DNA from: Alcanivorax sp. S71-1-4
Lineage (GTDB): Bacteria > Pseudomonadota > Gammaproteobacteria > Pseudomonadales > Alcanivoracaceae
Direction: 5' to 3'
Assembly: GCF_009846755.1 (NCBI RefSeq)
Contig: NZ_AQOR01000004.1
Coordinates: forward strand, 1 to 64,000
Length of the DNA: 64,000 nucleotides
Part shown: piece by piece, positions 1 through 64,000 of the stretch
Position numbering within the stretch: the stretch's first letter is position 1
Layout: every line of letters starts with the position of its first letter
Position numbers and translations under genes: made by a program
The notes under the pieces: model-generated
The model's database searches: none
The model's input: the letters and a program-made list of their open reading frames with translations, nothing else
Told to the model about the DNA's origin: nothing

Positions 1-18
1 GGCTCTACCCACCCTACG
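1..18. repeat. Fragment of a dispersed palindromic repeat end
   Basis: The first 18 bases read GGCTCTACCCACCCTACG. They differ by one base from the outer end of the 222-bp repeat at 11463-11684 and also match the element at 25893. The rest of this copy lies outside the window, so whether it is a whole element or a solo end cannot be told. Confidence 0.5.
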
Positions 19-21
19 CGC

Positions 22-81
22 AAAAAAGCGCAGGCCGGATCCGCCCCGCAGGGGGCGGTTGCGGCACGAATCCGGCCTGCG
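22..81 (-). terminator. Intrinsic terminator of the OmpA-family lipoprotein gene
   Basis: A 12-bp perfect inverted repeat (CGCAGGCCGGAT at 29-40 and its complement at 70-81) encloses a second GC-rich hairpin. Read on the minus strand, the stem is followed by GC and then six T residues (complement of 22-27). It lies 20 nt beyond the stop codon of the gene ending at 101, as expected for a Rho-independent terminator. Confidence 0.8.
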
Positions 82-100
82 ATTACCGGCGTCTTAATTA

Positions 101-859
101 TTACTGCGAAATAATAATTTCCACGCGACGGTTCTGCTGACGGCCCGCTGCGGTGCTGTTGTCCGCAATCGGGTAGTCTTTGCTTTTGCCGACAGCAGTG
201 ATGCGTGCACCACTGATGCCCTGACCCACGACATAGTTTTTCACCGAATCAGCCCGTTCCTGTGACAGACGGCGGTTGATCGCGTCGCTGCCGGTGCTGT
301 CAGTGTGGCCTTCCACCTGTACGGTGCGTTCCGGATACTGCTGCATGAACTGCGCCAGTTTATCCAGGTTGTTGCGTGCACCGGGCTTCAGGTCGGCTTT
401 GCCGGTTTCGAACAGCACGTCGCCCAGCGTCACGACCATGCCGCGATCCGTCTGCTTGGCGTTGAGCTCTTCGCGCAGCATCTGTGCTTCGCGGGTGCGT
501 GCATCGAGAATGACGCGGTTGCGTTCCTCGCCCAGTTTTTTCACTTCATCTTCGGCCAGGCGTCGCTCGGCTTCGGCACGGGCCAGTTCGATACGGTTAT
601 TGGCCATGTAGAGCAAATGATCAATGTCGGCCTTGTCCGCTTTGCTTTCTACGGCGCCTTCCGCCGTGGTGACGGCGCGTTCGGCCTGCACGATGGCCAC
701 CGGGGCGCGTGAACTCAGTTGCGGGTCATTCTGCAACGCAGAGAGACGGTCACGGGTGGCGTCCAGTTCCGGGTTGCTTTCCGGTGTCGAGGCGCAGCCG
801 GTGATGGCGACCGTGCCCACCATCAATGCAGTCAGTGCAGTTTTCTTTATGCTCATCAT
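101..859 (-). CDS. OmpA-family lipoprotein with DUF4398-like N-terminal region
   Basis: This is a 252-residue predicted outer-membrane lipoprotein. A signal peptide ends in a lipobox (ITGC, Cys22). A charged, probably helical DUF4398-like segment follows (about residues 30-125). The C-terminal OmpA peptidoglycan-binding domain (about 145-250) carries the usual motifs: LFETGKADL, VEGHTDSTG, RRLSQERA and a final QQNRRVEI. The family anchors the outer membrane to peptidoglycan non-covalently. AGGAGG at 869-874 lies 9 nt before the start at 859; a second ATG at 856 is possible. It follows a second DUF4398 lipoprotein gene with only 2 nt between them, so the two are probably co-transcribed and may act together. 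Domain calls are by motif; the specific role is inference. Confidence 0.9.
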   Translation of the reverse strand: MMSIKKTALTALMVGTVAITGCASTPESNPELDATRDRLSALQNDPQLSSRAPVAIVQAERAVTTAEGAVESKADKADIDHLLYMANNRIELARAEAERRLAEDEVKKLGEERNRVILDARTREAQMLREELNAKQTDRGMVVTLGDVLFETGKADLKPGARNNLDKLAQFMQQYPERTVQVEGHTDSTGSDAINRRLSQERADSVKNYVVGQGISGARITAVGKSKDYPIADNSTAAGRQQNRRVEIIISQ

Positions 860-861
860 GA

Positions 862-1239
862 TCAGCGGCCTCCTGCCCCATGGCGGATTTCATCCTGCAG
901 CGTCTGGATGCTCTTTTGCATTTCCTCGGCTGCCTGTTTGGCTTTGCCCGTTTCGGCCTTGGCGATGGCCAGCTCGGCATCCGCACGTGATTCAGCCGCC
1001 AGTCTTGCCGCGCGTTCGTTGTCGTTGTCTTGCATGGCTTTTTGCGCGGCGGCGAGTTTTTCCCGGGCGCGGGTCAGGTCAACCTGGCCTTGCAGTGGGA
1101 TATCGGTGCTCTGGGCACGGGATATGGCAAGCTCCGCAGCCTGGACCTGTTCTGTGGGGGCCGGCGCACTGGCACAGGCGGCCAGCAGCAGGGCTGCAGC
1201 CGACACGGTGGCAAAGCGCGCACATCTCACGTTCCTCAT
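862..1239 (-). CDS. DUF4398-domain lipoprotein
   Basis: This is a predicted lipoprotein of 125 residues with a signal peptide ending in LLAAC. An almost entirely helical, Ala/Glu/Lys-rich body follows, containing repeated ARxKLxxAxxA-like stretches typical of DUF4398. I chose the ATG at 1239 because AGGAGA (1245-1250) sits 5 nt upstream. An in-frame ATG lies at 1245, and the open frame extends to 1344 without a ribosome site or signal peptide. The stop codon is 2 nt before the start of the OmpA-family gene, which carries a related N-terminal segment, so the pair looks like a duplication in which one copy gained an OmpA domain. The cellular role is unknown. Confidence 0.85.
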   Translation of the reverse strand: MRNVRCARFATVSAAALLLAACASAPAPTEQVQAAELAISRAQSTDIPLQGQVDLTRAREKLAAAQKAMQDNDNERAARLAAESRADAELAIAKAETGKAKQAAEEMQKSIQTLQDEIRHGAGGR

Positions 1240-1344
1240 GGACATCTCCTTGTGTGCAGGTTTTGACGTAAAACAACACCGGGACAAGCAGTTTGCCGGC
1301 GTCAAATCAGGCGGCGGGGTCCAACCCGCCGTGACCTGTTGCAT

Positions 1345-2041
1345 GCTGACCCGTGCCGTTGGCGCTACCCGGCGGCCTTCTGCCGGGGAGGGGGGCTGCG
1401 CTGAACCGACGAATCAGGGCCTGTGTTCCGGTGTGTGTGACGCGCCGAAACATCAGGACACAAATTCATCCTAAGCGATGGGTTGTACTGTAAACAGGTG
1501 CGCGCGGTTTATTTTACATGTTGCCGAATTATTAAATTTTCAGTGTTTTGAAGTAAAAAATTTGGGCTGTAAGTAATTCGTCCGCCGCGTGCAACATGTC
1601 CGTTCCCGACACACAATCCATGACCGCTCTGCAGAATGATTCACCGCACAGTGCGTCCGGCGATATCGTTCTTACGTGAAAGGATAAAAACAAAGGGCAC
1701 GATATTTTTTCCGTCGGGCTATTCCGAACCGAAAAAGGGCAGGGTTTCCGGTTGTTTTGTACAGGTAACGTTATGTGGTTTTTACATTGACGAACCGTGT
1801 TCACGAAAATTCTGCCGGACAAGCGGGTGGTGGCCCTGGTAACCGGGCGTCATACAGGACGGTCGTGCCGGGCTGTCAGGCCGTTCTGCAGGCGGCCCGG
1901 CAGAGGACGGGATGGCCCGCTGCTGGTACGCTATGCCCACTGGTGTGGGGGTTGCGTCCGTGCGATCGGACACGGCACGCAAGATCGGGGCGTTTTTCAG
2001 AAGCGCCCTGGACAAGAACAAGCGGATGACGGTAACAGACC
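1345..2041. other. Intergenic region without a supported gene
   Basis: About 700 nt lie between the divergent lipoprotein operon and the gene at 2042. The part from about 1480 to 1760 is clearly richer in A+T than its surroundings and probably holds the promoters of both flanking units, but no convincing -35/-10 pair stands out. Short open frames here have no ribosome sites and no protein-like composition. I see no RNA gene or repeat. Confidence 0.5.
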
Positions 2042-2599
2042 ATGAGCGACAAGCGTTTCCATATCATCTTTCAGGGTCGCATAGATCAGGGTGCTTCCCC
2101 CGAGGCGGTGCGGGAAAACCTGGGCCGGCTGTTCCGCATGGACGCGGCCCGCGTGGAGGCCCTGTTCAGCGGCCAGCGTGTGGTCATCAAGCGCGACGCC
2201 GATCAGGCAACCATGATGAAGTTTCGCGCGGCGATGAAGCAGGCCGGTGCGCTGTGCGAGGTGGAGGAAGTGGGCGTACCCGAGCCGCCGGTGCCGGCGC
2301 AGGCTGCCGTGGCGTCAGGGGCTGCGGCGCCACCGCGCGGTGGCGACCTGGTGACGGTGGGCACGCTCCGCACGGGGGGCACCGGGTTCAGTGGGCCGTT
2401 CGATGTGGCGGAGGCAGGCAGCGTGTTATCCAGCGGTACCGCCGCACCCCCTGCGGCGGCGCCGGATATCAGCCACCTGAGCATGGCGCCCGCCGGCACT
2501 GACCTGGAAGAGTTGCCGCGCGCGGCGGCAGTGCCTGTGCCGGACCTCAGTCATCTGTCGGTGGCACCGGCCGGGGCTGATCTGTCAGGGAATGACTGA
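2042..2599 (+). CDS. Uncharacterised protein with two C-terminal PD(I/L)SHLS repeats
   Basis: This 185-residue protein has two parts. Residues 1 to about 75 form a compact charged domain (RFHIIFQGRID, RVEALFSGQRVVIKRD, FRAAMKQAGALCEV). Similar N-terminal domains occur in Pseudomonas-type proteins, sometimes fused to RDD or GYF-like membrane parts. The remainder is low-complexity Ala/Pro/Gly sequence that ends in two near-identical repeats, PDISHLSMAPAGTDLEEL and PDLSHLSVAPAGADL. No signal peptide or membrane segment is present, so it is probably cytoplasmic. No strong ribosome site is seen before 2042, but codon usage and the conserved-looking first domain support translation. Function unknown. 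Confidence 0.75.
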   Translation: MSDKRFHIIFQGRIDQGASPEAVRENLGRLFRMDAARVEALFSGQRVVIKRDADQATMMKFRAAMKQAGALCEVEEVGVPEPPVPAQAAVASGAAAPPRGGDLVTVGTLRTGGTGFSGPFDVAEAGSVLSSGTAAPPAAAPDISHLSMAPAGTDLEELPRAAAVPVPDLSHLSVAPAGADLSGND

Positions 2600-2627
2600 T
2601 CCTCCTTAACGGCCTTTCAACAGCCCA

Positions 2628-3185
2628 TCAACTGTCGTCGCGTTCGTCCGGTGCGTCCGGCGCGTGAAAATGCAGGAACAGTTCTTCCAGCAGCTCCGGC
2701 AGGCCCAGCGCCATCTGCCGGACCAGCTTGCTGTCCTGCCACAGCGCGTCCAGATCGGGGTCTTCGTCCAGCCCGGCGATCAGCACGAAAGGCAGCAGCA
2801 GGTTGGCCATCTGCTCTTCATCGATCTCGTACCAGGCTTCCTCCTGCATGAAGACACCGGCCATGAAGCCGGCGCACCAGCTAGCCAGATCGTTGCCTTC
2901 GTCGTCGGCATAGGGATCAAGCCGGCAGGGGAGCTGGATACGTTCACCCGCACCCAGGGTCGCGGCGACTCGATCGCGCAGGCTGGCCAGCGCGGCGGCC
3001 ACGGCGGGTGGAATCGGGGCCTCACCGGCATGGCAGACCTGCTGCCACTGGTCCGGCAGTTGCGGGCCGACGGCGGCGGCACACAGCAGGCCATGGATTT
3101 CCACCCAGGTCAGCGCGTCCTCGCCGGCCTCGCGGATGAAGTCGTCGATCTGTTTGCGCAGGGCGGGGTTGTCGAGGCTGTCCAT
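2628..3185 (-). CDS. UPF0149 (YgfB/YecA-like) family protein
   Basis: This 185-residue acidic helical protein matches the UPF0149 family. It has an early LxWVEIHGLLCAAAVGP segment, a central WCAGFMAGVF motif and an acidic DEEQMANLLLPFVLIAGLDEDPD stretch. YgfB-type proteins are small cytoplasmic proteins of poorly known role; in Pseudomonas one family member affects transcription linked to beta-lactam resistance. It is probably a single-gene unit, since 66 nt separate it from the next gene on the same strand. Family assignment is by motif; no specific function is claimed. Confidence 0.85.
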   Translation of the reverse strand: MDSLDNPALRKQIDDFIREAGEDALTWVEIHGLLCAAAVGPQLPDQWQQVCHAGEAPIPPAVAAALASLRDRVAATLGAGERIQLPCRLDPYADDEGNDLASWCAGFMAGVFMQEEAWYEIDEEQMANLLLPFVLIAGLDEDPDLDALWQDSKLVRQMALGLPELLEELFLHFHAPDAPDERDDS

Positions 3186-3251
3186 GAGTGTGTCCTGGTC
3201 GGCGGGAGAAAAAGAAGGTGAGTTGCCGGCGAGTATAACCGCGCGGGGACG

Positions 3252-4346
3252 TCAGTCCACCGCCACCAGCTGGTTGCGGCCATTATGTTTGGCACGGTAA
3301 AGGGCTTCGTCGGCGCGGTGGATCAGCGTGTCGGCGGTATCATTCTGATGCCAGCTTGCCACGCCAGCGGAAAGGGTCACGCTGAACGCCGGTGGGCCGT
3401 TGAAGCGGTGCCGGGAGAGTGCCTGGCGCAGGCGTTCGAGTACCTGACGGATATCCTCGGCCTCGCCATCGGTAAACAGCACGACGAATTCCTCGCCGCC
3501 GTAGCGTGCCAGCAGGTCTGAACGGCGCAATGCCTGGCGCGCGGTCTCGGCGAAGGTGCGCAGCACCTGGTCACCGGCCTGGTGGCCATGGCTGTCATTG
3601 ATCTGCTTGAAATGATCCAGATCGATCAGCGCCAGATGCAGCGGGCGGCCGCTGCGTTCGGCGCGGGCGATTTCCTCGTCGATGCGCTCCATGAAATGAC
3701 GCCGGTTGAACAGCCCGGTCAGCGCGTCGCGGATGGCCACGTCTTCCAGGCGCGCCATGGCGTCCTGCAACTGCACGTTGATCTGCTCCAGGTGGCGCTG
3801 CTGGGCGCGCAGCGAGGCGCGTTGCTGCTGGTTGCGCTGTTGCAGGTTGCGAATGTGGCCGCCGACGTACACGAACCACAACAGCCCCAGCAACAGGATG
3901 CTGGTATGCCCGAACGAGATGCTGAGGATCTTGGTCGCCGGGGCCTGCTGCCATTCCCAGGCTTCCAGCCCGCAGAAACACAGCAGCACAAAACCCGACA
4001 TCAGGATCATGCGTTGCCGGCTGAGCGCGAACACACCGAAAGTCATGGCCATGAAATAGATGGCGATCATGGCGCCGCGCAGTTCGCGCGAGTAGTGCAG
4101 CAGGGCGGTGATCAGGATAATCCCCACCATCATCTGCGGAACGGTCAGGCTGGGGTCGGTCCAGCGCTCTGAGCGGCCACTGCGGATGATCAGGAAGAAC
4201 ACCAGATTGGCAGCCAGTGTCGCACCGAACAGCAGCCAGTGCGGGGTGTCGGGCTCGAAATAGCCGATCCGGATGCCGAGCAGCGTGGCGGCCCACACCA
4301 TGAGATAGGAGTACACCGCCATCCGCTGGCGCCGTAGACGCAACAC
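3252..4346 (-). CDS. Membrane-bound diguanylate cyclase (GGEEF)
   Basis: This 364-residue protein makes the second messenger cyclic di-GMP from two GTP. About five or six hydrophobic segments fill residues 10-165 and act as an unknown membrane sensor. A Gln/Arg-rich coiled-coil linker (about 165-200) follows, then a GGDEF domain. The active-site motif is GGEEF. An RRSD sequence five residues upstream matches the RxxD inhibitory I-site, so product feedback inhibition is likely. The annotated start is a GTG; an in-frame ATG at 4322 is an alternative, and neither has a strong ribosome site. There is no EAL domain. Confidence 0.9.
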   Translation of the reverse strand: MLRLRRQRMAVYSYLMVWAATLLGIRIGYFEPDTPHWLLFGATLAANLVFFLIIRSGRSERWTDPSLTVPQMMVGIILITALLHYSRELRGAMIAIYFMAMTFGVFALSRQRMILMSGFVLLCFCGLEAWEWQQAPATKILSISFGHTSILLLGLLWFVYVGGHIRNLQQRNQQQRASLRAQQRHLEQINVQLQDAMARLEDVAIRDALTGLFNRRHFMERIDEEIARAERSGRPLHLALIDLDHFKQINDSHGHQAGDQVLRTFAETARQALRRSDLLARYGGEEFVVLFTDGEAEDIRQVLERLRQALSRHRFNGPPAFSVTLSAGVASWHQNDTADTLIHRADEALYRAKHNGRNQLVAVD

Positions 4347-4757
4347 TCTGCGCTGGTGGTGGATGGTTGTCAGCGGAAACTCTCCCGTGTTTCTACCAGG
4401 CTCTTGTGCCGTGCGTCATCCTGCCGCATCGGGTCGGGTGCGTTTGGCCTGTCGTGTGTGTGCTGCTTCACAGTTTGCCCCTCACGCATAAGGTGCCTTC
4501 ATTCGGTGGCGTGGTGCAATCCGTTTTCCGACCAGCCGGCTGAGCGGTCGCAGACGGGCGCGGCCGTCATGGTTCATGGCATAACGATATCATGGCACAG
4601 GCGGCGCACGGCGTGTATCCGCCGGACGTGGCAAGCATGCTTCGGAGGTGGTCGCAATGGCCATTTTGATCAGCCGGGCCGGGGGGATTGGCGGTTTCGG
4701 CGACTTGTGGGTCACAGAAGCGCTGTGTCAGCATGCTGTCTCTCAAACAAGCGTTTG
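4347..4757. other. Intergenic region without a supported gene
   Basis: About 410 nt lie between the divergent cyclase gene and the palindromic repeat that precedes the acyl-CoA dehydrogenases. An open frame covers 4356-4769, but it lacks a ribosome site and its Cys/Arg-rich translation resembles random sequence. I see nothing else here. Confidence 0.5.
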
Positions 4758-4919
4758 AGGAACCTCTGAATAACTCCCCGGTGGTTCTGGCTTTCCGGGC
4801 GGTGTCTGATCAAGGCGCGGCTTCGAAGGCATAGCGGGCTACGTCGAGAAGGCGCTTTGCTCCGCAGGCGCCGCCCGGAAAGCCCCGCAGAACCACCGGG
4901 GAGTTATTCAGAGGTTCCT
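4758..4919. repeat. 162-bp MITE-like palindromic element
   Basis: The two ends form a long inverted repeat: AGGAACCTCTGAATAACTCC begins at 4758 and its exact complement ends at 4919. Pairing continues through CCGGTGGTTCTG on both arms, then, after a 4-nt offset, through CTTTCCGGGCGG. The centre contains further short palindromes. It encodes no protein and sits just upstream of an operon, which fits a small non-autonomous transposable element. No clear target-site duplication was identified, so mobility is inferred from structure only. Confidence 0.75.
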
Positions 4920-4966
4920 TAATTTGCCCAGAACAAGACGATCCAGGACCCGCAGGAGAGGTAGGC

Positions 4967-6064
4967 ATGAGCCAGGCATTACCCTTTGACCTGTCGCTGA
5001 CCGAGGAGCAGCGCATCACCCGGGAGAGCATGCGACGGTTTGCCGAGCAGCAGCTGCGCAGCATCGCCCGCCAGGCGGACGAAGCCGCGGCGACCCCGGA
5101 AGGTTTCCTAGAACGCACCATGGAGCTGGGGTTGGCACTGCTGCCGATACCCGAGGCGCTCGGCGGTGCCGGCATCGAACGCTCGCCCATGTCCAATGCG
5201 TTGAACGCGGAAGACCTGGGCGGCGGTGACATTTCTCTGGCCCTGGCCGCGCTGGCGCCCCAGGCCTTCATCAACGCGGTGCTGGATTTCGGTGACGCCG
5301 CGCAGCAGGAAGCGTTTCTGCCCCGTCTGGCGCAGGAGCACTTCGTGCCCGCGACCATTGCGCTGATGGAAGGCCGGGCCACGTTCGAGCCTTCTGAACT
5401 GAACACGACCGCCCGCGCGGACGGAGACGGTTATCGGCTCAACGGCGAGAAACGGCTGGTCATCCTGGGCAACAGTGCCGAGCTGATGCTGGTCGTTGCG
5501 GCGCTGGAGGGTGTGCCGGCGGCCTTTGTGGTCGAGCGCGACAGCCCGGGCGTGAGCAGCCAGGCGCAGGAATATATGGGGCTGCGTGCGGTGGATACCG
5601 CCACCGTCACTTTCAGTGATGTGCAGGTTCCGGCGGCCAACCGGCTGGTCAACTTTGACCTGCAACGGCTGGTGGACCTGTCGCGCATCGGTATCGCGGC
5701 ACTGGCCGTGGGCTGCTGTCAGGCAGTGGTGGATTACTGCATACCGTACGTGAAAGAACGCAAGGCGTTTGGTGAGCCGATTGCCTGGCGCCAGTCCGTG
5801 GCGTTCATGATGGCGGATATGGCGATTGAGCTGGAAGGCATGCGGCTGCTGGTGTGGCGTGCAGCCAGTCGCGCAGAACAGGGCCTGCCGTTTCATCGGG
5901 AAGCCTATCTGGCCCGCGTGGCCTGTGCAGAGCGTGCCATGCAGATTGGCACTAACGGTGTGCAGCTGTTCGGCGGCGCCGGGTTTATCCGCGATTACCC
6001 GCTTGAAATGTGGTATCGCAACCTGCGCGCCATCGGCGTGCTCGAAGGCGCGGCAATGGTGTAA
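4967..6064 (+). CDS. Acyl-CoA dehydrogenase family protein (first of a pair)
   Basis: This 365-residue FAD-dependent flavoprotein probably oxidises an acyl-CoA to the 2-enoyl-CoA. The three acyl-CoA dehydrogenase domains are seen in order: the N-terminal helices, the middle beta domain with a (diverged) PATIALMEG region, and the C-terminal helices with KERKAFGEPIAWRQ and QLFGGAGFIRDYPLEMWYR. The protein stops at VLEGAAMV, almost immediately after the position of the usual catalytic Glu (EG), so it lacks the last helix of typical 380-400 residue members. GGAGAGG lies just before the ATG. It is 12 nt upstream of a second, full-length dehydrogenase, so the two are probably one operon and may form a heteromer. 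Substrate unknown. Confidence 0.85.
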   Translation: MSQALPFDLSLTEEQRITRESMRRFAEQQLRSIARQADEAAATPEGFLERTMELGLALLPIPEALGGAGIERSPMSNALNAEDLGGGDISLALAALAPQAFINAVLDFGDAAQQEAFLPRLAQEHFVPATIALMEGRATFEPSELNTTARADGDGYRLNGEKRLVILGNSAELMLVVAALEGVPAAFVVERDSPGVSSQAQEYMGLRAVDTATVTFSDVQVPAANRLVNFDLQRLVDLSRIGIAALAVGCCQAVVDYCIPYVKERKAFGEPIAWRQSVAFMMADMAIELEGMRLLVWRAASRAEQGLPFHREAYLARVACAERAMQIGTNGVQLFGGAGFIRDYPLEMWYRNLRAIGVLEGAAMV

Positions 6065-6076
6065 GGAGAAACGACG

Positions 6077-7282
6077 ATGATTAATTTCGAACTGCCAGAG
6101 AAACTCCTGAACCTGCAGACAATGAGCCACCAGGTGGCTGCGGGTGTGTTCCGCCCGATCTCGCGCAAGTACGACAGGATCGAACACGGCCCGACGCCGG
6201 AAGAACTGAAACCACTGGCCCAGATGCGTGCCGCCATGCGCGAAGGCGGCGACAAAAGCAAGGTGGCCGCCGAGGCCGCCAGCGGCAGCCGTAACGGCGC
6301 CAACCTGTCCGGCATCGTGGCTGGCGAGGAACTGTGCTGGGGTGACGTAGGCCTGCTGCTGTCGATTCCCGGCTCCGGGTTGGGCAATGCCGCGATCCTG
6401 GCCGTGGGCACGCCGGAGCAGAAAGAGAAATTCGGCAAGCTGTATTGCGCCATGGCGATCACCGAGCCGGGCGCCGGCTCGGATTCGGCGGCGGTCTCCA
6501 CCACGGCGGTACTGGACGGCGATGAGTGGGTGCTCAATGGCGAGAAAATCTACTGCACCGCCGGGCAGCGTGGTGACGCCATTGTTGTCTGGGCGACGCT
6601 GGACAAATCGAAAGGCAAGGCGGCGATCAAGTCGTTCATCGTGCCCCAGGGCGCGCCCGGCCTGTCGCTGGTGCGCGTGGAAGAGAAGATGGGCCTGCGC
6701 ATTTCCGATACCGCCGCGCTGTCGCTGAACAACTGCCGCATTCCAAAGGAAAACATTCTCGGTTCGCCGGAAGTGGCCGATACCGAGGCGGCACGCAAGA
6801 AGGCCTTCGGCGGCGTGATGCAGACCTTCGACAGCACGCGCCCGGCGGTAGCAGCGATGGCACTGGGCCTGGCCCGCGCGGCACTGGAAATCACCCGCGA
6901 GTTGCTGGAGAAGGAAGGCGTCAAGGCGGATTACAGCAAAACGCTGTACAACAGCACGGCCGTTGAAGCCGAGCTGTATCGCATGGAGGCTGACCTGGAA
7001 GCCGCGCGCCTGATGACCTACAAGGCCGCCTGGATGGCAGACAATGGCCAGGCCAACTCGAAAGAGGCGTCCATGTGCAAGGCGAAAGCCGGCCGCATGG
7101 GCAACACCGTCACGCTCAAGTGCGTGGAGCTGTGCGGTGAGCTGGGCTACAGCGAGAACCTGTTGCTGGAGAAGTTTGCCCGTGACTCGAAAATCATCGA
7201 CATCTTCGAGGGCACGCAGCAGATCCAGCAACTGATCGTGGCGCGCCACCTGCTCGGCTTGTCCTCCCGCGAACTGAAGTAA
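6077..7282 (+). CDS. Acyl-CoA dehydrogenase (second of a pair)
   Basis: This 401-residue acyl-CoA dehydrogenase has the typical length. It shows the FAD/substrate signature AITEPGAGSDSAAVSTTA (about residues 130-147), the helix motif KAGRMGN, and a C-terminal KIIDIFEGTQQIQQLIVARH with the catalytic Glu in FEGT. It probably carries out the first step of beta-oxidation or a related desaturation, passing electrons to ETF. Start: ATG at 6077 preceded by AAGGAGAAA. It is co-transcribed with the upstream dehydrogenase. The N-terminal region is unlike short-chain enzymes, but the sequence alone does not give chain-length preference. Confidence 0.92.
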   Translation: MINFELPEKLLNLQTMSHQVAAGVFRPISRKYDRIEHGPTPEELKPLAQMRAAMREGGDKSKVAAEAASGSRNGANLSGIVAGEELCWGDVGLLLSIPGSGLGNAAILAVGTPEQKEKFGKLYCAMAITEPGAGSDSAAVSTTAVLDGDEWVLNGEKIYCTAGQRGDAIVVWATLDKSKGKAAIKSFIVPQGAPGLSLVRVEEKMGLRISDTAALSLNNCRIPKENILGSPEVADTEAARKKAFGGVMQTFDSTRPAVAAMALGLARAALEITRELLEKEGVKADYSKTLYNSTAVEAELYRMEADLEAARLMTYKAAWMADNGQANSKEASMCKAKAGRMGNTVTLKCVELCGELGYSENLLLEKFARDSKIIDIFEGTQQIQQLIVARHLLGLSSRELK

Positions 7283-7380
7283 TGCCCGCCCGACACGGCG
7301 GCCTCTGGCCGCCGCTGTCTTCCCTGCCTGCGCTGTCTCGTCTATGTTGACCGGGGTTGTTTTCCCGAGGGGCAGATGTC

Positions 7381-8184
7381 ATGAGCAATGAACACGTTTT
7401 TTCCGGCAAGACGGTCTGGATCACCGGTGCCTCCAGCGGCATTGGTGAAGGGCTGGCGCGGGCGTTCAGTCGCCAGGGCGCACGGGTAGTGCTGTCCGCG
7501 CGCCGGCGCGAGGAACTGGAGCGGGTGCGCGAGAGCCTGGACGCGCCAGACCGGCATATCACCGTGCCGCTGGACCTGGCCGACGGCGACAGCCTGCCGG
7601 CGGCGGTCGAGGGCGTGCTGGCCACCTGTGGCCGGGTGGATGTACTGGTCAACAACGGCGGCATCAGCCAGCGTTCGCGCATCGCCGACACCGACCTGTC
7701 GGTGGACCGCCGGGTGATGGAAGTGAATTTCTTCGGGGCCGTGGCGCTGACCAAGCTGCTGTTGCCGTCCATGCGGGCGGCCGGTGGCGGCTCGGTGGTG
7801 GTGGTATCGAGCCTGGTGGGTGAGTTGCCGACGCCGCTGCGTTCGGCCTATTGCGCCAGCAAGCATGCGCTGCATGGCTGGTTCGAGGCGCTCAGGGCGG
7901 AAGAATACGACAGTGGCATCCGTGTCCTGATGGTGATGCCGGGCTTTATCCGGACCAACGTCTCCATCAACGCGGTCACGGGGGACGGTTCCTCCCACGG
8001 CCGCATGGACGACTATCAGGCCGCCGGGCTGCCGGTGGAGGTCTGCGCCGGGCGGATCATCCGCGCCGTGCAGCGCGGCCGCGAGCAGGTTATCATTGGC
8101 GGCCGCGAAACGGCCGGGATCTACCTCAAACGCTGGTTCCCGTCGCTGTACCGCAAGGTGATCCGCCGTGTGAAGGTCACCTGA
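7381..8184 (+). CDS. Short-chain dehydrogenase/reductase (SDR)
   Basis: This 267-residue classical SDR oxidoreductase has the NAD(P) Rossmann motif TGASSGIG near the N-terminus, LVNNGG, a catalytic Ser in VVVVSS and YCASKHA supplying the Tyr and Lys. The C-terminal tail is basic (YLKRWFPSLYRKVIRRVK) and resembles the membrane-associating tails of DHRS7-type SDRs. ARRREEL after the second beta strand suggests NADP preference. The frame is open from 7357, but the ATG at 7381 gives the normal N-terminus. Gene context (acyl-CoA dehydrogenases upstream) suggests a lipid-related substrate; this is inference. Confidence 0.88.
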   Translation: MSNEHVFSGKTVWITGASSGIGEGLARAFSRQGARVVLSARRREELERVRESLDAPDRHITVPLDLADGDSLPAAVEGVLATCGRVDVLVNNGGISQRSRIADTDLSVDRRVMEVNFFGAVALTKLLLPSMRAAGGGSVVVVSSLVGELPTPLRSAYCASKHALHGWFEALRAEEYDSGIRVLMVMPGFIRTNVSINAVTGDGSSHGRMDDYQAAGLPVEVCAGRIIRAVQRGREQVIIGGRETAGIYLKRWFPSLYRKVIRRVKVT

Positions 8185-8211
8185 TCCCGTTCACCAGCCC
8201 GCAGATGTGCC

Positions 8212-9075
8212 ATGGCCGCCGAAGATAACCTGTTGCCGAAAGACCGTACCCGCTTCAACAAGCTGCAGAAAAAACTGCGGCGCGAGACCGGGCGCGCGAT
8301 CGCCGATTTCAACATGATCCAGGACGGCGACAAGATCATGGTGTGCCTGTCCGGGGGCAAGGACTCGTACACCATGCTGGACATCCTGCGCAGTTTGCAG
8401 CTGTCCGCGCCGGTGCAGTTCGAACTGGTGGCGGTGAACCTGGACCAGAAGCAGCCGGGGTTCCCCGAGCATGTGCTGCCCGAGTACCTTGAAAAAGAAG
8501 GCGTGGCCTACCATATCCTCGAGCGCGACACCTATTCCATCGTGCGTGAGAAAACGCCGGAGGGGAAAACCACCTGCGCGCTCTGCTCGCGGCTGCGGCG
8601 AGGCAACCTGTACGGCTTCGCCGAGGAAATCGGTGCCACCAAGATTGCCCTGGGACACCACCGCGACGACATCGTCGAAACGCTGTTTCTGAACATGTTC
8701 TACAACGGCAAGATGAAAGCCATGCCGCCCAAGCTGCGCAGCGACGATGGCCGTAATGTGGTGATCCGTCCGCTGGCCTATTGCCGTGAGAAGGACATCG
8801 AGAAGTTTGCCGAATACCGTCAGTTTCCGATCATTCCCTGCAATCTGTGCGGGTCGCAGGAAAACCTGCAGCGGCAGGCGGTGAAGGGCCTGCTGCAACA
8901 GTGGGACCGGCAGCACCCGGGCCGGATCGAAAGTATCTTCGCGGCGGCCCAGAATATCGCCCCGTCGCAACTGGCCGACACCCGGCTGTTCGATTTCGCC
9001 GGCCTGGAAGAGGGCGTCAGCCGCGCCGGCGGCAGCGCACCGCACCGGCTCGAAGTGGTCAATCTGTTCCATTGA
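8212..9075 (+). CDS. ttcA: tRNA 2-thiocytidine(32) synthetase TtcA
   Basis: This 287-residue enzyme inserts sulfur into cytidine 32 of certain tRNAs. The ATP-binding PP-loop is SGGKDS (about residues 46-51). Two CxxC motifs that hold the iron-sulfur cluster in this family are present, [10 protein letters not shown] and CNLCGSQ, as is the conserved [12 protein letters not shown] segment. Length and motifs match TtcA. It begins 27 nt after the SDR gene and may share its transcript. With MnmA and TusBCD in this window it adds to an unusual density of tRNA-thiolation genes. Confidence 0.95.
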
Positions 9076-9225
9076 CCGGCGGCGCCGGGCCTGCTGACCG
9101 ACAGGTCAGGGCAGGCAATGAATTGCCCGCCGGTTTTCGCTAGAATCGCCGCTTTCCACGCGCCCGGAGTCCCGTTCCGGGCTGTTTTGTCGTTCTGCAT
9201 CAATGACCGAAAGGGTAGTCACACT

Positions 9226-11397
9226 ATGACCGATCGCATCACGAAGGGCTCACTGGAGATCGCGCCTGTTCTCCACGACCTGGTCGTCAACGAGATCATC
9301 CCCGGCACCGGCGTGGACCCGGAGCACTTCTGGGCTGAGCTTGAAAACATCCTGGCCGACCTGGCGCCGAAGAATAAGGCGCTGCTGGCCAAGCGTGACG
9401 AGATCCAGACCCGCATCGACGCCTGGCACCAGGCGCGCAAGGGTCAGGCGATCGACATGGCAGAGTACAAGACGTTCCTGACCGAGATCGGCTACCTGCT
9501 GCCGGAAGGCGATGACTTCCAGGTGACCACCGAGAACGTGGACCCGGAAATCGCCACCGTGGCGGGCCCGCAACTCGTGGTGCCGGTGATGAATGCCCGC
9601 TATGCGCTGAACGCGGCCAACGCCCGCTGGGGCAGCCTGTATGACGCCCTGTACGGCGGCGACGTCATTTCCGACGAAGGCGGCGCCGAGCGTGGCGGTG
9701 CCTATAACCCGAAACGTGGCGCGAAAGTGATCGAATACGCGCGCAACTTCCTGGATCAGGCGGCTCCGCTGGCGACCGGTTCGCACAAGGGCTCGACCGG
9801 CTACATCGTGCGTGACGGCCAACTGGTCGTGAAAACGGCTGACGGTGAAGTGTCCCTGAAAGACCCGGCCCAGTTCGTCGGCTACCGTGGCGACGCGGCG
9901 GCGCCGGAAGGCCTGTTGCTGCGCCACAACAACCTGCATGTGGAAATCCAGATCGACGCCAGCCACCCGATCGGCGCCGAAGACACTGCCCATGTGAAGG
10001 ACCTGCTGCTGGAATCCGCGATCACCGCGATCCAGGACTGCGAGGATTCCGTGGCGGCCGTGGACGCCGAGGACAAGGCAGTGGCCTATGGCAACTGGCT
10101 GGGCCTGATGAAAGGCGACCTCAAAGAGTCGTTCGAGAAAGGGGGCCGCACCCTGACCCGTGCGCTGAACCCGGACCGTGAATACACCGCTGCCGACGGC
10201 GGCAAGCTGGTGCTGCCGGGCCGTTCGCTGCTGCTGGTGCGCAACGTGGGTCACCTGATGACCAACAACGCGGTGCTGTACAAAGGCCAGGAAGTACCGG
10301 AAGGGATTCTCGACGGCATGGTCACCGTGCTGGCCGCCATGCACGACCTGAAAAAGCAGGACGGTGCCCGCAACAGTCGTGCCGGTTCGGTCTATATCGT
10401 GAAGCCGAAAATGCATGGCCCGGAAGAAGTGGCTTTTGCGGTGGAGCTGTTCGGCCGCGTGGAAGATGCGCTGGGCCTGGCCCGCAATACGCTGAAGATC
10501 GGCATCATGGACGAGGAGCGCCGCACCACCGTGAACCTGAAGGAGTGCATCCGCCAGGCGAAAGAGCGCGTGATCTTCATCAACACCGGTTTCCTCGACC
10601 GCACCGGCGACGAAATCCACACCTCCATGGAAGCCGGCGCCGTGGTGCGCAAGGCAGCCATGAAGCAACAGCCGTGGATCAACGCCTACGAAGACTGGAA
10701 CGTGGACATCGGCCTGGAAGCCGGCCTGAAAGGCCACGCCCAGATCGGCAAGGGCATGTGGGCCATGCCGGATGAAATGAAGGCGATGATGGAGGCCAAG
10801 ATCGGCCACCCGAAAGCCGGCGCAAGCTGCGCCTGGGTGCCGTCACCGACCGCCGCCACGCTGCACGTGATGCATTACCATCAGGTCAGCGTTGCCGACG
10901 TGCAGGAACAGTTGAAAAACCGTGCGCGTGCCTCACTGGATGCGATCCTGACGATTCCGCTGGCACCGGAGACCAACTGGTCCGCCGAGGAAATCAAACA
11001 GGAACTGGACAACAACTGCCAGGGCATCCTCGGCTATGTGGTGCGCTGGATCGACCACGGCGTCGGTTGCTCCAAAGTGCCGGACATCAACGGCATCGGC
11101 CTGATGGAAGACCGCGCGACACTGCGGATTTCCAGCCAGCACATCGCCAACTGGCTGCATCATGGCGTCTGCACGGAAGAGCAGGTGATGGAAGCCATGA
11201 AGCGCATGGCCAAGGTGGTGGACGAGCAGAACGCGGCGGATCCTCACTACCGCAACATGGCGCCGGATTTCGAAGGCAATGTCGCCTTTGAAGCGGCCTG
11301 TGAACTGGTATTCCAGGGCCGTGCGCAGCCGAACGGCTACACCGAGCCGGTCCTGCACCGCCGCCGCCTGGAGGCGAAAGCCAAGTACGGTTGCTGA
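9226..11397 (+). CDS. glcB: Malate synthase G
   Basis: This 723-residue cytoplasmic enzyme condenses glyoxylate with acetyl-CoA to malate, the second step of the glyoxylate shunt. The length is exactly that of isoform G, with conserved GSKGSTGY-like (here [12 protein letters not shown]), [10 protein letters not shown]-like ([19 protein letters not shown]), [32 protein letters not shown] and GKGMWAMPD stretches. The frame is open from 9118, but the ATG at 9226 follows GAAAGGG and gives the standard N-terminus. The final 17 bases including the stop are duplicated directly downstream, and a strong terminator follows. It suits growth on fatty acids or acetate. Confidence 0.97.
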
Positions 11398-11418
11398 AAA
11401 AAGTACGGTTGCTGAAAC
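11383..11418. repeat. 18-bp tandem duplication across the glcB stop codon
   Basis: AAGTACGGTTGCTGAAA (the last codons Lys-Tyr-Gly-Cys, the stop and three bases) occurs at 11383-11399 and again at 11401-11417, a period of 18 bp with 17 of 18 bases identical. The second copy is after the stop and is not translated in frame. It looks like a replication-slippage duplication. Confidence 0.85.
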
Positions 11419-11434
11419 AAGTGCCGCCATAAGA

Positions 11435-11458
11435 AACCCCGCTCCGGCGGGGTTTTTT
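11435..11458 (+). terminator. Intrinsic terminator after glcB
   Basis: A hairpin CCCCGC-TCCG-GCGGGG (11437-11452), flanked by AA/TT pairs, is followed by six T residues (11453-11458). It lies about 40 nt after the glcB stop and immediately before the palindromic repeat at 11463. Confidence 0.9.
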
Positions 11459-11462
11459 ATGG

Positions 11463-11684
11463 GTAGGGTGGGAAGAGCCAAAGGCGAAACCCACCGGGTC
11501 CAAGCTGCACACTGCTCGCACAAAACCAGCGGAACTGCCTGCCACCCAAGCGGGGTGATTTCGATGGTTTTCACAAAACCAGCGAAACTACCTGCCACCC
11601 AAGCCAGGTGATTTCGATGGTTTTGCGGGAGTGATTAACGGGCATGGACGCGGTGGGTTTCGCCGTTGGCTCTTCCCACCCTAC
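11463..11684. repeat. 222-bp MITE-like element with 33-bp terminal inverted repeats
   Basis: The ends are 33-bp inverted repeats with a single mismatch: GTAGGGTGGGAAGAGCC begins at 11463, and the complementary arm is 11652-11684. Partial copies occur at 1-18 and 25893-25923. The interior holds two tandem 53-bp units and no gene. The right arm supplies the stop codon of the gene ending at 11681. The structure fits a small non-autonomous insertion of a family scattered in this genome. Confidence 0.75.
11519..11624. repeat. Two tandem 53-bp repeat units inside the palindromic element
   Basis: Unit one is 11519-11571 and unit two is 11572-11624. They share CACAAAACCAGC, CTGCCACCCAAG and GGTGATTTCGATGGTTTT and differ at only a few positions. 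The period is exactly 53 bp. Confidence 0.85.
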
Positions 11685-12433
11685 GGCCGCACTACATCTA
11701 CTCTGATCTGCAGCGGCACGCTCTGTTCGCTGCTTTGCTGGCTGACGCCGCTCAATCCCTGCTGCTGGCGTTGCTCGGTGCCGCCAAGCTGGCCGATGCT
11801 GCGCCATTGGCCGGGGGGAATCACCAGCGTGGTGGCGCTGCGCTGGGTGGTGAGCTGGCCATCGCGCTGGCGCTCGTCGAAGCGTTGCTGCAATGACAAC
11901 CGCACCTCGCCGGTGGGCAGCAATATCGGCGTTACTTCCAGACCCTGAAGCAGTGGCAGCACGGTGGTGCTGGCCGGCCAGCCGCCGGTGATGGCGAGCA
12001 GGCTGCCGCGATCAATGAAGGCTTCGTGGCCGGACAGGGTGCTGATGCTGTAGTCCTGCTGGCCGCTGAGGACTTCGTGTTCACGGATGATGGTGACATT
12101 GCCTTCCAGCCCGCCGGGGTAGCGCACGCCGCCGCTGCCGCGCACGGCGCTGTCGCTGCGCTGGCTGTCCTCGCGCCGGCGCAGGCTGATACGCAGGGTG
12201 CTCGGGAGGGTATCGACCTGTTCCAGCACCTGGCGGATCTCGGCGTAGTTTTCCGGCGTGGTACGCAGCACCAGCTTGCCCTGATAGTGCACCGCCGATC
12301 CGCCGGCCGGCAGCATCGGACGGACCACCTCGACCACGCTTTCGCCATTCATGGTTTCCACGACATAGGTACGCAGTTCGGCCTGGGCGTTGAGGCTCAG
12401 CAGCAGAAGCAGAGCGAGGAGCAGGGGGCGCAT
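11681..12433 (-). CDS. Periplasmic secretin N-domain (NolW-like) protein
   Basis: This 250-residue exported protein has a signal peptide of about 18 residues ending in NAQA. A region resembling secretin N-domains follows (YVVETMNGESVVEVVRPML, LVLRTTPENYAEIRQVLEQVD). The pore-forming secretin domain is absent, so it is not a full secretin. The rest is beta-rich with repeated Gln/Arg. The ATG at 12433 is chosen because AGGAGATTCC precedes it and it starts the signal peptide. Its TAG stop lies inside the inverted-repeat arm of the adjacent MITE-like element, so the original C-terminus may have been changed by the insertion. The partner complex is unknown. Confidence 0.75.
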   Translation of the reverse strand: MRPLLLALLLLLSLNAQAELRTYVVETMNGESVVEVVRPMLPAGGSAVHYQGKLVLRTTPENYAEIRQVLEQVDTLPSTLRISLRRREDSQRSDSAVRGSGGVRYPGGLEGNVTIIREHEVLSGQQDYSISTLSGHEAFIDRGSLLAITGGWPASTTVLPLLQGLEVTPILLPTGEVRLSLQQRFDERQRDGQLTTQRSATTLVIPPGQWRSIGQLGGTEQRQQQGLSGVSQQSSEQSVPLQIRVDVVRP

Positions 12434-12494
12434 GGGAATCTCCTTTCGTGGCATATCGGGTATCATGCCGGGCCTTGTGGATCGGAGCGAGTCA

Positions 12495-13181
12495 GTGTTC
12501 GGAAACAGTCATCAGGTGGCCAGCAATCAGGACGGTCCGCACGAGCAACTGGCGGCGGTGGTGGCGCGTCATCTGGCCCATCCCTGGCGGGCACCGGTGG
12601 CCGCGCACACCCGCACGGCCTTTGCTGACGCGGCGGACTGGCGCGCCGCACAGGGTGCGCAGCGGCCGCTGGTGCTCGACAGCGGCTGCGGCACCGGGCG
12701 CTCTTCGGTGTGGCTGGCCGGCCAGCACCCGGAGGCGCTGGTGATCGGGCTGGATCAGTCCGGCGAGCGTCTGCGCCGCGGGCATCTTCGCTTCGACCCG
12801 CTGCCGTCGAATCTGTTGCTGCTGCGCGCCGAGGCGGCGGATTTCTGGCGGCTGGCGGTCGAGGCGGGCTGGCGGGTGCAGGAACATTGCCTGTTCTATC
12901 CCAATCCCTGGCCAAAAAGCGCGCACCTGCGTCGACGCTGGCACGGTCACCCGGTGTTCCCGGTGTTGCTGCAACTGGGCGGGCAGTTGCGATTGCGCAG
13001 CAACTGGCCTGTCTATCTGGAGGAAATGCGGCGGGCGCTGGTGCTGGCCGGTGCGACCGCGCAGGTCAGTGCGCTGCCGGGCGCGATGACGCCGGTGACG
13101 GATTTCGAGGAGAAATATCACGCCAGCGCGCACCCGCTGGGGGAGTTGCTCGGCAATCTGGAGCCCGCTCGGGCGCTTTAG
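12495..13181 (+). CDS. TrmB-like tRNA (guanine-N7) methyltransferase family protein
   Basis: This SAM-dependent methyltransferase has about 228 residues. The SAM motif is VLDSGCGTGRSS, with the following acidic residue in GLDQS. FYPNPWPK matches the TrmB hallmark, as does the downstream SNWPVYLEEM, followed by VTDFEEKYH. These support the N7-guanine tRNA methyltransferase fold. It belongs to a shorter Pseudomonas-type subgroup that differs from canonical TrmB, so the exact RNA substrate is uncertain. I place the start at the GTG of 12495, which follows CGGAG; an in-frame ATG at 12465 is the alternative. It overlaps the convergent gene at 13178 by 4 nt. Confidence 0.8.
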   Translation: MFGNSHQVASNQDGPHEQLAAVVARHLAHPWRAPVAAHTRTAFADAADWRAAQGAQRPLVLDSGCGTGRSSVWLAGQHPEALVIGLDQSGERLRRGHLRFDPLPSNLLLLRAEAADFWRLAVEAGWRVQEHCLFYPNPWPKSAHLRRRWHGHPVFPVLLQLGGQLRLRSNWPVYLEEMRRALVLAGATAQVSALPGAMTPVTDFEEKYHASAHPLGELLGNLEPARAL

Positions 13182-13687
13182 AGAAAGAGCTGCCGCAGGC
13201 GCGGGTCCGGCCGGGCCCGTGCCCAGCGGTCCTCGAAATCCCGCAGCAGCCCTCGGGCAGCCAGTGGCGCGGCGGCACAGGCGTAACCCTCAGCGTAACG
13301 ATCGTGCGGGCGCCAGATCAGGGCCCGCGCGTCCGCGATCAGCCAGGCGGCGCGCTGGCGGTCGTCCGGCTGGGCCTGCAACAGAGTGATGTAGCTGGGA
13401 AAGCGGCGTGCCAGGGTGATCAGGCGGTGGCTGCCCGCGAGCGCGCTGTCGGCGTCGTTGAACAGTACCTGCACGCGGCAGAAGCGGCTCTGGCGGATGA
13501 AACGTCCGATCAGGTCGCCGATGTCGGTGCTGCCGAGCAACGCGGTATCCAGCGTGGGGGCCTGGACCACGAGATGGCGGCGAGTGCGTGGGATCAGTCG
13601 CTGGAGCGCGCCGAGAAAGTCGTCAGCATGCTCCAGCGGATGACGCTGGCTGTCCTGTTCGGTCGGCCAGTCGGCGGGCAGGGCCAC
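13178..13687 (-). CDS. Conserved hypothetical protein (DUF7931-like)
   Basis: This 169-residue soluble protein has no signal peptide or membrane segment. The sequence LVVQAPTLDTALLG, VQVLFNDADSALAGSHRLITLARRFPSYITL and ALIWRPHDRYAEGYA is reminiscent of a degenerate phospholipase D-like fold, but the HKD catalytic motif is missing. It starts at a GTG 3 nt downstream of the acetyltransferase stop codon and is probably translated with it. Similar proteins commonly sit beside GNAT genes in related genera. Function unknown. Confidence 0.7.
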   Translation of the reverse strand: MALPADWPTEQDSQRHPLEHADDFLGALQRLIPRTRRHLVVQAPTLDTALLGSTDIGDLIGRFIRQSRFCRVQVLFNDADSALAGSHRLITLARRFPSYITLLQAQPDDRQRAAWLIADARALIWRPHDRYAEGYACAAAPLAARGLLRDFEDRWARARPDPRLRQLFL

Positions 13688-13690
13688 GGC

Positions 13691-14116
13691 TCAGTTCAGG
13701 ACCTTGAACATCTGCCGGTGCGGAATATCCGCTTCCAGGAAGATACCTCCGGTGACGGAGAAACCGGCCGCTTCGTAGAAGCTGGTGGCGTGGGTCTGGG
13801 CATGCAGGAATATTTCGTCGCGGCCCTGGCCACGGGCTTCTTCCTCGGCCGCGATCAGCAGCGCCTTGCCGATACCCTGGTTGCGGTGTTCGCTGAGCAC
13901 GGACAGGCGGCTCATCTGGCCATTGGGCAGCAGGCGGATGCAGCCGATCGGCGCCCCGGCACCATCCAGCGCGAGGAAGTGTACGGAGGCTTCGTCCTGG
14001 TCATCCCATTCCAGCGCGTCGGGCACACGTTGTTCGCGGATAAACACCTGGCCGCGAATCACGCGCAAGGCGGCTTCGTGTTCGGCCCAGGTGGTCTTGA
14101 TCACGGTAAATGCCAT
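13691..14116 (-). CDS. GNAT-family N-acetyltransferase (ElaA/YjcF-like)
   Basis: This 141-residue acetyltransferase has the GNAT fold. The N-terminal part VIRGQVFIREQRVPDALEWDDQDEAS is typical of the ElaA/YjcF group. The acetyl-CoA-binding loop is EHRNQGIGKALL, followed by FLHAQTHATSFYEAAGF. The frame extends to 14182, but the ATG at 14116, preceded by GAGG, gives the normal N-terminus and leaves 7 nt after the roxA stop. The acetyl acceptor is unknown; small amines or protein N-termini are possibilities. Confidence 0.85.
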   Translation of the reverse strand: MAFTVIKTTWAEHEAALRVIRGQVFIREQRVPDALEWDDQDEASVHFLALDGAGAPIGCIRLLPNGQMSRLSVLSEHRNQGIGKALLIAAEEEARGQGRDEIFLHAQTHATSFYEAAGFSVTGGIFLEADIPHRQMFKVLN

Positions 14117-14123
14117 AACTGCC

Positions 14124-15269
14124 TCATTGGCCGTCAAAGGGCTCGTGCAGTGCGACGAAATAGCCCTGTTCAATCCATTCATTGATTAACGTCCGTCCGT
14201 TGGTATTGAGGAGCGGGTACAGTGCGTCGGCACTATAGAGACGCCGGCTGGCCAGGTAAGTGCCCAGTGGCTTTGTTTCATCCGGTAACGGCCAGTGCTC
14301 ACCGTTGAGCCACAGGCCTTCTGCGTCGGCCACCAGCCGGGTGCTGCCGTGGCGTACCAGCACCGCGTCCGGCGCTGCGGCGCGAATGTGCCCGCTATCG
14401 ACCTCGAAATCAAGGCCCGGGTGTCGGGGCTCGCTCAGGAGCTGCGCCAGTGCGCGCTGTGCCAGCGCCGGGGAGATCAGGCTCAGTGCCTGCTCTGCCA
14501 GGGCAGCGGCATCGGCCTCGCTGAGCAGGCCCGGCGAGCCGGGCAGGGTGCGGCCGGTATCGCTGAACAGCCTGTCCGGGGTGTCCGCCAGCGCCTCGTC
14601 AGTGATGCGGGCCAGCAGGTCTGCCAGGCGTGGCGCGCGAAAGCCCACCGACCAGGTGACGCAGTCGTCGTCCTCGGCCACGCCATGATGGGCCACGCCC
14701 GGCGGCAGGTAGAGCACGTCGCCGGGGCCGAGCAGGTGTTCTTCCAGCACCGGCATGTCGGCCAGCAGCTTCAGGCTGTCGTGGGGCAGGCGCGGGGTGT
14801 CGGCATCGCAGACCGGGCCGATCTGCCAGCGGCGGTGGCCGCTGGCCTGGATCAGGAACACATCGTACTGATCAAAATGCGGCCCGACGCTGCCGCCGCG
14901 TACCGCGTAGCTGACCATGATGTCCTCAATGCGCCAGCCGGGCAGGAAATCGAAGCAATCCAGCAGCAGCGACACATCCGTCAGACAGTGATCCACGGAC
15001 TGCACCAGCAGCGTCCAGTCGCGCTCGGGCAGCGTCTGGAAATCCTGCTCGGAGAAGGGGCCATGGCGCAGCGACCAGGGGCCGTTGCCGGCGCCCTGGA
15101 TCAGGCGGGATTCGACGCCTTCTTCCAGTGACAGGCCAGCCAGCGTGTCCGGGTCGAGCTGGTCGAGGCCCGTGGCGGCGCTGCGGGCCACCAGCGGCTT
15201 GCGCTGCCAGTGGTCACGCAGGAAATCCGCCGCCGGCAACGGCAGGGTAAAGCGCGGCAGTGCGGCCAT
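14124..15269 (-). CDS. roxA: 50S ribosomal protein L16 arginine hydroxylase (YcfD/RoxA)
   Basis: This 381-residue JmjC-type, Fe(II)/2-oxoglutarate oxygenase hydroxylates an arginine of ribosomal protein L16 in known family members. The metal site is in HFDQYDVFLIQ (His-x-Asp) with the third ligand in GVAHHGV. YLPPGVAHH and the C-terminal winged-helix-like dimer region fit the family length. The stop is 7 nt from the next gene and the start is 2 nt after purB, so purB-roxA-GNAT are probably one transcript. E. coli ycfD is also near purB. Confidence 0.92.
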   Translation of the reverse strand: MAALPRFTLPLPAADFLRDHWQRKPLVARSAATGLDQLDPDTLAGLSLEEGVESRLIQGAGNGPWSLRHGPFSEQDFQTLPERDWTLLVQSVDHCLTDVSLLLDCFDFLPGWRIEDIMVSYAVRGGSVGPHFDQYDVFLIQASGHRRWQIGPVCDADTPRLPHDSLKLLADMPVLEEHLLGPGDVLYLPPGVAHHGVAEDDDCVTWSVGFRAPRLADLLARITDEALADTPDRLFSDTGRTLPGSPGLLSEADAAALAEQALSLISPALAQRALAQLLSEPRHPGLDFEVDSGHIRAAAPDAVLVRHGSTRLVADAEGLWLNGEHWPLPDETKPLGTYLASRRLYSADALYPLLNTNGRTLINEWIEQGYFVALHEPFDGQ

Positions 15270-15271
15270 GC

Positions 15272-16732
<1,461 letters not shown>

Positions 16733-16749
16733 TTAATAAAGCAGATTAA

Positions 16750-17388
16750 CTAATTGATATTAATGAGCTGCTCGGCAGCAGAGAGCAGCCGTCGCCGACG
16801 CAACAGCAGGTGCCAGCGGCGCCCGCCGGCCTGGTGCCAGAGAAACGCCGCGCGCACGCCGGCCAGGAACAGCGCACGAATGCGCGCGGCGTTGTCCTCG
16901 TTGCGCAGGTGGGCCGGCTCGCCCTGTACCTTGATACGAAATTTCAGCGTGCCCAGGGTATCCACGTAGATGCCGGCCAGGCGGTGGCTGAACTCGGTGC
17001 TGGCCAGGTCGCCGAAATGGCCGCGCTGGGCGTCCAGCGCCTCCAGCCGGTTGCGCAGCACACTCATCAGGCTGCTGTCCCGGCGCAACCGGCCGGCCAG
17101 GTGCATCAGTGCCAGCGCATAGCCCACGGTGCGCGCATTGGCGGGGGTCTTCTCCTGGTTGCCGGACAGCGCATCACGCAGCAGCACGAGGCCAGGCCGC
17201 AAGTCGCCGGCGGACGGGAACACGTCCGCGTAGGAGGCCGGCGCCAGATTCATGGCGCCTTCGATCAGCACGCGTGCCTGGCCTTCCGGGCACTGTCCGG
17301 TGCTGGCGACGCGGTCGGCCAGGGTGGCGGACTGGAAGATGGCGCCCAGCGCCATGACTTGATGCAGGTCGGCGTCAGAATGGCTCAT
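16750..17388 (-). CDS. hflD: High frequency lysogenization protein HflD homolog
   Basis: This 212-residue helical protein matches HflD in length and in segments such as [33 protein letters not shown] and [37 protein letters not shown]. In E. coli HflD is a peripheral inner-membrane protein that binds the phage lambda CII activator and favours lysis. It is encoded between mnmA and purB there as here. It overlaps mnmA by 4 nt, so translation is probably coupled. Its normal cellular role is not settled. Confidence 0.93.
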
Positions 17389-18494
17389 GCGGTCGTCTCG
17401 ATCACGGCGCCGCCCAGGCAGCGCGGTCCGTCATAAAAGACCACGGACTGCCCCGGTGTCACGGCGCGTTGCGGCGTTTCGAAATGCACCCGGACCCGGC
17501 CGTCTGCCAGCGCTTCCAGCGTGCAGCCCTGGTCCGGCTGGCGGTAGCGGGTCTTGGCGGTCAGGGCCACCGGCATGGCCGGCGGTGCGCCACTGATCCA
17601 GTGTACCGGGCCGCTGTCCAGGCTGTGACTGTGCAGCAGTGGATGGTCGTGACCCTGGACGGCGATCAGCACGTTGCGGCTCAGGTCCTTGGCCGCCACA
17701 TACCAGGGCGATTCGTCGGCGTCGGCGCGGCCGCCGATGCCCAGTCCCTGGCGCTGGCCGAGGGTGTAGTACATCAGGCCGCTGTGCTCGCCAATGCGGT
17801 GCCCATGGTCGTCCTCGATCACGCCCGGCTGCGCCGGCAGATAGCGTTGCAGGAAGTCCTTGAAGCGGCGCTCGCCGATAAAGCAAATGCCGGTGGAGTC
17901 TTTTTTCTTGTGGTTGGCAAAGCCGCAGTCGGCGGCGATACGGCGCACTTCAGGCTTGGCGATACTGCCGAGCGGGAACAGGGTGCGGCTGAATTGCTCG
18001 CCGCCGACAGCATGCAGGAAGTAGGTCTGGTCTTTATTGGTGTCGGCGGCGCGCAGCAGCTCCGCCGGTGCCACGCTGTGGTTCGCCTGGGCATAGTGGC
18101 CGGTGGCGATGCCGTCGGCACCGAGCGTCAGGGCGTGATCCAGGAAGGCGCGGAACTTCACTTCCTTATTACAGAGGATATCCGGGTTCGGCGTGCGGCC
18201 GGCGCGGTATTCGGCCAGGAAATGCTCGAACACCCGGTCCCAGTACTCGCTGGCAAAGTTGGCGGTGTGCAGCTCGATGTCGAGCACGCCGGCCACCTGC
18301 ATGGCATCCAGCAGATCCTCGCGCGCGGTGCAGTATTCGGTGCCGTCGTCCTCGTTCCAGTTCTTCATGAACAGGCCCTCCACCTGGTAACCGGCCTGCT
18401 TGAGCAGGTACGCGGCCACGGAGGAATCCACGCCACCGGACATGCCGACGATGATGCGGGTTTCCTCAGGGGGCTTGTTCAGGGGCAGCGTCAT
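17385..18494 (-). CDS. mnmA: tRNA-specific 2-thiouridylase MnmA
   Basis: This 369-residue enzyme thiolates uridine 34 of Lys, Glu and Gln tRNAs, taking sulfur relayed by the Tus proteins. The PP-loop is [12 protein letters not shown] (residues 17-28). The first catalytic Cys is in [12 protein letters not shown] and the second in [12 protein letters not shown]. The C-terminal beta-barrel ends in [17 protein letters not shown]. It is the middle gene of nudJ-mnmA-hflD-purB. Its sulfur-relay partners TusBCD are encoded at 36346-37347. Confidence 0.97.
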
Positions 18495-18540
18495 GCGCGG
18501 GTCAGCTCTCTGTGGTGGTGAGGTAAAAGGTGGGGGCGGC

Positions 18541-19008
18541 TCAGCCCTTTTGCAACGGCCAGGGATGTTCGTAGATGGCGTCCAGCGGTAGCCGGCGGCC
18601 GCTGAGATAATCCTCTACGCAGCGCTGTACCAGCGGGCTGCGGTGCTCCGCCCGGCAGGCGTTCAACTGTTCCCGCGTCAGCCAGACGGCTTCCTCGATG
18701 CCGGTGTCCAGCTTCTGGCCCGGATCGTGCTTCAGTGGGTCGGCGATGAAACAGTATCGGTGGTAGACCCCCGCGCCACGGTAGGGCTGGTACACGTACA
18801 TCCCGAGCAGGCCGGTGATGCGGACCTGCCAGGCGGTTTCTTCCAGGGTCTCGCGAAAGGCGGCCTGCACCAGCTGCTCGCCGGCCTCGACGTGCCCGGC
18901 GGGCTGGTTCAGCACGCTGCGCCCCTCGGCCTGTTCGCGTACCAGCAGGAAGCGGCCATCCTGTTCCACCAGCGTGGCCACGGTAATATGTGGCTGGAAA
19001 CTGTTCAT
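18541..19008 (-). CDS. nudJ: NUDIX hydrolase, NudJ-like phosphatase
   Basis: This 155-residue pyrophosphohydrolase has a Nudix box GHVEAGEQ...[12 protein letters not shown]. The usual Gly near the box end is replaced by Ala, while the REXXEE metal-binding core is intact. E. coli NudJ (153 residues) hydrolyses hydroxymethylpyrimidine pyrophosphate and nucleoside di- and triphosphates. The position directly upstream of mnmA, as in E. coli, supports NudJ. The frame runs back to 19563, but the ATG at 19008 gives the correct N-terminus ([14 protein letters not shown]). Confidence 0.9.
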
Positions 19009-19086
19009 GCTCTTATCCGTGCGGTCGGCAAGGCGCGCATGGTACAACAGCCACCCGTTTTCCAACAGTTTGCCGCCGGAGGCCCC

Positions 19087-19596
19087 GTGTCCGATCCCGC
19101 TGATTCTCCACGCCTGAGCCATCTCGATGATCAGGGGCGCGCCGCCATGGTGGACGTCACCGACAAGCCGGACACGGACCGCGCTGCGGTGGCCCAGGCG
19201 CGGGTGCGGATGCAGCCGTCGACACTGGCGATGATCCTCGCCGGCGGCCACCCGAAAGGGGATGTGTTTGCTGTGGCGAGGCTGGCAGGCATCCAGGCGG
19301 CCAAGAAAACCTGGGACCTGATCCCGCTGTGCCATCCGCTGCTGCTGACGTCGGTGAAGGTGACGCTGAGTGCGCCGGCGGAGGACTACGTCGACATCGA
19401 GGCGCGTTGCCGGGTAAGAGGCCCCACCGGGGTGGAGATGGAGGCATTGACCGCTGCGTCCGTGGCGGCACTGACTCTCTATGATATGTGCAAGGCCGTG
19501 GACCGGGGCATGGTGATCGAGTCGGTCTGCCTGAAGGAAAAGGCCGGCGGCCGCAGTGGCCACTACCGGCGCGAGGAAGGAGAGCAGGGGAGATGA
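19087..19596 (+). CDS. moaC: Cyclic pyranopterin monophosphate synthase MoaC
   Basis: This 169-residue enzyme catalyses the second half of the first step of molybdenum cofactor synthesis. Conserved features include [20 protein letters not shown] (with the catalytic-site His), [26 protein letters not shown] and a C-terminal KSGGRSGH-like KAGGRSGHY. The GTG at 19087 is taken as the start: GGAGG lies 4 nt upstream and the protein then begins [17 protein letters not shown]. It is divergent from nudJ by 78 nt and overlaps moaD by 4 nt (ATGA). moaA is not in the window. Confidence 0.93.
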
Positions 19597-19844
19597 TCAC
19601 AGTGCGCTTTTTCGCCGGTGTGCGCGAGGCGTTGCAGACCGATGCGCTGCAACTGCCGCACCGGCCTGACCTGACAGTGGCGGCGCTGCGCACCCAGCTG
19701 GCCGACCGCGACCCGCTCTGGTCAGCGCAGCTTGGCAGCTCACGATTGCTGATGTGCGCAGTGAATGAAGTGATGGCCTCGCCGGATACCGCGCTGAACG
19801 ACGGCGATGTGGTGGCGTTCTTCCCGCCGGTTACCGGGGGATGA
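19593..19844 (+). CDS. moaD: Molybdopterin synthase sulfur carrier subunit MoaD
   Basis: This 83-residue ubiquitin-fold sulfur carrier begins [14 protein letters not shown] and ends in the PPVTGG tail whose terminal Gly is converted to a thiocarboxylate. It forms molybdopterin synthase with MoaE. The start codon overlaps the moaC stop (ATGA at 19593-19596) and its stop overlaps moaE (ATGA at 19841-19844), showing tight translational coupling. Confidence 0.93.
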
Positions 19845-20311
19845 GCAGGTTCTCCGTGTGTATTCAACCGTCGCCACTGGAGGCGGCGGCGGCCCAGGCA
19901 TGGCTGGCGGACGCGCCGGGTGCCGGTGCGGTGGTGCTGTTCTCCGGGCTGGTGCGAGATGAAGGGGATCAGGTGCGGACGCTGACGCTGGAGCACTATC
20001 CCGGCATGAGCGAGCGTATGCTCGGCGAGCTGTGTGAGCAGGTGGCTGCCCGCTGGCCAGTGTCCCGGGTGCTGGCCTGGCACCGTGTCGGCGCGATGAC
20101 GCCGGCCGACACCATCGTGCTGGTGGGGGTGGCGGCCGCCCATCGCCGCGAGGCCTTCGAAGCGTGCGACTGCCTGATGGACCGTGTGAAGACGGAAGTG
20201 CCCTTGTGGAAAAAACTCAGCGGCCCCGGCGGGGACGGCTGGGTCGAGGCGCGCGACCGGGACGCCGAGGCCGCTGCGCGCTGGCATCCGCCCGAGGAAC
20301 ATAAACGCTGA
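19841..20311 (+). CDS. moaE: Molybdopterin synthase catalytic subunit MoaE
   Basis: This 156-residue catalytic subunit transfers sulfur from MoaD to precursor [11 protein letters not shown] and [13 protein letters not shown] match the family, as do [19 protein letters not shown] and the active-site segment [12 protein letters not shown]. Its last 95 nt overlap the convergent rluE gene (20217-20840), an unusually long tail-to-tail overlap. Confidence 0.95.
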
Positions 20312-20840
20312 GTTCGCGCCATTGCCCCGGGGCCAGCCCCTCCAGCGTCCAGTCACCGATTTGCCAGCGCACCAGGCGCAGGGTGGGGTGGCCGACCGCC
20401 GCCGTCATCCGCCGCACCTGCCGGTTGCGCCCCTCGGTGATCACCAGCTTCAGCCAGCAGTCCGGTATGTGCCGGCGCTCGCGCACCGGCGGATGGCGTG
20501 GCCACAGTGGCGGGGGCTCGATCAATGTGGCCAGGGCGGGCCGCGTTCGACCATCGTTCAATTGAACACCCTCGCGCAGTTGCTGAAGCTTCGCCTCGTC
20601 CGGAATGCCCTCCACCTGCACCAGATAGGTCTTCGGCAAGTGGAACCGGGGCGAGCTGATCCGCGCCTGCAGGCTGCCGTCATCGGTGAGTAACAGCAGC
20701 CCTTCAGAGTCCCAGTCCAGTCGCCCAGCAGGGTACACCCCGGCCACCGGGACATGGTCCGCCAGCGTGTTGCGGCCAGCGTCATCGGTGAACTGCGAAA
20801 GGACCCGATACGGTTTGTTCAGGAGTAGCAGGCGCGCCAT
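20217..20840 (-). CDS. rluE: 23S rRNA pseudouridine synthase RluE
   Basis: This 207-residue RsuA/RluE-type pseudouridine synthase begins [13 protein letters not shown]. The catalytic Asp is in [18 protein letters not shown], followed by [34 protein letters not shown] and [10 protein letters not shown]. coli RluE modifies U2457 and is encoded between icd and nudJ, as here. The last 25 residues are a disordered Arg/Pro-rich tail ([16 protein letters not shown]) encoded antisense to the 3' end of moaE. This tail may be an extension that arose after moaE arrived next to it, or an RNA-binding tail. Confidence 0.92.
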
Positions 20841-20950
20841 GGGAGCCTCGTTGCGTTGCCATGCTGGTCGTCGCGCCCACCGGAGGGATAGGCAAAGCCT
20901 TTTGTTACGACGGCCATTGAAAAGGTCAGGAAACTGTGCCGCGCCGATGC

Positions 20951-20956
20951 TATAAT
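20951..20956 (+). promoter_or_regulatory. Candidate -10 box of the icd promoter
   Basis: A perfect TATAAT lies 48 nt before the icd start, preceded by TGC (extended -10 like). No good -35 box is found at 17 nt; TTGAAA at 20917 is too far away. The leader ends in AGAGGGAG, the ribosome site. Confidence 0.5.
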
Positions 20957-21003
20957 CGCGCCACCCAAGAAATTGTACGGTTTTTTCCAGAGGGAGTAGT
21001 TAG

Positions 21004-22266
21004 ATGGGATACCAAAAGATCGTGGTTCCCGCAGACGGCGACAAAATCACCGTAAATGCGGACCTATCCCTTAATGTCCCCAACCATCCCGTCATTCCTT
21101 ATATCGAGGGCGACGGTATTGGTGTGGACATCACGCCGGTCATGATCGACGTGGTCAATGCAGCAGTAGAAAAAGCTTACGGCACCAAACGCGCTATCAC
21201 CTGGATGGAGATCTATGCCGGCGAAAAAGCCACCCGTGTCTACGGACCGGATGTGTGGTTGCCGGAAGAAACCCTTGAAGCCATGCGGGAATTCACCGTC
21301 GGCATCAAAGGGCCGCTGACCACCCCCGTCGGTGGCGGCATCCGTTCCCTCAACGTGGCCCTGCGCCAGGAACTCGACCTTTACACCTGTATGCGCCCGG
21401 TGCGCTGGTTCCCAGGTGTACCCAGCCCGGTTACCCACCCCGAACTCACCGACATGATCATCTTCCGGGAGAACTCCGAGGATATCTATGCCGGTATCGA
21501 ATGGGCCGCTGACAGCCCGGAAGCGACCAAGCTGATCCGCTTCCTGCGTGAAGAAATGGGCGTCACCCAGATCCGCTTCCCGGAAGGTTGCGGTATCGGC
21601 ATCAAGCCGGTGTCCCGCGAGGGGACCCAGCGTCTGGTGCGCAAGGCGATCCAGTACGCGATCGACAACGACAAGGATTCCGTCACCCTGGTGCACAAAG
21701 GCAACATCATGAAGTACACCGAGGGTGCCTTCAAAGACTGGGGTTATGAACTGGCCCGCGAGCGCTTCGGTGCCGAACTGCTCGATGGCGGCCCCTGGCT
21801 GACCATGAAGAACCCGCGTACCGGCCGGGAGATCGTCATCAAGGACGTGATTGCCGACGCCTTCTTGCAGCAGATCCTGATGCGACCTGCCGAGTACAGC
21901 GTGATCGCCACGCTGAACCTCAACGGTGACTACATCTCCGACGCGCTGGCGGCGGAAGTGGGCGGCATCGGTATTGCTCCCGGCGCCAACATCGGCGGCT
22001 CCGTGGCGTTGTTCGAGGCCACCCATGGCACGGCGCCAAAGTACGCCGGCCAGGACAAGGTGAACCCGGGCTCGCTGATCCTGTCTGCCGAGATGATGCT
22101 GCGTCACCTGAAATGGGACGAAGCGGCGGACCTGATCATCAAGGGCATGGAAGGCGCCATCGCCGCGAAGACCGTGACCTACGACTTCGAGCGACTGATG
22201 CCGGATGCCAAGCTGCTCAAGTGCTCCCAGTTCGGTCAGGCTGTCGTCAGCCACATGGAGCGTTGA
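21004..22266 (+). CDS. icd: NADP-dependent isocitrate dehydrogenase
   Basis: This 420-residue TCA-cycle enzyme oxidises isocitrate to 2-oxoglutarate and CO2. It matches the E. coli-type dimeric enzyme: [45 protein letters not shown] and [18 protein letters not shown]. The Ser of RENSED is the residue phosphorylated by AceK in E. coli, the branch-point control between TCA cycle and glyoxylate shunt. Malate synthase G at 9226 fits such a branch; no aceK is in the window. Start: ATG after AGAGGGAG. Confidence 0.97.
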
Positions 22267-22410
22267 TACGCCCCTGACCCGGCTGTCAGGCCGGGTCGAC
22301 CCCGGGCGGCGTTGCCGCCCCGCAATGGATGCAGGCAAGCACAGTGAGAGACGCCCCCGGCCGGGCCGGCGGGCGTTGTCTCATGTCATGGATTGTTCAC
22401 AGCTGCACAT

Positions 22411-22434
22411 AACAAAACAGCCCGTCAGGGCTGT
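22411..22434 (-). terminator. Intrinsic terminator of the cold-shock gene
   Basis: A hairpin ACAGCCC-GTCA-GGGCTGT occupies 22417-22434. Read on the minus strand it is followed by TTTTGTT (complement of 22411-22417). It lies 16 nt past the cspD stop codon. A second GC-rich palindrome at about 22345-22382, without a T tract, may act at the end of icd. Confidence 0.75.
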
Positions 22435-22449
22435 CGTGTCATCAGAGGA

Positions 22450-22722
22450 TCAATGCTCGGTGACAGGGCTGCGCGCCCTGGCCATTGCATCCACCATCCC
22501 GTCTTCTGCCTCGCCGTTGCCAGCGGGGCGCAAGTTCACGGCGTGATAGCCCTTGTTGGCCTGTTGCAGCTCATACTCCACCGGCTGGCCGGCTTTCAGG
22601 CTGCGGTAACCATCCATCTGAATGTAGGAATAGTGAACGAACAGGTCCTCGCCACCAGCGTCCGGCCGAATGAAACCGTAGCCCTTGGCGTTGTTGAACC
22701 ACTTGACCTTTCCCGTAGCCAT
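22450..22722 (-). CDS. cspD: Cold-shock domain protein CspD
   Basis: This 90-residue single-stranded nucleic-acid-binding protein has the cold-shock fold: GKVKWFNNAKGYGFI is RNP1-like and DLFVHYSYI is RNP2-like. A 20-residue C-terminal extension (NGEAEDGMVDAMARA) sets it apart from short Csp proteins and fits CspD, a stationary-phase replication inhibitor in E. coli. It is divergent from clpS-clpA, the same arrangement as in E. coli. Confidence 0.9.
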   Translation of the reverse strand: MATGKVKWFNNAKGYGFIRPDAGGEDLFVHYSYIQMDGYRSLKAGQPVEYELQQANKGYHAVNLRPAGNGEAEDGMVDAMARARSPVTEH

Positions 22723-23053
22723 GGTGCTTCCCTCATGCCTTTCCGATGGCTGAATTGCTTGTTGTTATGATCCCGACCAGCGCGTGTGTGGGGTAGAATG
22801 AACCCCGTGTCCCGGCTGGTGTCGTACAACTTTTAATCAAGCCCTGCGGAGTGTCAAGCCCTGCCTGGGTCGAGTCCCGGTGTGCCATCGCCATGATGTT
22901 GCGGCGTGCCGGATCGCATCACGCCGGATCACATCGCGTCCCCGGTCTGTGCAGGTATCTGTTTTGCCTGCAAGGATTGAAAAAGCCCCGGTGATTCACC
23001 ATATCTTGATTGCCTGTGGTGCATCACAGGTATACAAACGATCAGAGAACAGC
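22723..23053. other. Divergent cspD/clpS control region
   Basis: This 331-nt region contains the promoters of both genes. A frame from 22880 is continuous with clpS, but the upstream part has no typical ClpS sequence. TACAACTTTTAAT around 22825-22840 is an AT-rich candidate promoter segment. No hairpin or repeat stands out. Confidence 0.45.
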
Positions 23054-23422
23054 ATGAATTTGCACATTACCCGTCAGTCTGGATCGTCACCGAAGGAGCC
23101 GCCCGGCGTGCCTTCGCAACCGGATCGCCATGGCGATCTGGCGGTGGAAGAAGCGAAGCCGAAGCTGAAACCACCGGCGATGTACAAGGTGTTGATGCTC
23201 AACGATGACTACACGCCGATGGATTTTGTGGTAGAGGTACTGGAGGTCTTTTTTGCCATGGACCGCGAAAAGGCCACACGCATCATGCTGACCGTCCACA
23301 CCGAGGGCCGGGCAGTCTGCGGGGTCTTCACCCGCGATGTCGCTGAAACCAAGGCAGCTCAGGTGGTGGACTACGCCCGGGAGAACCAGCACCCGCTGAT
23401 GTGCCAGGTTGAACAGGCGTAA
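23054..23422 (+). CDS. clpS: ATP-dependent Clp protease adaptor ClpS
   Basis: This 122-residue N-degron adaptor delivers proteins with bulky hydrophobic N-termini to ClpAP. After a flexible N-terminal stretch of about 40 residues it shows [24 protein letters not shown], including the NDD/TPM ligand-binding residues, then [16 protein letters not shown] and [13 protein letters not shown]. The length matches Pseudomonas ClpS. The start at 23054 is preceded by AGAGAA. It lies about 120 nt upstream of clpA; the cognate transferases Bpt and Aat are encoded 3-5 kb downstream. Confidence 0.95.
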
Positions 23423-23542
23423 GCTGAAAAGGTCCAATGTCCGTGAGGAGCGGGCCGGGCAGGTCGCGACAGGGGGAGCACGGAACATATCCTTGAATGA
23501 CCCGTCCCGGTACGCATCGCACGTTGCCAAGTGAGGTGAGCC

Positions 23543-25810
23543 ATGCTCAGCAGAGAACTGGAACTGACCCTGAACGAAGCGTTCCGTCACGCCCGCACCC
23601 ACCGTCATGAATTCATGACCGTGGAGCACTTGCTGCTGGCGTTGCTGGATAACCAGGCTGCTGTCGAAGTGCTCGAATCCTGTGGCGCCGATCTGGTCGA
23701 GTTGCGTGAAGCACTTGACCGTTTCATCGACGACACCACGCCGCTGATTCCCGACGATGACCCGGAACGTGACACCCAGCCGACGCTGGGCTTCCAGCGT
23801 GTGCTGCAACGCGCCGTGTTCCATGTGCAATCCTCCGGCAAGCGTGAGGTGACCGGCGCCAACGTGCTGGTGGCCATCTTCAGCGAGCAGGAAAGCCAGG
23901 CGGTGTACCTGCTGCGCGCACAGAACATCAACCGTGTCGATGTGGTGAACTTCATCAGCCACGGTATTTCCCGCATTCATGAAGGCGAGGAAAACGAGCG
24001 TCCACAGGAAACCCAGGAAGAAGGTGCGGAAGCGACCGGTGGCAGTGCGCTGGATAACTACACCACGAACCTGAACGAGCTGGCGCGCCAGGATCGTATT
24101 GACCCGCTGGTAGGGCGTGCCTTCGAGATCGAGCGCGCCGCGCAGATTCTCTGCCGTCGCCGCAAGAACAATCCGCTTTTGGTGGGGGAGCCCGGCGTGG
24201 GCAAGACAGCCATCGCTGAAGGTCTGGCGTGGATGATCGAAGAAGGCAGGGTGCCTGAGCCCCTGGCTGACGCGGTGGTGTATTCGCTCGACATGGGCGC
24301 GCTGCTGGCCGGCACCAAGTACCGCGGCGACTTCGAGAAGCGCTTCAAGGCGTTGCTCAACGAACTGAAAAAGCAGCCGGACGCCATCCTGTTCATCGAT
24401 GAAATCCATACCATCATCGGTGCCGGCGCGGCGTCAGGCGGTGTCATGGACGCCTCGAACCTGCTCAAGCCCGCGCTGGCGTCTGGCGACATCAAGTGCA
24501 TGGGCTCGACCACTTTCCAGGAGTACCGCGGCATCTTCGAGAAAGACCGCGCCCTGTCGCGTCGCTTCCAGAAAATCGACGTGGTGGAACCGACGGTCGA
24601 CGAAACTGTGGGCATTCTGCGCGGCCTGAAAAAACGCTTCGAATCGCACCACGATGTGGAATACACCGACGAGGCGCTGCGCAGCGCGGCGGAACTGGCG
24701 GCACGCTACATCAACGACCGCCACTTGCCAGACAAGGCCATCGACGTGATCGACGAGGTCGGTGCCTGGCAGCGGCTGCGCCCGGAAGCCGAGCGCAGCA
24801 AAGTGATCGAAGTCGGTGACATCGAGGCGATGGTGGCCAAGATCGCGCGCATTCCACCGAAATCAGTCTCGCAGTCGGATAAAGAACTGCTGCGTAACCT
24901 GGAACGCGACCTGAAGATGACCGTGTTTGGTCAGGATCAGGCGATCGAAGCGCTGTCGGCGGCCATCAAGCTGTCGCGCGCCGGTCTGAAGTCGGCCGAC
25001 AAGCCGGTAGGCAGCTTCATGTTTGCCGGGCCGACCGGCGTCGGCAAGACCGAGGTGAGCCGGCAACTGGCGCGTGCGCTCGGCGTGGAGCTGGTGCGTT
25101 TCGATATGTCCGAGTACATGGAGCGGCATACGGTGAGCCGTCTGATCGGTGCACCGCCGGGCTACGTCGGTTTTGACCAGGGTGGCCTGCTGACGGAAGC
25201 GATCACCAAGTCACCGCACTGCGTGCTGCTGCTGGATGAAATTGAGAAGGCACACCCGGAAGTCTTCAACCTGCTGTTGCAGGTGATGGACCACGCCACA
25301 CTGACCGACAACAACGGCCGCAAGGCGGACTTCCGTAACGTGATCCTGATCATGACCACCAACGCCGGTGCGGAACTGCTGAACCGGGCGTCGATCGGTT
25401 TCACCAAACAGGACCACACCACAGATGGAATGGAGGCGCTGAAGAAAATGTTCACGCCGGAGTTCCGCAACCGGCTGGATGCCATTATCCAGTTTGGTCC
25501 GCTGGACCCGCAGACCATTCTTGGCGTGGTGGACAAGTTCCTCACCGAACTGCAGGCGCAACTGGATGACCGTGGTGTCACCATCCAGGTGGACGATGCC
25601 GCCCGGGCCTGGTTGGCCGAGCGGGGCTACGATCGTGACATGGGCGCCCGCCCGATGGCGCGCTTGATTCAGGACCAGCTGAAGAAACCGCTGGCCGAGA
25701 AGCTGCTGTTCGGCGAACTGGCCGAGCATGGAGGCCGCGTGCTGGTGTCGGTCAGGGAAGGCATGCTGTCCCTGGCGGTCGAGGAAGCCGAGGCGGAAGC
25801 TGCGACCTGA
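23543..25810 (+). CDS. clpA: ATP-dependent Clp protease ATP-binding subunit ClpA
   Basis: This 755-residue AAA+ unfoldase partners ClpP. It has the N-terminal Clp repeat domain (about 1-150, the ClpS docking site) and a D1 module with Walker A GEPGVGKTA and Walker B ILFIDEIHT. The D2 module has Walker A GPTGVGKTE and Walker B LLLDEIEKAHPE. An acidic linker (EEGAEATGG) joins the N-domain to D1. There is no long ClpB-type coiled-coil middle domain. A bidirectional-looking terminator follows. Confidence 0.97.
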   Translation: MLSRELELTLNEAFRHARTHRHEFMTVEHLLLALLDNQAAVEVLESCGADLVELREALDRFIDDTTPLIPDDDPERDTQPTLGFQRVLQRAVFHVQSSGKREVTGANVLVAIFSEQESQAVYLLRAQNINRVDVVNFISHGISRIHEGEENERPQETQEEGAEATGGSALDNYTTNLNELARQDRIDPLVGRAFEIERAAQILCRRRKNNPLLVGEPGVGKTAIAEGLAWMIEEGRVPEPLADAVVYSLDMGALLAGTKYRGDFEKRFKALLNELKKQPDAILFIDEIHTIIGAGAASGGVMDASNLLKPALASGDIKCMGSTTFQEYRGIFEKDRALSRRFQKIDVVEPTVDETVGILRGLKKRFESHHDVEYTDEALRSAAELAARYINDRHLPDKAIDVIDEVGAWQRLRPEAERSKVIEVGDIEAMVAKIARIPPKSVSQSDKELLRNLERDLKMTVFGQDQAIEALSAAIKLSRAGLKSADKPVGSFMFAGPTGVGKTEVSRQLARALGVELVRFDMSEYMERHTVSRLIGAPPGYVGFDQGGLLTEAITKSPHCVLLLDEIEKAHPEVFNLLLQVMDHATLTDNNGRKADFRNVILIMTTNAGAELLNRASIGFTKQDHTTDGMEALKKMFTPEFRNRLDAIIQFGPLDPQTILGVVDKFLTELQAQLDDRGVTIQVDDAARAWLAERGYDRDMGARPMARLIQDQLKKPLAEKLLFGELAEHGGRVLVSVREGMLSLAVEEAEAEAAT

Positions 25811-25826
25811 TGTAGTGGTGCATACG

Positions 25827-25853
25827 AACAAGGGACCCTCGGGCTCCCTTGTT
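25827..25853 (+). terminator. Hairpin terminator after clpA
   Basis: Stem AACAAGGGA (25827-25835) pairs with TCCCTTGTT (25845-25853), with a GC-rich loop, and is followed by TGTGTCC. The T tract is contained in the stem, so termination may be moderate. It starts 17 nt past the clpA stop. Confidence 0.65.
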
Positions 25854-25892
25854 TGTGTCCGCCAGTCTGGCGCCCAAACGGTTCAAGGTTCC

Positions 25893-25923
25893 GTAGGGTG
25901 GGAAGAGCGCAGCGAATCCCACC
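25893..25923. repeat. Solo end of the dispersed GTAGGGTGGGAAGAGC repeat
   Basis: GTAGGGTGGGAAGAGCGCAG followed by CGAATCCCACC matches the outer arm of the element at 11463, with the centre changed (GCGCAGCGAATC in place of CCAAAGGCGAAAC). No inverted partner arm is found within the following 150 nt, so this is a one-armed copy. The rest of the clpA-infA gap (to 26077) is low-complexity CA-rich sequence with no gene. Confidence 0.7.
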
Positions 25924-26077
25924 ACACCCAACCCCAACAACGCACCCGACCTCCTACAAGGCACAACCCAACCTCCAGACGCAACCACACGCCACCCAAG
26001 CCAGCGCCGGGCAAAAGGAAGGAGTCAGTAAGGTGAATACCACCCAAGGCACGAAACGTGCCCCGGGCAGGAAGGAA

Positions 26078-26296
26078 TTATTTCATGCGGAAGGTAATGC
26101 GACCTTTGCTGAGGTCGTAAGGTGACATTTCCACCTTGACCCGGTCGCCGGTGAGGATGCGGATGTAATGCTTGCGCATCTTGCCCGAGATGTGGGCGAT
26201 AATCTCGTGACCATTATCCAGCTTCACGCGGAACATGGTATTGGGCAGGGTGTCGATCACCACGCCTTCGAGTTCAATCTGCTCTTCTTTCGCCAT
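26078..26296 (-). CDS. infA: Translation initiation factor IF-1
   Basis: This 72-residue S1-fold protein binds the 30S A site during initiation. The sequence begins [19 protein letters not shown] and contains [19 protein letters not shown] and ELSPYDL-like [11 protein letters not shown], with the standard family length. The frame continues upstream to 26407 but the ATG at 26296 is the conserved start. It is located as in E. coli, downstream of aat. Confidence 0.97.
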
Positions 26297-26425
26297 GCAA
26301 TCAGTAGCCCAGAGGGTGCTCAGCTTCAAGGAAGGCGCAATTGTGCCGGAAACCGGCGGGGGCTGCAAAGCCTTTCCCCGCAGTGAGGCCAGGGGGGAAA
26401 TGTGCATCGGGGTCTGCCCACGGCA

Positions 26426-27142
26426 TCAATCCGGCGGGCAGTCCTGCCATTGCTCATCCAGCAGCAATTCCAGCGGCTGAAAGTCCTGCTTGTAACGCAT
26501 CTTCCGGCAACGCCGGATCCAGTAACCCAGGTAGACGTAGGGCAGGCCGCGCTCACGGCAGAACTCGATCTGCCAGAGGACTGCCAGCGAGCCGGGGCTG
26601 AGATCGATGCGGGCCGGATCATAGAAGGTATAGACGGCCGAGAGGCCGTCCGAGAGCAGGTCGACCACCGCCACCGCCAGCAACTGGCCGAGGGGGTCGC
26701 GGAAGCAGCAGAAACGGGTGTCGCTCCAGCTCGACATCAGGAAGCTGGCGAACTGCTCCTGGGTTGGCGGGAACATGTCACCGTCACCGTGACGGCGCTC
26801 GATATACCGGCTGTACAACTGATACAGCTCATTCGTGAACAATGGCCGGATCATTTCCACGCGCACGGAAGCGTTACGGGCCAGCACCCGACGCTGACTG
26901 CGGCGCGGAGTGAAATCGGCCACGCGCACGCGGGCCGGAATGCAGGCGTTGCAGGCATTGCAGTGCGGACGATAGAGATAGTCGCCGCTGCGACGAAAGC
27001 CGATGCGGGTCAGGTCGCCGTACAGCTCCGGGGTGATGCGGGCTTTCGGGTCGACAAACAGCGTGGTCGCCTGATGTTCCTCCAGGTAGCTGCAGGCGTG
27101 GGCCGGCGTGCTGAAGAAGCGGAGTGTGGCGAGGTTGCTCAT
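26426..27142 (-). CDS. bpt: Aspartate/glutamate leucyltransferase Bpt
   Basis: This 238-residue aminoacyl-tRNA-protein transferase adds Leu to N-terminal Asp or Glu, creating a ClpS-recognised degron. Its ATE-type N-terminal domain has the Cys-rich YRPHCNACNACIPARV segment and the C-terminal domain has YTFYDP and YVYLGYWIRRCRKMRYKQDF. The length fits bacterial Bpt. It lies between infA and aat, so both N-end rule transferases are adjacent. Confidence 0.95.
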   Translation of the reverse strand: MSNLATLRFFSTPAHACSYLEEHQATTLFVDPKARITPELYGDLTRIGFRRSGDYLYRPHCNACNACIPARVRVADFTPRRSQRRVLARNASVRVEMIRPLFTNELYQLYSRYIERRHGDGDMFPPTQEQFASFLMSSWSDTRFCCFRDPLGQLLAVAVVDLLSDGLSAVYTFYDPARIDLSPGSLAVLWQIEFCRERGLPYVYLGYWIRRCRKMRYKQDFQPLELLLDEQWQDCPPD

Positions 27143-27171
27143 AGGTCCCGTGGATGGTTGGGTCAGAAGAA

Positions 27172-27969
27172 TCAGTCTGGACCGGTGTGCGCAGTGGGGT
27201 GCAGAACGCGCTGCCCGGCCAACGTTGATTCCAGTCTATAACGTCGCGCGTATTCCGCAAGAGCCGCCGGGGCGTGCGGCCAGGACCAGTCGTTCGGGGC
27301 GCCGACACGTTCACGCAGCGCCTGTTCGAACCGGGCGCGCGGGACACTGTGGGCGCCCAGTGACATCAGGTGCGAGGTTTCCATCTGGCAATCGATCAGA
27401 TCAATGCCGTGCGCCGGTTGCAACAGGCACAGCAGGGCCAGCGCCGCTTTGGAGGCATTCGCCGCGAGGCTGAACATGGACTCGCCGAAGAACATGCGTC
27501 CGATATGAATGCCGTACAGGCCGCCCACCAGTTCATCCGCGTGCCACACCTCGATACTGTGGGCATGGCCCAGCCGGTGCAATTGCGCGTAGGCGACCCG
27601 CATGTCGTCGGTGATCCAGGTGCCGGCCTGGCCATCACGCGGCACCAGGGCGCAGGCCTGGACCACTTTCGTAAAGGCCTGGTCGATGGAGAAACGGAAG
27701 TGGTCGCGGCGCAGCAATTTGCGCAGGCTGGTGCTGTAGTGAAAGTCGGCAGGCGCGAGGATCAGCCGGGGGCTGGGTGACCACCACAGGATCGGCTGGT
27801 CATCGCTGAACCAGGGAAAAATGCCGGCACGGTAGGCCCTGAGCAGGGTCGCGGGGCGCAGGTCGGAGCCGATGGCCAGCAGGCCGTTCGGATCATCCAG
27901 TGCGTGCCGCGTATCCGGGAAGGGCGCCCCCGGCGCAAGCCAGGGGAGCGCTCCGACATCGTTCTTCAA
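27172..27969 (-). CDS. aat: Leucyl/phenylalanyl-tRNA-protein transferase Aat
   Basis: This 265-residue transferase attaches Leu or Phe to N-terminal Lys or Arg. Conserved segments are FPDTRHALDDPNGLLAIGSDL, AYRAGIFPWF, PILWWSPSPR, GTWITDDMRVAY, HSIEVWHADELVGGLYG and FFGESMFS. The start is a TTG at 27969: no ATG or GTG fits the N-terminus, and GAGG lies 4 nt upstream inside the trxB stop (TGAGG), indicating coupled translation. It ends about 30 nt before bpt. Confidence 0.95.
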   Translation of the reverse strand: MKNDVGALPWLAPGAPFPDTRHALDDPNGLLAIGSDLRPATLLRAYRAGIFPWFSDDQPILWWSPSPRLILAPADFHYSTSLRKLLRRDHFRFSIDQAFTKVVQACALVPRDGQAGTWITDDMRVAYAQLHRLGHAHSIEVWHADELVGGLYGIHIGRMFFGESMFSLAANASKAALALLCLLQPAHGIDLIDCQMETSHLMSLGAHSVPRARFEQALRERVGAPNDWSWPHAPAALAEYARRYRLESTLAGQRVLHPTAHTGPD

Positions 27970-27975
27970 GTGGCC

Positions 27976-29295
<1,320 letters not shown>

Positions 29296-31614
29296 GTGAG
29301 CAATTCCAAGGTTCAGACAGAAACGCCCGGCTGGGCACGCCATCTGCGGCGCGGGCTGCTGGAAGGCATGATCATCAGCCTGCTGGCGCTGTCACTGTAT
29401 CTGCTGCTGGCCCTGGTGACCTACAACCCGGCTGATCCGGGCTGGTCCTATGTGTCGGATGCGCGGCAGGTCAGTAATGCCGGCGGCCGCTTCGGGGCCT
29501 TCGCGGCTGATCTGCTGTTTTTCCTGTTTGGCTATCTGGCGTTCCTGTTCCCGGTGCTGGTGGCCTTCTGGGGTATCCGCGTGCTGCGGGAACGCCATGC
29601 CGGGCTGGCCGGTAACTGGCCGATGTTCAGCCTGCGTCTGGTGGGTTTCATCCTGACCATGATGGCGGGCACCGGGCTGGCGTACATGCATTTCGCCGGC
29701 AATGGCAGCACGCTGCCGGAGGACACCGGCGGCATTCTCGGCCAGGTGGTCGGCACCGGCTCGCTGCACGCGTTCAACTACACCGGCGGCAACCTGGTGC
29801 TGATCACCTTGTTCCTGATCGGCATGACCATCTTTACCGACCTGTCCTGGATACGCCTGGCCGAGCGCCTGGGCGCCGGTGTGATGGCGCTGATGCAGAA
29901 AGTGCCAAAGTGGTTCGCGGCAGTGCGTGAGCGTCGTGATGACCAGCGCCACGCGAAAGCAGTGGTGGCGCAACGCCGCGAAGTGGTGGAAGTGGCCAAG
30001 CAGAAAGCCGCGACCCGGGTGCCGCCCAAGATTGCGGCGCCGGTCAAGAAAGTCGAGACCAGCGCCCGCGCCGAGAAGGAAAAGCAGCAGCCACTGTTCA
30101 CCACCCAGGTGAGCGGCACGCTGCCGGCGATCGGCCTGCTGGACATGGTGGATGAGAACGGCCGTGGCGGTTTTTCCGACGAGGCACTGGATGCCATGTC
30201 GCGGCTGCTGGAAATCAAGCTGCGTGACTTCAACATCGAAGCCGAGGTGGTGGCGGTCCAGCCGGGCCCGGTGATCACCCGCTTTGAAATCCAGCCTGCG
30301 GCGGGCATCAAGGTCAGCCGCATTACCAACCTGGCGAAGGATCTGGCACGGTCGCTGGCGGTGATTTCCGTGCGCGTGGTGGAAGTGATTCCGGGCAAGA
30401 CCACGGTCGGCATCGAGATCCCGAATGAAGAACGGGAAATGATCCGCTTTACCGAGGCGGTGGCCAGCAAGGCGTTTGACGACTCGCCGTCACCCTTGAC
30501 GCTGGCCCTGGGCAAGGACATCAGTGGCCGTCCGGTGGTGGCGGACCTGGCACGGATGCCGCACCTGCTGGTGGCAGGTACAACCGGGTCCGGTAAATCG
30601 GTGGGGCTGAACGCCATGTTGCTGTCGATCCTGTTCAAGTCCGCGCCGGATGACGTGCGGCTGATCATGATCGACCCGAAAATGCTGGAACTGGCGGTAT
30701 ACGACGGCATCCCGCATCTGCTGACACCGGTGGTGACAGATATGAAAGAAGCCGCCAGCGCGCTGCGCTGGGGCGTGGCCGAAATGGAGCGCCGCTATCG
30801 CCTGATGGCGTCCCTGGGCGTGCGTAACCTGGCCGGTTTCAATCGCAAGGTGCTGGACGCGGAGAAGCAGGGCAAGCCGCTCAAAGACCCGCTGTGGAAA
30901 CCGAACGACCCGATGGACCTGACGGAAGAGGCACCGCTGCTGGAAAAGCTGCCGTATATCGTCATTGTGGTGGATGAATTTGCCGACATGATGATGATCG
31001 TCGGCAAAAAAGTGGAAGAGCTGATCGCCCGTATCGCGCAGAAGGCCCGAGCCGCCGGCATCCACCTGATCCTGGCCACGCAGCGCCCCTCGGTGGACGT
31101 GATCACAGGCCTGATCAAGGCCAACGTGCCGTCCCGGATGGCCTTCCAGGTATCCTCGAAAATCGATTCCCGCACCGTCCTCGACCAGGGCGGCGCCGAG
31201 CAGTTGCTCGGCCATGGCGACATGCTTTATCTCCCGGTGGGCGTGAGCGTGCCGGAACGTGTGCACGGCGCGTTTGTCTCAGATGAGGAAGTGCACCGTG
31301 TCTGCGATGACTGGCGCAAGCGCGGTGAGCCGAACTACCTGCCGGAGATTCTTGAAGGCGGCGAGGGCGGTGGTGCGTTCGGTGGCATGGACGGCGGCGG
31401 TGACGACGACGCCGAACAGGATCCGCTTTACGACGAGGCCGTGGCCCATGTGATCGAAAGCCGGCGTGCGTCCATTTCTGCCGTGCAGCGCAAGCTGAAG
31501 ATTGGCTACAACCGCGCCGCCCGCCTGGTGGAAGCGATGGAAATGGCCGGTGTGGTCAGCGCGGCGGGGCATAACGGCCAGCGAGAAGTGATCGTACCCG
31601 GCGGGTCAGACTGA
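29296..31614 (+). CDS. ftsK: DNA translocase FtsK
   Basis: This 772-residue septal DNA pump coordinates chromosome dimer resolution with division. It has an N-terminal membrane domain with four hydrophobic segments (residues about 25-175), a basic linker, then the hexameric motor with Walker A GTTGSGKS (near residue 430) and Walker [14 protein letters not shown]. The C-terminal winged-helix gamma domain ([35 protein letters not shown]) binds KOPS sites. The GTG at 29296 follows AGGATGAG; an upstream in-frame TTG at 29248 lacks a ribosome site. The linker is far shorter than in E. coli, as in Pseudomonas. Confidence 0.95.
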
Positions 31615-31644
31615 GGCCGCCGGATTCTGCAAGCAGGAGCTGCA

Positions 31645-32259
31645 ATGAAGAAATGGTATCTGTTAGTGGTGCTGGCGCTGTCGCCGGCCGCCTGGGCCGG
31701 CGCGACGGAAGAGCTGGTGGCGCGGCTGGCCGGCGTCCGTTCCATGAGTTGTGACTTCGAGCAGCTGGTGCTGGACCGCGGTGGCTCCCGGCTGCAGGAA
31801 GCGAAAGGGGAAATGCACGTGTCGCGCCCGCGCCAGTTTCGCTGGCATGCGGATTCCCCCTATGAACAGCTGGTGGTGTCCAATGGTGACGTGGTCTGGA
31901 TTTACGACATCGATCTGGATCAGGTGATCGAGCGGGCGCTGGGTGACCAGGTGGGCAACACACCCGCGCTGCTGTTCAGCGGCAACCCGGAAGAAGTGGC
32001 GAATGAGTTCACCATCGAGGAAGCCGATCGCCACCGTGGCCGGGTGACCTATCGTCTGTATCCGAAAGGCGAAGAACCGTTGTTCAACCTGCTGGAAGTC
32101 ACCTTCGAGGGCGACACGCCACGCGGCATGCGTCTGGAGGACGCCCTGGGACAGCAAACCACCATCGACTTCAGCAACGTGCGCATGAACACAGCGCTGG
32201 ACAGCAGCCTGTTCGAGTTCGAGCCGCCGGAAGGGGCCGATGTTGTCAGCGAACTATGA
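31645..32259 (+). CDS. lolA: Outer-membrane lipoprotein carrier protein LolA
   Basis: This 204-residue periplasmic chaperone takes lipoproteins from LolCDE to LolB. A signal peptide ends in AWA (cleavage near residue 18). The mature part shows [48 protein letters not shown] and a TPALLFSG segment, typical of LolA. It follows ftsK by 30 nt and overlaps rarA by 4 nt. Confidence 0.95.
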
Positions 32260-33581
32260 CTGACCTGTTCAGCGGTCCGGGGCAGGACAGCCGCCATCAA
32301 CCGCTTGCGGCCCGCCTGCGGCCGGCCACGCTGGACGACTATGTGGGCCAGCAGCACCTGGTGGGCCCCGGCAAGCCGCTGCGCCGGGCGCTGGACCAGG
32401 GCCAGCTGCATTCGATGATCCTCTGGGGCCCGCCCGGCACCGGCAAGACCACGCTGGCGCTGATCCTGGCGCACCACGTTCAGGCTACCTTTGTCACCAT
32501 GTCCGCCGTGCTGGCCGGGGTAAAGGATATCCGCGCCGAGGTAGAACGTGCCCGCGAACGGCTGGCAATGGGGCGGCGCACCGTGCTGTTCGTGGATGAG
32601 GTGCACCGCTTCAACAAGTCCCAGCAGGACGCGTTTCTGCCCCATGTGGAGGACGGCACGCTCATATTCATCGGTGCCACCACTGAAAACCCCTCGTTTG
32701 AACTGAACAATGCGTTGCTGTCGCGGGCACGGGTCTATCGTCTGCAATCGTTGCAACGTGCTGATCTGGCGCAGTTGCTGGACCGGGCCCTGGCCACCGA
32801 CCCTCTCGACGGGCTGCGGATGGGCGAGGGCGCCCGCACATTGCTGCTGGACCAGGTCGATGGCGACGCCCGCCGCCTGCTGAATTTGCTGGAAATCGCG
32901 GCCGATCTGGCACGCGGTGAAGACAGTGAGATCACGGAGCCGCTGCTCAGGGAGTTGTTCCGTGACAGCCTGCGCCGTTTCGACAAGGGCGGCGATATCT
33001 TCTACGACCAGATCAGCGCGCTGCACAAATCCGTGCGGGGTTCCGACCCGGACGCGGCGCTGTACTGGTTTGCCCGCATGCTCGACGGCGGCGCCGATCC
33101 GCTGTACATCGCCCGGCGCGTGGTGCGCATGGCCAGTGAGGATATCGGCAATGCCGACCCGCGTGCGCTGCGGCTGGCGCTGGACGCCTGGGAGGTCCAG
33201 GAGCGGCTCGGTTCGCCGGAAGGTGAGCTGGCCATCGCCCAGGCGCTGGTTTACCTGGCGGTGGCCGCCAAAAGCAACGCCGTCTACACCGCCTACAATC
33301 AGGCGCGCCGCTTCGTCGCCGAACATCCCACCGACGAAGTGCCGCTGCACCTGCGCAACGCCCCGACCAAGCTGATGAAAGCGGAGGGCTATGGCGACGA
33401 CTACCGCTATGCCCACGATTTTCCCGATGCCTATGTCCCAGGCGAAAGCTACTTCCCGACCTCCATTCCGCGCCCGGCGTTCTACCAGCCGGTGGCGCGT
33501 GGCCTGGAAATCCGCATGGCCGAAAAACTGGCCAGCCTGCGCGAGAAGGACCGCCAGAGCGACTGGCAGCGCGAGGACTGA
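32256..33581 (+). CDS. rarA: Replication-associated recombination protein RarA
   Basis: This 441-residue AAA+ ATPase of the clamp-loader family (RarA/MgsA, Mgs1/WRNIP1) acts at stalled replication forks. The N-terminal [22 protein letters not shown], Walker [10 protein letters not shown], Walker [21 protein letters not shown] and the sensor region [12 protein letters not shown] are clear. The start overlaps the lolA stop (ATGA). The gene order ftsK-lolA-rarA-serS is the same as in E. coli. Confidence 0.96.
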
Positions 33582-33622
33582 GTGCCAGCACTCGCATCCC
33601 GGCGCCGAGTTCCCGATAATGA

Positions 33623-34951
<1,329 letters not shown>

Positions 34952-34953
34952 CT

Positions 34954-36339
34954 ATGCAGTATCTGCCGGTTTCCTGGCGGGTCGACGGACAGTGGGTGCT
35001 GCTGGTGGGCGGCGGTGAGATAGCGCTGCGCAAGGCGCGCCTGCTGACCCGCGCCGGCGCACGGTTGCGCGTCGTCGCGCCGGAGATCGAGCCGGCTTTG
35101 CTGGCGCTGGCGGAACAGACTGGCGGCCGGCATCTGGATGCAGTGTTCGATGCCGCGCAACTCGATGGTGTACAGCTGGCGCTGGCCGCCACCGACGATG
35201 ATACGGTTAATCTTGCCGTTTCCGAGGCGGCCAGGGCGCGCGGTATTCCGGTCAACGTGGTCGACAATCCTTCGCTCTGTACCTTCATTTTCCCGGCTAT
35301 CGTCGACCGTGATCCGCTGCTGGTCAGTATCAGTTCCGGTGGTGCCTCGCCGGTGCTGGCGCGCTGGCTGCGCAGCCGCATCGAATCCTGGCTGCCGGCC
35401 CGCTGGGGTGAACTGGCCAGCCTGATGGGCAGCCGTCGCAAGGCGCTGGCAGAAAAACTGCCGGCGGTGTCCGCACGCAGGCTGTTCTGGGAAAAAGTGC
35501 TGGATGGCCCGGTAGTGGAACAAAGCCTTGCCGGGCGGGCGCAAGAGGCCGGAGCGCTGCTGGACAAGGCCATTGAGCAGGCTGACGCCGCCACACTGTC
35601 CGAGGGCGAGGTCTATCTGGTGGGCGCCGGCCCCGGTGACCCGGACCTGCTGACATTCAGGGCGCTGCGCCTGCTGCAGAAAGCCGACGTGGTGCTCTAC
35701 GACCGGCTGGTGTCGCCGGGCGTGCTGGAATTGGCGCGCCGAGATGCCGAGCTGGTGTACGTGGGCAAAAAGCGTTCCGAGCATGTGATTCCCCAGAACG
35801 AGATCAACGAACTGCTGGTGGATTACGCCCGCCAGGGCAAGAAAGTCTGCCGGTTGAAAGGCGGTGACCCGTTCATCTTTGGTCGTGGTGGCGAGGAAAT
35901 CGAACGGGTGGTCGCCGAGGGCATCCGCTTTCAGGTGGTGCCCGGCATTACGGCTGCTTCCGGATGTGCCGCGTACGCCGGTATTCCGCTGACTCATCGG
36001 GACCACGCCCAGTCGGTGCGTTTCGTCACCGGGCACCGCAAGGAAAACGGTGAGCTGAACCTGCCGTGGGCAGCACTGACCACGCCGAACGAAACCCTGG
36101 TGTTCTACATGGGGCTGGTAAGCCTGCCGGATATCAGCCGGGGCCTGATTGCCGCCGGCAAATCACCGCAGACGCCGGCAGCACTGGTATCCCAGGGCAC
36201 CGCGGCAGATCAGCAGGTGGTGACGGGCACGCTGGAAAACCTGCCCGCGCTTGCGGCGCAGGCGCAACTGCCAGCGCCGACCTTGTTGATCATCGGTGAT
36301 GTGGTCGCGCTGCATGCGCAACTGAACTGGTTTGGCTGA
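34954..36339 (+). CDS. cysG: Siroheme synthase CysG (trifunctional)
   Basis: This 461-residue fused enzyme makes siroheme from uroporphyrinogen III. The N-terminal precorrin-2 dehydrogenase/ferrochelatase part has [16 protein letters not shown] and [19 protein letters not shown]. The C-terminal uroporphyrinogen methyltransferase (from about 215) has [46 protein letters not shown] and [20 protein letters not shown]. The ATG at 34954 follows GGAGG and lies 2 nt after serS. It supports sulfite or nitrite reduction. Confidence 0.96.
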
Positions 36340-36345
36340 CCGGCG

Positions 36346-36621
36346 TTACGGCCACCAACTCAGGCAGCGTGGATGGGATTCGGTCAGCGCAATCAGTGCG
36401 GCCCAGTCGATGGCAACCATGCCCTCTGCCAGATGTGCGTGCTCATCCTGCAGCACGTAACACCGGGCACCGGCGAATGTGGCGCAGGCGGCGGCATCAC
36501 TGGCGATGAACACGCCAGCTTCGAGCAGCACCACTTCATCTTGCTCCCCCAGGCACGCGGACACCTGCGCAAGCAAGTCTGTACGCGAGGGTGGGAAGGC
36601 CACCAGATGCAACGTGGTCAT
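36346..36621 (-). CDS. tusB: Sulfur relay protein TusB
   Basis: This 91-residue small DsrH-like subunit of the TusBCD complex relays sulfur from TusA to TusE and MnmA. LHLVAFPPSRTDLLAQVSACLGEQDEVVLLEAGVF and CYVLQDEHAH fit TusB; the C-terminus ends in SWWP. The ATG at 36621 is 2 nt after tusC. It converges on cysG (6 nt apart). Confidence 0.88.
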   Translation of the reverse strand: MTTLHLVAFPPSRTDLLAQVSACLGEQDEVVLLEAGVFIASDAAACATFAGARCYVLQDEHAHLAEGMVAIDWAALIALTESHPRCLSWWP

Positions 36622-36623
36622 GC

Positions 36624-36956
36624 TCACCACCCCCAGGCGTGGCTGGCCTGCGCCAGCAGCGCAGGCAGGGCATCGTCGTTCACTGCCGTGACGGGCACGG
36701 ACGGTGCCCACTCCGTTTCCAGCCCGCTGCGTGGCGCCGCGCAGGTGATGCCATAATCGGACAACGCGTTCAGCAACTCGGTGGTATCACGGCGTCCGGT
36801 CGCCGGCCCGTGGTCGTTCAGATGCTGGACGGCCTCACCCAGAAACAGCAACGTCACCGATTGCCCGAAGGCCGCCAGCGTCAGTGCCATGTCCAGCAGT
36901 TCGGCCAGGCTGTCGTCCTGACCCGGCGGTGTGCGGCAAATCAGCAGGGGAGACAT
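36624..36956 (-). CDS. tusC: Sulfur relay protein TusC
   Basis: This 110-residue DsrF-like subunit of TusBCD has the small-fold segments LLICRTPPGQDDSLAELLDMALTLAAFGQSVTLLFLGEAVQHL. It sits between tusD and tusB with intervals of 1-2 nt, the invariant gene order D-C-B. It carries no essential sulfur-accepting Cys, as expected for the structural subunit. Confidence 0.9.
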   Translation of the reverse strand: MSPLLICRTPPGQDDSLAELLDMALTLAAFGQSVTLLFLGEAVQHLNDHGPATGRRDTTELLNALSDYGITCAAPRSGLETEWAPSVPVTAVNDDALPALLAQASHAWGW

Positions 36957-36957
36957 G

Positions 36958-37347
36958 TCAGCGTCCGAAACTCATGACCCGGTCGCTCACGGCCACCGCT
37001 TCGGCCCACTGGCCCAGACCGGAGAGAACGAATTCGCTGGCCAGATTGTCGCCATCCAGTTCAAGCCGGGCAGCTTCGGTGGCATCCACGATACCGCGCC
37101 GCAAGGCGGCGCCGATGCAAACCACGGCGTCAAGGTGATGATCATGGATAAAGGCACGCCACTGGGCACAGATATCCGTTTCGCCGGCGCTTACGCTGGT
37201 GAACCGGTTGGCGATCAGCACGCCCTGGCGATAGAAGAAAATGCGGAAGAGGGTATGGCCCCGCGCCAGCACCGCCTCGGCGGCGCGTAGCGCGGTGGTG
37301 GCCGCCTGGCTGTCAGGCCCGGCGGTCACCAGCAGGCTGTACTGCAT
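36958..37347 (-). CDS. tusD: Sulfurtransferase TusD
   Basis: This 129-residue DsrE-like subunit of TusBCD has the sulfur-accepting Cys in AVVCIGAALRRGI (residue about 77), with FRIFFYRQGVLIANRF before it. Its start codon overlaps the stop of the upstream yccA gene by one base (TGATG). TusD hands persulfide to TusE, which then supplies MnmA. tusE and tusA are outside the window. Confidence 0.93.
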   Translation of the reverse strand: MQYSLLVTAGPDSQAATTALRAAEAVLARGHTLFRIFFYRQGVLIANRFTSVSAGETDICAQWRAFIHDHHLDAVVCIGAALRRGIVDATEAARLELDGDNLASEFVLSGLGQWAEAVAVSDRVMSFGR

Positions 37348-38033
37348 CAGTCATCGCCACCCAGGGCGGTGAGCAGGTGCAGCAGGCTGAGGAACAGGTT
37401 GTACAGCGAGATAAACAGCGTCACGGTGGCGCGGATGTAGTTGGTCTCGCCGCCGTGGATGATGGCGCTGGTCTGCCAGAGGATCACCAGCGACGACAGC
37501 AGGGCGAACATGCCAGACACCGCCAGCGACAGCGTCGGCAGGTTGAAGAACAGACCGACCAGCCCGCAGAGGAAGGCCACGATCAGGCCCACCATCAGGA
37601 AGCTGCCCATGAAGGAGAAATCCTTGCGGGTCACCAGTGCGATGGCGGACATCACGATGAACACCGTCGCGGTCATGCCGAGCGCCAGGGTCACGGTTTC
37701 CATGCCGCCGGGCAGGCCGGCGTAGGCATTGATGATCGGGCCAGTGGTAAAACCCAGCCAGCCGGTAATGCCGAACACGGTGAGAATGCCCCAGCCGCTG
37801 TTCTGCAGCTTGGCGTTGGCGAACAGCAGTACGAAGTACACGCCGATCACGATAAACGGGTTGATGAAACCGATATTGGACGCCATGGCGAACCAGGCCG
37901 CCGCAGCGGACACTGCCAGCGACATGGCCAGCAGGCCGTAGGTGTTGCGCAGTACGCTGGCAGCCTGCTCGCCACCGACCATCGGGCCGGCAGTCGTGGA
38001 GGTGGGCGCAGCGTAACGGTAATCCTTATCCAT
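37347..38033 (-). CDS. yccA: Bax inhibitor-1 / YccA family membrane protein
   Basis: This 228-residue inner-membrane protein has seven hydrophobic segments covering residues 35-225. The N-terminal tail YRYAAPTSTTAGPMVGGEQAASVLRNTYGLLAMSLAVSA matches the YccA/BI-1 family. E. coli YccA is a substrate and modulator of the FtsH protease. The start at 38033 gives the conserved N-terminus; the frame continues upstream to 38099. It overlaps tusD by 1 nt, so membrane protein and sulfur-relay genes are co-transcribed. Confidence 0.92.
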   Translation of the reverse strand: MDKDYRYAAPTSTTAGPMVGGEQAASVLRNTYGLLAMSLAVSAAAAWFAMASNIGFINPFIVIGVYFVLLFANAKLQNSGWGILTVFGITGWLGFTTGPIINAYAGLPGGMETVTLALGMTATVFIVMSAIALVTRKDFSFMGSFLMVGLIVAFLCGLVGLFFNLPTLSLAVSGMFALLSSLVILWQTSAIIHGGETNYIRATVTLFISLYNLFLSLLHLLTALGGDD

Positions 38034-38276
38034 AGGTCGGGTTCCCCAAATAATGCACATCAGTCCCCGGATAATAGAAGCGGAGGCCACAAAATCCAAG
38101 GCATTCCGGTATCATAGCGTCAGAATGTGACACTGGGTGTCGCCCGGCGGCTGAAACAGGCCCGCCGCGATATCATTGGCAGCGCCGGCGATAGTGACAG
38201 CCTTTTTCCAGTTGACTGCGCTGCCGACCTGTTTATCATGCCAGCTCTCGTTCACGCACCGCAGTGACGCTTTCCC

Positions 38277-38366
38277 GGAGAGGTGGCAGAGCGGTTGAAT
38301 GCAACGGTCTTGAAAACCGTCGAGGATTAACGTCCTCCGTGGGTTCGAATCCCACCCTCTCCGCCA
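38277..38366 (+). tRNA. tRNA-Ser (anticodon UGA)
   Basis: This 90-nt class II tRNA has acceptor stem GGAGAGG/CCTCTCC and encoded CCA (38364-38366). The anticodon stem ACGGT/ACCGT has loop CTTGAAA, giving TGA. A long variable arm (GAGGATTAACGTCCTC) and a T arm GTGGG-TTCGAAT-CCCAC complete the cloverleaf. The prophage integrase begins 209 nt downstream, so the 3' half is the likely phage attachment site. Confidence 0.97.
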
Positions 38367-38413
38367 TCTCAAACCCAGTAACCATGCGGCTTTTAGCCTT
38401 TCGCGCCCTCGCC

Positions 38414-38454
38414 TGGGAACGATTTTGGGAACATTTGGGAACATTCCTGGGAAC
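38414..38454. repeat. Four TGGGAAC direct repeats next to the tRNA attachment site
   Basis: TGGGAAC starts at 38414, 38426, 38436 and 38448, spaced 12, 10 and 12 bp, about one helical turn each, and mostly extended by ATT or ATTTT. They lie between the tRNA (48 nt away) and the integrase gene. Regular, in-phase short repeats at this place fit arm-type binding sites for integrase or an accessory protein. The rest of 38367-38574 contains no gene. Confidence 0.55.
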
Positions 38455-38574
38455 ATTTTGAAAACCCGGCCGCTGTCAACAGGGCCTGGCAGGGAATGGA
38501 AAGAGGGGATTTCTGGCGGGTCTGTCAGACCCCTTCGGGAAGGAATACCCGCAGCGTGCGCGGCGGGTATTTGG

Positions 38575-39741
38575 TCAGGAAAGGCTCAGTTTGGCATTGA
38601 TCATACCGGCCACGTCCGGGGCGTCCTCCCGGATCCATTTCGCATATCTTCGATAGATCATTTCTGTGTTGACGTGGCCCATGTGTTCAACCAGCCACGG
38701 GATCGGCACTATCCCGCTACTAAGCATCTGACTGGCGAACGTGTGCCGGCATTGCCCTGGGCCTCTGTAAGGAACGCCTGCTGCCTTCAGGTGGGGTTTG
38801 AAGAACGAATCGCGCAAATAGTCGTCGCTCACCATCGGCGTGCCTGCGCGCGTATTCATCCACACAAAGCGCACCTTCTGCTTCCTGAGTGTTCGATTGT
38901 CGCGGTCAAGCACCTCGATTGGCGTCGGGCGCAGGCGGCCAGTTATTTCATACTGTTCCCGCAACGCCCGTAAAGCCGGCGCTAGGAGCTTGTGTGTCCT
39001 CTTGGATCGCCGCGTTTTGGTGACCCGGTATTGGTTCATGACCCGGCTGCGTCTGTAGGTGATTTCACCCGTTGTCAGGTCGATATCCTCCCAGGCAAGT
39101 GCAATGGCTTCGCTGACTCGGGGGCCATCCCAGATCATGTACTCGATCATTGCCCGTTCAGACGGGCGGTCTGTGTCCTGGCTCAGGATGGCTTGGATCT
39201 CTGCTCGAGTGAACGGGTCAGGATCCTCTGGATCCGGTAGCGCGATGGTTATGCCCGTCGTTGGGTCGCGGGCATCGGGGTTGCGCCGCCGGAACAGGGC
39301 GATCACCTGCCGGATGATGCTCAATACTTCCCGCAAGGTCTTGTTTTTGAGCGGTAGCGAGTTAAGCCAAATTTCCAGGTCAATCGGGTCTATCATGTCA
39401 GCTTGAATTTTCCCCCAGCGGGGTCTGATGTGAACCTCTGCACGGCTTCGATAACCATGCATTGTGCCTGGTGCGATTTTTTGCTGTTTCAGATCGAGCC
39501 AGGTATCCAGGTAACGGCCGAAGCTGTTCCCCTCGAGCGAGGATGATTCGGGAAAATACTTGGCATAGTTAAATGTACCGTTCCGGATCTCGTGCCGAAT
39601 CATCTGTGCTATGGCATGGGCATGCTCGACCGCTCTCTTGTTCGCCGGGCCTGGGATTGTTTCCCGGCACAAACGGCCGTTATATCTGAAATGCACGCGC
39701 ACAGCGCCGCCGCGCACTTCTACGCCTTTTAAGCCTTTCAT
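38575..39741 (-). CDS. int: Tyrosine-type phage integrase
   Basis: This 388-residue site-specific recombinase has an N-terminal Arm-DNA-binding part (VEVRGGAVRVHFRYNGRLCRETIPG, DUF3596-like), a SAM-like core-binding domain (about 70-165) and a C-terminal catalytic domain. Catalytic residues are visible: Arg in DGPRVSEAIALAWEDI, CRHTFASQM (His-x-x-Arg type box), HMGHVNTEMIYRRYAKW with the terminal His and the nucleophilic Tyr. It probably integrates the phage at the neighbouring tRNA-Ser. It reads towards the tRNA, an orientation in which the gene remains adjacent to attL. Confidence 0.95.
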   Translation of the reverse strand: MKGLKGVEVRGGAVRVHFRYNGRLCRETIPGPANKRAVEHAHAIAQMIRHEIRNGTFNYAKYFPESSSLEGNSFGRYLDTWLDLKQQKIAPGTMHGYRSRAEVHIRPRWGKIQADMIDPIDLEIWLNSLPLKNKTLREVLSIIRQVIALFRRRNPDARDPTTGITIALPDPEDPDPFTRAEIQAILSQDTDRPSERAMIEYMIWDGPRVSEAIALAWEDIDLTTGEITYRRSRVMNQYRVTKTRRSKRTHKLLAPALRALREQYEITGRLRPTPIEVLDRDNRTLRKQKVRFVWMNTRAGTPMVSDDYLRDSFFKPHLKAAGVPYRGPGQCRHTFASQMLSSGIVPIPWLVEHMGHVNTEMIYRRYAKWIREDAPDVAGMINAKLSLS

Positions 39742-39797
39742 GTTGATCCCCTAGAAACGCTGCCGTCTATCCGCAAAAGGCAACGTTATTCTGATTT

Positions 39798-40052
39798 TTA
39801 TTCGTCTAAGGTCTGTGCCTGGATGAAGTGAGTCAGGATGATTTCCTGAATCGTCCGGGCTGTGTGCCGCGCATCGGCAGCGAGGGAGTCGGCCAGTTCG
39901 CTCAACCGTTGGAGATCATCCGGATCGGATGTTCTTTGGTCGCGGAAGGCATCTGCTTTTTCATAGAGGTGCTCGGTGGCAGCTTGAATCCTGATCAGAT
40001 CTTTAGTGGTGACACCGAAACTGGAAAGCGGCTGTTGATAGGTATCTGGCAT
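39798..40052 (-). CDS. Small phage protein of unknown function
   Basis: This 84-residue, mostly helical acidic protein contains LIRIQAATEHLYEKADAFRD and LSELADSLAADARHTARTI. The ATG at 40052 follows GGAGGAAC. The frame is open further upstream to 40346 through the structured element at 40119-40253. No homology is recognised. It is the last gene before int in the leftward operon and might be an excisionase or a regulator, but there is no helix-turn-helix to support this. Confidence 0.7.
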   Translation of the reverse strand: MPDTYQQPLSSFGVTTKDLIRIQAATEHLYEKADAFRDQRTSDPDDLQRLSELADSLAADARHTARTIQEIILTHFIQAQTLDE

Positions 40053-40118
40053 TGGGGGTTCCTCCGTGAAGTCAAGCACCCCGCATTTGCTGTCAATCAA
40101 ATGGAGGCACGCCGAGCA

Positions 40119-40253
40119 GGGTTGACAGACCGGCACGAAGACCCCGGCAGCCCCGAGGGGCTCCCCACTCGACGCGCCAAGGCGTGGCCACGAACGACAG
40201 GCAGTGCCTGCCGCAGTGGCGCATCGAGTCTTCGTGTTCGGGCTGTCAAACCC
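40119..40253 (-). ncRNA. Highly structured element, candidate phage regulatory RNA
   Basis: Complementary segments define a three-way junction. Outer stem: TTGACAG (40122-40128) with CTGTCAA (40243-40249), then CACGAAGAC (40134-40142) with GTCTTCGTG (40228-40236), 9 of 9 paired. Side hairpin: AGCCCC-GA-GGGGCT (40149-40162). Inner stem: CTCGACGCGCC (40168-40178) with GGCGCATCGAG (40218-40228), 10 of 11 paired, the exception becoming G-U on the minus strand. Apical hairpin: GGCAG-TGC-CTGCC. It lies between the methyltransferase and the 84-aa gene, both leftward, so minus-strand transcription is likely. It recalls the C4 antisense RNAs of P1-like phages in size and setting, but family membership is unverified. 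Confidence 0.55.
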
Positions 40254-40327
40254 GGCGCCGGAAGTTCCGGCGCGTGCACAGAGTAACGGGCGTCCCGTGG
40301 TGGGGGCAATCTGGTGGCAATTTGTCA

Positions 40328-41095
40328 TCACGCCTCGCCCTCCCAATTCAGAATCAGCAATTCCCTGGCCTGGCTGGCTTTTTTCCCCACGGTGTATGTC
40401 GTAGAAACCTCACGCATGGGCAGCCCTGCGAATGCCTGGCGGATATCGGGGTGGTCATTGATGCTGATGATCATCTTCCCCTGCACCTGGCGGGCCAGCT
40501 CGGCCATAAGGTGGTACTGCTCAGGTGGGAAAGGGCAGCCGTAGCCTGTGACCTGGTGGTAAGGCGGGTCCAGGTAAAACAGCGTGTAGGGGCGGTCGTA
40601 GCGTTTCACCACATCCTGCCAGTCCAGCCGCTCGATGTAGGCCCGCGACAACCGCAGGTGCGCCTGGCTCAGGTCCTCCTCGATGCGCAGCAGGTTCAAT
40701 TTCGGCGGGGCGCTCGGCGCTGTGCCGAACGTCTGGCTTGTCGGCCTGGCACCGAAGGCAGTCTTCTGCAGGAAGTAAAACCTTGCCGCGCGTTGGATAT
40801 CGGTGAGCGGTTCGGTGGGGGACATCTTGAGCCATTCGAACATCTGCCGGCTGACCAGCGACCAGCGGAAATGCCGGATGAATTCGTCCAGGTGGTGCTG
40901 GGTGATCCGGTACAGATTGACCAGTTCGCCGTGCACGTCGTTCAGCACCTCGGTTTTGGCCGGGGGCTTCATGAAGAACAGCGCGGCGCTGCCGGCGAAG
41001 GCTTCAACGTAGCAGTCGTGTTCAGGGAATAACGGCAGGATGTGCTTGGCCAGGCGGCGCTTGCCGCCCATCCAGGGTAGGATAGGTTTTGCCAT
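40328..41095 (-). CDS. Dam-type DNA adenine N6-methyltransferase
   Basis: This 255-residue SAM-dependent adenine methyltransferase of the Dam class begins AKPILPWMGGKRRL. The SAM site includes VEAFAGSAALFF and the catalytic motif IV is DPPY (in LFYLDPPYHQVTG). The target-recognition middle part is shorter than in E. coli Dam. The ATG at 41095 is the usual start; the frame runs to 41173. No restriction endonuclease is beside it, so it is an orphan phage methylase, likely protecting phage DNA or marking it for regulation. The recognition sequence is unknown. Confidence 0.9.
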   Translation of the reverse strand: MAKPILPWMGGKRRLAKHILPLFPEHDCYVEAFAGSAALFFMKPPAKTEVLNDVHGELVNLYRITQHHLDEFIRHFRWSLVSRQMFEWLKMSPTEPLTDIQRAARFYFLQKTAFGARPTSQTFGTAPSAPPKLNLLRIEEDLSQAHLRLSRAYIERLDWQDVVKRYDRPYTLFYLDPPYHQVTGYGCPFPPEQYHLMAELARQVQGKMIISINDHPDIRQAFAGLPMREVSTTYTVGKKASQARELLILNWEGEA

Positions 41096-41170
41096 GAGCC
41101 TGTTTCCTATGGGGCATCTCGGATACACTCCCGCGCGCTGCGTCGACGCGGCGGCGGGTCTTGGCTGGCT

Positions 41171-41224
41171 CATGTGGGTGTTTCACATGGTGCCGGGGCT
41201 GACAGGTGTTGGCGCACCTGTCAG
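41171..41224. promoter_or_regulatory. Two adjacent inverted repeats upstream of the adenine methylase
   Basis: CATGTG (41171-41176) pairs with CACATG (41184-41189). CTGACAGGTG (41199-41208) pairs perfectly with CACCTGTCAG (41215-41224). Both lie in the 286-nt divergent region between the methylase and hicA. The second has no T tract in either direction, so an operator is more likely than a terminator. Confidence 0.45.
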
Positions 41225-41286
41225 TCGCCCGTCTCTCACTTGCCCGGCCCATTCTGGTTATCCCGCCCTGAACCTCCAGCGGTCGC

Positions 41287-41311
41287 GTTTGTGGTTGTGA
41301 CAAACACAAAC
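41287..41311 (+). promoter_or_regulatory. 25-bp dyad upstream of hicA, twin of a site before the tail sheath gene
   Basis: GTTTGTGGTTGT, one central base, then ACAAACACAAAC form a dyad with 11 of 12 symmetric pairs. Twenty of 25 bases agree with the site at 56877-56901. The centre (41299) is 83 nt from the hicA ATG at 41382, the same distance as in the other copy. The TGT-13 nt-ACA spacing is close to the TGT-12 nt-ACA of P2 Ogr-activated late promoters, so an activator site is proposed. Confidence 0.6.
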
Positions 41312-41381
41312 ACAGCCGTTCCGGGTATTGCTTTCCCCCGTCCTAATCCCTACCATCTGTATCATTCGTGATATATCAAGA

Positions 41382-41576
41382 ATGGACGAGATGAACGGAA
41401 AGCAGGTCATTAAGGCACTCAAGGCAGAAGGATTCGAAGTGCTCCGGGTGCGCGGCAGCCACCACATCCTGGGCAACGGCGAGTGCAAGGTCACCGTGCC
41501 AGTACATGGGACCACCGACCTGAAACCGGGCACTTTGAGCAGTATCGAGAAACAATCTGGAGTGAAACTGAAATGA
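41382..41576 (+). CDS. hicA: HicA-type toxin
   Basis: This 64-residue double-stranded-RNA-binding-fold mRNA interferase of the HicA family contains GKQVIKALKAEGFEVLRVRGSHHIL, with the catalytic His in GSHH, then VTVPVHGTTDLKPGTLSSIEKQSGV. The family cleaves mRNA and is neutralised by HicB. ATG codons lie at 41382 and 41391; the first is preferred because it places the upstream dyad at the same distance as in the sheath gene. The stop overlaps the hicB start (ATGA). Confidence 0.88.
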   Translation: MDEMNGKQVIKALKAEGFEVLRVRGSHHILGNGECKVTVPVHGTTDLKPGTLSSIEKQSGVKLK

Positions 41577-41998
41577 AAGGTCTGGCGATCCAATATCCGG
41601 CCGTGCTGGAAAAGGATGGTGAAGGCTATACGGTGACGTTCCCGGATCTGCCCGAGGCTATCACCGAGGGTGACGATCTGGAGATGGCGCTGTTCAACGC
41701 CGCCGAGGCACTGACATTGGCCCTGGAACAGCGGATCAATGACGGTGACCCGATTCCCGCGCCGAGCAAGGTGGCCCGGGCGCGGATGGTGGAGCCGGAT
41801 GTTGCCATCCAGGTGGCGCTGTTGCTGCGCCTCGAGCGAGAGCGTCAACAGAAAAGCGTGACGGATATCGCGCGCGCCCTGGATACGTCCTGGGCGTCAG
41901 CGCAGCGCCTGGAGCGTGCCCGTGGCAATCCGACGCTGCGCCAGCTCGAGCGGGCGGCAGCGGCCCTGGGCAAGCGCCTGCACTTCGAACTGGTGTAA
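41573..41998 (+). CDS. hicB: HicB-type antitoxin with C-terminal helix-turn-helix
   Basis: This 141-residue antitoxin has a partial RNase H-fold HicB domain at the N-terminus (YPAVLEKDGEGYTVTFPDLPEAITEGDDLEMALFNAAEAL). A DNA-binding helix-turn-helix at the C-terminus (TDIARALDTSWASAQRLERARGNPTLRQLERAAAALGK) probably represses its own promoter. It is translationally coupled to hicA and convergent with the antirepressor-like gene, with one base between stops. Confidence 0.92.
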   Translation: MKGLAIQYPAVLEKDGEGYTVTFPDLPEAITEGDDLEMALFNAAEALTLALEQRINDGDPIPAPSKVARARMVEPDVAIQVALLLRLERERQQKSVTDIARALDTSWASAQRLERARGNPTLRQLERAAAALGKRLHFELV

Positions 41999-41999
41999 A

Positions 42000-42410
42000 T
42001 CACCACAGGGCTACCCACTGGCGCACGGTCGTGGCAGCGGTGGGGCTGCGGGATCTGTCCGCGATCCGGAGCACCGCCCTGGTGTTGAGGATGATGCCCT
42101 CCTGCCGACCACCTGGGGTTTCCAGCTCCCAGGTGTCCACCCAAGCGGCCGGCAGCCCTCGCAGGCTGCCGGACCATCCCTTCCAACTGATTCCGAGCTG
42201 ACTGTGTACGTCGCGGGCGCAGTACCAGCGCTCGTCGCGGCGTTGCACAGTGCGGATCCCGGTGCGCTGGCTCCAGGTGGTTAGACCCCGCTCACATCGC
42301 ACCAGGTGCAGGGATTCACCCCGCAGCAGCACAAGGACATAAGGCGCGCTATCAGGCGCGTTAGCTGGATCCACGCCCACCCACAGAGGACTGCTGCCTG
42401 ATTGCTTCAT
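42000..42410 (-). CDS. BRO-N-like phage antirepressor family protein
   Basis: This 136-residue protein has a second half that resembles the BRO-N/antirepressor domain: TVQRRDERWYCARDVHSQLGISWKGWSGSLRGLPAAWV, then GRQEGIILNTRAVLRIADRSRS. Family members often modulate phage repressors. The ATG at 42410 follows AGGAG by 9 nt and overlaps the previous stop (ATGA). Residues 1-60 have no recognised fold. The assignment rests on weak motif similarity. Confidence 0.6.
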   Translation of the reverse strand: MKQSGSSPLWVGVDPANAPDSAPYVLVLLRGESLHLVRCERGLTTWSQRTGIRTVQRRDERWYCARDVHSQLGISWKGWSGSLRGLPAAWVDTWELETPGGRQEGIILNTRAVLRIADRSRSPTAATTVRQWVALW

Positions 42411-42655
42411 CGGCCAGCTCCTGGTGGCATAGCGCGCCACCACCAGTGAATCAGAAAGCCTTTCCACCAGGCGGCGGTATAGATAACCGACAACACCAGC
42501 ATGCCCCACAACTCGGCCTGGGCCGTGGAGTAGATCCAGAGAGGTTGCCCGGCCAGGCCGAACAGGCAGGCATACCGGCGAGGCTGTTCCCGATGGTCCT
42601 GACTCAGCCAGACCGCGATGGCGCCGGTGATAAGGATCAGGGCCTGAACAATCAA
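42407..42655 (-). CDS. Small phage membrane protein
   Basis: This 82-residue protein has two or three hydrophobic segments (ALILITGAIAVWL, LFGLAGQPLWIYS, LWGMLVLSVIYTAAWW) and a short charged loop. The size and pattern match small integral-membrane proteins common in Pseudomonas-type prophages. It is coupled to both neighbours by 4-nt overlaps. Function unknown. Confidence 0.7.
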   Translation of the reverse strand: MIVQALILITGAIAVWLSQDHREQPRRYACLFGLAGQPLWIYSTAQAELWGMLVLSVIYTAAWWKGFLIHWWWRAMPPGAGR

Positions 42656-43113
42656 TGTGGCCTCCCGATCTGCCGCACCTTGCCGCGCGCCTGGTCGATG
42701 ACCAGATCCTTGTGTTCGCCGTTTCCGTTCTCGGAGAACGCCTCACAGACGCTGTCTGACCATTGGTCGTTGTTACGCAGGTACAGGTAGCGCTCCGCGT
42801 TTTCGTCCACCCCAGAAAGGCTGTCAGCGAGCGAGAGCGTGCGACTACGGGCAGGCTCGACCATCCTCTGCCCCCAGGTCCGCAGCAGCGCCTGGGCCTG
42901 CTGAACGGGCCGGGCGGGGTGACGCCTAGCGGAACGCTCGAGGCGCATGGAAAATCCTGATTGCTCCCGGCAGGTGTTACTTCTGGCCAGGATGACGCCG
43001 TCCGTGTCCAGGACATATTGATATCCATCGCTGGGACCGGCATCGACAAAGGTGGCGCGCGCCCGTTCCTGCTGGGCAAGAGAAAGCTCAGAAAATGGGT
43101 GATAGGTCGTCAT
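42652..43113 (-). CDS. Phage protein of unknown function
   Basis: This 153-residue soluble protein contains PFSELSLAQQERARATFVDAG, GYQYVLDTDGVILAR and YLYLRNNDQWSDSVCEAFSENG. No family is recognised. It overlaps the cytosine methyltransferase stop and the next gene by 4 nt on each side, so it is a genuine member of the operon. Confidence 0.7.
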   Translation of the reverse strand: MTTYHPFSELSLAQQERARATFVDAGPSDGYQYVLDTDGVILARSNTCREQSGFSMRLERSARRHPARPVQQAQALLRTWGQRMVEPARSRTLSLADSLSGVDENAERYLYLRNNDQWSDSVCEAFSENGNGEHKDLVIDQARGKVRQIGRPH

Positions 43114-44024
43114 GCTGCCTCCCTGATCGCGTTAAGTAATCGGCGTGCTGCTTCCGGGCATACAGAGTTGCCCAGCAAATGAACCGCAAGCCGGTGATCG
43201 TCTGGAATGTGGTGGTTTTGGGGGAAACTCATCCCGTCTCGGCATTCGAAACGGTTGATCATGCGCATCTTATCGCCGTGCACGATGGCCCAGCGGTCGC
43301 GTGTCGGGATGGTGCCGATAGGGCGGTCGAGACTGCGTCCTGTCAGTCCGGAACCGCTGCTGTAGAAGGGCATGATGAACGTGTCCCCGAAGCGTTTCCG
43401 ACCGTTTCTGACGCGCCGCAGTGTCGCGGGGCTTCGTCCTGGTTTATCGATTGGTTGCCACCGTCCTTCCTGCAGATCGATAAAAGAACGGGCGGGAATA
43501 TGAGGTTCCGGTTCCAGATGTAGGAACAGTGGATGCCGGCCACGGGTAGCGACGATGAATAGGCGCTTGCGGTGTTGTGGCACTCCATAGTCGGCGGCAT
43601 CGAGAATGTGCGGGGCGAGTTGGTAGCCCAAGTCTGCCATCGCTTGATGCCATGCCGGATAAAGGGACCACCTTATAAAGCCGGGCACGTTTTCAACAAC
43701 CACTATGTCGTGGCGATGATATTCGACAGCGGAAACCACTGCCCAGGCGGTGGAGCGGCTGACATCGTGGTGGGGCCTGTCTTTGCCGCGTGCCGGGGTA
43801 TGACCATGGCAACATGGAGCTGCCAGCAGCATGCTGGTGCGAGGCACCTGCGACCAGTCAGCTTGCTGTAAATCCTGGCAATTGTGCTTTGTCTCCGGAT
43901 GGTTCCTGCGATGCCATGCGACGGCATCTTGCCAGTGGTTTGCGGCCCACTTCACGGTAATTCCCGCGAGCGTTGCCCCGGTGGAGAACCCGCCGAGACC
44001 TGCAAAAAGATCGATAGCATCCAT
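43110..44024 (-). CDS. DNA cytosine-C5 methyltransferase
   Basis: This 304-residue C5-methyltransferase has motif I DLFAGLGGFSTGA and motif IV AAPCCHGHT with the catalytic Cys in Pro-Cys. PCC replaces the more usual PCQ or PCP. Motif VI is VVENVPGF, motif VIII is DYGVPQHRKRLFIVA and the C-terminal motifs IX-X are RMINRFECRDGM and LLGNSVCPEAARRLL. No restriction partner is present. Together with the adenine methylase it gives the phage two modification activities. The recognition site is unknown. Confidence 0.92.
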   Translation of the reverse strand: MDAIDLFAGLGGFSTGATLAGITVKWAANHWQDAVAWHRRNHPETKHNCQDLQQADWSQVPRTSMLLAAPCCHGHTPARGKDRPHHDVSRSTAWAVVSAVEYHRHDIVVVENVPGFIRWSLYPAWHQAMADLGYQLAPHILDAADYGVPQHRKRLFIVATRGRHPLFLHLEPEPHIPARSFIDLQEGRWQPIDKPGRSPATLRRVRNGRKRFGDTFIMPFYSSGSGLTGRSLDRPIGTIPTRDRWAIVHGDKMRMINRFECRDGMSFPQNHHIPDDHRLAVHLLGNSVCPEAARRLLNAIREAA

Positions 44025-44030
44025 TTCTAT

Positions 44031-44312
44031 TCAAGCTCCTATCGCCCGGAACCCAGGCTGATTCCGCTGGCCCAGCCATTGGACGTACCGGCACAGCGCC
44101 GTAATGGCTTCGTCCTCAGTGCTTGCTTCTGGTACGCCGGGCACCAGGAAAGTCTTGTTATCGTAGGCCAGCCGGGCGGTGCCCTGGATCTGCTGCCGGA
44201 CCATGTCTTCCTGTCCGCTGGCAATGTGGTTTGCGCCCTCGGGCACGCGGTCACCAATTTCAATCCGCCCACTGCGCCAGCAGTAGGCGTGCACCCTCCG
44301 TTTCGTGGTCAT
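44031..44312 (-). CDS. Small phage protein of unknown function
   Basis: This 93-residue protein contains HAYCWRSGRIEIGDRVPEGA and DEAITALCRYVQWLGQ. It is not recognised beyond similarity in style to small host-takeover or inhibitor proteins of Mu- and P2-like phages. ATGA overlap with the primase gene upstream; 6 nt before the cytosine methyltransferase. Confidence 0.7.
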   Translation of the reverse strand: MTTKRRVHAYCWRSGRIEIGDRVPEGANHIASGQEDMVRQQIQGTARLAYDNKTFLVPGVPEASTEDEAITALCRYVQWLGQRNQPGFRAIGA

Positions 44313-47005
44313 GCTGTTCTCCGGTTGCTTTGTGGATTGCTGAACACCCAGCAGCGGACAGTGCGCCCGGTGCCGGTTTCATTCTTGAAGACCTTTGATG
44401 TCACCGCGCGATTCGATTCGATGAATCGGCGTGTCCGGCTGCTTTTCAGGTGACGGCGTAACGCGGCCATCTCGGGCAATTGCTGCTTCGCGGTGGCGGC
44501 GACCTGATAGAAGTGGTTGAGGTTGATGGCGATGACGCCGGCATCGCTGGCATGGTTCACGACCGGGTCTGCATCCACGCTGTTCAGGTAGTCGTAGATA
44601 TCCCAGAACTGCTGAACCACGGGGTGATCGGCGCTGAGGTCACGTTGCCGCTGTCCGGCCATGTCGCCAATGTGCTGCCGTAGTGATTCGAGCAGTTGCG
44701 CCGGCAGATTGAGCAGTACACCGAGGGCATCCCCCATGGCCATCATCTGCGCATGGTTCAAGGCGATCCGGGGGATGCTCACGTCCGGCCGGGCCATCAC
44801 CAGGCGTTCGTACTCCGGCACGCGCTGCCAGAAGGTGTCCAGAATCGTGCGTTCCTTGAGGACGGCGTTCAGCATGAAATGAGACACCGTCTCGATGCTG
44901 GCCTGGGCGAGCCGGTCGGCGGCGGCTTTGGTTTCTGCTGTCTGTTTATCCCGAGCGAAATACAGATGCACGATCCGTTGCATGATCGCTTCGCTGGCGT
45001 CCACGGCGGCGTTTTGGCTGATGACAATGGCGCCCCGGAAGGGTGGCTCGTAGGTTTCATTGCCACCGTTCTTGATGCCCCTGGCACGCACGGAACGGCC
45101 GTTATAGGCGGTTTTCAGCTCGTCCCAATCGAATTGTTTGGTCTTGGCTGAATCGTCCTCCCGGTCCCCCTCAATCAGCCCCACGGGCAGGTTGGACACC
45201 TGGGAGAATATCCGGGCGCGGGCGGCGGTGGTGGCCTTGCTGGGGTCGGTGCCCTCATGGTCCCGCCCGACCAGCTTCCACAGGAATTCCAGCAGCGTGG
45301 TTTTACCCGCGCCGGCTTCGCCGACGATTTCCAAAAACGGGTAGGATTTTTGGCGCTGCCGGATCTGCTCGGCAAACAGGCTACCGAGCCACCAGGCTAC
45401 GGCGGCCAGGCCGTTCAGCCCGAATGCGGTGTGCACGTCCTGGATCCAGCGCGTGTCGTAGCCGTCGCCGGTCAGGTTGACGTGCAGATGCACCGAACTG
45501 CTCAACGACTTGATGCTGAGTTTGCCGGCCTGGAAATAGTCCTCGTCGTTCATTTCCAGCAGCCGGCCATCCTTGACGGCAAATTCCCCATAGACATAGG
45601 CACCGTGCTCTTTGCTGTAGCCGGTGTAATCGACGGTTTCCACCGTCTTGATGCCTTCGAGCTGGTCGCGCAGGATCCGGTCAAGTTGCGGCAGGTTGCC
45701 CGTAAACATGGCTCCGGGGGCGATGTGGATCAGGCGCTTTTTGAATTCCCCTGGGCCGGATAGCTGGCCGCTGGTGAAGGTGCTTTTTACTTCACGGCCA
45801 TCTGGCAGGCGGACGCGGAAGTAATACCAGGCTTCATCGGTGACTTGGTTGGCGATGTAGTAGAGTGCCTGGGCGGTGCAGCTTGCGATTTCCTGGCATT
45901 TGATGGCGGCCACACATGCCTGCCATTCCATGTCCTTTTTCTTCGCCTCTTTCTTTTCACCGTCCAGGTCGGCGATGTTCGTCTCGATCTGCTTGATTTC
46001 CTGTTTATAGTTTTCCTCGTCCAGCTTGGCCCAATAGGTGCGGTTCCTGAATTCCAGCGTGAACCCGCTCTCCCGGCGGCGGTTATACATCAGGCAGGCT
46101 TTTTCCTTGACGGTCTTGGCCAGCAGCAGGTCGCCATGGTGGCGGTAGTCTTCGAGGTGCTTCTCACCGAGCAGCCCGAGCTGATGCAGGTCATTCCAGT
46201 CCCGCTTTTTTGTACCTCGCTGCGGGATCTGTGCGGCCACCACGTCCCACCCTTCCTTGATGGCCCGGTCCCGGTGGGCAAGGGTCCATTTCTGGCCGGC
46301 CTTGTCGCCGTCCAGTGCCCACACCAGCCGAGGCCGGGGGCGGTCTTCCTGGACACATTGCTCGGCCAATTGCTTCAACGCGATGTGGGGGTAGGTGTTA
46401 CAACTGAACGCTGCCACGGCCGCTATGCCGTGGTGGGTGAGGGCAATGGCGTCAAATATGCCTTCAACGATCCACAGGTCAGCCGCAGTGGCTGGCGTCA
46501 AGGACGGCAGATGCCACCACATGCCCTGCCAGTTGCTGCCATAGTTGAAGTGCGCCTTTTTCTTGCCGAAGCGGTCCGCGCGGTCGATCAGACGCTCCCA
46601 ATAAATGCCGGGAGCAATGTCGAAGCGAACCGTTGCAGAGCCGATGCCCAGCTTGGTGCTGTGGTAGTAGCTCTGGTGGTAACAGCCTTTTATCAGGGCG
46701 AGGTCAAAGCCGCGTTGCAGCGTCAGGTAGGCATCAGCGCCGGCATTCGGATCCGTGTCGCTCTGCGGGAAACGGCGCCCCCAATCCTCGAACAGGTCAG
46801 GGAAAATTTCGCGGATGTGCTCATGATAGCCGCACTTGTTTTCACGGCCGCACCGGATCACCCAGGGTGCGTCAGCACGGGTATAGAGTTCTTTCTTGTC
46901 ACACTCCGGGCACCGGCCTTTTTGGAGCCAGGCGCCTTTGCTGTCCTGGAACTCATAATCGTTAATCAGGCGTCTGCGCGCCTCATCCAGCAACTGCGGA
47001 TTCAT
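44309..47005 (-). CDS. Phage primase-helicase
   Basis: This 898-residue bifunctional replication protein begins with a zinc ribbon (Cys32, Cys35, Cys52, Cys58 in RCPEC and RCGRENKCGYH). A TOPRIM-type primase region has WIVEGIFDAIAL and LVWALDGDKAGQKW. A charged central coiled segment (about 340-375) is followed by a C-terminal P-loop ATPase with Walker A VGEAGAGKTTLLEFLW (near residue 565) and a Walker B-like GLIEGDREDD. This resembles P4-alpha-like replication enzymes and replaces the P2 A endonuclease, so replication is probably theta-type. Start ATG after AAAGGAA. Confidence 0.9.
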   Translation of the reverse strand: MNPQLLDEARRRLINDYEFQDSKGAWLQKGRCPECDKKELYTRADAPWVIRCGRENKCGYHEHIREIFPDLFEDWGRRFPQSDTDPNAGADAYLTLQRGFDLALIKGCYHQSYYHSTKLGIGSATVRFDIAPGIYWERLIDRADRFGKKKAHFNYGSNWQGMWWHLPSLTPATAADLWIVEGIFDAIALTHHGIAAVAAFSCNTYPHIALKQLAEQCVQEDRPRPRLVWALDGDKAGQKWTLAHRDRAIKEGWDVVAAQIPQRGTKKRDWNDLHQLGLLGEKHLEDYRHHGDLLLAKTVKEKACLMYNRRRESGFTLEFRNRTYWAKLDEENYKQEIKQIETNIADLDGEKKEAKKKDMEWQACVAAIKCQEIASCTAQALYYIANQVTDEAWYYFRVRLPDGREVKSTFTSGQLSGPGEFKKRLIHIAPGAMFTGNLPQLDRILRDQLEGIKTVETVDYTGYSKEHGAYVYGEFAVKDGRLLEMNDEDYFQAGKLSIKSLSSSVHLHVNLTGDGYDTRWIQDVHTAFGLNGLAAVAWWLGSLFAEQIRQRQKSYPFLEIVGEAGAGKTTLLEFLWKLVGRDHEGTDPSKATTAARARIFSQVSNLPVGLIEGDREDDSAKTKQFDWDELKTAYNGRSVRARGIKNGGNETYEPPFRGAIVISQNAAVDASEAIMQRIVHLYFARDKQTAETKAAADRLAQASIETVSHFMLNAVLKERTILDTFWQRVPEYERLVMARPDVSIPRIALNHAQMMAMGDALGVLLNLPAQLLESLRQHIGDMAGQRQRDLSADHPVVQQFWDIYDYLNSVDADPVVNHASDAGVIAINLNHFYQVAATAKQQLPEMAALRRHLKSSRTRRFIESNRAVTSKVFKNETGTGRTVRCWVFSNPQSNRRTA

Positions 47006-47280
47006 GGGGTTCCTTTCTGGTAAATCTGCTGGGAGAGGTAATCCAGCCCGGCGGGTGTGACTTTCACCTTGGCGCTGTGCCGATACGCACCGATGCCTGC
47101 GTGCCAGTACATGCGGGCGTCGGTGGTGACATAGCGCTCCCAGCCGGGCATGGCTTCGTAGCCGAATTCGGTTTTCTTAATGGCCCCCAGGCCCACCAGC
47201 ACTGCCGTCAGCTTGCGTGGCCCGATATGTAGATCCAGGGCAGCATTACGCAGGCTGACGGGGTAGTGGTGGTGGCTCAT
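47002..47280 (-). CDS. KilAC-like small phage DNA-binding protein
   Basis: This 92-residue protein has the order of elements of the antirepressor KilAC C-terminal domain: AALDLHIGPRKLTAVLVGLGAI, then ERYVTTDARMYWHAGIGAYRHSAKVKVTPAGLDYLSQQI. It carries only that domain, without an N-terminal BRO or Ant part. The ATG at 47280 has AGGA upstream; an upstream in-frame TTG is unlikely. The stop overlaps the primase start. Confidence 0.65.
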   Translation of the reverse strand: MSHHHYPVSLRNAALDLHIGPRKLTAVLVGLGAIKKTEFGYEAMPGWERYVTTDARMYWHAGIGAYRHSAKVKVTPAGLDYLSQQIYQKGTP

Positions 47281-47282
47281 GG

Positions 47283-47612
47283 TCAATCCTGCTGTTCGAG
47301 CAGGTGAGGGCGTCGGTAGTGGATCAGGGCCTCAAACCGCGTGGAGTAGCCGAGCGAGTCGGGATACATGCGGTAATTGACGATGCCCTGCATGATCACG
47401 AACATCCGCCGGGCAATATCAAGGTCAACGGCCCAGAGGTCGGTGAGGTCAAACCCGCCGCATGTTTGAGCGTTCCACCAGGCGAGCAGGAAGTTGGCCA
47501 CATGCAGGCCCTGCCCGGTGTCGCTTTCTGCGATGTCGAGCAGCTTATCGAGGGCTTCAAAGAAATCTTGTGTCTGTTTCCCAGGGCGCCGGGCGATCAG
47601 AGCATTATCCAC
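47283..47612 (-). CDS. Phage protein of unknown function (DUF7673-like)
   Basis: This protein of about 109 residues contains FFEALDKLLDIAESDTGQGLHVANFLLAWWNAQTCGGFDLTDLWAVD, a pattern seen in small phage and plasmid proteins annotated as DUF7673. The GTG at 47612 is preferred: GGAGG lies 6 nt upstream. An ATG at 47630 is in frame but has no ribosome site. It overlaps the upstream gene by 8 nt. Confidence 0.7.
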   Translation of the reverse strand: MDNALIARRPGKQTQDFFEALDKLLDIAESDTGQGLHVANFLLAWWNAQTCGGFDLTDLWAVDLDIARRMFVIMQGIVNYRMYPDSLGYSTRFEALIHYRRPHLLEQQD

Positions 47613-48039
47613 GGGCGCCCTCCAGGCCATCCAAGGCGGTATCGAGGTCGCGGATCAGGGCTTGCAAATGGATATCTGACAGGGGCGATTTCGCGTGTGC
47701 ACGGGCCAGCATCAGTGCGTCGGCGATCTGGATCAGCTTGCGCCGAGACAAAAAGGCAACGGTGTCCCGTTCCGTGCCGAGCAGTGTCAGCATGCGTTGC
47801 TGTTGCAGCAATGCGAGCACCCAGCGGCGGCGCAGTCCCCGGTATTCAAGATGAAAGGCGACCTCTGCATCCTCATGTGAGAGCTGCGCAATAGCCTCGC
47901 GGATCTCGATCATCGGCATGGACAACATGGCGATCATGAACCGCTGTTGATTGGTGAGTACCGGGCCACCTTGCGATAGTTCTCCCGCAAGTGCCGGCGC
48001 ATCGATGCGCCGAACGAGGGCGTCTTGTCTGCTAGCCAT
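47605..48039 (-). CDS. Phage protein of unknown function
   Basis: This 144-residue helical protein contains LTNQQRFMIAMLSMPMIEIREAIAQLSHEDAEVAFHLEYRGLRRRWVLALL and LIQIADALMLARAHAK. GGAGGAAA precedes the ATG at 48039. No family is recognised. Its first 106 nt overlap the small gene ending at 47934 in another frame. Confidence 0.7.
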   Translation of the reverse strand: MASRQDALVRRIDAPALAGELSQGGPVLTNQQRFMIAMLSMPMIEIREAIAQLSHEDAEVAFHLEYRGLRRRWVLALLQQQRMLTLLGTERDTVAFLSRRKLIQIADALMLARAHAKSPLSDIHLQALIRDLDTALDGLEGARG

Positions 48040-48164
48040 TGTTGAATTTCCTCCGTAGTTTTTTCTTGCAAAAGCCAGCGAGCGAGGCACGCGCGCCGGT
48101 GTTCCTCAATGGCCTGCCGCTGTTCAGGCGCCAGGTCCGTCAAAGATCGATATCTGGTTTTCAT
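47934..48164 (-). CDS. Small phage protein (DUF7696-like)
   Basis: This 76-residue basic protein contains YRSLTDLAPEQRQAIEEHRRACLARWLL and ASMRRHLRENYRK. Similar short proteins occur after Ogr-type genes in Pseudomonas-like prophages. It overlaps the Ogr gene by 41 nt and the next gene by 106 nt, a dense arrangement. The ribosome site is weak, so confidence is moderate. Confidence 0.55.
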   Translation of the reverse strand: MKTRYRSLTDLAPEQRQAIEEHRRACLARWLLQEKTTEEIQQWLADKTPSFGASMRRHLRENYRKVARYSPINSGS

Positions 48165-48420
48165 CGGAAGTGATCGGGATATCGCCGGGCCGCCATGGGC
48201 TGACCGGCAGGTTGACGGCAGGGTTTGGCATGCCGCTGGGGCTGAGTCCCCGCACGGCCTCCACCTGGGCCACCCAGGCAAAGCTGCACGCCGGGTTCTT
48301 ACATTGGTAATACACCTCTTTGAGCAGCCGGCTCAGTTGCCTGCTGGAACGGGCTGCCGCGCCGCTGGTGCAGTGCGGGCACCGCATTCCGGGGTTGGCT
48401 GAAACGCGAGGCGAGGCCAT
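48124..48420 (-). CDS. ogr: Ogr/Delta-type zinc-finger late-gene activator
   Basis: This 98-residue protein of the P2 Ogr/P4 Delta family activates phage late promoters in known members by contacting RNA polymerase. The zinc site is MRCPHC...YYQCKNPACSFAW (CxxC and CxxxxC), followed by VEAVRGLSPSGMPNPAVNLP. It is placed second in the early leftward operon, whereas P2 ogr lies beside gene D. The 25-bp dyads at 41287 and 56877 are candidate targets. Confidence 0.9.
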   Translation of the reverse strand: MASPRVSANPGMRCPHCTSGAAARSSRQLSRLLKEVYYQCKNPACSFAWVAQVEAVRGLSPSGMPNPAVNLPVSPWRPGDIPITSDENQISIFDGPGA

Positions 48421-48423
48421 GAC

Positions 48424-48636
48424 TCACGCCTCGCTGGTGGCTTTCTGATAGGCGCGCAGGCCGTCCAGAAACAGCATCCGGGCGGTGGCGCTCAGGCTGC
48501 GCATTTCCAGCCCGGCGACCTGTTCCAGGGTGGCTCTTTCCTCGGCGGTGAGGCCCATCAGTACCTGGGCGGACAGGCCGGTCCGCATGGAAGGGGCGCG
48601 ACGGCCCCGGCAGGGGGTAGTCCGGTTATCTTTCAT
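48424..48636 (-). CDS. Small protein, possibly ribbon-helix-helix type
   Basis: This 70-residue protein has a basic N-terminus (TTPCRGRRAPSMRTG). LSAQVLMGLTAEERATLEQVAGLEMRSLSATARMLFLDGLRAYQKA resembles an Arc/RHH DNA-binding unit. It is the first gene of the early leftward operon, directly facing the repressor, and so could be a Cro-like regulator. AAGGGA directly abuts the ATG, an unusually short spacing. Confidence 0.6.
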   Translation of the reverse strand: MKDNRTTPCRGRRAPSMRTGLSAQVLMGLTAEERATLEQVAGLEMRSLSATARMLFLDGLRAYQKATSEA

Positions 48637-48676
48637 TCCCTTAGACTCTCTGTGACTTGCTGTGACAGGCTTAGAT

Positions 48677-48694
48677 TGCGTTCAAATGAACGCA
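48677..48694. promoter_or_regulatory. Palindromic operator in the lysogeny switch
   Basis: TGCGTTCA-AA-TGAACGCA is a perfect 8+8 dyad around two bases. It lies in the 80-nt gap between the divergent repressor (48717) and early operon (48636), the expected place for a repressor binding site. Two TGTGAC direct repeats 10 bp apart (48651 and 48661) lie next to it, and CGCAT...ATGCG (48691-48711) forms a weaker second dyad. Confidence 0.7.
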
Positions 48695-48716
48695 TTGTCA
48701 ATAAGGATGCGCACAA

Positions 48717-49070
48717 ATGGATTCATTGGGGAAGCGATTACAGGCTGAAAGGAAGCGCCTTGGGTTGGGGCAGGAGGAGTTCGCCGGGCTGGCCGGACTC
48801 ACCAGAACAGCCCAGAGCCTGTATGAAAGGGATCAACGCCACCCGGACACTGCCTACCTGCAGGCCATCGCGGCGGCGGGTGTGGATATTCAGTACGTGG
48901 TGACAGGCATGCGGGCTTCGCCAGCGGCGGCCCTGTCCGCAGAGGAAGCGGCATTATTGGATAATTACCGGAATGCAGATAAGCAGGGTCGAGAAAGCCT
49001 TGATAATGTGAGTAAAGCTCTGGCGGAAGTAAAAGCAAAAGAAACATCAAGGGATAAAAAAAGGGGATGA
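48717..49070 (+). CDS. cI-like phage repressor (XRE helix-turn-helix)
   Basis: This 117-residue protein has an N-terminal helix-turn-helix (GKRLQAERKRLGLGQEEFAGLAGLTRTAQSLYERDQRHPDTAYLQAIAAAGVDIQYVVTG). A short C-terminal helix (LSAEEAALLDNYRNADKQGRES) follows. There is no LexA/S24 peptidase domain, so it resembles P2 C-type repressors that are not SOS-cleaved. AAGGA precedes the ATG. It faces the early operon across a palindromic operator. Confidence 0.88.
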   Translation: MDSLGKRLQAERKRLGLGQEEFAGLAGLTRTAQSLYERDQRHPDTAYLQAIAAAGVDIQYVVTGMRASPAAALSAEEAALLDNYRNADKQGRESLDNVSKALAEVKAKETSRDKKRG

Positions 49071-49122
49071 TTGGTTGTGAAAGCCAAAATATTAAATATT
49101 TCCCATTGCTAGGGAGAGTGAC

Positions 49123-49713
49123 ATGGAGGGTGCACTTATTGCTATCGGTGGTGTCATCGTAGGTGCCGTTGCGGCCGGTATTAAAGATTTGTTTTTCCTG
49201 TGGACCAAGAACAAAAAGGAAAGGGATTACTCTGCAATTCGCTTGGCCGCGGCGCTAGATGGTTTTTACTTCAGATGTATAGATATATCTTATGATGTGG
49301 CTTACTGGACCGAGGCATCTTCTACTAAGGATCTTGGGCAATTTACCTTGCCAGTATTTATGGTTGATGACCTTGGTGTGAATTGGAAGAGTTTGCCCAA
49401 TGATGTTGCTTACGAAGTGTTGAATTTCAGCAACAAAATATATGCTTCTAACTATACAATTGACTGTGCTTTTTTTCATTTGCATGACCCTCCGGATTTT
49501 CCTGAGGCATTTGAAATAAGGCAATATGAGTATGCAAAGCTTGGACTTTTTGCTCATGAACTTGCGTCGAGAATTAGGGAGATGGCTGGGCTGCCGGAGC
49601 GAGATAATAGTGAAAAATTCCATCCGGCTCATGAGCTTCAGATCACTATAGAGCGCATAGAGAAAAGGAGGGAGGAAAGGATAGAAAGAAATAGGAAACA
49701 TATCCCATCCTAA
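49123..49713 (+). CDS. AT-rich membrane-anchored protein, probable lysogenic accessory gene
   Basis: This 196-residue protein of unknown function has one N-terminal transmembrane segment (ALIAIGGVIVGAVAAGIKDLFFLW). A soluble part rich in aromatic and acidic residues follows (DGFYFRCIDISYDVAYW, YTIDCAFFHLHDPPDFPEAFE), ending in a highly charged tail (RIEKRREERIERNRK). Its base composition is much richer in A+T than all neighbours and uses codons such as ATA and AGA freely, so it was probably acquired separately. GGAGA precedes the ATG. Its position behind the repressor suggests expression in the lysogen, as for superinfection-exclusion or defence genes. Confidence 0.75.
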   Translation: MEGALIAIGGVIVGAVAAGIKDLFFLWTKNKKERDYSAIRLAAALDGFYFRCIDISYDVAYWTEASSTKDLGQFTLPVFMVDDLGVNWKSLPNDVAYEVLNFSNKIYASNYTIDCAFFHLHDPPDFPEAFEIRQYEYAKLGLFAHELASRIREMAGLPERDNSEKFHPAHELQITIERIEKRREERIERNRKHIPS

Positions 49714-49786
49714 TCGTTGTCTCTGGCAAGAGATAATTGGGTGACCGAAAAAACGAAGAAAAAGTAAATAAAAAAAGAGGATAACA

Positions 49787-50200
49787 GTGCATGATGAAAA
49801 AGATTCCGGCGCGCGTGGGCCGGGATGTCGTCTTTTCGTCGAGCGAGTAAGGTTAGGGTTTTCCGGGGGAACAGGGCGGGCGGATTTTTCCATCAGAACG
49901 GGCATCGAACAGTCCCGCCTCGATTTTTTAGAATCATCAGAAACCGAATTGCCGTCAGTATCGGAACTGGCGGCGTTGGGTATTGCGGGCGTCGATCTCC
50001 GTTTTATTTTAACGGGGATATATGAAATATCCCCCGATGAAAGCGCATTTATCGAGCGTTACCGTTCAGCCAGTAGTGAAGACCGGGGGCGTCAGAAGGC
50101 TGGCGCTACGGCTTCGGAACCGTCGATGAGGTATCTGGATTGTGGTCTGTTCGGGGTCGTCAGGTTTCGTTGTCCCGTGGTTCCAGCTCCACGGAGGTGA
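49787..50200 (+). CDS. Second, divergent repressor-like protein
   Basis: This protein of 137 residues starts at a GTG after GAGG. The segment LPSVSELAALGIAGVDLRFILTG followed by ISPDESAFIERYRSASSEDRGRQ parallels the repressor at 48717 (AAAGVDIQYVVTG, LSAEEAALLDNYRNADKQGRES). The region corresponding to the helix-turn-helix is degenerate (LGFSGGTGRADFSIRTGIEQSRLDFLE), and the C-terminal 30 residues look non-native. It may be a decayed paralog or a non-DNA-binding partner. It overlaps gene D tail-to-tail by 41 nt. Confidence 0.55.
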   Translation: MHDEKDSGARGPGCRLFVERVRLGFSGGTGRADFSIRTGIEQSRLDFLESSETELPSVSELAALGIAGVDLRFILTGIYEISPDESAFIERYRSASSEDRGRQKAGATASEPSMRYLDCGLFGVVRFRCPVVPAPRR

Positions 50201-51182
50201 TAAAGCCATTCGCATTGAGGGAGTGAGAGACTTTCTTGGCCACCCATGCGACGGCATCAATCTGCTGCTTGAACCCGACTGCTGACACCGGCACCTCGGG
50301 GATCAATTCCGCCGCGCCGAGGGCAAGCGTGGCGTGTAGCTCTCCCCCACGCGAAAGGCGTTTCAGTTCCGCCAGGGCTGCCTGCCGCGCGGCATCTTCA
50401 CTCGGGTAGGTGGTGCGCAATACCTGCCGGTCGCCATCGTCCAATCCCACCGTCACGCTGCGGCGCTGACCGCTTTCGATGTCGTGCCAGTGGGCGCGCA
50501 CGCAGGTCTTCCGGTCCCGCTTCGGGGCCTGCCAGCGCCAGGTGCTGCACTTCGATTCGGTCAGCACAAAAGAGGGCAGTTCCAGCCCACTGGTGGCCAC
50601 GCAGGTGGCGGCAGGCGTCAACAGCAAATAGCCGGATTTTACGGTACAGATCGCGTCGTAGTATTCCAGCGCCAGCCGGGTCATAAACGAGATATCGCTC
50701 TCGCCCGTCTGATCGATGTGTGCCACGTTGGCGTCGGCTACCACATCGCTGATCCGCAAGGTCAGGCCGTGTTGTTCAGCGATGGAGGCCGCGACGCTGC
50801 GCAGGTCCACATCGTGCCAGGAACGGTCGCGCTTTTCCCCCAGGGAGCCGCTGACGTCCGCCGCGCGGGCCGTCAGCCGCAAGCGGCGTGGCGGACTGGA
50901 ATAGTCCGGTTCGTCGACGGTGTAGATGCCCTTGTGAATCAGGGGCTGCCCGTGCCAGCCGATGCTGACGCTCAGGCGGGCGCCAGTGGGCGGGATCTCG
51001 AGCAGGTTGTCGGCGTCGTCCAGCTCGATCTGCACATCGTCGGATTCGATGCCGCGTTCGTCGTTGAGGGTCAGGCTGACCAGGCGCGGGCTGATATTCG
51101 CGGTGATGTCCCGCTCGCCGGTGTCGTTGAGCAGCGCCACGCGCCAGGCTGGCCGGATTAATTCCTCGCGGCGCTCGCTCAT
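50160..51182 (-). CDS. Phage late control protein D (tail, gpD-like)
   Basis: This 340-residue baseplate-hub protein of the P2 gpD family, structurally like half of a T4 gp27 or VgrG hub, contains GIESDDVQIELDDADNLLEIPPTGARLSVSIGW, GIYTVDEPDYSSPPRRLRLTARA, ISFMTRLALEYYDAI and a C-terminal FITSVELEP. It is the last gene of the leftward tail operon, overlapping gpU by 4 nt, as in P2 (T-U-D). Confidence 0.93.
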   Translation of the reverse strand: MSERREELIRPAWRVALLNDTGERDITANISPRLVSLTLNDERGIESDDVQIELDDADNLLEIPPTGARLSVSIGWHGQPLIHKGIYTVDEPDYSSPPRRLRLTARAADVSGSLGEKRDRSWHDVDLRSVAASIAEQHGLTLRISDVVADANVAHIDQTGESDISFMTRLALEYYDAICTVKSGYLLLTPAATCVATSGLELPSFVLTESKCSTWRWQAPKRDRKTCVRAHWHDIESGQRRSVTVGLDDGDRQVLRTTYPSEDAARQAALAELKRLSRGGELHATLALGAAELIPEVPVSAVGFKQQIDAVAWVAKKVSHSLNANGFITSVELEPRDNET

Positions 51183-51613
51183 GACAGCCGCCCGTTATGG
51201 GTTTCGGCCAGGTTGCCCAGGTTATCGACGATGCCGGCATCGCTGCGGCGCAGCGCCAGGGAAAACCGGATCGCCCTGGGCGTACCGTCCTCGAAAAATT
51301 CCCGCTGCGTTTCACTGAGGCTGTCGACCTCATACAGCCCATAAAGGCGTCCGGTGCCATCGATCAGAACGTAAGCCTTTCCGGTGTCGCCCATGGCACG
51401 CAGGGCATCCAGCGACATAGATCCTCCGGTGATTTCCGGGCGTAACTCGCCGGAGAGCGTGATGTTGTCATCGCCTGGGCCGATGTACTGGCGCACCGGC
51501 CGGGCACCCAGCCGGGCATTGCTGGCGTGCCGCCAGTCCGTTTGCCGGTTCAGTTCCTGGTAGGGCACGCTGCTGCGTTGGAAGACAAACATGCCGAGGG
51601 TCATCATCGTCAT
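51179..51613 (-). CDS. Phage tail protein U (gpU-like)
   Basis: This 144-residue tail completion protein of the P2 gpU family contains MLGMFVF-like MTLGMFVFQRSSVPYQELNRQTDWRH, GARPVRQYIGPGDDNITLSGEL and a SLALRR segment. It lies between T and D with 4-nt spacing or overlap. Members form the terminal ring of the tail. Confidence 0.92.
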   Translation of the reverse strand: MTMMTLGMFVFQRSSVPYQELNRQTDWRHASNARLGARPVRQYIGPGDDNITLSGELRPEITGGSMSLDALRAMGDTGKAYVLIDGTGRLYGLYEVDSLSETQREFFEDGTPRAIRFSLALRRSDAGIVDNLGNLAETHNGRLS

Positions 51614-51617
51614 GGCG

Positions 51618-54140
51618 TTAATCCTGGTCCCGTAGCGATGACCGCGCGCGGACGGCCTTCATCCGTTCGTGCGCCTCGATCTGCTCGCGCACCAGCAGCG
51701 CGAGCCGTTCTTCATTCATGCCCGGCGCGGCGTGAATGTGAATCTCGTAGTAGGCGGGTGCGCTTGAGGTGGCGGGCAGACCGCCGGGGCTGGCCGCTGC
51801 CACGCCGCTGGCCGCGCCAGCCGCCAGGCCGAGCATGATGCCCCGGCCGGCGTCCTGGATGCGGCCGGACAACGCCCGCAGCCGCGACAACGGGGTGTCG
51901 CCGCTGTTCTCCAGGCCCTGAGCCAGCCCGGCCATGGTGTCCACGCCGATGGCAGCGAACACGCGCGACGGTGACTGGATCCCGAGCGCGCCTTTCAGCC
52001 ATCCGGGCATCATGTCGCCCAGCGACAGCATCCAGTCGCGCAGGCGCGGGAACTGGTTTGTCAGGCCGCGCCAGAGGCCGTCGATGATCATCGCGCCGAA
52101 GCCTGAAAAGGTGTCCGGCAGCTCGATGCCGAACCAGCGCAGCACCCCGGAAAACGCCTTGTACAGCCAGCCCAGCGGTGACCAGTCCATCAGCAGCCCA
52201 CCGATACCGCGCAGGCCGCCGGCAAACGCCGTCTGGATCCGCGACCAGATATCCAGGAAGAACGCCTTGATCGGTTCCCAATTCCGATACACCAGGAAGG
52301 CCAGGAACGCGATCAGGCGAATCAGCCAGACGATGGGGCCGCCGGCAATCAGCAGAAAGCGCAGTGCCACACCGACCACACGAATGGCCGTGGCCAGCCC
52401 GCCCAGGATTTTCATGAAACCCAGCCCCTGAATACCCAGCATGCCGAGCATAAAGCGGGTGAGCATCAGCGGGGCCAGCACCCCGGCCACCGCGATCATC
52501 AGGCCACCGACAGCGGTGATCAGTGCCAGCAGCGCGGCAATGCTCAGGAACAGCCATTTTGTCAGGGTGGGGTGCTCGGCCAGCCAGGCGCCGATGCCGC
52601 GCACCATGCCCGTGAGTTGTTGCGTCAGCGTGCGCAGGGTAGGGGTGACGGCATCGCTGATTGTGATGCCGACATCGGCCCAGGCAGAACGGAGCTGCTC
52701 CACGTCGCCCACCATGTTGTCGGCGCGAATGTCGGCGGTCTGTTGTGCGGCGCCGGCATTGTCCTGGACGATGGCCAGGTATTCGCGCAGGCGGCCCGCG
52801 CCGGAATCCCTGATGAGTTGCGCCATCCCGGCGGCAGGTTCCTCGCCGAAAATCCGCTTGAGGTATTGAAGCTGTTCACCCGTGCCCAGCCCGGCCGTGG
52901 CCTCGGCCACTTCCGACAGCAGCGTCGGCAGGCTGCGCACGTTGCCGCTTAGGTCCGTGACTTCGATTCTCAATTCACGCAGGGCGGCCTTGGCCCCGGT
53001 GACGGGCGAACTGAGCCGCAACAGCATAGCGCGCAGCGTGGTGCCGGCCTTGTTGGCCTGGATGCCGGCATTGCCCAGCAGCCCCGCCATGGCCACGCTT
53101 TCTTCCAGGCTCATGCCGGCGGCGCGGGCAACCGGGCCGACATACTCCATGGTTTGCCCGAGCATCTCGAGGTTGGTGTTCGCGGTGGTAAAGCCTTTCG
53201 TCAGCACATCGGCAACGCGCGGCATCTGCGAAGGGTCAATGTCGAAGCCGCCGAGGATATTACTGGCGATATCCGCCGTGCGCGCCAGATCCGTATTGCC
53301 GGCAAAGGCCATCGAGAGCAGCCCCGGCATCGCGGCTTGAATGGAGTTCGGTGTAAAACCCGCCATGGCCAGAAATGCCTGGCCACCCGCGACATCGGTC
53401 GCGGTGTACATCGTGGAGGCGCCCAGCGAACGTGCCTGGCCGCGCAGCGCTGCCAGTGCGGCAGAATTTCGGTCAAGGCGTGATAACGCCTGCACCTCGC
53501 TCATGGCGAAGTTGAAATCATTCCCCGGCGAGATCAGCCCCCACATGCCTGACAGGCCGCGCCGGCCTGCCGCGACGCCGGCATAACCCGCACCGCCGAT
53601 CATGCCCACGCGCATCATGTCGCGGCCGTGTTGTTCCCGCAGGCGTTGCAGGTTCTGCTGTTTCGACGTCAGCCGGTCCAGTTCGGTTTGCTGCGTGCGT
53701 AGCCTGGCATTGACCTGGCTGATGTTATCGGCGAGCCGGCGCTCATAGGCGCCAAGGTTCGAGGTCGATATCCCCGCCGCCTCCATCTTTTGCCGCATGG
53801 CTGTTAGCGCTTGGGTCTTCTTATTCTGGGCGGTAACCAGCCCGCCCAGCTCGCGCCGCACCTGCGTGTAGGAATCTTTCAGGGCCTGCGTCGGTTTCTG
53901 TGATGAAACCAACTGCTGTTGAAGCTGCCGGGCTTTCTGGCGCACTTGCTCCAGGCGTTCGCCAGTTTGTGTCAGCCCGGCCTGCATCTCCCGGTAGGTG
54001 TTCAGTTTTCGCTGTGTTTGCTCCAGCTCGCGCAGTTCGTTGCGTGTCCGCTTGACCTGGGAGGTGACCTGTTTCAGCGGACCTGTGAGTTGATCCATCC
54101 CCCGGAACAGCACGCGAAGCTGCAAGGCGTGATCGCTCAT
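51618..54140 (-). CDS. Phage tail tape-measure protein (gpT-like, TP901 family)
   Basis: This 840-residue protein determines tail length. It has an N-terminal coiled coil (about 15-175), a TP901-type core (FNFAMSEVQALSRLD, ASTMYTATDVAGGQAFLAMAGF, LEESVAMAGLLGNAGIQANKAGTTLRAM) and a central membrane-like stretch (about 520-640) that may cross the inner membrane during DNA entry. A Gly/Ala-rich C-terminus follows. The leftward neighbours U and D support the assignment. Confidence 0.95.
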   Translation of the reverse strand: MSDHALQLRVLFRGMDQLTGPLKQVTSQVKRTRNELRELEQTQRKLNTYREMQAGLTQTGERLEQVRQKARQLQQQLVSSQKPTQALKDSYTQVRRELGGLVTAQNKKTQALTAMRQKMEAAGISTSNLGAYERRLADNISQVNARLRTQQTELDRLTSKQQNLQRLREQHGRDMMRVGMIGGAGYAGVAAGRRGLSGMWGLISPGNDFNFAMSEVQALSRLDRNSAALAALRGQARSLGASTMYTATDVAGGQAFLAMAGFTPNSIQAAMPGLLSMAFAGNTDLARTADIASNILGGFDIDPSQMPRVADVLTKGFTTANTNLEMLGQTMEYVGPVARAAGMSLEESVAMAGLLGNAGIQANKAGTTLRAMLLRLSSPVTGAKAALRELRIEVTDLSGNVRSLPTLLSEVAEATAGLGTGEQLQYLKRIFGEEPAAGMAQLIRDSGAGRLREYLAIVQDNAGAAQQTADIRADNMVGDVEQLRSAWADVGITISDAVTPTLRTLTQQLTGMVRGIGAWLAEHPTLTKWLFLSIAALLALITAVGGLMIAVAGVLAPLMLTRFMLGMLGIQGLGFMKILGGLATAIRVVGVALRFLLIAGGPIVWLIRLIAFLAFLVYRNWEPIKAFFLDIWSRIQTAFAGGLRGIGGLLMDWSPLGWLYKAFSGVLRWFGIELPDTFSGFGAMIIDGLWRGLTNQFPRLRDWMLSLGDMMPGWLKGALGIQSPSRVFAAIGVDTMAGLAQGLENSGDTPLSRLRALSGRIQDAGRGIMLGLAAGAASGVAAASPGGLPATSSAPAYYEIHIHAAPGMNEERLALLVREQIEAHERMKAVRARSSLRDQD

Positions 54141-54207
54141 ACCGGGCGCTCCCGGTGGGCGTCAGCATGCGCCGGGCGCAGCCGGCCAACAGCAGGGGAA
54201 TAGAGGC

Positions 54208-54498
54208 TTAGGCGTCGGGCCGTGTGGTGCGCTGTACGGCGCGTGTCAGCGTTGGGCAGTGCTTCGCCCAGGCTTTGGCGTCGCGGGCCTTCTGGCGCTG
54301 CACAGCGGCGCTCAGGCGCCGGTGCAGGTGCGCGTAGGCGTCCGTGCGGCGGGCGGCGAAAGTGGCGGGGGCGTTGCCCTCGGGCCAGATGCGTTGATGC
54401 AGCACTGTCATGACCAGGGCTTCGATGCCGAGCACCAGCATGATCAGAAGCCCCAGCACAACGCCAGTGATGAAGGCGATGCCCAGAATCGTCAGCAT
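54208..54498 (-). CDS. Small membrane protein inserted between tail genes E' and T
   Basis: This 96-residue protein begins with a strongly hydrophobic segment (LTILGIAFITGVVLGLLIMLVLGIEALVM) and continues as a basic soluble tail (RRTDAYAHLHRRLSAAVQRQKARDAKAWAKH). The start at 54498 gives this N-terminus; the frame is open to 54537. P2 itself has no gene here. It might be a lysis-related or accessory inner-membrane protein. It is not recognised. Confidence 0.65.
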   Translation of the reverse strand: MLTILGIAFITGVVLGLLIMLVLGIEALVMTVLHQRIWPEGNAPATFAARRTDAYAHLHRRLSAAVQRQKARDAKAWAKHCPTLTRAVQRTTRPDA

Positions 54499-54540
54499 GC
54501 AGGTGCTCCGTGAAAGGGTGGATCCCGAACATAGCAAACA

Positions 54541-54657
54541 TCACTTGTCGCTGCCACTTCGTCGCCGGGCTTCCTCCTGCCATGCCATCAGTTCCGTCAC
54601 GCTCATGACGTCCATGACAGGCGGCGGCCAGTGGAAGATCGCGGCGATGTTCGCCAT
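54541..54657 (-). CDS. GpE' family small tail protein
   Basis: This 38-residue P2 E'-like polypeptide contains MANIAAIFHWPPPVMDV and MTVTELMAWQEEAR-like MSVTELMAWQEEARRR. It is too short for most ORF callers but is the well-known GpE family motif. It overlaps nothing in its own frame, yet lies in the -1 frame of the upstream E gene, with no stop codon between the slippery site at 54705 and this ATG. It is therefore probably made mainly as the C-terminal part of an E-E' fusion. Confidence 0.88.
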   Translation of the reverse strand: MANIAAIFHWPPPVMDVMSVTELMAWQEEARRRSGSDK

Positions 54658-54665
54658 GACGGGTT

Positions 54666-55040
54666 CTACGCGCTCTGGTAGGCCGCCTTGGCTTCCTTCG
54701 TCGCCAAAAAACTGGCCACCTGCGCGCCGACCTGCATCAAGTCGGCGACGTCCATCCGGGCCACTTCCTCTTTATGGATCATCGGCGTGGTGACACGGGG
54801 GATGACGGTAATCAGCGCGTTGACATCGAGGTTTGCCAGGTCCATCAACGACACACCGCGCAGCTCGCCGGATTGCGGCTTGCGCACCAGTACGCGGGAA
54901 ATGGTTTGCCCGGCGCGCTTGATGGGGTCGTCCAGGGTGACGTATTTCTGCGTGTCGGATTCCTGCTGGACGTGGCTGGTCTGGTCTGTGACCTGCGCAG
55001 CGTCATCGGTTGCGTTGGTATCAGCGGGCTTTGTTGCCAT
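54666..55040 (-). CDS. Phage tail assembly chaperone E (gpE-like)
   Basis: This 124-residue tail assembly protein contains KYVTLDDPIKRAGQTISRVLVRKPQSGELRGVSLMDLANLDVNALITVIPRVTTPMIHKEEVARMDVADLMQVGAQVASFL, a good match to the P2 gpE family. Near its 3' end is a T-TTT-TTG slippery heptamer. Normal translation ends at 54666; -1 frameshifting would give a 166-residue E-E' product. The pair probably chaperones the tape-measure protein. Confidence 0.92.
   Translation of the reverse strand: MATKPADTNATDDAAQVTDQTSHVQQESDTQKYVTLDDPIKRAGQTISRVLVRKPQSGELRGVSLMDLANLDVNALITVIPRVTTPMIHKEEVARMDVADLMQVGAQVASFLATKEAKAAYQSA
54705..54711 (-). other. Programmed -1 frameshift site joining E and E'
   Basis: On the coding strand the E codons read AGT TTT TTG GCG, so the heptamer is T TTT TTG, the X-XXY-YYZ form and the same type reported for P2 E. 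After slipping one base back, translation continues GGC GAC GAA and so on for 16 codons without a stop, exactly into the ATG of E' at 54657. Confidence 0.88.
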
Positions 55041-55099
55041 GGGGTTGCCTCCGTTACGGTGAGATAGGGCGGCGCACCGTTGCGCGCCGCCGATGGAAA

Positions 55100-55615
55100 T
55101 CAGCGGCCTATTGCCCGGCGCTGTTCGGCCAGCAGGTCAACGCCGTCGATGATGTGGATCATGTTGGGCACGTCGATCTCGGCCAGCGTGGCGCCGTTGA
55201 GCACTTCCTTGTAATAAACACAGTGGGTGATGATCTTGGTGCTGTTGCGCTCGCCGACCTTCATTTCGCCCCGGTCGATCTCCTGGTGGCGGCCACGCAG
55301 GACTATTTCCACCGCATCGATCTGCTCGCTGTCATCACGCTGGAAGGCGCCGGCAAAGCGCAGCAGTACGCCGTCGACACCGATGGCACCGAACTGCCGC
55401 AGGATCTGGGTGGGGTAGCCGCCAATGGTCCACTCAGCCTTGAGGGCGTCGTCGTCCAGGCCGAGATCCACATGCACCGCGCCCCCCAGGCCGCCGCCGC
55501 GCCAGGCTTCGGTTTTGCGGGTCAGCTTCGGCAGTGTCATGGCCTCGCTCTCGCCTGCGAAGCTGTTGCCATCGGCGAAGATGGCCATGTTTTTCAGAAT
55601 GCGGGGCAGTCCCAT
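55100..55615 (-). CDS. Phage major tail tube protein (FII)
   Basis: This 171-residue tail tube subunit of the P2 FII family contains LPRILKNMAIFADGNSFAGESEAMTLPKLTRKTEAWRGGG, GGYPTQILRQFGAIGVDGVLLRFAGAFQRDD and MKVGERNSTKIITHCVYYKEVLNG. It follows the sheath gene by 24 nt and precedes E by about 60 nt. Confidence 0.95.
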   Translation of the reverse strand: MGLPRILKNMAIFADGNSFAGESEAMTLPKLTRKTEAWRGGGLGGAVHVDLGLDDDALKAEWTIGGYPTQILRQFGAIGVDGVLLRFAGAFQRDDSEQIDAVEIVLRGRHQEIDRGEMKVGERNSTKIITHCVYYKEVLNGATLAEIDVPNMIHIIDGVDLLAEQRRAIGR

Positions 55616-55639
55616 GTCGTTCTCCGGGTCGGGTCAGGA

Positions 55640-56806
55640 TCAGCCGTTGACGGCCGCAGCAAAGTCAATCAGGTAGCGGTCGGTGATCCGCTGCCGGAAC
55701 ATCAGGTTTTCAAGCGGGGGCACGGGCGTGTAGTCGTAGTCGATCCACAGCTTGCCGTCTTTCAGCGTGCTGGGCGTGTTGACGGTGTCGTCGTACCAGG
55801 CGCTGCCACCGAGCAGGTAGCCATTGCTGGTCAGCGACGACATCTTGCGGTTCACGCCTTCGAGGATGTCTTTCACCAGCGACGGGTGCAGGTCTTTATC
55901 GACCGCCCACATATGGGCGTCAGCCATGGTATCGGCGAGCACCTGCGCGGTGCGGGTGTAGCTCTCGAACGCGAACAGCGGATCATCCGAGCAGGTACGG
56001 CTGCCCCAGAAACGGAACCCGTTGTGGCGGATCAGTGTGGTGACGTCGCCGGCATTCAGCAGGCCGGCATCGGTGTTCGGATCCTGAAGATCCCAGAACA
56101 CGTCCTTGCTCAATCCGGTGACGCCATTCACGGGCACGTTCGACAAGGTCTTGTGCCAGCCCGTGTCCTGGTCGATCTTGGCGCGCAGTCCCAATGCCCG
56201 TGCCACCGCCCAGGCTTGGGCGTCCGCGTTGGCCTGAGTGTCCCAGCTCATGAAGTCCGGCCAGATCAGCATCACCTCGCGGGCGGCGAAGTTTGCACGA
56301 TAGGTCAGCACTTCGCTGACGCCCGCACCGATGGCGCTGACGTAGACGAATCCCCGCAGTGACTGTGCGATCTCCACCATGGCGGTGGTCACTGCCTGGT
56401 TATCCAGACCCGGCGCGCCGAGGATGCGCGGCTTTACCCCAAGCTGTGCCTGCGCACTCAGAAGCGCTTTCATGCCGGTGTACTGGCCATCGGTCACATC
56501 GCCGATCACATTCGACGTGGTGGCCGCGTCGTCTTCGCCTTCCGGTACACGCACCACCACCATGATCGGGTTGGTTTGCTCGGAAATGGCGGTCAGCGCT
56601 TTTCTCAGCGTGCCCTCGGTGCCGGCGCCGGACAGCGCTGCGCGGATATTGGAAACCAGCACAGCCTTGTTCAGCGGGAAAAGCGTGGCATCGGCGTCGG
56701 ACGCGGTGGCGACCAGACCAATGATGGCAGTGGCCACCGTGCGGATGGGGCGCGCGCCTTCATTGATTTCGATGACGCGGACGCCGTGGTGATATTGATC
56801 GGGCAT
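55640..56806 (-). CDS. Phage tail sheath protein (FI)
   Basis: This 388-residue contractile sheath subunit of the P2 FI family contains YHHGVRVIEINEGARPIRTVATAIIGLVATASDADA, WPDFMSWDTQANADAQAWAVARALGLRAKIDQDTGWHKTLSNVPVNGV and FRFWGSRTCSDDPLFAFESYTRTAQVLADTM. The ATG at 56806 follows GAGG; the frame is open to 56899 through the upstream dyad. It is the first gene of an FI-FII-E-E'-T-U-D unit, as in P2, with a candidate activator site centred 83 nt upstream. Confidence 0.95.
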   Translation of the reverse strand: MPDQYHHGVRVIEINEGARPIRTVATAIIGLVATASDADATLFPLNKAVLVSNIRAALSGAGTEGTLRKALTAISEQTNPIMVVVRVPEGEDDAATTSNVIGDVTDGQYTGMKALLSAQAQLGVKPRILGAPGLDNQAVTTAMVEIAQSLRGFVYVSAIGAGVSEVLTYRANFAAREVMLIWPDFMSWDTQANADAQAWAVARALGLRAKIDQDTGWHKTLSNVPVNGVTGLSKDVFWDLQDPNTDAGLLNAGDVTTLIRHNGFRFWGSRTCSDDPLFAFESYTRTAQVLADTMADAHMWAVDKDLHPSLVKDILEGVNRKMSSLTSNGYLLGGSAWYDDTVNTPSTLKDGKLWIDYDYTPVPPLENLMFRQRITDRYLIDFAAAVNG

Positions 56807-56872
56807 TTGGGCCTCGCAGGTCGGGGACACTTTGAGGCCATGTTGCACACGTTGCCGGGGGCGAACATCAAA

Positions 56873-56905
56873 GCCTGTTTGTATTTGCAACAAATACAAA
56901 CAGGC
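56873..56905 (-). promoter_or_regulatory. 15-bp palindrome before the sheath gene: terminator and/or activator dyad
   Basis: GCCTGTTTGTATTTG (56873-56887) is perfectly complementary to 56891-56905, with a 3-nt loop. Read leftward it lies 48 nt after the fibre gene stop and is followed by TTTGATG, so it could end the fibre transcript. The central 25 bp (56877-56901) share 20 bases with the dyad before hicA, and both are centred 83 nt from the start codon. P2 also has a late promoter (PF) here, activated by Ogr from a dyad near -55. Confidence 0.65.
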
Positions 56906-56953
56906 GGAGGAGGAAAGTTATGGCGTGCGCGGGGTATTTGGTGTGCGGATTTT

Positions 56954-59704
56954 TCAGCGGCCGACATGCGCCCAGGTAAGCACGCCAGGCTGGCCGCCGA
57001 GGTCTGTCAGCACCGGGAAGGTGGGATCCTGCACATCAATAATATGCGAGCCACCCACCGCGAGATATTGTCCATCCGGCGACGCGCGGAGCAGTGTCTC
57101 GTTCCCAGCAATGCCTGGCGTGACGTCGACTGCGATAGAGCCAAGTTCGGTGCCGGATTCCACATCGTACATTTTCACCACCACGCCCTCCGGCGAGACC
57201 GTGTTGCTGTAGGCGATAGCAATAACATGGTCCGTGTTGCCGAGGTAAGTCTTGTCAGGGATAAAGGCAATCCCTTCGACCAGGTGCTCAGTGCCCAGCG
57301 TAAAACTTCTGACCACCGCGCCCTCGGTCAGCCCGTACAGAAATGCAGACGAATCGTAGTAGCGCGTTGCGCTGGCGACGTAATAGTCGCTGCCGATCTG
57401 GTAAGCATCGAAGATGCCAGGGCCGTACCATCCTGGCTCGGCAATCAACGCATGGTGTGCAAAGGTGTCCAGATCCACCACATAGATGGCATTGCCAGCA
57501 CCCGGCGAGGCGGATGACGGGGCGCCGCCACCGGCAAACAGATATTTCCCGTCCGGGGAGAACGCGCCTTGTCCCATCGCAGGGTAGGCTGGGTCGGCCG
57601 GATATGCCGGGTACAGGGTGCCGCCACCCCCGCCGATCTTCCACACACGGTTGATGCCACCGCTGACGACATACAGTTCCTCCCTGGTAGGATGCCAACC
57701 ACACCAGCGAAATTGACCGTTGGCGACATTCGCGCCGGTGAGGGTGCCGGCATCCAGGTCGAGTGTTTTTACCTGTGTGCCCGCCCCCCATGAAAGCCGG
57801 CGCCCTGACCGAGAAAAGGACAGCGGTGTGTAGATGACACCCCCGCCAATGGCAGATTGAATGCCGCCCAGGCGGCGTGACAGGGAGCTGTTGAACGCAA
57901 CGATTTTGCCACCGGCATCCGAGACAACTACGCACCCGCCGCGCAGCGTGTCGCGCAGGTTCGACTTCACCACTGTGAGTTCGGCGTTTCCGGCTTCGCT
58001 CAGAATATGGTCGCGGAGTTCTGTCGAAACGCTCCATCCTGATCCCGTGATGACATCGGCGAGCGAATACAGCAGCGGGTCGCCAATGGCATCCAGGATC
58101 GGCGCATTGCGCTCTGCATGGACGTGCGGATAGGCCGACAGATTCTGCAACACTACCGGCGCAACGATAGACCCGCCACCCTCCATCTTTCTGGACAACT
58201 CGACCACCACCTTTTGCTCGGGCGGCATGGGCACCTTTTCTACCGCTTCGCCAACCCTGCGGACGACGTCGCCAGGTTCAAGTTCGATATTGATGGCCCA
58301 GGAAGGCAAGGGGACATTGAATGCAGAGGGCAGGAACAGGTTCAGCGAATCACGGCCAATGTTGATTTCCTGCGGTGGGATCCCTGACCACACATAGTCT
58401 ATTTTCAGAACGCCCATGTCCGGCGGCGAGGATTGCGGTTCCTCGGGAACATCGTCGCTGGTGCCACCCGTGAGCTTCGCCAGCTTGCCGCCGGTCAGGT
58501 CCAACACCATGGCCACATCGTCAACGGCATACGCGGCGCCCTGATACTGGCCCGGTGCAGTGATGGCCAACAGGTCGCCCTCGGACACATCTTCGGGCAG
58601 ATAGGTGGACACGGTTTGCATGGGCTGGCTGCCCTCGCTGGGCGAGTACGCGGCCAGTTCAGCAGGATCCACGGAAACTGATAGGGCGACATCTTCCGTC
58701 CATTGCCCTATGCCCGTGATGCCGTAAAGGGCGTCGGCAAGCGGGAAAGGCAGCACAGTGGTCTGGTCGTAGCTGATCGAAGCCACGGCCACGCGCAGGG
58801 TATTGGCCGTGAAATCCACCTCGAAAAAAATCGTGTTGTCCGAGATCGGCGTCATGGCGCCCAGCGCTTCGCTGGTCACCTGCACATTGCCGGCCAGGGC
58901 ATAAACCATGATGCCGTCATTGTCGGCCAGATCAGACGCTGAAATGCCGGCCTGCACCTGGGCTTGTGAAATGGATTCCGATGCCAGGGCGGAAATATCC
59001 AACAGCCACCAGTAGATCCCGGACATCGGCGGGGCGCCGTCGAACACAACACCCAGCACGCTGCCTGGTGGTGGAGAGGTGACGGTCAGGCCATCAATGC
59101 TTTGCACCGGCGGTGTGGGCAGCAGGGCCGGATCCATTGCGGTCAAGGCGGACAATGCGGTGAGCTGCTGATGCGCAGGAATATCCCACGGCACCAGCTT
59201 GTTGCCCTGGCTGGGCAGGGCAAGCAGATCCTGTTTGGTGGCGAAGTTGTTGAGCACCCATGCCTGGGTCGCGTCACCGGCCACGATCTCGATCACCACC
59301 GCCGCATCGTCCACGCCCAGGATCCGCACCACCGCGCTGATGGAGGACACGATAGTGCTGCCGGTGCCCAGCATTGGCAAGGGCATGGGCGGGGTGTTCC
59401 CCACCGCCACCAGGGTGGCGCCAGCGAACAAGCCCAGCGCGCGGCAGGTAAAGCCACCTTTGTCACCGGGCACCATCATTTCTGCGTGAATCAGATTGGC
59501 TGCACCAGGCACGCTCGCCACCATGGCGACCTCGCCCCGGTAACGCTCATTGATCAGGTGTTCCATCTCCCTGCTGGGTTCATAAGGCACGCCACCACCA
59601 TCGCACAGCGCCATATGCGTGATCTGCAAACGTGTTTCCGTGCGGGTGGCTTCCTCGATCAGCGCTTCACCAGCAGCGGTCAGACGGGTGAAATACAGGG
59701 CCAT
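56954..59704 (-). CDS. Second tail-fibre protein with C-terminal beta-propeller-like region
   Basis: This 916-residue protein has an N-terminal tail-collar fibre domain (DUF3751-like: YFTRLTAAGEALIEEA, LQITHMALCDGGGVPYEP). A long beta-rich middle follows, and a C-terminal 290 residues contain repeated blade-like motifs: RWCGWHPTREELYVVSGG, GAFSPDGKYLFAGGG, YVVDLDTFAHHALI and ASPDGQYLAVGGSHIIDV. These resemble YVTN/WD40-type beta-propellers. The N-terminal part attaches fibres to the baseplate; the tip probably binds the host surface. ATG at 59704 follows GGAGG. In P2 this position holds G, the fibre assembly chaperone, which is absent. Confidence 0.8.
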   Translation of the reverse strand: MALYFTRLTAAGEALIEEATRTETRLQITHMALCDGGGVPYEPSREMEHLINERYRGEVAMVASVPGAANLIHAEMMVPGDKGGFTCRALGLFAGATLVAVGNTPPMPLPMLGTGSTIVSSISAVVRILGVDDAAVVIEIVAGDATQAWVLNNFATKQDLLALPSQGNKLVPWDIPAHQQLTALSALTAMDPALLPTPPVQSIDGLTVTSPPPGSVLGVVFDGAPPMSGIYWWLLDISALASESISQAQVQAGISASDLADNDGIMVYALAGNVQVTSEALGAMTPISDNTIFFEVDFTANTLRVAVASISYDQTTVLPFPLADALYGITGIGQWTEDVALSVSVDPAELAAYSPSEGSQPMQTVSTYLPEDVSEGDLLAITAPGQYQGAAYAVDDVAMVLDLTGGKLAKLTGGTSDDVPEEPQSSPPDMGVLKIDYVWSGIPPQEINIGRDSLNLFLPSAFNVPLPSWAINIELEPGDVVRRVGEAVEKVPMPPEQKVVVELSRKMEGGGSIVAPVVLQNLSAYPHVHAERNAPILDAIGDPLLYSLADVITGSGWSVSTELRDHILSEAGNAELTVVKSNLRDTLRGGCVVVSDAGGKIVAFNSSLSRRLGGIQSAIGGGVIYTPLSFSRSGRRLSWGAGTQVKTLDLDAGTLTGANVANGQFRWCGWHPTREELYVVSGGINRVWKIGGGGGTLYPAYPADPAYPAMGQGAFSPDGKYLFAGGGAPSSASPGAGNAIYVVDLDTFAHHALIAEPGWYGPGIFDAYQIGSDYYVASATRYYDSSAFLYGLTEGAVVRSFTLGTEHLVEGIAFIPDKTYLGNTDHVIAIAYSNTVSPEGVVVKMYDVESGTELGSIAVDVTPGIAGNETLLRASPDGQYLAVGGSHIIDVQDPTFPVLTDLGGQPGVLTWAHVGR

Positions 59705-59706
59705 GC

Positions 59707-61335
59707 TCAAACCTCCAGGAAGTGCAGGGGGACCACGTCAGGCCCGACCAGGCTATTGGCGTCGTAGGCTTCAACGCGGATGGCGGCGTACATGCTGGAA
59801 ATCGGCGGATCGATGCCGCCGTCCAGGTTGCAGGTCGGTGAATGGCTCGAGTTGTACATCCACATGCCCCCGCCCATCAGGTACTGGCGCTTGCTGGCTG
59901 ACAGCGCGTCCGGGATGAAATTGACCGTGGCCCGCCCGATCTGGTCACCGGCCTCCCGGATAACGCCAGCGACGTTTTTCCCTTTGATAACCGGGTGAAG
60001 CTGGATCCGAACCGAGCCGTACCTTGCGTTTGGAACGGGCGCGACGTTGATGTTGAAACCGAACGACTCCGGTATGGATTCTGCCCAATGGCTGGTGACG
60101 ATCGCGGTCCCTGACGCGGGCAGGTTGCCGCTCACGGCGGTGAAGGAGATGCGGTTGCCGGCGTAAAAGCGGATGGCCTGGGTTTTCAGTGGGTCGTCAT
60201 CGCCTGGCAACGGCAGCCCGCCTATCGGCGTCACCCACTGGATCCGCATGATGGAACTGTTGGCCGGAATGGAGACGGTGTAGTAGGCGTGGCGCACGTC
60301 AGCCTGCGCCAGAGAGGTGATGCACATCGCCTTCGGAATGTAGTCATAGATGCCCAGATTGATCTGGGCTTCCTTCGCGCTGTCCAGGTCGGAGAGGTTA
60401 TTGCCGCGGCGCGCAAACCCACGTTCGGCCAGAACGACATCCAGCGTTTTCGGTGACAGGGCAAGATCACGGCTGATTCCTTCCTTCGCGGCATCGTCCC
60501 CGGCGAATTTGGTCAGGCCATACACTTCCTCCGAGGCATGGTTGATGCCGGAGGTCTGGTCATTCTGCACACCATAGATCAGCGTACCGGCGTCGCGTGC
60601 TTCCGCGAGTGTGATCTGCGCGTCGCCGGTGATGGTGTAATCCACCTCACGAATCAGACGGGCGCCATTGATGTAATAGCCGGCATTGCTGGTGCCGATG
60701 TCGGCCCAATTCACGACGGTTTGAGCCTCTGCCAGTTCCTGCAGTTCGTCGCGCGTGTCGAACTGGATACTCAGCCCCTCGATGTCGAGGTCGAACCATT
60801 CGACATCATGATCGGAATTCGAGCGTTTGCGCAGCACCTGCCAGGTGGTGCCACCGGGTGCGGAAAGAAAATTGCTCAACACCCATGCGCGGCTGGCCAC
60901 CACCACAGCGGGGTTGATCTGCATGCTGATGGCGCTGGTGGACGCGACCACCACTAGCATGCGCACGATCAGATCCTGGGTGGCCCCTTGTTCGACCGTG
61001 GCTTTTTCGGTGGCGGGGAAATTGCAAATGGCAATCAGGTCGCCGTCGCGGTCTTTCACGCCTGCCTCGCGCACCACAAAGCCACCCACGGTAGGCGGAA
61101 TGATCGCCTCCGCGATAAACGCGGTTTCGCTGCCGCCCACCGGGTAGACCCGGTTCAGACGCACCTCATGCACCTGGCGCACCAGCGTGCTGCGTTGGTC
61201 ATCGGGCGTGACCGGCACGCCCTGGCCATCCCCAAAGACCATCGTGTCCAGATTCAGCGGCGAGTTCGTTGCCAGTGCCTGGGCAATTCTGGCGCGGCCC
61301 AGGGCGGTGGGAAGACCGTAGTAGATTCTCGGCAT
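59707..61335 (-). CDS. Tail-fibre protein (gpH-like N-terminus)
   Basis: This 542-residue fibre begins with the same domain class as its downstream neighbour (YYGLPTALGRARIAQALA, LDTMVFGDGQGVPVTPDD, VRQVHEVRLNRVYPV). A shaft segment typical of P2 H fibres, EEVYGLTKFAGDDAAKEGISRDLALSPKTLDVVLAERG, follows. The C-terminal 200 residues have no recognised chaperone or tip domain. The ATG at 61335 has GGAG upstream; a GTG at 61341 overlaps the gpI stop. It probably mediates host recognition. Confidence 0.88.
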   Translation of the reverse strand: MPRIYYGLPTALGRARIAQALATNSPLNLDTMVFGDGQGVPVTPDDQRSTLVRQVHEVRLNRVYPVGGSETAFIAEAIIPPTVGGFVVREAGVKDRDGDLIAICNFPATEKATVEQGATQDLIVRMLVVVASTSAISMQINPAVVVASRAWVLSNFLSAPGGTTWQVLRKRSNSDHDVEWFDLDIEGLSIQFDTRDELQELAEAQTVVNWADIGTSNAGYYINGARLIREVDYTITGDAQITLAEARDAGTLIYGVQNDQTSGINHASEEVYGLTKFAGDDAAKEGISRDLALSPKTLDVVLAERGFARRGNNLSDLDSAKEAQINLGIYDYIPKAMCITSLAQADVRHAYYTVSIPANSSIMRIQWVTPIGGLPLPGDDDPLKTQAIRFYAGNRISFTAVSGNLPASGTAIVTSHWAESIPESFGFNINVAPVPNARYGSVRIQLHPVIKGKNVAGVIREAGDQIGRATVNFIPDALSASKRQYLMGGGMWMYNSSHSPTCNLDGGIDPPISSMYAAIRVEAYDANSLVGPDVVPLHFLEV

Positions 61336-61337
61336 GC

Positions 61338-61958
61338 TCACTCCGGGAAGACCGTTACATTGACTGACATGGCGATGCCCACGGCGACGTTCAGGCTGCC
61401 GTAGCTGTCGATGTGCTGTTGATCGAAGGCGCCAATCTCCACCTCGTTGCCGGAGATCACTTCCACGCCGAGGAACAGATCGACCTCCGTGACGCCCACC
61501 AGGGTGACGCCGGTCAGGTGGCTGCGGACGTTCTTGGCGTCATTGATCAGTTGTTCCAGTTGGCGGTACAGCGGCAGCTCGACACCGCTGTCAGCAATGC
61601 GCACTTCCGCCCGGAACGTGAACGGATCGCGGCGGGGCGATTCTTCAAACCACTCCCGGATGGTGATGTCGTAACCGAGCGAGGCGATAGCGCGCTTCAC
61701 CGCACCGAGCGTGCCCCGGTATCGGTGGATGGCGATGGCGTTCCCGACCACGGCCCGCTTTTGCGCGTCGCTCCAGCGGCTGTCCCATTGATCCACGGCA
61801 AAGGCCCAGGCCAGCCAGGGCAACAGCGCCACCGGGCACGTTTCCGGATCCCACACGGTTTTGACGGGCACCGGCACGTCGAACGCGCGGCGGGTGGCCA
61901 CCTCGAGGGCGCGCTCCAGGGGCGTGGCGTTCGGCGGCAGCAGGGACAGGTCACTCAT
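61338..61958 (-). CDS. Phage tail protein I (baseplate wedge)
   Basis: This 206-residue P2 gpI-type baseplate protein contains LLPPNATPLERALEVATRRAFDVPVPVKTVWDPETCPVALLPWLAWAFAVDQWD and HRYRGTLGAVKRAIASLGY. It connects fibre H to the wedge. ATG at 61958; an in-frame GTG precedes it at 61961. It overlaps J by 8 nt. Confidence 0.94.
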   Translation of the reverse strand: MSDLSLLPPNATPLERALEVATRRAFDVPVPVKTVWDPETCPVALLPWLAWAFAVDQWDSRWSDAQKRAVVGNAIAIHRYRGTLGAVKRAIASLGYDITIREWFEESPRRDPFTFRAEVRIADSGVELPLYRQLEQLINDAKNVRSHLTGVTLVGVTEVDLFLGVEVISGNEVEIGAFDQQHIDSYGSLNVAVGIAMSVNVTVFPE

Positions 61959-62859
61959 CACGGCCCCCGATCACCAGCGTGATGCTGGTGCAATAGGTGG
62001 CCTCGTGATCGGCGGCGGTAATGTCCGCACCGGGCAGATCGATATGCACGTTCTGGACGCCTTCGACATGCAGCGCGGCGTAGATCCCGGACAGGGTCAC
62101 ATCCAGCCCCAGAGCGTGAGTGCGATCCGCATACTGCTGGGCACGTCGCCGCGCTTCTTCCAGCACCACATTTTCATCGGGGCCGGGGTAGAGGATCAGG
62201 GTGGCCTGCACCGCGTACTCGATAATGCCACCGCTTTGGACAAGCACTTCGTCGGTCAGTGGCCGAGTGTTGTCTTCCGTCAATGCGCCCGCCACGGCGT
62301 CGAGCACTTGTTGTGTCGGTGCGCCGGATCCGTGCCGGGACAGCACAGCGAGAATGACCTGCCCTGGCAGAACGCTGTATGGCTTGGCATCCAGTACATC
62401 GGGATGCGCGCCCAGCGCGTGGAAGATATAACTCTCGATGCTGCCGGCGGTGCTGTATCGAGACGGCGCGAGCTGCGCGCGGCGGCGCAGCGCTTCATCG
62501 CTTTCATACACGGCGGGGATCGGTGGGATAGCGGTCGGGGCACCCTCGCTGAGGGTCAGCCGTGTGATGTTGTAGGGTTCTTTTGCCACGATGTTATCCA
62601 GGTCGGCGCCCGTGGCGGTGGCCAGCATGACAGCGCGCGCGCTGGCGTTAATACGGGCGCGCAGCCGCATCTCGCGATAGGCGCACACCTGCAGGATCTT
62701 GTAGGCCGGGTCGGCATCGGTCAGATCCTCGAACTGGCCGTCGGGATCCAGACCAGCCAGGTCGGCGATCATGTCGGCGAGGATTTGTTCATAGTCGAGC
62801 GTCTCGACCACATCAGGCGTTGGCAGCCGGCTCAGATCCACCACGGAATAACTGCTCAT
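61951..62859 (-). CDS. Baseplate assembly protein J
   Basis: This 302-residue baseplate wedge protein of the gpJ/gp47 family contains LDYEQILADMIADLAGLDPDGQFEDLTDADPAYKILQVCAYREMRLRARINASARAVMLATATGADLDNI, then SYIFHALGAHPDVLDAKPYS and PGQVILAVLSR. It lies between W and I, the P2 order, with short overlaps. Confidence 0.95.
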   Translation of the reverse strand: MSSYSVVDLSRLPTPDVVETLDYEQILADMIADLAGLDPDGQFEDLTDADPAYKILQVCAYREMRLRARINASARAVMLATATGADLDNIVAKEPYNITRLTLSEGAPTAIPPIPAVYESDEALRRRAQLAPSRYSTAGSIESYIFHALGAHPDVLDAKPYSVLPGQVILAVLSRHGSGAPTQQVLDAVAGALTEDNTRPLTDEVLVQSGGIIEYAVQATLILYPGPDENVVLEEARRRAQQYADRTHALGLDVTLSGIYAALHVEGVQNVHIDLPGADITAADHEATYCTSITLVIGGRDE

Positions 62860-62861
62860 GA

Positions 62862-63203
62862 CTACACCGCTCCTTTCAGGCCCAGCGGCACCTGCAACTG
62901 CCCTACGGTGCCGTTCTCGACGGTTTCGATATCCACCACCAGGCCACCTTCGCTGACGATCAGCAGCACTCTCTGGATCTGTACGCTTGGCACCCAGGTC
63001 ATGATGGCCGTGGCGGTGGCCGCGTAAGAGCGCAACAGCGTTGCGCCGTGCAGGGGCTGGTCGATCAGTTCCGGCAGCAGGGAACCGTAGGCGCGGCGCA
63101 TGACGCGGCTACCGATGGGCGTGGTGAGGACGTCGCGGATGCACTGCTGAAGATAGTCCCGGCGCGGCATGGTCTTGCCGGTGTAGGCATTCATGCCGGT
63201 CAT
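62862..63203 (-). CDS. GPW/gp25 family baseplate protein W
   Basis: This 113-residue wedge protein of the gpW/gp25 (T4 lysozyme-like) family contains SRVMRRAYGSLLPELIDQPLHGATLLRSYAATATAIMTWVPSVQIQRV. It is encoded between V and J; its start overlaps the V stop by 4 nt. Confidence 0.94.
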   Translation of the reverse strand: MTGMNAYTGKTMPRRDYLQQCIRDVLTTPIGSRVMRRAYGSLLPELIDQPLHGATLLRSYAATATAIMTWVPSVQIQRVLLIVSEGGLVVDIETVENGTVGQLQVPLGLKGAV

Positions 63204-63925
63204 ACCGGATTCTCCGATGTGCCCGAGCCAGGTGTTACGCCGCCCACCCGCAGCGTGCTGCCCACCGCAACGCCGTTGTTCGTCATTGAACCGATGACGT
63301 CGAGATTCCCCTCGATGGAGAAATTGCCCTGTAGCGTGGCGCCGCCGCCGGCCGCACCGGGGGCGGCGGACAGCGGGCCGGCGAGTGTCAGTGGGCCGTT
63401 GACCTTCACCGCACCGTTGAACGTAATGGTGGCCGCATCGACCTGCACCACGGGGGCGAGCGCCACCACCCGGCCGGCGGCCTCGGCCTGGATATCTCCC
63501 GCAGCCGAGGCGGCGATACTACCGCCGGCCGTGGCCTCGATATTGCCGGTGGCGCGGACATCGATGTCGCCCTGGACATTGGCCACCAACCGATGGGTGG
63601 TTTTGTTGTAGCGCAGCACCGTGCCGTCCGCGAAGGCGATCTCGCGGCTGGCCTGGTCAGTGGTGGACGGCGGGTGCGCATCGGAATACAGCCCCACCAG
63701 CACCAGCCCCTGGGCCAGATCGCCGCTCGGGCTGAACACGGTCACCTGTTCACCGACCGAAGGCGGCCACCAGCTTGTATCGTCGCCGGCGCGGGCCGCA
63801 AACCAGGGCAGCCAGGTGGTCAGCAGGTCGCCACTTTCCACGCGGCACCGACGGCCCTCGACGCTGTGAATGGTGCCCAGGCGGATCATGTTTTCCAGGC
63901 GGCGCGCCAGCTCGGCCAGGTTCAC
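63200..63925 (-). CDS. Baseplate assembly protein V (central spike)
   Basis: This 241-residue spike protein of the P2 gpV family has an N-terminal OB-like domain (IRLGTIHSVEGRRCRVESGDLLTTWLPWFAARAGDDTSWWPPSVGEQVTVFSPSGDLAQGLVLVGLYS). A repetitive beta-helical middle (DIDVRATGNIEATAGGSIAASAAGDIQAEAAG) and a short tip follow. A P2-type iron-binding HxH near the C-terminus is not evident. The GTG at 63925 overlaps the stop of the upstream gene. Confidence 0.93.
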   Translation of the reverse strand: MNLAELARRLENMIRLGTIHSVEGRRCRVESGDLLTTWLPWFAARAGDDTSWWPPSVGEQVTVFSPSGDLAQGLVLVGLYSDAHPPSTTDQASREIAFADGTVLRYNKTTHRLVANVQGDIDVRATGNIEATAGGSIAASAAGDIQAEAAGRVVALAPVVQVDAATITFNGAVKVNGPLTLAGPLSAAPGAAGGGATLQGNFSIEGNLDVIGSMTNNGVAVGSTLRVGGVTPGSGTSENPV

Positions 63926-64000
63926 GCATCACCCCCTGCCAGATGGCGCAGCAAGGCATCGCGCACGAACGCGCTGTCGCCAGGGGAAAAGCCCACCAGG
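63922..64000 (-). CDS. Phage virion morphogenesis protein S, C-terminal fragment
   Basis: Only the last 25 codons are in the window: LVGFSPGDSAFVRDALLRHLAGGDA and a TGA. The LLGLSxxDxxxIxDxLLxHL pattern is the C-terminus of P2 gpS-like tail completion proteins, and S directly precedes V in P2. The stop overlaps the V start by 4 nt. The rest of the gene lies to the right. Confidence 0.75.
   Translation of the reverse strand, partial: LVGFSPGDSAFVRDALLRHLAGGDA

What the first reader, a model, noticed from the sequence alone, without database searches (positions are those of the whole stretch)
41287..41311. Same 25-bp dyad, at the same distance, before hicAB and before the tail sheath gene
The dyad at 41287-41311 and the one at 56877-56901 share GTTTGT, 2 nt, TTG, 2 nt, ACAAA, 1 nt, ACAAAC (20 of 25 bases). 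Each is centred exactly 83 nt upstream of an ATG (hicA 41382; sheath 56806), and the orientation relative to the gene is the same. A P2 late promoter (PF) lies at the equivalent sheath position and is driven by Ogr from a TGT-N12-ACA dyad near -55; here the spacing is N13, and an Ogr homolog is encoded at 48124. The inference is that the prophage hicAB toxin-antitoxin pair is a late-activated phage gene set and not only an autoregulated module. I know of no description of this, but cannot search.
Basis: partly seen in the sequence, partly recalled or inferred. Interest (0 to 1): 0.78.

Follow-up and report, generated by a model that had tools for sequence, protein, structure and literature searches.

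The report
Late-gene switch beside prophage toxin-antitoxin pair
A dormant virus in this bacterium carries a third copy of the DNA site that probably turns on its particle-building genes, and this copy sits between a toxin-antitoxin pair and a DNA-modifying enzyme gene, so one or both may be switched on late when the virus awakens.

Summary
The two dyads are real. Relatives carry sites of the same build at P/O, V and FI late promoters, and PMC5694545 (passages) describes TGTTGT-N13-ACAACA at four phiRSY1 late promoters. So the dyad is very probably the late-activator (Ogr) operator. "hicAB is late-activated" is only partly supported. hicA more likely starts at 41391, so the spacing is 92 nt, not 83. 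hicAB has its own promoter and a HicB-operator-like palindrome, shared with a same-genus hicAB copy whose genome has no dyad and no sheath homolog. The dyad also faces a Dam-like methyltransferase gene, whose side has the better, but 1-nt shifted, -10 match; unshifted, neither side matches. P2 uses one activator site for two divergent promoters, so both sides may respond. Five relatives with three recoverable sites have none at accessory genes. hicAB in a late operon has precedent in lambda-like phages (PMC4553209, passages). There are no binding or expression data.

The parts
41287..41311 (.). 25-bp dyad GTTTGT-N13-ACAAAC, accessory copy of the phage late operator, in the methyltransferase/hicAB divergent gap
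   Evidence: one of three perfect copies in the genome
56877..56901 (.). 25-bp dyad before tail sheath gene FI (symmetry extends to about 56873-56905); late operator PF
   Evidence: arms kept in a 93%-identical sister phage contig; P2's record has its PF activator site at the same 83-nt centre-to-ATG distance
41251..41256 (-). candidate -10 (CAGAAT) for leftward late transcription, 43-48 nt from the dyad centre
   Evidence: 2.9% of prophage positions score as well with three shifts allowed; only at a 1-nt shift; inferred
40328..41095 (-). Dam-like D12-class adenine methyltransferase (likely start MAKPILPW at 41095; longest reading from 41173)
41328..41356 (+). hicAB own promoter candidate TTGCTT-17-TACCAT
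   Evidence: same layout (TTGCCA-17-TACCAT) in G336; the stricter consensus scan did not list it
41363..41384 (.). 22-bp palindrome CATTCGTGATATATCAAGAATG, candidate HicB operator
   Evidence: 10 of 11 pairs counted by eye; core TGATATATCA and 9 of 11 pairs in G336
41391..41576 (+). hicA (likely start 41391)
   Evidence: PF07927 1.4e-17 on the reading from 41382; PHROG toxin 4.4e-18 from 41391
41573..41998 (+). hicB with C-terminal HTH
   Evidence: PF15919 3.3e-13, HTH_31 2.5e-6
48124..48420 (-). ogr homolog, CX2CX22CX4C zinc finger
   Evidence: PF04606 6.5e-17; all four Cys invariant in 9 aligned sequences, one of them a partial reading; only one found in the genome
55640..56806 (-). tail sheath gene FI
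   Evidence: PHROG 23 3.5e-136
38344..38372 (+). attL at the 3' end of tRNA-Ser (38277-38366); attR at contig 73889-73917 outside the window
   Evidence: 29-bp direct repeat, tRNA
38575..39741 (-). integrase
   Evidence: PF00589 1.7e-14

Best explanation
The dyad is an accessory copy of this P2-like prophage's late-activator operator. SHOWN: three copies, all in this prophage, two of them at the structural late promoters (P/O and FI); the same build of site occurs at late promoters of relatives. INFERRED: after induction the phage's single Ogr protein binds all three sites and recruits host RNA polymerase to -10 elements about 45 nt from the centre, with starts about 55 nt away, as annotated for P2. 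At the accessory site this most likely starts leftward transcription of the Dam-like methyltransferase, so that progeny DNA is modified before packaging, and possibly also rightward transcription of hicAB. That would add a late pulse on top of hicAB's own HicB-repressed promoter. The P/O site of P2, which serves two divergent operons, is the model.
For: Third perfect copy at the O/P gap and no other in 4.18 Mb; one 3-mismatch match on contig 42. FI distance 83 nt as in P2; P2's record annotates ONE activator site for both pO and pP. KS5, AP3, Mana and Carl1 each have GGTTGT-N13-ACAACC at P/O and FI, and at V exactly (AP3) or with one mismatch; KS14 and FLC5 have GTTTGT-N13-ACAAAC at V, 56 nt from its ATG. 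Published TGTTGT-N13-ACAACA at four phiRSY1 late promoters. In two contigs (93% and 96% identical) from one metagenome, taken as one sister phage, the P/O and FI sites keep all 22 arm bases while one centre base differs at each. The hic core matches the other sites 20 of 25 while flanks match 3-7 of 30, so the site itself, not a recent duplication, is shared. Leftward -10 match better than 97% of positions, three shifts allowed.
Against: No binding or transcription data. In the register of the 16 aligned promoters neither side of the hic dyad matches (65% of prophage positions score as well as the left side, 85% as well as the right), and the matrix holds near-identical relatives. With three shifts allowed the right side (22.6%) is close to accepted O promoters (19.0% ours, 14.6% FLC5), so -10 scores do not exclude hicAB. 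The likely methyltransferase start leaves a leader of about 150 nt with a 10-bp-stem hairpin. None of 80 methyltransferase loci (the best of 151 found) has such a site upstream; the one match anywhere equals the control count. KL3, Momento, Acica, FLC10 and P2 have no site by the strict matrix, although KL3's Ogr is 52% identical over the matched part.
Confidence: 0.58

Rival explanations
1. One reading: the dyad serves hicAB specifically, making the toxin-antitoxin pair a late phage gene; the methyltransferase is a bystander.
For: The dyad is closer to hicA (92 nt) than to the methyltransferase start (204 nt from 41095, 126 from 41173), and its distance is like that of O genes (88-95 nt; coordinates). 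E. coli hicAB has an externally activated upstream promoter plus a HicB-repressed one (PMC11594946). hicAB lies in the late operon of Mannheimia lambda-like phages (PMC4553209) and in the structural module of Acinetobacter phage R3177 (PMC5795418).
Against: Weaker -10 match on this side; hicAB carries its own promoter and operator candidates; the quoted 83-nt identity uses an unlikely start.
Confidence: 0.2
2. The dyad is a HicB operator and HicB also controls the structural late operons.
For: A dyad before a hicAB operon is what an autoregulator would use; this HicB has an HTH domain.
Against: A different palindrome at the hicAB start region is conserved in G336, whose genome lacks the dyad. 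The two other HicA-family genes of the genome have no copy. Relatives have the N13 sites at late promoters, and no hicAB is annotated in KS5, AP3, Mana or Carl1.
Confidence: 0.05
3. The site is bound by another phage regulator (the Arc-like protein at 48424-48636 or the immunity repressor) and silences late and accessory genes in the lysogen.
For: An Arc-like gene lies near ogr in KS14, FLC5, KS5, AP3 and KL3, adjacent or one or two genes away; a repressor would fit a long near-perfect palindrome.
Against: Position (centre near -55) and half-sites match activator sites of P2 and phiRSY1; no copy lies at the repressor/Arc promoters.
Confidence: 0.09
4. The accessory copy is a non-functional relic, for instance of a displaced V promoter.
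For: It is the only one of the three copies with an unpaired position within its 11-bp arms; this phage has no V site; its -10 regions are out of register.
Against: The outer half-sites are perfect and the flanks do not resemble the other sites.
Confidence: 0.08

Closest known systems
P2 late promoters PP/PO, PV, PF with Ogr
   Same: Zinc-finger activator with CX2CX22CX4C; site centred about 55 nt before the start; one site shared by divergent P and O; FI spacing 83 nt
   Different: Published P2 consensus is TGT-N12-ACA (PMC3931495, passages); here N13 with long symmetric arms, no V site, and one site at accessory genes
phiRSA1/phiRSY1 late promoters (PMC5694545, passages read)
   Same: 6-bp half-sites with N13, at -50 to -90 from start codons
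   Different: Half-site TGTTGT rather than GTTTGT; the passage lists the 5' regions of ORF7, ORF8, ORF21 and ORF28 as late promoters, with no toxin-antitoxin site mentioned there
KS5, AP3, Mana, Carl1 (Peduoviridae of Burkholderia)
   Same: GGTTGT-N13-ACAACC at P/O and FI in all four, V too (three of four with one mismatch)
   Different: No extra site near accessory genes (at most one mismatch, N12 or N13), although AP3 has a RelE-like pair and KS5 an Old-like gene
hicAB in late operons of other phages (PMC4553209, PMC5795418; passages read)
   Same: Phage hicAB placed for late expression
   Different: There by lying inside the late operon or structural module of lambda-like or siphovirus genomes, here by a separate copy of the late operator outside the structural operons
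E. coli hicAB two-promoter control (PMC11594946, passages read)
   Same: Activator-driven distal promoter plus HicB-repressed promoter would be the same logic
   Different: There the activator system is Sxy with a CRP-S site, here a phage protein (inferred)
Phage Mu mom operon (recalled, not from a call)
   Same: DNA-modification gene under the phage's late activator
   Different: Unrelated activator and modification enzyme

Membership tests
Ogr-dependent late promoter (P2 type) | Encoded Ogr/Delta zinc-finger activator | tested here: met
   PF04606 6.5e-17, only one found in the genome
Ogr-dependent late promoter (P2 type) | TGT-N12-ACA dyad (P2) or TGTTGT-N13-ACAACA (phiRSA1/phiRSY1) | tested here: met
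   GTTTGT-N13-ACAAAC: TGT-N13-ACA form met, N12 form not
Ogr-dependent late promoter (P2 type) | Same dyad at the structural late operons of the same phage | tested here: met
   P/O and FI yes; V no, V overlapping the upstream gene here
Ogr-dependent late promoter (P2 type) | -10 element about 45 nt from the dyad centre | tested here: inconclusive
   Three shifts allowed: left 2.9%, right 22.6% of positions score as well; unshifted: 65% and 85%
Ogr-dependent late promoter (P2 type) | Ogr-dependent transcription after induction | not testable with these tools
   needs RNA mapping and binding assays
HicB operator | Dyad kept before homologous hicAB outside this phage | tested here: not met
   Absent in G336; a different palindrome is kept; no dyad at the other two HicA-family genes

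The most novel reading that the evidence does not exclude
One bidirectional Ogr operator puts a toxin-antitoxin pair and an anti-restriction methyltransferase together under the phage's late switch: hicAB is quiet and HicB-repressed in the lysogen, then receives a second, repressor-independent burst during particle assembly, so HicA could act in lytic timing or against rival phages.
Probability: 0.4. Interest if true: 0.62.

Novelty: new variant of a known kind. Interest (0 to 1): 0.45.

Why it matters
Phage-borne toxin-antitoxin pairs are often read as lysogeny-stabilising or defence genes with private autoregulation. A late-activator operator at such a pair, facing a modification gene, would tie accessory genes to the lytic programme without placing them inside a structural operon. 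It gives a simple search rule: look for extra copies of a phage's own late operator next to cargo genes. It also makes testable whether Ogr sites act in both directions outside the P/O gap.

Tried and rejected
Genome-collection scan for GTTTGT-N2-TTG-N3-CAA-N2-ACAAAC: 5 stretches in unrelated bacteria, read as chance; contexts not examined. Viral-contig scan with the shorter form: 115 stretches; a BLAST of the prophage against these, the 5 genome stretches and L155 found two separate contigs of one metagenome, L114 and L155 (L091 is the same contig as L155), and no other similar one. HicB in viral contigs: no relatives, so the hic dyad could not be checked in the sister phage. HicB in 390 genomes of the order: 7 have a relative at 1e-10 (own genome included); only G336's promoter was aligned; the upstream DNA of the other five (32-37% identical) was printed but not scanned. 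Paraburkholderia phage IPK has a HicB relative, but no match to our P, FI or Ogr proteins, so it is no replicate. Genus scan: 1 of 7 genomes has the dyad; with the looser pattern of that scan the contig 42 match has 2 mismatches. Joint dyad search in KL3, KS14, FLC5, Momento, Acica and KS5 ranked no convincing shared 25-mer; the KS5 sites were first seen by eye in its printed sequences and then scanned. The fixed N13 matrix found V sites in KS14 and FLC5, weaker P/O (10 of 12), none at FI. FLC10, KL3, Momento, Acica and P2: none at 12 of 12. A terminator between hicB and the opposing gene was not listed. I first took phage 4908's methyltransferase, which follows portal gene Q, as support for late expression; the 133-nt gap holds a GC-rich hairpin and CTGTATAT repeats that look like a promoter or SOS-type region of its own (recalled motif), so I no longer count it as evidence. 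The first -10 percentages used a full-matrix background for the leave-one-out rows and one shift only for those rows; one search repeats this on equal terms. The matrix used 16 promoter rows; the P, O and FI rows of Mana and Carl1 and the P/O rows of KS14 were left out as near-copies or uncertain, P2's four as differently spaced. Literature: no paper found on hicAB with an Ogr promoter; searches (open-licence PMC full text only). Of the papers listed there for this question, passages of PMC5795418 and PMC4553209 were read, those of PMC3931495 and PMC5694545 earlier; the rest were seen as listings only. One search gave irrelevant papers.

Full report
Observation. The dyads at 41287-41311 and 56877-56901 are present as described and share 20 of 25 bases. 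The joint pattern with up to 3 mismatches hits only these two places in the window; 100 dinucleotide shuffles gave none. In the whole genome (4,177,950 bases, 77 contigs) there is one further perfect copy, contig 34:69587-69611; the only other match has 3 mismatches and lies on contig 42.

Setting. The prophage runs from attL 38344-38372, at the 3' end of tRNA-Ser 38277-38366, to attR at contig 73889-73917, a 29-bp repeat. PHROG matches cover portal, both terminase subunits, scaffold, major head protein, head completion, holin, endolysin, tail terminator and completion, baseplate, fibres, sheath, tube and tape measure. The third dyad lies between scaffold gene O (start 69511, minus strand) and terminase gene P (start 69656, plus strand), 88 and 57 nt from their ATGs. 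Gene V has no dyad; its GTG overlaps the upstream gene by 4 nt, so it probably belongs to the O operon. The hic dyad lies in the gap between a Dam-like methyltransferase (minus strand; 40328-41173 in the longest reading, likely start 41095) and hicAB (plus strand).

What binds it. Four relatives, KS5, AP3, Mana and Carl1, have three sites each, GGTTGT-N13-ACAACC with at most one mismatch, at P/O, V and FI, and no other N12/N13 match at that stringency in their genomes. KS14 and FLC5 have GTTTGT-N13-ACAAAC, our half-site, 56 nt before V, and a weaker form (10 of 12) at P/O. A P2-like Halomonas phage (4908) has another half-site, GGTGT-N14-ACACC, again at P/O, V and FI, plus one 1-mismatch hit at 12725 inside the tail gene annotated 12711-13247. 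P2's own record annotates one activator site for both pO and pP, a V site with its start at the ATG, and an FI site 83 nt from the ATG. PMC5694545 (passages read) reports TGTTGT-N13-ACAACA at four late promoter regions of phiRSY1, matching phiRSA1. PMC3931495 (passages) gives TGT-N12-ACA for P2. Two contigs of one metagenome, 93% and 96% identical to our prophage, keep all 22 arm bases of the FI and P/O dyads while one of the three centre bases differs at each. Against universality: KL3, Momento, Acica, FLC10 and P2 give no site with the strict N13 matrix. The Ogr homolog is the only one found in the genome and keeps the four cysteines, invariant across nine aligned sequences. I take the dyad as the Ogr operator; this step is comparative, not shown by binding.

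Which gene it serves. In genome G336, of the same genus, with HicB 79% identical, no sheath homolog and no dyad, the DNA aligns from the -10 region onward; ATG 41382 reads AAG there while the ATG at 41391 is kept. The same alignment shows a shared promoter layout, TTGCTT or TTGCCA, 17 nt, TACCAT, and a shared palindrome around TGATATATCA (10 of 11 pairs here, 9 of 11 in G336, counted by eye), a good HicB-operator candidate. The similarity stops upstream of it. So hicAB probably came with its own control, and the dyad is a phage-side addition or neighbour. The two other HicA-family genes of the genome have no dyad.

Direction. I aligned 16 promoters from ours and relatives on the dyad centre. 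A -10-like block appears at about 43-50 nt; ours O and FI read CACGATGG and CAACATGG, ours P TACCGTTC. A matrix of offsets 40-51 was scored on both sides of the hic dyad. In the common register neither side matches: 65% of prophage positions score as well as the methyltransferase side and 85% as well as the hicAB side. With a shift of one base either way allowed on both the sites and the background, the figures are 2.9% and 22.6%. On the same terms accepted promoters left out one at a time range from 0.0% to 19.0% (ours O). So the leftward side is favoured, weakly, and the rightward side is not excluded. Leftwards the dyad-to-gene path is longer (126 or 204 nt). None of 80 methyltransferase loci (the best of 151 relatives) in viral contigs has an N13 site upstream; one match anywhere equals the reversed control.

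Likely working. On induction Ogr accumulates, binds the three operators and activates O, P, FI and, at the accessory site, the methyltransferase and possibly hicAB. Late methylation of progeny DNA would protect it from restriction in the next host (inference; phage Mu's mom gene is the recalled parallel). For hicAB, a distal activated promoter above a HicB-repressed one would resemble E. [quoted passage not shown]

Novelty. Late promoters of this type are known, including the N13 form. hicAB in a late operon is known in lambda-like Mannheimia phages (PMC4553209, passages), and a HicAB cassette lies in the structural module of Acinetobacter phage R3177 (PMC5795418, passages). What is unusual here is a separate copy of the late operator outside the structural operons: in five relatives with three recoverable sites each (KS5, AP3, Mana, Carl1, 4908), those sites lie at structural promoters. 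Searches for hicAB with late promoters or Ogr found no report of such an operator (open-licence PMC only, most hits seen as listings). I rate it a new variant of a known kind.

Odds.

Noticed in passing
window 49123-49713: Plus-strand gene beside the repressor region matches PADLOC candidate defence family PDC-S67 (3.7e-56).
   Followed up: no
window 41199-41224: 10-bp-stem hairpin CTGACAGGTG-CGCCAA-CACCTGTCAG between the dyad and the methyltransferase start; it would lie in the leader of a leftward late transcript.
   Followed up: no
L309 (Halomonas phage 4908) 1378-2136: Methyltransferase homolog directly after portal gene Q on the same strand, but with a hairpin and CTGTATAT repeats in the gap; this phage uses GGTGT-N14-ACACC as its shared P/O, V and FI dyad.
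   Followed up: partly
L197 (phage Acica) 24149-24698: BrnT/BrnA toxin-antitoxin pair directly after gene D on the same strand, that is, at the end of the F late operon: another possible late toxin-antitoxin pair.
   Followed up: no
L194 18046-18070 and L195 20611-20635: KS14 and FLC5 carry GTTTGT-N13-ACAAAC 56 nt before V although their records annotate no promoter there.
   Followed up: partly
contig 34:69656 (P gene) and V genes of relatives: Centre-to-ATG distance of 56-57 nt at P and V implies nearly leaderless late mRNAs, as P2's record annotates for V.
   Followed up: no
window 43110-44024 and 40328-41173: The prophage carries two DNA methyltransferases of different type, one C5-cytosine and one adenine.
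   Followed up: no
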